Of a stretch of DNA of 11,766 nt, positions 1-11,766 are shown piece after piece (within the stretch, counting starts at the first letter, position 1; every line of letters begins with the position of its first letter). Position numbers and translations under genes: made by a program. The notes under the pieces were generated by a model. That model was not told the DNA's origin. It saw only the letters and a list, made by a program, of their open reading frames with translations, and ran no database searches. This stretch comes from an uncultured Lentisphaeria bacterium (GTDB lineage Bacteria; Verrucomicrobiota; Lentisphaeria; Victivallales; Victivallaceae). Location of the stretch: contig CAIJKT010000067.1 in assembly GCA_903821255.1 (NCBI GenBank), positions 1-11,766 on the forward strand, written 5' to 3'.

Positions 1-594
1 ATAAAGTGCCTGAACAATCATAAGCAGATCGGACTTGGCCTGGCACTTTATGCCAACGATCATAAAGACTGGATTATAAAGGTTGCAGACGCGGGCGGAA
101 ACCTTTTTGGTTATTCCTGGAACAGAGTGCTCCAAACTCAGGGGTATGTGGGGAACAAATGTACTCCTGCTACCGTCAACACAACCAAAAACAATGTGTT
201 CAATTGCCCGACGATTCCGAATCCGAAAGTACAGTCACTCTGGAGTGTTACTGACTATGTGGGTTACGGTCTCAACTGCACTACTTCGGGAACTCCCGGA
301 AATTATAATGAAGACTGGATGACATTCAATAAACTCAGCAAGCAAATGAAAAAGCTCAGCGGTTCCGTTTTAATGGCTGATTGTGCCGAAGTTATGTTTT
401 ATCCGCATGCGTTCAAGAGCAATTATCCTTATGATTTGACTGCGCCGCAGTATAACATTTATGCGCTGCACAGCAAATATGGCAATTTCCTTTTTGGCGA
501 TCTTCATGCGAAAGCGCTCGCCGCACCGTTTGGCGTCAGTGGAGCCACCAGTAATTTCCTGATTCCAACCAATCTTATAGATTTTAGAAATTAA
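1..594 (+). CDS. DUF1559-type pseudopilin with H-X9-D motif, 5'-truncated
   Basis: The reading frame is open from base 1 to the TAA at 592-594, giving 197 residues. The N-terminal prepilin peptide and most of the hydrophobic helix lie outside the window. Residues 3-23 (CLNNHKQIGLGLALYANDH) match the segment after the pilin helix in the large family of planctomycete/Lentisphaerota pseudopilins. Family landmarks follow: an aromatic W-x(5)-GY stretch near residue 40, an F-x-CP motif near 67-70, and DYVGYGLN near 85-92. The H-X9-DG signature appears as H157 and D167, but the Gly is replaced by Leu168. Such proteins are thought to be exported and assembled by type II secretion or type IV pilus-like machinery. 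Their roles are mostly untested. The gene lies 34 bases before a secreted beta-sandwich gene and may share its transcript. The family call is firm. A role in glycan capture is inference from context only. Confidence 0.85.
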   Translation: MKCLNNHKQIGLGLALYANDHKDWIIKVADAGGNLFGYSWNRVLQTQGYVGNKCTPATVNTTKNNVFNCPTIPNPKVQSLWSVTDYVGYGLNCTTSGTPGNYNEDWMTFNKLSKQMKKLSGSVLMADCAEVMFYPHAFKSNYPYDLTAPQYNIYALHSKYGNFLFGDLHAKALAAPFGVSGATSNFLIPTNLIDFRN

Positions 595-1138
595 AACAGT
601 AATTAATGAATAAAACGGAGAAAAAACAATGAAGAAATGGATTTGTACAGTTGTACTGTCGCTGACCGCATTTTCTACAGTGCTGGGTGTTGATTTTGAA
701 TACAGCCAATGGTGGGGCGGCGGCACTTCTGCCAAAGTCTCGGTTGCCGCAGAACCGAAAGCGATGGGTGACGAACAAGGATTTAAGTTTACGGCCGAAC
801 CCGCGCCTAAAAAAGAAACTTTTGCGTGCGTTTCCTATGCGTTCAATCCGGCGACGGACATGAACGACTTTAAAAGCATTGAGTTTTCGGTAAAATCCGA
901 TCATGCAATCAGCATCATGCTGTCTCTGGATTGCGAAGGCGGTACGCTGGTCGGAACATGGCTTCAGGAAACAGCAGGCAATGATTTCAGGAAATTCACT
1001 TTCGACCGCACTTCCATGAAAATCAACGGAAAACCGGACTTGAGCAAGGTGAAGGCGCTGGCTGTCGGTTTCGGCACCTGGGGATTCGACACCACCAGGG
1101 AAGGTTTTACCGCAATTGTTGCCGGAATCAGGATCATT
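551..1138 (+). repeat. Tandem duplication, copy A (pseudopilin tail plus small secreted gene)
   Basis: This segment aligns with 1228-1805. The offset is 677 bases upstream of the genes and 667 inside them, because the leader is 10 bases shorter in copy B. Within the coding part the first 170 residues align without a gap, and I count about 105 identical, roughly 62%. Homology continues upstream of the start codon through the last codons of the pseudopilin gene. It is therefore a duplication of chromosomal DNA, not just a shared protein domain. Copy A ends in a stop codon soon after the domain, while copy B runs on into the large enzyme. Confidence 0.85.
570..589 (+). repeat. 20-base exact direct repeat, copy A, with inner inverted repeat
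   Basis: The sequence CAATCTTATAGATTTTAGAA occurs here and again at 1247-1266 with no mismatch. Inside it, AATCT and AGATT (571-575 and 579-583) form an inverted repeat around TAT. Here the element overlaps the last codons of the pseudopilin gene and ends 39 bases before the next start codon. Adjacent bases are much less conserved: 12 of 19 just upstream, and the leader downstream has gaps. This suggests an operator or other nucleotide-level signal. Simple chance retention after duplication is possible. Confidence 0.6.
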
Positions 1139-1168
1139 AACTCACCGGCTGCCGTTCCCCGGAAGTAG
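629..1168 (+). CDS. Small secreted beta-sandwich protein, stand-alone copy of the N-terminal domain of the next gene
   Basis: The product has 179 residues. Residues 1-20 are a signal peptide (basic MKKW, hydrophobic core, likely cut after VLG), so the mature protein is about 159 residues and exported. GGAG at 617-620 sits 8 bases before the ATG. I do not recognise a named family. The pattern (an aromatic-rich GG segment near 28-32, then FKSIEFSVKSD, then FRKFTFDR near 125 and a GFGTWGFD strand near 150) resembles galactose-binding-like or CBM11/CIA30-like sandwich domains, so glycan binding is a reasonable guess. About 62% of residues match the first domain of the 1296-6731 protein; residues 80-98 are identical. 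The protein ends with VPR-K just where the large protein continues with VPR-P into its second domain. It therefore looks like a truncated duplicate of that gene's 5' end, kept intact and apparently translated. A separately soluble or surface binding protein is the likeliest role. Confidence 0.8.
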   Translation: MKKWICTVVLSLTAFSTVLGVDFEYSQWWGGGTSAKVSVAAEPKAMGDEQGFKFTAEPAPKKETFACVSYAFNPATDMNDFKSIEFSVKSDHAISIMLSLDCEGGTLVGTWLQETAGNDFRKFTFDRTSMKINGKPDLSKVKALAVGFGTWGFDTTREGFTAIVAGIRIINSPAAVPRK

Positions 1169-1203
1169 CTCTTGACGATTTATTGGCGGGATGTTGAAAA
1201 ACT

Positions 1204-1228
1204 CCGGTCATGCCTCCTGCATGACTGG
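1204..1228 (+). other. Strong hairpin between the duplicated genes
   Basis: Bases 1204-1213 pair with 1219-1228 over 10 positions (nine Watson-Crick pairs, one G-T) around a 5-base loop CTCCT. The plus-strand tail is TAATTCTATG, not a clean T run, so it is a poor rho-independent terminator for the small gene. It may act as a partial terminator, an mRNA end protector or a processing site, lowering the large-gene transcript relative to the small one. On the minus strand the hairpin would be followed by GAGTTTTTC, which is more terminator-like, but no minus-strand gene leads into it. Confidence 0.55.
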
Positions 1229-1265
1229 TAATTCTATGATTATGATCAATCTTATAGATTTTAGA
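1215..1265 (+). pseudogene. Relic of pseudopilin 3' end in the leader of the GH2-like gene
   Basis: Translated in the frame of the downstream enzyme, these 17 codons read SCMTGNSMIMINLIDFR. The end of the pseudopilin gene, codons 538-588, reads SGATSNFLIPTNLIDFR. Ten of 17 residues match without gaps, and the spacing to the duplicated gene start fits a shared origin. The stop codon that ends the pseudopilin is not present here. The relic is therefore in frame with the enzyme, which lets the open frame extend back to 1191. It lies upstream of the signal peptide and is probably untranslated. Confidence 0.65.
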
Positions 1266-1805
1266 AGTCAGCACTATTTATTATGGAGAAAAATGATGAC
1301 AAGATGGCTTTATGCAATTATACTGTCGATATCGGCAATTTCGACGGCATGGACGATGGATTTCGACTATGGCAGGTGGGTGAGCGGCGGCAGCTCCGCA
1401 AAACTTTCGATTGCGGCGGAGCCGAACGCTCTCGGCGAAGAAGCCGGATTTAAGTTCACGTCCGGGATCGCTCCGAAAAAGGAGAACTATGCCTGTGCCA
1501 CCTATTATTACCGTCCGCCGGCGGATATGAAAGACTTTAAAAGTATTGAATTTTCGGTAAAATCCGATCATGCGATCAGTATCATGCTGGGGCTGGATTG
1601 CGAAGGCGGCACGATGACCGGGGCATGGTATAAGGATGTTGCGGGCAAAGACTTCAAGAAATTTATTTTCGACCGCGCCTCCATGAAAACCAAAGGCAAT
1701 CCGGACTTGAGCAGGATCAAGACTATGAGTGTCGGTTTCGGTATCTGGGCGTTCGACACCACGAAGGAGGGTTTTACTGCCACGGTGGCCGGAATAAATG
1801 TGATT
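1228..1805 (+). repeat. Tandem duplication, copy B (pseudopilin relic plus N-terminal domain of large enzyme)
   Basis: This is the partner of 551-1138. Similarity is uneven: bases 1533-1613 match 866-946 at 73 of 81 positions, with the coding change confined to one codon. Much of the rest is near 60% at protein level. Copy B has lost the bulk of the pseudopilin gene. It keeps the leader element, signal peptide and first domain, fused to the rest of the enzyme. Confidence 0.85.
1247..1266 (+). promoter_or_regulatory. 20-base exact repeat, copy B; operator candidate
   Basis: It is identical to 570-589, including the AATCT-TAT-AGATT inverted repeat at 1248-1260. It ends 29 bases before the chosen start codon of the large enzyme. 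Here it lies in an untranslated leader and does not overlap an intact gene. Full conservation in both a coding and a non-coding setting favours a function in DNA or RNA. No regulator gene is in the window to pair with it. Confidence 0.4.
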
Positions 1806-4800
1806 GATGCTCAGGAAATGTATATTGTTCCGCGTCCTACCGCAGGGGTGGCGATTGATGGCTTATACCGCAAGGACTGGGGATATGAAGACAATCTTTA
1901 CAACTGGACCCCGCCTGATTTCATTAAGATGGACAATGCTAAATTTGTGATTCCCGGCAGCGGCAAGTGGAAAGGCCCGGAACAGCTCTCCGGACAGTTT
2001 GCCCTGATGAAAGATGACACCAGCATTTATTTTCTGGCGATAGTCGCGGACGAAACTCCTGCGGGCGGATCAAGCATTGACGCCTGGAGCAATGACTCGA
2101 TAGAACTGTTTCTGGTGCCAGGAGTGAAGAAAAAAGAACTGGCGGAAAATAGTGATTTTGGCGGCAGGGGCATACAAATTATCTTTGACTGCGGAGCTAA
2201 AAATCAACCACCGCTGGTAGTGATGAAAGGCGCTAAATCCAACATAACAATAGAATCTAAACTGGTCAGGAACAGTCTGCTGGTTAACGGAAAGCAGACC
2301 AGCGGTTATGTGCTGGAGGCGGCGATTCCAGTCAGGGCGTTTCCCGGCTGGAATCCGGAAAAAGGCCAGATGCTGGCCTATGATATCAAGCTGAACGACA
2401 GTACCGGATTGGGGCTGATTGCCACACCGGACAATCTGAAACCTCATGCCAATTTCAAGAACTTCAAGAAGGCCTATCTGGAGTTTGTCGCCGATGAGAA
2501 AACACGCGATCTGACTTTTGGCACTCCGGCGGCGGATGTCTTCTGGCCTGCAAAATATACCGGCGGCAAAAAAATAAAAATATGGGATGACAGTCAGGCC
2601 TGTTCCATGGATGTCAGCTCCACTACCAAACGGATTTATCTGAATTCGTTATGGGCTGTACAGGGCGCGGATAACGAGAACATGTCGCCGGTACCGGATA
2701 AATGGGTTTATACGCCGTTGCCGATGGGAATCGGCTGGTACTGTCCGGTGTTCAGGCCGGACGCTAAAAACCCCGGTCAGTTAGCCAATGCCGAAGGCAG
2801 TTGGGAAGATTTCGGAGGCTCGAAACGGTCATTCTTCTGGTATGAACGCATGTTTGTGCCGGATGCTTCATTGCAGGGACAAGCGGTCAGGTTGAACTTT
2901 GAATATGTTTACAAGGAAGCTGCGGTATATCTGAACGGTAAATTTATCGGTACGGTTACAACTTCGAATCCTTCGCTGGATGTGACTTCGAAACTGGAGT
3001 ACGGCAAACCCAATCGTCTTGACTTGTTGCTGTTCACTGCGGTTTATCCCGGCATTACCATCGGCAATGGCACCGGGATTAACGGCGATATCTATCTGGA
3101 GGCGTTTAAGCAGCGTCCGGTAATCAAGGACATCTGGGTTAAAAAAGCCGACGGGGTTGACGGAAAGTTTGATGTAATGGTGGAGTCCACGCTTTCCGGA
3201 AAAGGCACGGTATCATGTGCCGTTATGGACAAAGATGGCCGGACTGTCGCGACTGCGGAAAAGGCTGTCAGCGATAACGGCGTTACCGAAGTTTCCGGGG
3301 TGTGCAAGGATTTCCGTCCATGGTCGCCGGAAAAACCTGAAATGTATAAGCTGAATGTTAAAATCACGGCAGAGGCCGGAACTGTTCAGGAAAAAGGCGT
3401 TGACTTCGGATTCCGGCGGTTCGAAATCAAAGACGGCCATTTTCTGGTCAATAATAAAATTATGCGGATGCGTGCCGCATATGCCACCAATCCATCTGGA
3501 GTATACGATCCGGAACGGCTGCAATATTTGAAGAAATTCGGATTCAATTTCATCTATCTGCATTCGATGAGTGATGGCTATAATAATGCGCTGTATGAGT
3601 TGCTGGACCGTTACGGCTTTATGGTTATGGCGCCGATCAATCATGCGTTCTCCGACCCGGAAACAGTTGCGGAAGTCCGGCGTTTCAGGAATCATCCTTC
3701 GGTGATTGCTTATATCAGTGATCCTTACGGTCAGCTTGACGTTAACGGTTTTGCCCATAATCCGTTTGCCATGGATGATAATTTTATGCCGGACAGCCAG
3801 GAAGCGCTGAATCTCTATGCATTTCTCAAAAGACGGTTCAATTTATTCCAGACGATAGATCCGACCCGTCCATATATTTCACAGGGGACCGGCAATCTGC
3901 CGGGTTCGATGAAAAACTCCCATCAGTATCCCTGCAACGAGTTGAACCTGCTTGACCGCGTCATGTACTACGGACCATGGTCGGAGCGGGAGGAGAAGAA
4001 GCTGCCGCACTTTATTTATGAAGCTGGCACCACCAATCTGATTACGATGGATGCCGCCCATCCGCACGATAAGTTTCCAATAGAAAACGGGCGTATGGTG
4101 AATCGTCTGCTGGTGCATGAAGTCGGCGCCCGTTATCTTGGCAACAAGGTATTTGACAACTGGCAGTATTGGGGCGCCATGTTCCACCAGGGATCGCTGC
4201 GCGGGTTCAGGACGGCCGGGATTGATGGTTTCACCGCATGGGTGGATGATGATATATTCCTGGCCCCTGCAAATACTGTGAAGGCGTTGGATATTAAGGA
4301 TAACCGGCAGCTTTCCTATAAATATTTCATGCTGCCTTATGATCAGGTGGTCGAAGACAACTGGATGCGCATGAACAGCTGGTATTACCGGCTCCGCGCT
4401 ATTGCCCGCTGGCAATGGCCGGAACAATACGGACAGGGGAAAATCAAGCCAGTCGCCTCTGAATATACCGCTATCTACGAAAATGAAATGCAACCGTTTT
4501 TTGCCTATATCGGCGGTGAAAAAGGACATGTCTATGCGCTGGATCACAACTATTACGGCGGCGATGCCGTCAGCAAGCAAATTGTGGCAATCAATGATAC
4601 GGAGAATGCCGTTGCGCAGAGTTTCGAAGTGGCTCTGGATGTAAATGGACGCAATGTCAAAAAGGAGACATTAACAATAGATGCTCCGCAGGGCGGGATT
4701 ATACAGCGTCCGCTCGAATTCACCCTGCCGGAAGTTACGGTTAAAACGCCTGCCGTGATCCGGTTGTCATACATTGACAAAGATGGTAAAGCGCGCGGCG

Positions 4801-6731
4801 ATGCTTTTAAAATCACTATTTTCCCGCGCCGGAATGTCGCCGGAGCAGATTATGCCGTGATGGATTTGGCAAAATGGCAGTCCGGGCATCCTGGTGTGAA
4901 AATCGGCGTGGTTGCGGACGGCCGGCCGCTTGCGGCCAAAACCGGATTGCAGCTCATTCCAGTCGATCTCCGCCAGTCAATTCCGGAGGATATTAAACTG
5001 TTGATTGTTGAGCGTGGCGCGTTGAGCAGGCAGACTGACGGCGATGTCATGAAGAATTTTATTGACCGCGGCGGCAGAGCGCTGATTTTCGAGCAGACAG
5101 ATGCCGGACTGTTAGACTGGAGACTGCGTGAACGCCGTATTGAACATCTGTTTATCGCGGATAAAGCGCATCCCGCGGTTGCGGGACTGGATGATGCGGA
5201 TCTGGCATATTTGCGCGGCAGGGCGGGTACAGTGCCATCGGAAAAAAGACCGTCGAAGTACTACCGTAATAACCACGGGCCCGGACTGGAGACCCCGCAT
5301 TTGACCAATGAGGGTATTGCTGCCGCGTATGTGATGGACAAGCCATGCTATGGCAACTTTACTCCGATTCTCAACTGCGGTTATGACCTTGAAGAAACCG
5401 CGCTGCTGGAATTGCGTTCCGGCAGGGGCAGGGCGGTTCTCTGTCAGGTGGACGTTACCGACCGTTACGGATTGGATCCCGCTGCAACAAGACTGGTCAA
5501 CAATCTGTTGCTCTACATACTCAACGATAAACCTGAGGCAATGCTTCCGGCAGTCAAATACTTCGGCGGCGAGAAAGGCTTGAAGTTTCTGGACAGACTG
5601 GGCATTGATGCAAAAGGCAATGCCGCTGCCGGGGTTGCAGTGGTCGGTGACAATGTTACTTTGGCCGAGTCGGAACTGGCGGCGTTTAAATCTGTAGTAG
5701 TTCTGCCGTTTTCCAATTTCCTGCCGTCCGGCGTTGCGGTTAAAAAGAACCGTATCCAGATACTTACCTATCCGCATTACTGGAATAATACATTCTATCA
5801 ACTTTTCCTGCAGAAAAGTTTGCTGCCCGGAGCAGACCGGCTGGGCGAGGCGGTTTCTCCGCTATTTGCCGGACTTACTGATACAGACTTCTATTTCTTT
5901 GAAAACCCGGAGTTCCGGTCATTCAGTCTTAATAACTCCGTATCTGGAATAAGCAGGGAATGGACTTCCGCACAAGGCGTTGCTGCCGTATTCAAAAATG
6001 GTCGCGGCAATTTGATTCTGTGCGGTGTTGATCCGTATGCTATTACCAGTGATGAATCCCGCCGTAAAGCCTGGCGTATCTGGTCGATGGTTTTTTCCAA
6101 TCTCAATTTGCAGAATCGCTTTACTGCAAGCTGGAAAATACCTCCGCTGGATATTTCCGAAGGCGACTGGACGTTCCTGACCGATCCTGACGGCAGCGGG
6201 GAGAAAACCGGTTTCCAGAAAGGCCAGTTCGGCGAACGTCAGCCGCGCGGCATTCTTACCGGGCAAGTGTGGGAGGAACAGGGCGTGAATGAGAAAAATC
6301 CGCATATGAATGCGGCGCCGGAATCAGCTTATGACGGCTTCGGCTGGTATTTCCGCCGGGTTGCGCTGCCGGAATCGGTGAAGGGCGTAAAATTATATTT
6401 TGAAATCGACGGCGTCAGAGATATAGCAACCTATAAGGCATCCGACAATCAGACCACGCTTTGGCTGAACGGCAGCAGGATGCCGCCGCCGGTAGAAGTT
6501 CAAAATGCCCACATGGGCGGTCGCGGCGCCAGAATGTGGGAACTGCCTGCCGGGGCATTCAAGCCGGGAGCTGACAATTTTATTGCCATCCAGATATTCA
6601 ACGGCAGCGGAGTCGGCGGTATTCACCGCAAGCCGGTGCGTTTTGAAATCGAGGGCCAGAATCAGGACATGCTCTTCCCTTATGAGTTTGTCCATTCGAA
6701 GTACACCAACTACTTTTTCTGGTGCTGGTAA
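1296..6731 (+). CDS. Giant secreted GH2-like glycoside hydrolase with CBM-like, CBM9-like, GATase-like and C-terminal sandwich domains
   Basis: The product has 1811 residues. I chose ATG 1296, not 1191 or 1293: GGAG at 1285-1288 is 7 bases away, it aligns with the start of the duplicated small gene, and a signal peptide (MTRWLYAIILSISAISTA) follows directly. Domains in order: beta-sandwich 21-170; CBM9-like 178-395 (W-x-NDSIELF near 265, GYVLEAAIP near 337); GH2 sugar-binding jelly roll around 510-600 (FWYERMFVP, AVYLNGKFIG); Ig-like about 640-700; TIM barrel from about 703 (FGFRRFEI, RNHPSVI 798-804); Ig-like about 1090-1185; two class I GATase-like Rossmann folds, about 1200-1410 and 1411-1610; and a second jelly roll 1624-1811. 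E909 in IYEAG fits the GH2 nucleophile. The acid/base position after HPSVI is Tyr811, with no Glu. It probably acts on galactoside- or uronide-type glycans outside the cytoplasm. The substrate is unknown. Confidence 0.88.
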   Translation: MTRWLYAIILSISAISTAWTMDFDYGRWVSGGSSAKLSIAAEPNALGEEAGFKFTSGIAPKKENYACATYYYRPPADMKDFKSIEFSVKSDHAISIMLGLDCEGGTMTGAWYKDVAGKDFKKFIFDRASMKTKGNPDLSRIKTMSVGFGIWAFDTTKEGFTATVAGINVIDAQEMYIVPRPTAGVAIDGLYRKDWGYEDNLYNWTPPDFIKMDNAKFVIPGSGKWKGPEQLSGQFALMKDDTSIYFLAIVADETPAGGSSIDAWSNDSIELFLVPGVKKKELAENSDFGGRGIQIIFDCGAKNQPPLVVMKGAKSNITIESKLVRNSLLVNGKQTSGYVLEAAIPVRAFPGWNPEKGQMLAYDIKLNDSTGLGLIATPDNLKPHANFKNFKKAYLEFVADEKTRDLTFGTPAADVFWPAKYTGGKKIKIWDDSQACSMDVSSTTKRIYLNSLWAVQGADNENMSPVPDKWVYTPLPMGIGWYCPVFRPDAKNPGQLANAEGSWEDFGGSKRSFFWYERMFVPDASLQGQAVRLNFEYVYKEAAVYLNGKFIGTVTTSNPSLDVTSKLEYGKPNRLDLLLFTAVYPGITIGNGTGINGDIYLEAFKQRPVIKDIWVKKADGVDGKFDVMVESTLSGKGTVSCAVMDKDGRTVATAEKAVSDNGVTEVSGVCKDFRPWSPEKPEMYKLNVKITAEAGTVQEKGVDFGFRRFEIKDGHFLVNNKIMRMRAAYATNPSGVYDPERLQYLKKFGFNFIYLHSMSDGYNNALYELLDRYGFMVMAPINHAFSDPETVAEVRRFRNHPSVIAYISDPYGQLDVNGFAHNPFAMDDNFMPDSQEALNLYAFLKRRFNLFQTIDPTRPYISQGTGNLPGSMKNSHQYPCNELNLLDRVMYYGPWSEREEKKLPHFIYEAGTTNLITMDAAHPHDKFPIENGRMVNRLLVHEVGARYLGNKVFDNWQYWGAMFHQGSLRGFRTAGIDGFTAWVDDDIFLAPANTVKALDIKDNRQLSYKYFMLPYDQVVEDNWMRMNSWYYRLRAIARWQWPEQYGQGKIKPVASEYTAIYENEMQPFFAYIGGEKGHVYALDHNYYGGDAVSKQIVAINDTENAVAQSFEVALDVNGRNVKKETLTIDAPQGGIIQRPLEFTLPEVTVKTPAVIRLSYIDKDGKARGDAFKITIFPRRNVAGADYAVMDLAKWQSGHPGVKIGVVADGRPLAAKTGLQLIPVDLRQSIPEDIKLLIVERGALSRQTDGDVMKNFIDRGGRALIFEQTDAGLLDWRLRERRIEHLFIADKAHPAVAGLDDADLAYLRGRAGTVPSEKRPSKYYRNNHGPGLETPHLTNEGIAAAYVMDKPCYGNFTPILNCGYDLEETALLELRSGRGRAVLCQVDVTDRYGLDPAATRLVNNLLLYILNDKPEAMLPAVKYFGGEKGLKFLDRLGIDAKGNAAAGVAVVGDNVTLAESELAAFKSVVVLPFSNFLPSGVAVKKNRIQILTYPHYWNNTFYQLFLQKSLLPGADRLGEAVSPLFAGLTDTDFYFFENPEFRSFSLNNSVSGISREWTSAQGVAAVFKNGRGNLILCGVDPYAITSDESRRKAWRIWSMVFSNLNLQNRFTASWKIPPLDISEGDWTFLTDPDGSGEKTGFQKGQFGERQPRGILTGQVWEEQGVNEKNPHMNAAPESAYDGFGWYFRRVALPESVKGVKLYFEIDGVRDIATYKASDNQTTLWLNGSRMPPPVEVQNAHMGGRGARMWELPAGAFKPGADNFIAIQIFNGSGVGGIHRKPVRFEIEGQNQDMLFPYEFVHSKYTNYFFWCW

Positions 6732-6772
6732 GTTTTACTTTACATTTAGCCGTATAAGTTAAGGATTATGAC

Positions 6773-8161
6773 ATGAAAAAATATGTTCATCCGCGATATA
6801 CGTACGACCACTTGCAGGTCATACAACTGAAACGTTCGGACGAACTGCTGGTTAATCCGGGGATGGGGTTTGAAACCTACGAGCGGTTTAACGGCGACAT
6901 TACCGAAACAAAAAATTACTGGAATGATGACGGCCCCACTGAATATGGCGAATTTACCGGGAACATCAATAACGAAGGTCATCCCGATACTTCGATTGCG
7001 TATTTCCGCTGGTACTGGGCGCGCTTGGAACCGGAAGAAGGAAAGATAGACTGGGACATCATTGACCGGGCGATTGAGCAGGCGCAAAAACGAGGTCAGC
7101 AGCTTCATCTGCGCTTGATGCCTCATGACCAGTTCGGCCTTCTGCCTGCATGGTATATAAAAAAAGGCAGGCTGATATGGTATAAAGTTGAAGGGAAGGA
7201 CTGTTGCATTCCTGATTACAATGATCCGCTGTTCCATAATTCGATGGAAAAACTGGTGTCGCTAACAGGGCAACGCTACGACGGACATCCGTTGTTGTAT
7301 GCAATGGATATCGGCACACTCGGATTCTGGGGAGAGTGGCATAATTACCAAGTTCCGGGGATGCCCATGGGAAACGAATGCCTGAGACGATGGGCGGTTG
7401 ACATCTATCTAAAAGCGTTCAAAAAGACTCCGCTCATCATGCTTGTCGGTTGTACGGATGCTCTCCAGTATGCTGTGGCGAACGGCGCCGGGTGGCGAGC
7501 TGACAGCTGGGGCGACATCAGCGATGGCAAATGGAGCCATATGCGGAGCAGGTATCCGATGGGTCTGGGCATGGCCCGCGCACAGGAAGCCTGGAAACGC
7601 GGACCTGTATGCCTTGAACCTGGCGACACTCTGATCGCGTGGCATATTCAGGAGAGAAAGAAATACTTTGAATTTACCCTGGACGAGGCGCTGCGCTGGC
7701 ATGCTTCGCTGATCATGATTAAGAGCACCGTGGTTCCGGAAGAATGGCGGCCGGCGATTGATGAATTCCAGAAAAAGATCGGATACCGGTTTGCAGCCGG
7801 AGATATACGGCTGCCGGCAGACGCTAATGCCGGAAGACCATTTTTACTGGAGCAAAACTGGGCGAATCTCGGCGTTGCGCCGTGTTATAATGATTTTAAG
7901 ATTCTCGTGCGGCTGGTTCCGGCAGACGGCAGCGGTACGGCGCTTGATGTCGAACTGGTTCATAATTTTAAAGAATGGATGCCTGGCGATGATCAATTCC
8001 TGGATGATTCCATTTTTCTGCCGGATGGCATGAGCAAAGGCCGGTATGAACTGCGCCTGGCAATCGTGCGCCCCGGACAGAGCAAGCCGGCTGTAAAAAT
8101 GGCGAATGAAGGAAGAGATGATGACGGCTGGATGCGGGTTGGCGAAGTCAATATTGACTGA
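6773..8161 (+). CDS. DUF4832-type TIM-barrel glycoside hydrolase, cytoplasmic
   Basis: The product has 462 residues. It starts 41 bases after the GH2-like gene, with AAGGA at 6761-6765 seven bases before the ATG, so the two are probably co-transcribed. No signal peptide is visible; the start is hydrophilic. NPGMGF at 28-33 is the hallmark opening of DUF4874/DUF4832 proteins. Residues 79-98 (RWYWARLEPEEGKIDW) match the R-x-x-W-x-x-xEP-x-x-G-x-x-x-W pattern of clan GH-A enzymes such as GH42. Candidate catalytic residues are E188 in GFWGEWH (strand 4, acid/base) and E282 in PVCLEPGD (strand 7, nucleophile), 94 residues apart as usual for the clan. From about 360 (NWANLGVAPCY) a C-terminal beta domain follows, as in DUF4832 proteins. 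It likely cleaves imported oligosaccharides. Linkage and sugar cannot be read from the sequence. Confidence 0.8.
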   Translation: MKKYVHPRYTYDHLQVIQLKRSDELLVNPGMGFETYERFNGDITETKNYWNDDGPTEYGEFTGNINNEGHPDTSIAYFRWYWARLEPEEGKIDWDIIDRAIEQAQKRGQQLHLRLMPHDQFGLLPAWYIKKGRLIWYKVEGKDCCIPDYNDPLFHNSMEKLVSLTGQRYDGHPLLYAMDIGTLGFWGEWHNYQVPGMPMGNECLRRWAVDIYLKAFKKTPLIMLVGCTDALQYAVANGAGWRADSWGDISDGKWSHMRSRYPMGLGMARAQEAWKRGPVCLEPGDTLIAWHIQERKKYFEFTLDEALRWHASLIMIKSTVVPEEWRPAIDEFQKKIGYRFAAGDIRLPADANAGRPFLLEQNWANLGVAPCYNDFKILVRLVPADGSGTALDVELVHNFKEWMPGDDQFLDDSIFLPDGMSKGRYELRLAIVRPGQSKPAVKMANEGRDDDGWMRVGEVNID

Positions 8162-8274
8162 TCGAAAGCTGGTAAAAAGCTTTGCGCAGGCTATATTCAG
8201 AAGTGGTAAGGTCTCCACGAATAATAAGTGCAAGTCAATAAGTTTTGCGCATTGCATCGCGCGGAGTGCTGTTA

Positions 8275-10320
8275 ATGAATGATTTATACCGTTTTCAGAT
8301 GCCTCTTCCGTTATGTGGGTTTCCGGCCGAGAGTAATCATCCGTCATTTCGCCGTATCTGGAAGCCACAGCCCCAAATGAAATTCGATCCTGCATTGCCT
8401 CCGGATGAATATGCCTGTTTTAACCGGGGAATCCCCGATACCATTCTGCCATATTCATCGCAGGATGGCTACACCCGGGATCGCCGGACCGGTGAACTGG
8501 CGACGCTGGTGCTTGAAAATAATCGCCTGCGTGCGACTTTTGTCCCTTCACTGGGCGGCCGTCTCTGGTCGCTGCTGGACAAGCGGGACGGACGCGAATT
8601 GCTCTATTCGAATAAAGTTCTGCAATTTGGCAGACTGGCGCTCCGTAACGCATGGTTTTCCGGAGGGATTGAGTGGAATGTCGGTTTCAGGGGACACTCC
8701 CCATTCACGGCCTCCGACCTTTTTGCCGCCAGGTTGACCAGCGGAGGCCGCCCCGTTTTGCGTTTTTACGAATGGGAGCGGGTGACCGGGACTCCATTTC
8801 AAATGGATTGCTTTTTTACCGATGATGATTCTGATTTTCTCTTCACTGCGGTGAAGATCGTCAATCCGGATGCTGCCGCAACTTCGACCTACTGGTGGAG
8901 CAACACTGCTTTCCCGGAGACTCCGGATACCCGCGTCATAGTTCCGTCAGAGCGCGCGATAATCCACCAAAACGGAATTCATCTTGTCCATCCTTCCGAC
9001 CATGAAGGGGTGGATGCAACCTATCCGAGACGGGTGAGCGCTGCTATTGACTACTTTTATTATATGCCTGCCGGTACCCGTCCGTGGGAAGCCGCAGTGC
9101 AAAAAGACGGACGCGGATTGCTTTGTACTTCAACGAAAGTGATGCGCGGCCGCAAGTTGTTTCTGTGGGGAAGCAGTCAGGGCGGGCGGCACTGGCCGGA
9201 TTTTCTATCCGAACCAGGAACACCGTATATTGAAATTCAGAGCGGACTGGCGAAAACTCAGTTGGAATCGGTGCCGATGCCGCCTGAAAGCGAATTTTTC
9301 TGGGTTGAGAGCTTTGGACCGGTCGCCGGCGATCCCGCATCTTTGCACGATCAGGATTATCGCATTGCAATGAACGCAGTTGCCGCTGAAGTGGAACGCC
9401 GCCTGCCTGAATCGAAAATAGAGGAGATCGCGGCACAGGCCCGTCTGGTCTCAAACCGGACCCCGGAGGCAATTTTACACCATGGCTCCGGCTGGGGCGC
9501 ACTTGAATTACGCCGCCGCATCGCAGATGATGTCGCGCCGTTTGAATTTGCCCCGAATATCTATCCAGAAAGCGGTCTTGGCCCATTACAGGAACCGTGG
9601 CTGGAATTGCTGGCGGGGCGTTTACCGGATTCAGTGGCGATTAAGCTGCCGGGCTGGCAGACCTCGGAAGCGTGGTATATGCGTCTGCAGACTGCTGAAA
9701 CTGACTTGCCCGGAGCAGCGTCCCACCCCTGGTTGCAGTATCAACTGGCAGTCAATGAGTGTAAACGTGGAAAAAATATCACTGCTCTTGCCCGTCTCGA
9801 ACGCTTGAATGTTCCATCGTTCGCGATCAGTATTATTGAACGGGTCAAAGCCCTTTTATATACAATGCAAAAACAACCGGAACAGGCATTGTCGGCATGG
9901 ATGCGCGTGCTGAATGCAGAACCCGGTAATGACATGCTGCTGAGCGAAGCCATGGACAGCTTCATGGATGCCGGTCGCACCGCTGAATTTCTACAGCATT
10001 TATCATCAGGCACCGAAGCCGGAGGACGCATGAAATATCTGCGCGCAAAAACGCTGCTGGCATTGGGGCGGATTGATGAAGCCGCCGCAATTCTGGACAA
10101 ACCGTTTGAGGTAGCAGATATGGCCGAAGGTGAGATATGCCTTAGTGAACTCTGGCTGGAATTACAGACCAGGCTTAAGGCGCGTGATGCAGGATGCAGA
10201 TGGGATGCTGTCTATCATGCGGCGCACCGGGCGGATTATGAAAATGATATCCCGTGGATATTCGATTTCCGCATGACCGCAGCGACTGTAGCGGAGAAGC
10301 AAAAGCAGTATCCTGTATAA
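8275..10320 (+). CDS. DUF5107 protein with C-terminal TPR-like repeats
   Basis: The product has 681 residues. ATG 8275 is preceded by GGAG at 8263-8266 with 8 bases between; an in-frame TTG at 8245 has no such site. No signal peptide is seen. Residues 30-380 carry the DUF5107 pattern: GGRLWSLLDKRDGRELLY from 94, NAWFSGGIEWN-x-GF-x-GHSP from about 125, then a long beta-rich stretch to FFWVESFGPV near 350. This fold is related to galactose mutarotase-like sandwiches. From about 487 to 660 the sequence is helical with TPR-like pairs (EQALSAWMRVLNAEPGN, ALGRIDEAAAIL). Family members usually sit beside glycoside hydrolases, and some have many more TPRs than here. A sugar-ring-handling or oligosaccharide-processing role in the cytoplasm fits, but no reaction is established to my knowledge. 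It lies 113 bases after the DUF4832 gene, probably in the same operon. Confidence 0.82.
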   Translation: MNDLYRFQMPLPLCGFPAESNHPSFRRIWKPQPQMKFDPALPPDEYACFNRGIPDTILPYSSQDGYTRDRRTGELATLVLENNRLRATFVPSLGGRLWSLLDKRDGRELLYSNKVLQFGRLALRNAWFSGGIEWNVGFRGHSPFTASDLFAARLTSGGRPVLRFYEWERVTGTPFQMDCFFTDDDSDFLFTAVKIVNPDAAATSTYWWSNTAFPETPDTRVIVPSERAIIHQNGIHLVHPSDHEGVDATYPRRVSAAIDYFYYMPAGTRPWEAAVQKDGRGLLCTSTKVMRGRKLFLWGSSQGGRHWPDFLSEPGTPYIEIQSGLAKTQLESVPMPPESEFFWVESFGPVAGDPASLHDQDYRIAMNAVAAEVERRLPESKIEEIAAQARLVSNRTPEAILHHGSGWGALELRRRIADDVAPFEFAPNIYPESGLGPLQEPWLELLAGRLPDSVAIKLPGWQTSEAWYMRLQTAETDLPGAASHPWLQYQLAVNECKRGKNITALARLERLNVPSFAISIIERVKALLYTMQKQPEQALSAWMRVLNAEPGNDMLLSEAMDSFMDAGRTAEFLQHLSSGTEAGGRMKYLRAKTLLALGRIDEAAAILDKPFEVADMAEGEICLSELWLELQTRLKARDAGCRWDAVYHAAHRADYENDIPWIFDFRMTAATVAEKQKQYPV

Positions 10321-10585
10321 TACCTGTAAAAATATGCAACGGAGGCGCAGTAGTTTACAAGTATGCCCCGAATCCTCCTGCTGCATCCTGGATTGTTGTA
10401 CTGTTCATGCCGGCGGACAGACTGTTCGCATGGGCGGAAAACAGAGGTCAACCCTGAAAACATTGGCGGATTACTCTGACTAAATACCAATCCGGATTTG
10501 ATAATCCGTAAATTAAATGTATTTTCAGTCTCGGTTTAGTGTATCGGATTTGTGCGGAATGATAACCGGGAAATTACTGGGCAAG
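10321..10585 (+). other. Intergenic region between glycan cluster and permease
   Basis: This is the longest gene-poor stretch. No convincing terminator follows the DUF5107 gene. An open frame in another register runs through to 10457, but it starts inside the DUF5107 gene and has no ribosome binding site. The right third is AT-rich. It holds a short hairpin (CGGATT 10493-10498, AATCCG 10503-10508, loop TGAT) without a T run, and a weak promoter candidate. I see no RNA gene. Confidence 0.5.
10498..10525 (+). promoter_or_regulatory. Weak sigma-70-like promoter candidate for the permease gene
   Basis: TTGATA at 10498-10503 matches the -35 consensus at 5 of 6 bases, and TATTTT at 10520-10525 matches the -10 at 4 of 6, with a 16-base spacer. 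Transcription would start near 10532, inside the longest form of the permease frame, which favours the shorter start at 10586. The -35 box overlaps the small CGGATT/AATCCG hairpin, which could be an operator. In AT-rich DNA such matches arise by chance. Confidence 0.25.
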
Positions 10586-11674
10586 ATGAAAACCTTAAAT
10601 TTATATGTATTAAAAAACTTTCTTATAACCTTCGGGATGGCGATCGGCGTTCTGACCTTCGTGATGATGGGCGCGCGGCTGGTGAAGATATTCGAGTATA
10701 TCTCGCAGGGGATTCCGGTGATTAACTTTCTGCTGTTTATGGTATATATCATGCCGATTGTGCTGACCTTCACGGTTCCCTGGGCGGTGCTGGTGGCGGT
10801 GATGCTGGTTTTCGGGCGGCTTTCCGCCGATACGGAAATTACCGCGATGCGAGCTTGCGGGGTTTCCATCCTGCAAGTCGTCTCGCCGATCCTGATCGTC
10901 ACTTTTCTCATGACTCTGCTCTGCCTTTATCTGCAGGTTGAGGTCGGACCTCCGCTGCTGGGAAAATCCCGCAGTCTGATACTGGCTACCGGGGTTGACC
11001 AGCCGCTGGCGCTTTTCGAACCCGGCAAGCCGGTTGATTTTGAGAATAATATCATTTACATTGACGATAAGATCAGCGCGGATGAAGTAAAGGATATTCA
11101 GATTTTCACGATGGATGAATCTAAAAACAACGTTGAGCAGGACATTACCGCTGCCAGAGGCAAATTTATAGTTGATAAAAGCAAGCAGTTGATGACGGTA
11201 GTGCTGACTGACTGCATTGTTATCGACAAGAAATCAAAGCCGGAGACCAGGGTTTTCAACAAGACCGTTGAATTCACGCTCAACTACGGCAAGGAAATGA
11301 ATAAAATCCGCATCGGCAAAAAGGCCAAATATATGACGCTGCAGGAACTGCTGGGCAGAATCCGCATTGACAAGCGCCTGAACCGGAACACCTGCGAGCT
11401 GGAGGTCGAATTGAATCAGCGTATCGCGTTTGCCCTGTCGCCGATTGCCTTCCTGCTGCTGGGATTGCCGCTGGCGATAAGAACTTCCAGACGCGAAACT
11501 TCGGTCAATCTTTTCCTGAGCGTAATTCTGGCAGGCGGATTCTTTATGACAATCATTCTCTGTGACTCGCTGACTAATTTCCCGCAAATCTATCCGCAGT
11601 ATCTGCTGTGGCTGCCCAATCTGGCGTTTCAGATTATCGGAGCGGTGATGATATACAGGATCGCCAACCATTAG
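10586..11674 (+). CDS. LptF/LptG family lipopolysaccharide export permease (YjgP/YjgQ)
   Basis: The product has 362 residues from ATG 10586, the usual family length (about 350-370). The start MKTLNLYVLKNFLITF matches the family's N-terminal interfacial helix and first membrane span. A longer frame from 10517 adds 23 residues with no family resemblance; neither start has a good ribosome binding site. Membrane spans: about 9-30, 47-78 and 96-118, then a periplasmic beta-jellyroll about 120-265, then 279-298 (RIAFALSPIAFLLLGLPLAI), 309-330 and 338-358. In the LptB2FG complex, LptF and LptG extract LPS from the inner membrane and pass it to LptC/LptA. The sequence does not let me say whether this is the F or G paralogue. 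A frame begins 24 bases downstream. The gene is unrelated in function to the glycan cluster and probably has its own promoter. Confidence 0.9.
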   Translation: MKTLNLYVLKNFLITFGMAIGVLTFVMMGARLVKIFEYISQGIPVINFLLFMVYIMPIVLTFTVPWAVLVAVMLVFGRLSADTEITAMRACGVSILQVVSPILIVTFLMTLLCLYLQVEVGPPLLGKSRSLILATGVDQPLALFEPGKPVDFENNIIYIDDKISADEVKDIQIFTMDESKNNVEQDITAARGKFIVDKSKQLMTVVLTDCIVIDKKSKPETRVFNKTVEFTLNYGKEMNKIRIGKKAKYMTLQELLGRIRIDKRLNRNTCELEVELNQRIAFALSPIAFLLLGLPLAIRTSRRETSVNLFLSVILAGGFFMTIILCDSLTNFPQIYPQYLLWLPNLAFQIIGAVMIYRIANH

Positions 11675-11698
11675 CATCAATATCAGCAGGGAGGACTT

Positions 11699-11766
11699 GT
11701 GCACTTACAGACTCATTTTCTTTCCGGATGGTGTATCGGCAATATCTTCCGGTTAAACGGGCGCGA
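11699..11766 (+). CDS. Start of an unidentified gene, cut by window end
   Basis: A GTG at 11699 follows GGAGG (11690-11694) by 4 bases, and its frame stays open to the last base, giving about 22 residues beginning with HLQTHFLSGWCIGNIF after the start. It begins 24 bases after the permease stop, so it would be in the same operon. The fragment is too short to assign. It does not obviously resemble the start of a second LptF/LptG protein. An ATG at 11728 in another frame is also open but lacks a ribosome binding site. Confidence 0.4.
   Translation, partial: MHLQTHFLSGWCIGNIFRLNGR

Follow-up and report, generated by a model that had tools for sequence, protein, structure and literature searches.

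Introduction

Carbohydrate-binding modules (CBMs) are normally studied as enzyme parts or as independent families, and the duplication of a domain to yield a free module is a kind of event known in principle. The locus described here places a free and an enzyme-fused copy of one domain side by side, and it resembles several characterized systems in part. The domain has the predicted fold of CtCBM11 (PDB 1v0a / 6r31 / 6r3m), to which it is 15–16% identical; unlike CtCBM11, it also exists as a stand-alone protein. Bacteroides SGBP-B (PDB 7kwc, among the fold matches) is a surface or soluble glycan-binding protein of polysaccharide loci; unlike proteins of that type, the small protein reported here is a partial duplicate of its enzyme's own domain and carries a plain signal peptide with no lipobox (judged by eye).

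The enzyme has sugar-binding and Ig-like domains in common with GalA, LacZ and other GH2 beta-galactosidase-like enzymes. It differs from GalA and LacZ in its length (1812 amino acids), in two extra N-terminal modules and in the replacement, in all 12 aligned enzymes, of the acid/base Asn-Glu, and it reaches 97 bits against a cut-off of 900 for the NCBIfam GalA equivalog. Finally, tandem paralogues under gene conversion evolve in concert. The copies described here likewise lie head to tail and include recombinants, but unlike the usual case one of them makes up an entire gene while the other is a domain within a far larger one. Searches of an open-access library turned up nothing that appeared to deal with this locus.

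Results

Free and fused copies of one domain

We analysed an 11,766-nucleotide stretch of DNA from an uncultured Lentisphaeria bacterium (contig CAIJKT010000067.1, referred to below as the window), which contains the 3' part of a pilin gene (1–594), a gene of 179 codons (629–1168) and the gene of an 1812-residue enzyme (1293–6731). The relevant features are as follows.

1–594, + strand: DUF1559-type pilin gene, 5' end beyond the window; its tail (551–594) recurs upstream of the enzyme
570–589, + strand: 20-nt pilin-tail stretch encoding NLIDFR, with an exact second copy at 1247–1266
629–1168, + strand: stand-alone domain gene, 179 aa, with ATG, ribosome binding site GGAG (617–620) and TAG stop
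1207–1225, + strand: spacer hairpin (GTCATGC..GCATGAC) between the small gene and the enzyme gene
1228–1292, + strand: pilin remnant (3' end of the gene and spacer) duplicated ahead of the enzyme gene (duplication junction scar)
1293–1826, + strand: fused domain copy at the enzyme N-terminus (signal peptide and domain, residues 1–178)
1293–6731, + strand: giant secreted GH2-like enzyme, 1812 aa

The enzyme starts at ATG 1293 or ATG 1296, both of which are preceded by GGAG at 1285–1288. An open frame from 1191 was considered as a longer start; it runs through the pilin remnant, is not conserved, and was rejected because the enzyme frames of two relatives, G001 and G002, begin at the ATG equivalent to 1293. 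Downstream of the enzyme (6773–10320) lie a DUF4832/GH42-like gene and a DUF5107 gene with weak TPR matches, followed by an LptF/LptG gene; this side carries other genes in G001 and G002, with a pilin behind the enzyme.

An initial annotation made from the sequence had described the small protein and the enzyme N-terminus as aligning ungapped at about 62% identity over 170 residues. We found an ungapped alignment over approximately 174 residues (BLOSUM62 local score 605), with 59% identity across the whole aligned pair, and a corresponding direct DNA repeat of 300 nt (692–991 and 1359–1658, 667 nt apart, 73% identical). The further claims that the small copy retains its signal peptide, ribosome binding site and stop, and that the homology continues upstream into the pilin tail, were likewise borne out, the signal peptide being predicted by eye and the repeated portion of the pilin amounting to only about its last 15 codons. 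This upstream repeat (551–615 and 1228–1292) is 71% identical, includes the exact 20-nt match, and gives a pilin-tail-to-spacer score of 43, compared to a maximum of 30 in 2000 shuffles.

Because a piece of pilin tail lies ahead of the enzyme gene, the duplicated stretch extended from within the pilin gene to where the enzyme's N-terminal domain ends. The remnant is also found ahead of the enzyme in G001 and, partial and more diverged, in G002; the duplication therefore predates the split of these two from the window lineage. When the pilin tails of G001 and G002, which have changed, were compared to their own remnants, no match rose above shuffles. Conversion from the remnant into the window's pilin would look alike, which makes this the weakest link of the origin story.

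The small protein resembles glycan-binding modules in predicted structure

The small protein comprises a predicted signal peptide (approximately residues 1–20, by eye) followed by a CBM11-like beta-sandwich, modelled at a pLDDT of 89.5. The model agrees with the CBM11 beta-sandwich fold, and its best fold matches are CBMs from glycan-degrading enzymes; this fold similarity suggests that the domain is a glycan-binding module. At E 1 the window protein hit no Pfam family, CBM_11 (PF03425) included; CBM_11 matched 1 of the 18 A3 members, at E 0.1 only. A PDB sequence search with the domain returned no relative (one antibody chain at E 0.18 was taken as chance). Phages and PHROGs yielded no relative of the small gene, and none of the 52 stretches of viral contigs that fitted a pattern was confirmed as one. 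One of the two small genes of G137 (L027:318–803) lacks 16 residues just past the signal peptide, including the W28 position.

The position of the small gene directly behind a pilin raises another reading, in which the domain serves docking or export together with the adjacent pilin and its free copy is a periplasmic or pilus-associated partner. The window pilin itself, cut at its 5' end, matches PF07596 weakly (E 0.27), while its complete orthologue (L001:1384–2103) scores above the cut-off for PF07596 and N_methyl. The window pilin is 75% and 78% identical to the pilins adjoining the small genes of G001 and G002, and 65% identical to the other pilin of G002. Immediately 5' of the small genes a pilin is seen in full in five cases, in part in G137a and by its final codons in G137b. 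Pilins also precede enzymes that have no small gene (twice in G134, and in G136), and this, together with the CBM identity of the best fold matches, makes the docking reading rather unlikely. No pilin N-terminal motif was found in the 16-kb contig of G003.

Pilins of this kind are found in other settings as well. G002 carries a tandem-duplicated regulator–pilin cassette (L002:3335–5150 and 5534–7390; regulators 85% and pilins 72% identical), the first of which has no enzyme behind it. Behind the first G002 pilin, a candidate for a decayed small-gene start has a local score of 26; we make no claim for it. In the region L030:8193–12000, a second pilin (8193–8972) lies immediately 5' of a further long frame of at least 1000 aa, which has no match in Pfam. 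A pilin and a giant secreted protein may form a general unit in these genomes, and gene order leads us to guess that the upstream pilin may aid export or surface placement.

The fused copy belongs to a GH2-like enzyme with a replaced acid/base motif

Beyond the fused domain, the enzyme contains a CBM9-like module (residues 226–371), a GH2 sugar-binding domain (514–578; PF02837, 31.0 bits against a cut-off of 28) and a GH2 Ig-like domain (611–708; PF00703, 38.1 against 23). The usual acid/base residue of GH2 enzymes is the Glu of an Asn-Glu motif that follows HPS, and the nucleophile is a Glu in the barrel. At the acid/base place the window enzyme reads HPSVIAYISDPYG, and none of the 12 aligned enzymes has Asn-Glu there; it is replaced in all 12 by a conserved stretch, HP[SC]xxxY[ILV][ST]Dx[YF]G (window 3690–3731), that is, by Ser/Thr-Asp-x-Tyr/Phe-Gly. 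A Glu in the nucleophile region (in a YEAG context in the window) is invariant in the same 12 sequences, at a point where the barrel model has a pLDDT below 50; the model of the barrel region as a whole is poor (mean pLDDT 64.9).

We therefore call the enzyme GH2-like, rather than a member with proven chemistry, because its Asn-Glu is replaced, although the nucleophile-region Glu is invariant. These alignments are consistent with a GH2-like clade that possibly uses other catalytic residues or none. The initial annotation had viewed the small gene as a binding module split off by duplication from a giant glycosidase: a partial tandem duplication across a gene boundary, from a fused ancestor, fits the locus, while "glycosidase" goes beyond an enzyme family that lacks Asn-Glu in 12 of 12 cases, and "binding module" expresses a similarity of fold. 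Separately, dS between G001 and G002 is 0.22 in the CBM9-like region, compared to 0.55–0.88 in the other measured regions, which hints at exchange between strains.

The arrangement recurs in about four lineages

A domain profile, searched across the class with the first 17 candidates scored in each large genome, matched in at least 13 of 197 genomes. The matches number at least 22, of which seven are stand-alone frames (G001, G002, G078, G135, G117 and two in G137); the other 15 fall within longer frames, one of them weak (G026, E 8e-5). A phylum-wide draw of 387 genomes, with the first eight candidates per genome scored, added nothing to the class matches. Protein searches returned seven relatives of the small protein and three of the fused form, one of these nearly the window's own, and the family profile matched 28 proteins, including those seven relatives, some fragments, and P0026, a piece of a fused gene.

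Small genes standing alone and far from any such enzyme would have spoken against the duplication; each of the seven has a fused copy 10 to 124 nt downstream. The small gene is missing ahead of the enzyme at six further fused loci (G003, G134 twice, G136, G153 and G154); a seventh (G180) is cut by a contig end. The event is not confined to this one cluster, since the same arrangement occurs in other lineages, with recombinants between copies.

In a 46-row tree of the domain, the small or fused label requires six changes, at least five of which are forced by well-supported branches. The root was placed on G153 and G154, our choice of outgroup from outside the searched order, both of which have the fused form only. 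We then examined a reduced tree without 12 of the rows: five recombinants, plus seven that were near copies, mixed, long or partial. This tree requires four label changes and shows four lineages, window/G001/G002, G135/G137, G117 and G078, in each of which the small copies group as sister to the fused copies of that lineage. A single clade of all small copies was rejected (AU p 1e-48), as was a clade uniting just the small copies of the window and G135 types (p 1e-4). G003, which the domain tree places as sister to the window group and which is its nearest relative with an enzyme but no small gene, falls outside the small and the fused clades of the window lineage (99/88 in the 46-row tree, 90/82 in the reduced tree), as expected from the duplication first proposed.

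The program flags long branches for G078 in the 46-row tree and for G117 in the reduced tree. When G180 and P0029 are kept in, as in the 46-row tree, the fused copy of G117 groups with that of G180 (80/70) and not with its own small copy, so the G117 case is less secure. The arrangement is present in about four lineages within the class, and more than one origin is most likely.

These trees also bear on the reverse order of events, a free domain protein first and its fusion to the enzyme later. Stand-alone copies in about four lineages would fit such a history. However, only the fused form occurs in the sister to the window's lineage and in the chosen root rows, and a pilin remnant ahead of the enzyme gene is what one expects if the distal copy came with a duplication; we consider the reverse order very improbable.

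Spacers and junctions differ between lineages

In the window lineage, the spacer between the small gene and the enzyme is 112–124 nt long and contains the pilin remnant; elsewhere it measures 45 nt (G078), 23 nt (G135), 24 nt (G137) and 10 nt (G117), with no match to the pilin remnant in the G078 and G135 spacers. Since the spacers differ and the remnant is specific to one lineage, repeated duplication is favoured, at least for the window lineage.

The hairpin at 1207–1225 has a 7-bp stem that is kept in G001, with a shorter stem at the same place in G002 (by eye); genome-wide, its pattern occurs once in G001 and not at all in G002 or G003. A role as intrinsic terminator for the small gene was rejected: the scan places it on the − strand only, and the + strand has no T run. 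The scan found two terminator-like sites, compared to a shuffle mean of 2.2. The hairpin might set the ratio of small-gene to enzyme products.

Both copies are under purifying selection

Among the window, G001 and G002, dN/dS is 0.16–0.24 for the small copies and 0.19–0.25 for the fused domain, rough ratios given the high synonymous divergence (dS 0.64–0.96 between small orthologues). Because these values are low, we conclude that both copies are maintained; the comparison of the two copies that had been suggested thus indicates purifying selection on each. Within the enzyme, the fused domain has changed more quickly than the barrel region (dN 0.16–0.22 versus 0.02–0.12, three comparisons with the window).

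The small gene could instead be a neutral leftover of a tandem duplication that is open by chance, and its absence from 6 of 14 related enzyme loci is what such a reading would allow. Given the low dN/dS over such a large dS, and inner stops in none of the seven stand-alone matches (a stop noted in G117 is where its frame ends), we regard this as highly improbable.

Copies recombine, and an ancient duplication is a possible alternative

At 16 diagnostic substitution columns, P0021 is fused-type at the first eight and small-type at the last eight, and P0018 is fused-type at 12 and small-type at one, with a small-type end. P0026, a fused copy, has small-type states at four of the seven columns that it covers. 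The contigs of P0021 and P0026 are shorter than 900 bases; that of P0018 is 210 kb. P0013 and P0014 are fused-type at five of the last six columns, which may reflect exchange or a retained old state.

A run test for exchange gave p 0.0036 for the window pair, 0.011 for G135 and 0.0047 for G137b, and indicated no exchange in the own pairs of G001 and G002 (p 0.27 and 0.25). Two of ten cross-genome control pairs fell below 0.05 (window small/G003 fused, 0.004; G001 small/window fused, 0.017), both among the eight control pairs of the window lineage. Exchange between copies is thus well supported in the G135/G137 group; in the window it is only suggestive, as is the conversion tract itself (alignment 224–323), because controls of the same lineage also fall below 0.05.

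Such exchange invites a different history, in which one ancient duplication predates the split of the lineages and gene conversion has since overwritten the copies in each (concerted evolution). The recombinants P0018, P0021 and P0026, the fused-type ends of P0013 and P0014 and the three low run-test values all accord with it, as does the identical place of the small gene, between pilin and enzyme, in every lineage. So do two loci with no small gene, G136 and G134a: their spacers are of the pilin–small type, and their first 60 nt are slightly nearer the small copy of G135 (44 and 43 of 60 matches) than its fused copy (38 and 39), the pattern expected after a deletion by crossing-over.

Against this history, overwriting would be needed on the stem of every lineage, followed by little exchange. 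The small and fused clades are separate in the window and G135/G137 lineages once recombinants are dropped, the junctions differ in length and in the presence of the remnant, and the pairs of G001 and G002 lack signs of exchange. We consider a single ancient duplication possible but less probable than repeated duplication.

Discussion

The locus holds a duplication with its scar, two copies maintained by selection, a recurrence in other lineages, and recombinant copies. We believe that the explanation uniting them is probably a tandem duplication from pilin to domain that gave selected free and tethered copies, which recombine and have arisen recurrently. In the ancestor, a pilin gene would have stood ahead of a giant enzyme gene with an N-terminal CBM11-like beta-sandwich. 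A tandem duplication that started within the 3' end of the pilin gene and reached as far as the end of this sandwich domain would have turned the pilin-proximal copy into a complete small secreted gene with its own ribosome binding site, signal peptide and stop, and left the distal copy fused to the enzyme behind a pilin-tail scar (visible in the window and partly in relatives).

Selection would then have retained both copies, as their low dN/dS indicates, presumably through a benefit from having the domain both free and tethered, with secretion by way of the signal peptide. The fold and shared conserved residues suggest that the two copies probably recognize one glycan or related ones. The free copy would be a secreted, diffusible or surface-associated glycan binder from the enzyme's own locus, and might coat, loosen or capture substrate, for example. 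Lying head to tail, the copies would recombine, with conversion swapping stretches (as in the recombinants) and crossing-over potentially deleting the small gene.

More tentatively, and with doubts of our own, a Victivallales-type locus may repeatedly yield a free secreted domain copy at one fixed place, with conversion keeping the copies matched, as a two-part soluble and tethered binding system that is perhaps pilin-delivered.

The pairing itself is real, maintained and recurrent, and what is unusual is that the same pair has repeatedly been born or converted. With free and fused copies of one domain side by side in separate lineages, it allows a direct test of whether the untethered twin of a binding module aids its own enzyme. 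It is also a natural case of domain-to-gene fission whose junction scar can still be seen, and of gene conversion in which one partner is a complete gene and the other a domain within a different gene.
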